9,469 nt of DNA, from NCBI GenBank assembly GCA_900540005.1, contig UQEM01000099.1, positions 1 to 9,469 on the forward strand, read 5' to 3'. This document shows positions 1 to 9,469 of this stretch, in pieces. The position numbers were made by a program, and so were the translations under genes. Origin of the DNA: an uncultured Ruminococcus sp. GTDB taxonomy: Bacteria; Bacillota; Clostridia; Oscillospirales; Ruminococcaceae. How positions within the stretch are numbered: position 1 is the first letter of the stretch; every line of letters starts with the position of its first letter. Under the pieces are notes generated by a model. It searched no databases and had not been told where the DNA came from. It worked only from the letters and a program-made list of their open reading frames with translations.

Positions 1-47
1 GAGATGACGTCGAGTCTCGTGGGCTCGGAGATGTGTATAAGAGACAG
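1..47 (+). other. Illumina Nextera adapter (library artefact) at left contig end
   Basis: Bases 14-47 match the Nextera transposase adapter of the i7 side. They end in the 19-base Tn5 mosaic end AGATGTGTATAAGAGACAG at 29-47. Bases 6-13 (GACGTCGA) are the reverse complement of the index TCGACGTC, and bases 1-5 continue into the P7 primer. This is not genomic sequence and should be trimmed. The mosaic end must not be read as a natural Tn5-type transposon. Confidence 0.98.
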
Positions 48-49
48 CA

Positions 50-1624
50 TACAAAGTGTGCTTTTTGTCAACGGTCAATATCCATGAGGCATTGCAGGAT
101 CTCCGCCGTCTTGAAGATGAAGACCCACAGCTTCATATTCTTTGGAACGAACAAAGCCGAGAGATCCACTTGCAGCTCATGGGAGTGATCCAGCTTGAAG
201 TTCTGACTAATATAATCAAGGACAGATTCGGATATGATGTTTCGTTCGTAAACGGTGCTATTACATATAAGGAAACCATTACAAATACCGTTGAGGGAGT
301 CGGTCACTATGAACCCCTCCGTCACTACGCGGAAGTTCACCTGCTGCTCGAACCTCTGTCTCAGGGCAGCGGTATACAGATCGCCTCGGACTGCGCTGAA
401 GACAAGCTCGACAAAAACTGGCAGAGGCTTATCCTTACCCACCTCGCAGAAAAAACTCACATTGGCGTTCTGACAGGCTCGCCTATCACGGATATTAAGA
501 TCACGCTCGTTTCAGGAAAGGCTCACCTCAAACATACAGAGGGCGGAGATTTCCGACAGGCTACCTACCGCGCTGTGCGGCAAGGTCTCAGAACTGCTGA
601 ATGTCAGCTTCTTGAACCTTTTTACGAATACGAAATTGAACTTCCGACAGAAAATGTCGGCAGAGCCATTTCTGATTTGCAGCAGATGTCGGCTGAATTC
701 GAGCCGCCCGAGACTGTCGGCGAAAACTCAATAATACGAGGCTGTGCTCCTGTCTCTGAGCTTAGCACATATCAGGGTGAACTCATTGGCTACACCAAAG
801 GCAAAGGAAAAATATCCTGCACGCTAAACGGATACCGTCCGTGCCACAATTCAGATGAGGTTATTGAAAATTTCAGTTATGACTGTAACGGCGATCTTGA
901 AAACAGTGCGGACTCGATTTTCTGCTCACACGGTGCAGGGTTCGTGGTCAAATGGAATGAAGTTCCCGAACATATGCATCTGCCGTCTATTCTCGATACC
1001 GATGACAGCGACAATGAAGAGGCAATGCAGCAGAAAGCGCGTAAATTCATAGAAAGAGCCGTTTCGGACGAGGAGCTTATGGAGATTTTTGAGCGAACCT
1101 ACGGAAAACCCAAAACTGCGCCTCACAGAGCCTTTCAAAAGACAAAGGCTGTCAGTTTCGATGATAAAAAAGTAAGACTTCCCGAATATTCCGGCCCTGA
1201 TTATCTCCTCGTTGACGGTTACAATATTATTTTTGCTTGGGACGAACTGAAAAAGATCGCTGAAGAAAATCTTGACGCAGCACGCTCTGAACTCATCAAC
1301 ATGATGTGCAGTTATCAGGGATTTTCAGGTGACGAGCTTATTCTCGTTTTCGATGCCTATCGTGTCAAGGGCAAACACCGTGAAGTTGAGAAATACTACA
1401 ATATCAATATCGTATACACCAAAGAATCCGAAACCGCCGACTCATACATTGAGCGCACCTCTCACGAGCTGTCAAAAAAGCACCGCGTTCGTGTAGCAAC
1501 TTCCGACGGTGCAGAGCAGATGATAATTCTCGGCAACGGCGCTATGAGAATTTCTGCGGCAGAATTCCAAAAGCGATATCAGGCTGCGCAGAAAGCTATC
1601 CGAGAATACATGGACAGGTCATAA
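50..1624 (+). CDS. EF-G/TetM-like translation factor fused to C-terminal NYN/YacP (Rae1-type) nuclease domain, 5' partial
   Basis: Partial protein; the frame is open from the adapter edge, so the GTG at 56 is not the true start. The GTPase domain and domain II are missing. Numbering from that GTG, residues 1-75 resemble the domain III region of TetM/EF-G (a MGVIQLEVL block near 42). Residues 76-195 resemble domain IV (GHYEPLRHYAEVHLLLEPL at 83-101) and about 196-312 domain V. A charged linker follows, then a YacP/NYN domain at 382-522. That domain has LLVDGYN (D387), LVFDAYRVKG (D433), KESETAD (E459, D462) and ATSDGAEQ (D484). The family fold is a PIN-like metal-dependent RNase, and Bacillus subtilis YacP (Rae1) cuts mRNA in the ribosomal A site. 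TetM-like proteins act on the ribosome, so a ribosome-directed nuclease is the inferred role. Databases would probably label it tetracycline-resistance protein, but its domain IV tip loop differs from TetM. The next gene begins 55 bases downstream on the same strand. Confidence 0.88.
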   Translation, partial: YKVCFLSTVNIHEALQDLRRLEDEDPQLHILWNEQSREIHLQLMGVIQLEVLTNIIKDRFGYDVSFVNGAITYKETITNTVEGVGHYEPLRHYAEVHLLLEPLSQGSGIQIASDCAEDKLDKNWQRLILTHLAEKTHIGVLTGSPITDIKITLVSGKAHLKHTEGGDFRQATYRAVRQGLRTAECQLLEPFYEYEIELPTENVGRAISDLQQMSAEFEPPETVGENSIIRGCAPVSELSTYQGELIGYTKGKGKISCTLNGYRPCHNSDEVIENFSYDCNGDLENSADSIFCSHGAGFVVKWNEVPEHMHLPSILDTDDSDNEEAMQQKARKFIERAVSDEELMEIFERTYGKPKTAPHRAFQKTKAVSFDDKKVRLPEYSGPDYLLVDGYNIIFAWDELKKIAEENLDAARSELINMMCSYQGFSGDELILVFDAYRVKGKHREVEKYYNINIVYTKESETADSYIERTSHELSKKHRVRVATSDGAEQMIILGNGAMRISAAEFQKRYQAAQKAIREYMDRS

Positions 1625-1679
1625 ATTTTTCCAATGAGCTGTTTAACGGAAAATAGTGATATAAAGCGAGGTATTTCCA

Positions 1680-1814
1680 ATGAAAAAATGTATGTTTACT
1701 GCAATTGCATTATGTTTTTGTCTGATTATAAATCTCTCGGGTGTATTCGGAATTAACGCGCAAGCGCAATCTTCTCATATTGAAAAGATCGACGGAACAT
1801 TTATTCAGCCTTAA
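1680..1814 (+). pseudogene. Signal-peptide fragment of frameshifted LRR/dockerin gene
   Basis: An ATG at 1680 follows a GCGAGG ribosome binding site (1666-1671) with 8 bases of spacing. It encodes 44 residues: a Met-Lys-Lys start, a hydrophobic core (AIALCFCLIINLSGVFG) and a plausible signal-peptidase site near NAQAQ. The reading frame ends at TAA 1812-1814. The leucine-rich repeats begin at once in a different frame, open from 1784, so the two pieces overlap by about 30 bases. The simplest reading is one secreted protein whose frame was broken by loss of one base (or gain of two) between 1784 and 1812. I see no X-XXY-YYZ slippery heptamer in the overlap, so programmed frameshifting is unlikely. 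An assembly error cannot be excluded. Confidence 0.6.
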
Positions 1815-1915
1815 TTGACTGGTACGCTTTCGAGCGATGTGAAAAGCTGAGATCCGTTGTCATTCCCGATACTGTAACGCACATCAGTCGTTTTGCCTTT
1901 GCACACTGCATTTCA

Positions 1916-2476
1916 TTGGAAACGGTAAATATGCCGAAGTTCCTTTATTCCATTGAACAGTATGCATTCTATGATTGTCCGAAACTAATTGGCGTTGATT
2001 TGCCTGATTCTCTGCATATCATCGAAGAACGTGCATTTTGCGGCTGCAAATCTATCTCTGATTTAATTATTCCCGAAAACTGTCAGAGCATAGGAAACTA
2101 TGCGTTTTTGGACTGTGATTCGCTTTACACTGTTACGATAAATGGAGAAGATACGAGCTTTGGCATTAAGTCCGTCGGATATGAATACGATAACGGTTAT
2201 AAAATTAAAGACGGATTCTTGTTGACCTCAGGAAGTAAAAATGCCGCTGACTATGCAAATGACAACGGCATAGATCTGATATCTGAAATGATAAAAGGCG
2301 ATGTAAATGCTGACGGTTCATTCAACATTGCAGATGTGGTTCTAATGCAGAAATGGATTCTGGCTTCATCTGATGTAAAACTGACAAATGCAAAATCCGG
2401 AGATATCTTGCAGGATAATATTCTGAATATATTCGACCTGTGCATGATGAAGCAAATGATTTTAAATAAAATTTAA
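1916..2476 (+). CDS. BspA-like leucine-rich-repeat protein with C-terminal type I dockerin (frameshifted 5' end)
   Basis: The coding frame is open from 1784. The first conventional start in it is TTG 1916, but repeat sequence already begins near 1820, so 1916 is only the formal start. About five repeats of 22-23 residues follow the BspA/LRR_5 pattern (AF..C..L..V.IP..V..I), with cores YAFERC, FAFAHC, YAFYDC, RAFCGC and YAFLDC. A cap (SGSKNAADYANDNGIDLI) follows. Residues 128-186 are a type I dockerin. Its first calcium loop is complete (D129, N131, D133, G134, N137, D140); the second is degenerate (D163, L165, D167, N168, N171, D174). Dockerins bind cohesins on scaffoldins, and BspA-like repeats are common in secreted adhesion or binding proteins. 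The signal peptide sits in another frame at 1680. With that frame restored, the product would be secreted and cohesin-anchored. No catalytic domain is seen. Confidence 0.8.
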   Translation: METVNMPKFLYSIEQYAFYDCPKLIGVDLPDSLHIIEERAFCGCKSISDLIIPENCQSIGNYAFLDCDSLYTVTINGEDTSFGIKSVGYEYDNGYKIKDGFLLTSGSKNAADYANDNGIDLISEMIKGDVNADGSFNIADVVLMQKWILASSDVKLTNAKSGDILQDNILNIFDLCMMKQMILNKI

Positions 2477-2480
2477 CTAA

Positions 2481-2509
2481 ATGACATAAAAATCCTCCTA
2501 TGGTATAAT
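2481..2509 (+). promoter_or_regulatory. Sigma-70-type promoter-like sequence inside the inverted repeat
   Basis: ATGACA (2481-2486; five of six matches to TTGACA) is followed after exactly 17 bases by a perfect TATAAT (2504-2509). Transcription would begin near 2515-2517, at the start of the right arm of the hairpin. It would run into AGGAGG (2519-2524) and the ATG at 2531. The match may be partly chance in an AT-rich terminator, and no long gene follows. Confidence 0.35.
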
Positions 2510-2536
2510 ATAAACCATAGGAGGATTTTTATGTCA
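2482..2536. terminator. Perfect 23-base inverted repeat between convergent genes, probable bidirectional terminator
   Basis: Arms 2482-2504 and 2514-2536 are exact reverse complements around a 9-base loop (ATAATATAA). Each side has an AAAAATCCTCC/GGAGGATTTTT outline, so the RNA of either strand forms a stem with a U run on its 3' side. It sits 5 bases after the LRR gene stop and 41 bases beyond the end of the minus-strand operon, which is where a shared terminator is expected. The U run is inside the stem rather than after it, and the stem is longer than usual. The same sequence also reads as a promoter plus start region, described separately. Confidence 0.7.
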
Positions 2537-2569
2537 AAGAAAGAATTGTCAACACGCCAGTTTATATGA
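2531..2569 (+). CDS. 12-codon ORF with strong RBS, possible remnant of a lost gene
   Basis: ATG 2531 lies 6 bases after a perfect AGGAGG (2519-2524). It encodes MSKKELSTRQFI, then TGA at 2567-2569. The polar, Lys-rich start looks like the beginning of a longer protein that has been truncated, for example a mobile-element gene, but I do not recognise the family. It ends 8 bases before the last codon of the convergent gene at 2578. It could equally be meaningless sequence next to a terminator. Confidence 0.2.
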   Translation: MSKKELSTRQFI

Positions 2570-2577
2570 TGTGTGCC

Positions 2578-3117
2578 TTATCTTTTTTTACGAAATTTAG
2601 GCAGAAGCCGTTTGAGGTAAAATTTATATATCATACTTAAATTCACATCATATAGCAAAAATACCGCATTAGCCATACCCAACATAACAATCGCGCCGTA
2701 TTTTCCAAACTCATCAAACTCCTCAAGCATCTGGTCAAGTCCGAAAATATATACTGTTACATAAAAATAAGCTATTGCACAAACGTTGAAAATCACAAGT
2801 TTTGCCGCGAGTATCATCGGCTTGAACCGCAGTTTTTGCAGGTACGGGCGAATTATCGGATAGTGACCGAAAACCATTATAAACACAAGTGCAGCTTCCT
2901 TATCAAAAGTCACAAAAAGCGAGAGCAGGCTCACAGATACATAAGTAAGCAATGCCCAACCTGTGCTGACTTCTGCCGCAATTATCATGAGCAGGACTCC
3001 TGCTATCATCGGCAGCAGAAGATAAAGAGCAGGCAGGATTCCTGCAAGGAACATTGTCACAAGGCACAGCGCCGACACTATGCCTCCCAGCGCGACTTTA
3101 TAGCTTATGTCCCTCAT
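2578..3117 (-). CDS. Small multi-pass membrane protein, resembling ECF-type substrate-binding (S) components
   Basis: A 179-residue protein with about six hydrophobic segments (approximately 10-28, 31-47, 53-70, 75-87, 101-126 and 140-158) and a very basic C-terminus (LKRLLPKFRKKR). The N-terminal pattern (YKVALGGIVSALCLVTMF, then a Pro-containing second segment and a short glutamate turn at 49) resembles energy-coupling-factor S components and related Firmicute membrane proteins. No substrate can be named, and I do not see an ATPase or EcfT partner. It is the last gene of the minus-strand operon. Its ATG overlaps the stop of the preceding dehydrogenase gene as ATGA (3114-3117), and its GGAGGG ribosome binding site lies inside that gene. 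Function unknown. Confidence 0.6.
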   Translation of the reverse strand: MRDISYKVALGGIVSALCLVTMFLAGILPALYLLLPMIAGVLLMIIAAEVSTGWALLTYVSVSLLSLFVTFDKEAALVFIMVFGHYPIIRPYLQKLRFKPMILAAKLVIFNVCAIAYFYVTVYIFGLDQMLEEFDEFGKYGAIVMLGMANAVFLLYDVNLSMIYKFYLKRLLPKFRKKR

Positions 3118-3887
3118 TTGCCCTCCGTTTTGCTGACAGGCTTTTTGGCACGCTGAATATTATACGTTATTGCTCCAAGGATCCTGTCGGGAACAAGCTT
3201 CGCGCCAAGGATCCCTGCTTTCACCGTAAATCCGGGGATAGCAAACAGCTTTCCTGCAAACGCCCTTTTCAGAGCATATTCTGCCGCAAAATTCGGACTG
3301 ATAGGCTTTACGCTGAAATTTACTCCTGCGCGATTATTGAAATTCGTATCCACAGGGCCGGGACAAAGCAGGGTTATGGTGACATTTGACCTGTCTCGGC
3401 GCAGTTCTTCATATATCGCAAGAGAAAGGCGAACCACATAGTTCTTTGAAGCGTAGTAGGACGAAAGGAGCGGGCCGGTCATAAAACCTGCTGCCGAAGC
3501 GACATTAAGTATGATCCCGCTGTCTCGCTTTTTAAAATCGCGCAGAAAAAGCTTTGTCAGAATATGCAGAGCTGTGATATTTACATTTATCATATTCAGT
3601 TCATCATCAAGGTCGGTCTCGTCAAATTTGCCGAAAATTCCATAACCTGCATTGTTGACGAGCATTCCAACGCTCTTGTCTCTGCAAAATTCATAAACGC
3701 GGAAAACATCTTCCTTTTTTGAAAGGTCGGCTGCAATTATCTCTGTATTTCCTCCAAGTTCCTGCTGCAAGGATTTCAGGGCAGCTTCATTTCTGCCTGT
3801 AAGGATAAGCTCCCAGCCTTTCATTCTCAGTTTTCTTGCCATGCTCTTTCCTATTCCCGAGGTAGCTCCTGTCACTAATGCTTTCAT
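3114..3887 (-). CDS. Short-chain dehydrogenase/reductase (classical SDR)
   Basis: A classical SDR of 257 residues: cofactor motif TGATSGIG at 6-13, NNAG at 78-81, N103, catalytic S131 and Y144-x-x-x-K148, and CPGPVDT at 175-181. The R32 after the second strand (LTGRN) favours NADP(H). SDRs of this type reduce or oxidise carbonyl/hydroxyl substrates; the substrate here is unknown. A further in-frame ATG at 3908 exists, but it overlaps the upstream gene by 19 bases. The ATG at 3887 starts directly at the Rossmann strand (MKALVTG), has GGAAG about 8 bases upstream and lies 2 bases after the upstream stop, so I chose it. Position after the MBOAT and DHHW genes suggests a link to envelope or polymer chemistry, but that is only context. 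Confidence 0.9.
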   Translation of the reverse strand: MKALVTGATSGIGKSMARKLRMKGWELILTGRNEAALKSLQQELGGNTEIIAADLSKKEDVFRVYEFCRDKSVGMLVNNAGYGIFGKFDETDLDDELNMINVNITALHILTKLFLRDFKKRDSGIILNVASAAGFMTGPLLSSYYASKNYVVRLSLAIYEELRRDRSNVTITLLCPGPVDTNFNNRAGVNFSVKPISPNFAAEYALKRAFAGKLFAIPGFTVKAGILGAKLVPDRILGAITYNIQRAKKPVSKTEGK

Positions 3888-3889
3888 TT

Positions 3890-5029
3890 TCAATTCTTCC
3901 TTTCCCATATATTTTCGCTGAAACTCTCGCTGTTCATTTCGTCAATCCCAAAGAGGAAAAGCGTTTGCTCAAAGTCTGAGGGATCAACATAATCACTGAT
4001 ATCTCCATTCATATCCTCAAGCGAAAGAACAGTTATTAAGCTGTAGTGCTGAATCAGAAACGGTATAAAACAATCCGCATAGCTATCCTTTACAACAAGC
4101 AGACTGCGCTCATTATTGACAGAAGTCTCGATCTCAGTCATCGGCGCATTGTTTCCGAGGTACATATCGTACATATAACCTGATCTGAGTTTTTCGCGGT
4201 CATAAAGCGAACTATTGTAAGGATAGCCGTAACTGTCATATGATATGCACGAAACAACGTCCGCACCATCGGGATACTCATATATATCAAGGATATCCGG
4301 CTTTGTGTCGGTATAGAGAATGCGGCTGTAAAGATTTCCAAGAAACGAATCTGTAACGTGCTCTATGGTATATTTATCGTAAGTAGTCGGGATAAATCCG
4401 AGTTTCTGAATAACTGTTCTGTAAACACAGTATGCCCCGTAGCTTGTCCATTTAGTATCACTTCGGTAATAAATGTAGCTGTCTTTCATCATTTTCAGAA
4501 TATTGTAGGCGTCAATGCGCCTGATATCCGTATCGAGCATATCATAGAAAGCGGATATTCGCTGATTTTCAGGTTCGCTCTGAAGATAAATCGGCAGAAC
4601 ATCGCTGTAAACTCCCGAAGATGTTGGAACAACCGTAATATACACCGTTCCGTCATAGGACGAAGAATAGCGGTTTATCGAATTGGCATAGTCGGGCAGA
4701 GTGTTCCGCAGCGGCTTTTCGGTATCAAGCAGCATTGTGCTGTCGATGTAGACTCCATTGACGAGACTCTCGCTTATCTGCGGCTCATACTTTGACTTGA
4801 ACGAGAGCCAGCTCGAACGTCCGGCAAAGTGGTCGGCAACATATGTTCCAAGTTCATGCGTAAATGTACCGTCACTAATGGTATGTTGATTCGGAAGCTG
4901 TGCATGAGCAAGCTCTATGTTTTCCTGCTGTGAAAAATACTGTTTCGGTCTGAAAAAAGTCAGCAGAGAACATACTGAAATAAACGTCAGCAACAGAACT
5001 GCCGTCAGTACTCCCGTAAGCTTTGACAT
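3890..5029 (-). CDS. DHHW-family (AlgX/AlgJ-like SGNH) exported protein with altered DHHW motif
   Basis: A 379-residue protein with an N-terminal signal anchor (about residues 2-26), then an extracellular domain. The family layout is visible: YYRSD-T-K-W-TSYGAY at 187-200 (normally D-H-H-W-T..GAY) and VVKDSYADCFIPFLIQHYS at 312-330, carrying the nucleophile-like S316. In AlgX/AlgJ relatives the Asp and His of the first block and the Ser of the second form a triad for O-acetylation of extracellular polysaccharide. Here D191 and S316 are kept but T192-K193 replace both histidines. The gene lies 17 bases after the MBOAT gene, its usual partner. ATG 5029 is chosen over GTG 5035 because the GGGGAG at 5037-5042 has 7 bases of spacing to the ATG and almost none to the GTG. 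It could be inactive, structural or substrate-binding. Confidence 0.8.
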   Translation of the reverse strand: MSKLTGVLTAVLLLTFISVCSLLTFFRPKQYFSQQENIELAHAQLPNQHTISDGTFTHELGTYVADHFAGRSSWLSFKSKYEPQISESLVNGVYIDSTMLLDTEKPLRNTLPDYANSINRYSSSYDGTVYITVVPTSSGVYSDVLPIYLQSEPENQRISAFYDMLDTDIRRIDAYNILKMMKDSYIYYRSDTKWTSYGAYCVYRTVIQKLGFIPTTYDKYTIEHVTDSFLGNLYSRILYTDTKPDILDIYEYPDGADVVSCISYDSYGYPYNSSLYDREKLRSGYMYDMYLGNNAPMTEIETSVNNERSLLVVKDSYADCFIPFLIQHYSLITVLSLEDMNGDISDYVDPSDFEQTLFLFGIDEMNSESFSENIWERKN

Positions 5030-5046
5030 ACACACTCTCCCCTTTC

Positions 5047-6426
5047 TTATAATCTTATCAGAATCATGTCGGAACTTCCGCTGTAAGAGATAAATGCCGT
5101 GCAGAGCATAAGAAGTACAAGCATGAATACCGGTGTAATAATATCTATCACACTGCGCATTCCTGTTTTTTCAGCACGGACTATCATATTGCGGAAAAGG
5201 CTTGTTGAGGCGTAAACGGCTGCAAGGATAAGCACGATATAGGACTTGAGAAGATAGAACGACAGCTCATCTACAAGAATTCCGCTGCGCCCGAACATAG
5301 TGAGCAGGTATTCAAACGAATCTGCAAAACCGTCATTTAAAAAGAACACTCCGCCTATAACTGCAAAGATCACCGTGTAAAATATTCCCGTAAAACCGTG
5401 TGATTTTTTCTGAATGAACCTATTTTCAAACAGGATCGCCGCCGCGCTTATTACTCCCCAGACAAGACCTTTAAGGTCAAACTTATACCAAAGTCCGATC
5501 ATTATCCATGCCAATGCAAAAATCACTCTTTTGTGGAATTTATCCTTTCTCAGCGAAGCAAGTGGCTTGAAAAAGTATCTCCTGAACCACAGCGTAAGCT
5601 GTATATTCCAGTTAGAGGCAAATGCTCGTACTTTGGTCGAAAACAGCGGATAATTAAGGCTTGGCGGAAGTTTTATTCCAAAACAGCGGCTTATTCCGAC
5701 TCCCATATCCGCAAATCCCGAAAAAGTAAAGTACAGACAGAGGATATAGGCGATAACTCCGAGCCATGCCGTCATGGCAGACATATGTCCGATATCAGTA
5801 CTCTTTACCGCGGTATAGAGCATATAAAGTATATCAGCGGCAACAACTTTTTTTACCAGTCCCTTGATGAAAATACTGAGTCCCATGCCAATTGAGGCAA
5901 GTCCTGCCTTTCGGTTTGCAACAAGCTTGCCGAAAGAGTCATACCGCACGATAGGTCCCATAACAAGGCGCGGAAAATAAGTGATATACAAGGCAAACCG
6001 CGCAAAACTTCCTGCGGATCTCACTCTGCCGATATACACGTCCGAGAGAGTTCCTATCGCTGAAAGGGTAAAGAAAGAGATCCCTATCGGGAAAAATCCG
6101 TATGGCATACCGAGCATATCTGCGAATTTCAGAGAAAATTCAGACCTGAAACCAAACATCACGGATATATCCGCTAACACACAGACTGCAAACGTAACCG
6201 TAGCCGGTTTGCCTTTTGGGCGAAGCTTTTGTATAAGCAGGCAACCTGCATAGTTCATTGCAGCATATATCGCCATAAAGATTAAATAAGATGTTCCCCA
6301 TGACACACAGTAAACAAGACTTATAAAGAGAAGCGCATACTCGCGAAATTTATCAGGACACAAATAATAAACAAGAAGCGACAGCGGCAGAAAGGCGTAT
6401 ATAAATATCAGAGAGCTGTAGATCAT
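5047..6426 (-). CDS. MBOAT-family membrane protein (AlgI/DltB/PatA-like) lacking both signature histidines
   Basis: A 459-residue polytopic protein of normal length for bacterial MBOATs. Recognisable blocks in order are FFPIGISFFTL (111-121), SDVYIG (128-133), YFPRLVMGPIVRY (150-162), LYFTFSGFADMGVGISRCFG (231-250), LNYPLFS (257-263), NWNIQLTLWFRRYFFKPL (272-289) and WIMIGLWYKFDLKGLVWG (307-324). Family members move acyl groups across the membrane to cell-wall or exopolysaccharide acceptors. The usual RRWHISL and GLWHG blocks carry conserved histidines (H289 and H336 in DltB; H322 in AlgI is the latter). Here these are N274 (AAT, 5605-5607) and Y314 (TAT, 5485-5487). The neighbouring DHHW gene is the expected extracellular partner. 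The start overlaps the upstream stop as ATGA (6423-6426), with AAGGAG about 8 bases upstream. Family is clear; catalytic activity is doubtful. Confidence 0.88.
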   Translation of the reverse strand: MIYSSLIFIYAFLPLSLLVYYLCPDKFREYALLFISLVYCVSWGTSYLIFMAIYAAMNYAGCLLIQKLRPKGKPATVTFAVCVLADISVMFGFRSEFSLKFADMLGMPYGFFPIGISFFTLSAIGTLSDVYIGRVRSAGSFARFALYITYFPRLVMGPIVRYDSFGKLVANRKAGLASIGMGLSIFIKGLVKKVVAADILYMLYTAVKSTDIGHMSAMTAWLGVIAYILCLYFTFSGFADMGVGISRCFGIKLPPSLNYPLFSTKVRAFASNWNIQLTLWFRRYFFKPLASLRKDKFHKRVIFALAWIMIGLWYKFDLKGLVWGVISAAAILFENRFIQKKSHGFTGIFYTVIFAVIGGVFFLNDGFADSFEYLLTMFGRSGILVDELSFYLLKSYIVLILAAVYASTSLFRNMIVRAEKTGMRSVIDIITPVFMLVLLMLCTAFISYSGSSDMILIRL

Positions 6427-7016
6427 TCCCCGTTCTCCTTAATGCTCAGCACCATTGTTTCCAGTTCTTTGCGGTCTGTCATCGTATTCAGCACCTCAAC
6501 AAGCGATGCTGTTGAAAGCAGTTCCGGCAGTCCGAGTTTTTTTTGCAATCTGTGCCTTAACTCGCTGCTGTTTTTGCCGCCGCTGAGTCCGAGTTCAAAG
6601 AGCGTGAGTTTGGTTATTCCGCCTGATGAGATGTTTTCGGAAGGAGTTATCCCTGACTTTTCAAATGCGGCAAGCAGGATCTCCGGTTTTATGCCCTCAA
6701 CCCCGAGTTTTCCCTCCGCAGAAGGTTTTTCCTTGCGCTTTTCTTTACCGAAAATATCGGGAATGTATACATTTGTTATCTTGCCATTGCTTACCGCTCC
6801 CTTGATGTAGCCGCGAATCTTCCTGCCCGCGCTGTCTGAGTCAGTAAGGATTATTATTCCGGTTTTTTCGGCATAATAGCGTATAAGTGCAAGTTTTTCG
6901 GTATCTTTGAATATTCCGAAACCGTTAGTTACGATTATGACCGCGTCAACTATTGAGGCAAGCTTTATTTTATCGTATTTTCCTTCAACTATTATTGCCT
7001 GGTCTATCTTTATCAT
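6423..7016 (-). CDS. Toprim-domain protein, RNase M5 (RnmV)-like with DUF4093-type C-terminus
   Basis: A 197-residue protein. The N-terminal 90 residues are a Toprim domain: IIVEGKYDKIKL (E11) and ILTDSDSAGRKIRGYI (D59, D61), the acidic residues that bind metal in this fold. Between them, VTNGFGIFKD matches the TNG segment of RNase M5, which matures 5S rRNA precursors in Firmicutes. The C-terminal half (about 125-197: ISSGGITKLTLFELGLSGG, LRHRLQKKLGLPELLS) looks like the domain found in clostridial M5-like proteins. The basic linker KEKRKEKP (91-98) may contact RNA. Toprim proteins also include primases and recombination proteins, but the short length and layout favour M5. The ATG at 7016 has GGAGG 5 bases upstream. 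Gap to holA is 11 bases. Confidence 0.75.
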   Translation of the reverse strand: MIKIDQAIIVEGKYDKIKLASIVDAVIIVTNGFGIFKDTEKLALIRYYAEKTGIIILTDSDSAGRKIRGYIKGAVSNGKITNVYIPDIFGKEKRKEKPSAEGKLGVEGIKPEILLAAFEKSGITPSENISSGGITKLTLFELGLSGGKNSSELRHRLQKKLGLPELLSTASLVEVLNTMTDRKELETMVLSIKENGE

Positions 7017-7027
7017 TGAGACCTCCG

Positions 7028-8110
7028 CTAATTCTTCGTAATGAGCATTTGTGTTACTGCCTGCTCAAGTACAGTTTTTTCGTCAGCGCCGGTTGAATTG
7101 AGCTTTACGTTGGTATCGCGCAGTATTTTTATACAAGCACGCAGTCTACCTACGCTCATGCGCGAACTGTCGCGAAAAGCATTCTTCACCTTAAAGCTCC
7201 ACGCGTATGAGAAGTCTTTCTCAACGTCTGTCTGCGAATGTCCGCTTGACCGCGCGCAGGCTGCACGATACATATCAAGAAATGAATTCGTGATAGCCGC
7301 AAGAACTGCTCCACGATTATCCTTATCGGACATCAGCTCATCAAGAGCCTCGAATGCCGCACTTTTGTTCATTGCCGCAACCGCGTCCGCAAGCTTGAAT
7401 ATATCCACGTCACTGTTAGCGTGAACCATTTCGTGTATCATCTCTGCGGTTACTTCTCTGCCATTTGCATAAGCGCACAGCTTATCCACTTCATTATTGA
7501 TAGTCAGCGTATCATTAAGGCACATATCCGCCAGAAGCCTTGCGTTGTTAAGCGATATCTCTGCTCCCCTCGCGGAAATTCGTGCAGCTATATCCTTTGC
7601 AAGTTCCTGCGGAGGCTTTACCGCACATTGAACCGATTCGCCGTTTTTTGCCGCAAGGTCAGATAATTTCTTATTCTTATCCTTTATAATGGTCGCGCGA
7701 GTCTTATAGTCAACTCGCACAGGAACATCAAATCCCGTTACGTTGAAAATAACAATGGTGTGAGAGGGGATCTCTTTGAGGATCTCAAACAGCTTTTTAT
7801 TGACGTTTTCGGCGCTTTGACCGCGCATATCTTCAAATGGTCTCTCGCAATTATAGTCATTGATGAGAATACAGTTGTAGTCCGTCATCATAGGCATAAT
7901 ACCTATCATATCGTAAAGCTGAGAAAGGTCGAGTTTCTTGCCGTCCAGACGAGTTAGACCAAAGTCCTCATTATCGCCGACTGCCGCCTTTATTATCAGC
8001 TTTGTGAGCTGTTCCACTTCCGGCACGTTGTTTCCGTATATGTAGTAAAGGTTCTTGAGGTCGCCTTTTTTTACCGCGGCTTTTATTGCTTTTACATCAG
8101 ATATTGGCAT
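7028..8110 (-). CDS. holA: DNA polymerase III subunit delta
   Basis: A 360-residue protein of the usual length for HolA, the delta subunit that opens the beta sliding clamp within the clamp-loader complex. The N-terminal pattern KGDLKNLYYIYGNNVPEVEQL is the AAA+-like entry of delta, which normally lacks a working Walker A. The middle segment VDIFKLADAVAAMNKSAAFEALDELM and the C-terminal helical collar (about 270-360) fit the family. Its position directly after comEC is a common Firmicute arrangement and supports the call. The start overlaps the comEC stop by one base (TGATG), with AAGGAG about 7 bases upstream, so translation is probably coupled. Confidence 0.92.
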   Translation of the reverse strand: MPISDVKAIKAAVKKGDLKNLYYIYGNNVPEVEQLTKLIIKAAVGDNEDFGLTRLDGKKLDLSQLYDMIGIMPMMTDYNCILINDYNCERPFEDMRGQSAENVNKKLFEILKEIPSHTIVIFNVTGFDVPVRVDYKTRATIIKDKNKKLSDLAAKNGESVQCAVKPPQELAKDIAARISARGAEISLNNARLLADMCLNDTLTINNEVDKLCAYANGREVTAEMIHEMVHANSDVDIFKLADAVAAMNKSAAFEALDELMSDKDNRGAVLAAITNSFLDMYRAACARSSGHSQTDVEKDFSYAWSFKVKNAFRDSSRMSVGRLRACIKILRDTNVKLNSTGADEKTVLEQAVTQMLITKN

Positions 8111-9420
8111 CAGAGTCTCCTTATTTTATAATCGCCGTTTTCAGCAAGAATTATCTCAAAATTGTTCACTCCGCGCTCACAGCGGATATCTGTATAAATA
8201 ACGCTGTCGCTCTCGGAAAGTTCGCTGTTTTTCGGAATATTGCCGTAAAGAACTGTTACTCCGTCATCAGTCATGATCTCGCTTTTAATTGGAGCAAATA
8301 CCACGGTTTGTCCTCTGCAAGTCAGCTTGACCGCATGGTCAGCGTATTCTACAATGCAGTCGCCGTGCTCTATCGTGAAACTGCTATCCCCTACCGCTCG
8401 GACTTTTTTCTCACCTGCTGTCAGTACATCGGTACACAGTATCCACTCATCTGCGCGTTCGATATCCTCAAAGTAGGCTGAATACTGTGAGTGAACATTT
8501 TCTGTCAGTATAACATCTGAAACGTGATCTTCTCCGTTATCCTTCAGATATTTTCTCACATAATCAGAATTTCTGTAATTTCCGCTGAGATCAATAACGT
8601 CAGTATTTCCGCGATATGATACCACAATTGCCATATCTGAACCTCTGCCGACTACAGCCGCAATACAGTATCTGCTGCGGATATTTCTGCGAACTCCCGA
8701 ACTTATAAGCGAAACTGAACAAGCCGCTGCACACGCTATGCAGACCGCGGTTCGGCTTCTAATCATAAAATATACGATAAGCACAATGAGTGCTGCACCA
8801 AAAACAATTGTTATTACTTCTTTTCCGGGCGATGAAAGGTATATAAAACGCAAACGCGAAAGTTTATCCGCTATATGTAGCACAAGCTTTACCGTCATTC
8901 CCGCAAATTCTATTACGGGAATAAGTCCACCTGACAAAACGTAAGCTATCCCAAGCAGCATAGCAAAAGTACATATTGGAATCATAACTATATTGCTAAT
9001 GGGAGATATCAGTGAAATTTCGCCGAAATACAGCAGACTGAACGGAAGAACCGAAAGCGTTGTGCATATCATTACCGCAATACTGCGCAGAAATCTGTAC
9101 GCTGCATTGCTGCTTGGAATGTTCTTTACCATAAACGGGCCAAATACGCCGATCCCGAAAGTACCCGAAAGAGACAGCATGAATCCGCTGCTGAAAATCG
9201 CGTATGGATTTACAAGGCAAATTATCAGTGCCGCGGCAGCAAGTGAATTCAGCGTGTCATTCTGCCTGCGAAAAAGCTTCGCAGAGCAAATAAAATCCAT
9301 CATTATAACGGCTCGTATCGCTGATATCGGTGAATTTGCCATGAGTACCAGCATTGCCATTAAAACATTTGTCAGCCCGAACGACACATATTTATTTATC
9401 CGCAAGAGGCTGAAAACAGC
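8110..9420 (-). CDS. comEC: ComEC/Rec2-family DNA uptake channel, N-terminus missing, C-terminal domain degenerate
   Basis: 436 residues remain; the frame runs into the adapter at 9421, and an apparent MYKRQ start is adapter-encoded. Residues 1-220 hold the membrane "competence" domain: SPISAIRAVIMM (30-41), NDTLNSLAAAALIICLVNPYAIFSSGFMLSLSGTFGIGV blocks (54-92), then hydrophobic segments up to about 220. ComEC forms the channel through which single-stranded DNA enters during transformation. The last 190 residues are in the place of the metallo-beta-lactamase domain. However, DVGQGD is replaced by VVGRGSD (256-262), and the HxHxDH metal motif by LTENVHSQ (305-312). The missing upstream part would hold the OB-fold and first membrane segments. 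It is the first visible gene of the minus-strand operon; the promoter is outside the contig. Confidence 0.88.
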   Translation of the reverse strand, partial: AVFSLLRINKYVSFGLTNVLMAMLVLMANSPISAIRAVIMMDFICSAKLFRRQNDTLNSLAAAALIICLVNPYAIFSSGFMLSLSGTFGIGVFGPFMVKNIPSSNAAYRFLRSIAVMICTTLSVLPFSLLYFGEISLISPISNIVMIPICTFAMLLGIAYVLSGGLIPVIEFAGMTVKLVLHIADKLSRLRFIYLSSPGKEVITIVFGAALIVLIVYFMIRSRTAVCIACAAACSVSLISSGVRRNIRSRYCIAAVVGRGSDMAIVVSYRGNTDVIDLSGNYRNSDYVRKYLKDNGEDHVSDVILTENVHSQYSAYFEDIERADEWILCTDVLTAGEKKVRAVGDSSFTIEHGDCIVEYADHAVKLTCRGQTVVFAPIKSEIMTDDGVTVLYGNIPKNSELSESDSVIYTDIRCERGVNNFEIILAENGDYKIRRL

Positions 9421-9469
9421 CTGTCTCTTATACACATCTCCGAGCCCACGAGACTCGACGTCATCTCGT
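9421..9469 (-). other. Illumina Nextera adapter (library artefact) at right contig end
   Basis: Bases 9421-9454 are the reverse complement of the same Nextera adapter found at 14-47. They are followed by the index TCGACGTC (9455-9462) and the start of the P7 sequence (9463-9469). Its first 15 bases, read on the minus strand, encode Met/Val-Tyr-Lys-Arg-Gln and create a false N-terminus for comEC. Trim at 9420. Confidence 0.98.

Follow-up and report, generated by a model that had tools for sequence, protein, structure and literature searches.

A translational GTPase fused to a Rae1-type nuclease domain, a possible replacement for free Rae1 in Clostridia

Introduction

A contig from an uncultured Ruminococcus species begins with the 3' part of a gene in which EF-G-like domains are followed, in the same reading frame, by a nuclease domain of the YacP/Rae1 type. 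The locus raises the question of whether this is one real protein and, if so, whether it is a resistance protein, a nuclease kept near ribosomes, or a factor that delivers its own nuclease to the ribosome. Rae1 is described as an endoribonuclease of the ribosomal A site (PMC6613710). The architecture has been known since 2015, when Atkinson and co-workers listed "Tet plus YacP-like NYN" proteins in ten clostridial species (PMC4342817). In that account the NYN is treated as an acquired domain, possibly conferring RNase-based resistance, and the proteins are filed under Tet. A search of the open-licence literature found no later study of the fusion.

The gene remnant and its full-length relatives

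The fusion frame is open from base 50 of the window (the whole 9,469-nucleotide stretch analysed) and ends with a TAA stop codon at 1622-1624. Bases 14-47 contain a 34-base match to a sequencing adapter, which by its letters we take to be the one named Nextera, and its reverse complement lies at the opposite end of the window. The fusion gene therefore stops at a library or assembly end, and the 5' part of a gene of ~854 codons is cut off by the contig end. A GTG at base 56 was rejected as the start codon because the relatives P0004 and P0005 extend ~331 residues further upstream. Window residues are numbered with base 53 as the start of codon 1, and Pfam was run on the translation of bases 53-1621. 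The features of the locus are as follows.

14..47, + strand, sequencing adapter, presumably of Nextera type, at the contig end; the 5' part of the gene is lost here
50..1624, + strand, 3' part of the GTPase-NYN fusion gene (523 codons plus stop), equivalent to P0005 residues 332-854
98..244, + strand, EF-G domain III, partial (PF14492)
257..598, + strand, EF-G domain IV (PF03764)
515..556, + strand, tip of domain IV, GKAHLKHTEGGDFR; Tet(O) and Tet(W) have YYSPVSTPADFR there
605..853, + strand, EF-G domain V (PF00679)
842..979, + strand, C-terminal Cys/His module (C595, C622, H624, and H640 of P0005), common with unfused sister proteins
980..1198, + strand, linker, mostly variable and in part predicted to be disordered
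1067..1105, + strand, short conserved helix within the linker, DEELMEIFERTYG
1199..1621, + strand, NYN_YacP (Rae1-type) domain (PF05991)
1214, 1352, 1439, and 1505, + strand, first bases of the four acidic codons of the NYN domain

All four domains of the remnant scored above the Pfam cut-offs: EFG_III (window residues 16-64, E = 1.2e-7), EFG_IV (69-182, E = 5e-19), EFG_C (185-267, E = 1.8e-18), and NYN_YacP (385-520, E = 2.9e-49, 167.7 bits against a cut-off of 24.6). The preliminary description of this DNA had proposed that a translational GTPase and a YacP/Rae1 domain, the latter intact, form one chain, and had looked to related genomes for the full-length gene. That gene is found in P0004 (874 aa) and P0005 (854 aa), which are 99% identical over the part in the window and carry a complete GTPase domain upstream. 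Pfam assigns GTP_EFTU to residues 4-222 of P0005, EFG_III to 327-395, EFG_IV to 400-513, EFG_C to 516-598, and NYN_YacP to 716-851, and EF-G-like domains G to V are present in P0005 and in two more fusions. Among named relatives, those from Ruminococcus flavefaciens are nearest (~74% identity); these proteins are annotated as "translation factor GTPase family protein". Both the Pfam assignments and the relatives establish a real, conserved fusion. The GTPase motifs AHVD.GK, DTPGH, and NK.D, which belong to the part absent from the window itself, are kept in 79-80 of 80 fused rows.

Two further elements lie between domain V and the nuclease. In the Cys/His module, C595 and C622 are present in 80/80 fused rows, H640 in 79/80, and H624 in 78/80; its residues suggest a possible metal site. 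The linker, of ~73 residues, is variable apart from the short helix at approximately 670-682. An AlphaFold model (pLDDT 79.3, pTM 0.56) and a Foldseek search give residues 1-619 an EF-G fold. Residues 681-707 have pLDDT below 50, and with that linker value and pTM the position of the NYN domain relative to the GTPase is predicted without confidence.

Other genes in the window

Downstream on the + strand, between 1681 and 2476, a 44-codon start resembling a signal peptide (ATG at 1681, stop at about 1813) is followed in a different frame by an open reading frame (1916-2476) with LRR_5 and dockerin matches. From its sequence, the region resembles a gene of cellulosome type that a change of frame has disrupted. 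On the - strand, a DHHW/AlgX-like protein adjoins a DltB-like MBOAT acyltransferase (3890-6426), likely, by sequence, a surface-polymer acylation pair. An RNase M5-like gene (84.2 bits, under the NCBI cut-off of 110.65), holA (DNA polymerase III delta), and a ComEC-like gene stand in a row at 6423-9468, also on the - strand.

Distribution of the fusion

How often the fusion occurs was examined in 243 genomes from the class of R. flavefaciens Y1, which are drafts of unstated completeness. The YacP domain exceeded the Pfam cut-off in 161 of them, and the length of the frame around it was bimodal: 160-216 aa in 72 genomes, where YacP is free, and 618-1190 aa in 84, where it is fused. Of the five frames of intermediate length (295-451 aa), three are located at a contig start according to their coordinates, and the other two are fusions that a frameshift interrupts. 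The fused total is thus 89/161, made up of 84 single-frame fusions and 5 cut by a contig end or frameshift. In one single-frame fusion, that of G078, only the first half of the YacP domain is present.

These numbers bear on the simplest alternative, that two genes were joined at the linker by assembly error or frameshift. Adapter at both contig ends and the 5 interrupted or cut cases among 89 would be in keeping with such an error; against it, a single open frame crosses the linker in 84 independent assemblies, and 121 fused segments in the fetched loci have linkers of 65-115 residues as measured between the ends of the domain matches. The preliminary description had named a join or frameshift at the linker as the outcome that would undo its reading. 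One-frame fusions recur across the group instead, and the probability of an artefact is negligible.

No genome among the 161 YacP-bearing clostridial genomes has both a fused and a free YacP, an exclusion that, through shared descent, represents few independent changes (the labels switch 2-3 times on the trees) and not 161. A separate yacP, whose absence the preliminary description had proposed looking for, is missing wherever the fusion is present. Second YacP matches in three genomes cover 47 residues each and fall below the Pfam cut-off. A second match of equal score in R. flavefaciens FD-1 (G002), a 360-aa frame on the 3-kb contig C97, may be an assembly duplicate of the 3' end of the fusion. 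In a phylum-wide sample of 299 genomes, 155 had a YacP match, 154 of them over the cut-off; the matches listed include 18 fused frames, a count that leaves out four frames of 249-308 aa, and six of the 18 are common to the class sample. None of the phylum-sample genomes listed has a fused and a free copy together. Since the fusion and free Rae1 never occur together in the 161 genomes, the fusion likely took over the mRNA-cutting job of Rae1.

One fused member on a long branch (L185, from G197) has one in-frame stop between the GTPase domain, in a 288-aa frame, and the remainder, in a 618-aa frame.

Genomic context

The free yacP gene lies within 60 bases of rlmB in 16/20 genomes. The exceptions are 3 kb (G124) or 13 kb (G055) from rlmB or on another contig (G216 and G232). 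The fused gene was near rlmB in 0/20 genomes, 15 of which have the two genes on different contigs, and rlmB itself was retained in 20/20 fused genomes checked. This locus bears on a reading in which the GTPase would dock on subunits that are immature or inactive, where the NYN domain would trim or degrade rRNA. Such a role in rRNA or ribosome-precursor processing is suggested by the proximity of free yacP to rlmB, a 23S methyltransferase gene, by the placing of yacO and rae1 in one genetic pathway (PMC6613710), and by an earlier proposal, cited in PMC4342817, that NYN/YacP proteins act in rRNA/tRNA maturation. The B. subtilis Rae1 targets described in the available text of PMC10632193 and PMC11780869 are, however, mRNAs, and the fused gene no longer resides beside rlmB. 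We regard rRNA processing as improbable.

No neighbouring gene family was common to more than 12 of 91 loci (L001-L080 and L171-L181). Such sharing as there is occurs mostly among close Ruminococcus relatives, and so no partner or stress pathway is named. An origin in mobile elements was considered and rejected. Of 1275 matching plasmid records only 2 span 80% or more of the query, and these are large replicons typed as non-mobilizable; of 112 matching phage records only 2 do so, both unannotated faecal scaffolds. Given this scarcity, we do not treat the fusion as a mobile resistance gene. A faecal "Bacteriophage sp." scaffold (L184, MT835563.1), likewise unannotated, carries a full fusion of 53% identity and may be bacterial DNA.

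The nuclease domain and its tail

The NYN domain matches B. subtilis YacP (PDB 5mq9) with E = 5.5e-28. Its four acidic residues, given in the preliminary description as D387, D433, D462, and D484, are D388, D434, D463, and D485 in our numbering and D719, D765, D794, and D816 in P0005. They are intact in the window and kept in 80, 80, 80, and 79 of 80 fused relatives. In the wider set of 113 fused domains, which is the 121 fused segments minus 8 duplicate loci, the figures are 113, 113, 113, and 112, and all four are kept in 30/30 free YacPs. Fused homologues regularly lacking these residues, which the preliminary description had set against its own reading, are thus not what the family contains.

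The end of the domain differs from that of Rae1. Beyond the last motif, all 30 free YacPs continue for 43-48 residues and end in a basic, LEKxRR-like tail. In fused domains the corresponding stretch is 15-36 residues long in 76/113 and 38-57 in 37/113. The NYN domain in the window has 18 and lacks the C-terminal Arg tail that contains R165 and R166 of Rae1. The position of R165 is Arg in 27/30 free YacPs and in 7/113 fused domains (77 gaps), and that of R166 is R/K in 26/30 and 17/113, respectively (78 gaps). Loss of the tail is clear in fusions of the window's type. It is not universal: Lachnospiraceae-type fusions retain a tail as long as that of free YacP, although most of them lack the Arg motif. 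In B. subtilis, R166P is among the rae1 suppressor mutations read as loss-of-function in PMC6613710, an effect that may be a mere helix break. A module no longer needing its own tail would fit delivery by the GTPase.

The fusion thus shares with B. subtilis Rae1 (PDB 5mq8 and 5mq9) the NYN fold, as assigned by sequence, and the acidic residues. Unlike Rae1, a free protein of ~170 aa encoded beside rlmB and ending in a C-terminal Arg tail, the nuclease here is the C-terminal domain of a GTPase, is encoded away from rlmB and, in the window's type, has no such tail.

Relation of the GTPase to the Tet proteins

A part in resistance to tetracycline or another drug, through ribosome protection combined with RNase activity, was suggested in 2015. 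Some members are annotated by NCBI as TetM/TetW/TetO/TetS family, and in a sequence-profile search of the PDB the closest solved structures were TetO (316.9 bits) and TetM (309.9), ahead of the best EF-G (300.7). TetM and TetO are absent from the 50 Foldseek rows listed, an absence that carries no weight.

Other observations stand against membership. The NCBIfam tet_protect equivalog, with a cut-off of 775 bits, gave 373.6-431.8 bits for 6/6 members (three fused and three unfused), whereas a Tet(O) control scored 849.3. The YSPVST loop of domain IV has a role in displacing tetracycline. It is present in Tet(O) and Tet(W), whose tip reads YYSPVSTPADFR, and in two further rows, and is replaced in this family: the tip is of HLKHTEGGDFR type (GKAHLKHTEGGDFR-like) in 80/80 fused rows and HT.GGDFR-like in the unfused ones. 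The members branch outside a seven-row Tet-like sample with supports of 84 and 91, which are not starred. Two fused genomes have, in addition, separate matches of Tet length (643-644 aa; putative, by length). In domain order the family is the same as Tet(O), Tet(M), and Tet(W), at ~29-30% identity. It differs from them in the tip loop, the C-terminal end, the NCBI cut-off, and tree position, and the Tet(O) control has no NYN domain. From these comparisons we read the GTPase as a sister group of the Tet proteins and not a member. The cut-off and the tip loop, and more tentatively the tree, bear out the view of the preliminary description that the system is not simple antibiotic resistance, a role that we consider very unlikely.

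With EF-G and EF-G2 paralogues, including the ribosome-bound Bacteroides EF-G2 (PDB 8dmf), the protein has in common the fold of residues 1-619 and, by alignment with EF-G, the His at the tip position of the GSYH motif. It is unlike them in sequence (18-26% identity in Foldseek) and in its tip, and it has in addition the Cys/His end, the linker, and the nuclease.

Unfused sisters of the GTPase

Unfused members of the GTPase family (653-729 aa, E <= 1.1e-71) were found in 13/80 genomes tested: 10 of the 65 listed genomes with free YacP, and 3 of 15 tested among the 82 without YacP. The remaining genomes tested had EF-G-like matches only (best E >= 1.2e-23). In 40/40 fused genomes tested, the fusion itself is the sole close relative of the GTPase (E <= 6.1e-71), the next-best match having E >= 5.2e-20. 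At the Cys/His module 13 of 15 unfused rows end in His-Cys and two, L093 of G232 and L176 of G216, in His-Thr.

In a quick maximum-likelihood tree of the GTPase, 14/15 unfused rows group together (support 87) beside 52 fused rows. The remaining one, a Lactobacillus salivarius plasmid member, lies on a long branch among the fused rows. The NYN tree places two free domains, those of G232 and G216, in the group formed by the fused ones. A single clade of fused rows had AU p values of 0.795 (GTPase) and 0.326 (NYN); these values do not reject a single origin of the fusion, but they fall short of demonstrating it. G216 and G232 have free YacPs that branch with the fused ones and lie away from rlmB, and unfused GTPases without the final Cys. 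They may descend from the stage immediately preceding fusion, or from a split that came later.

The gene of the L. salivarius member (L179, on pMP118 of strain UCC118) stands beside rpsN (S14) and a gene of putative metal homeostasis function, and is divergent from them. Taken with the protein's Cys/His end, these neighbours hint at a connection with zinc. The gene is not identified in the available text of the literature on L. salivarius, and no phenotype for it was found there.

The presence of unfused sisters in 3 of 15 genomes without YacP indicates that the GTPase part also has some function without the nuclease. This keeps alive the explanation that the GTPase has its own job, as an alternative elongation, recycling, or rescue factor in the manner of EF-G paralogues, and that fusion merely keeps Rae1 near ribosomes without gating its activity. 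The sisters match the fusions in domain IV tip and Cys/His end, the linker is long, with much of it variable or disordered, and the best Foldseek matches are EF-G chains, ribosome-bound Bacteroides EF-G2 among them. Tethering of this kind leaves unexplained the absence of free YacP in 89/89 fused genomes and the conserved short helix of the linker, both of which weigh weakly either way. We consider it unlikely, if a serious competitor.

Discussion

Our preferred reading, held with middling confidence, is that one chain composed of an EF-G/ribosomal-protection-like GTPase and an intact Rae1-type NYN domain has replaced free Rae1 as a ribosome-directed mRNA endonuclease. Judged from sequence, the fusion is likely to be a self-delivering enzyme of this kind, and likely to depend on GTP. 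The GTPase part would bind the factor site of ribosomes with an open A site, for example stalled ones, and would bring the nuclease to the ribosome in place of the lost tail. Domain IV would withdraw once GTP is hydrolysed, and the tethered NYN domain could then cut the mRNA at or near the A site, beginning the decay of that mRNA. The order of probing, hydrolysis, withdrawal, and cutting, with the GTPase first and the nuclease second, is proposed because domain IV of the EF-G type and Rae1 would need the same A site. The two would clash there, and a hand-over separated in time would be needed. The ~73-residue linker could bridge domain V and the A site, and geometry therefore leaves the choice between mechanisms undecided.

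More tentatively, we suggest that in the Oscillospiraceae/Lachnospiraceae relatives free Rae1 may have been swapped once for a GTP-timed, self-delivering factor and its old docking tail discarded.

Compared with the proteins of the same architecture described by Atkinson et al., the present analysis adds the extent of the fusion (89/161), the exclusion of free YacP, and the unfused sister group. As to their filing under Tet, members fall below the Tet cut-off and outside the Tet-like sample, and the loss of the tail is a further addition. In the available text of published descriptions we found no account of how widespread the fusion is, of its replacement of Rae1, of the case against placing it in Tet, of the split sister group, or of the tail loss.

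If the preferred reading is true, the TetM/TetW/TetO/TetS labels that members carry in databases would mislead counts of the gut resistome. The fusion would also make it possible to test directly how the cutting of mRNA can be timed by a translation GTPase. Finally, mRNA surveillance of the Rae1 type would, in many gut Clostridia, be the work of one GTPase-nuclease chain and not of a free nuclease.
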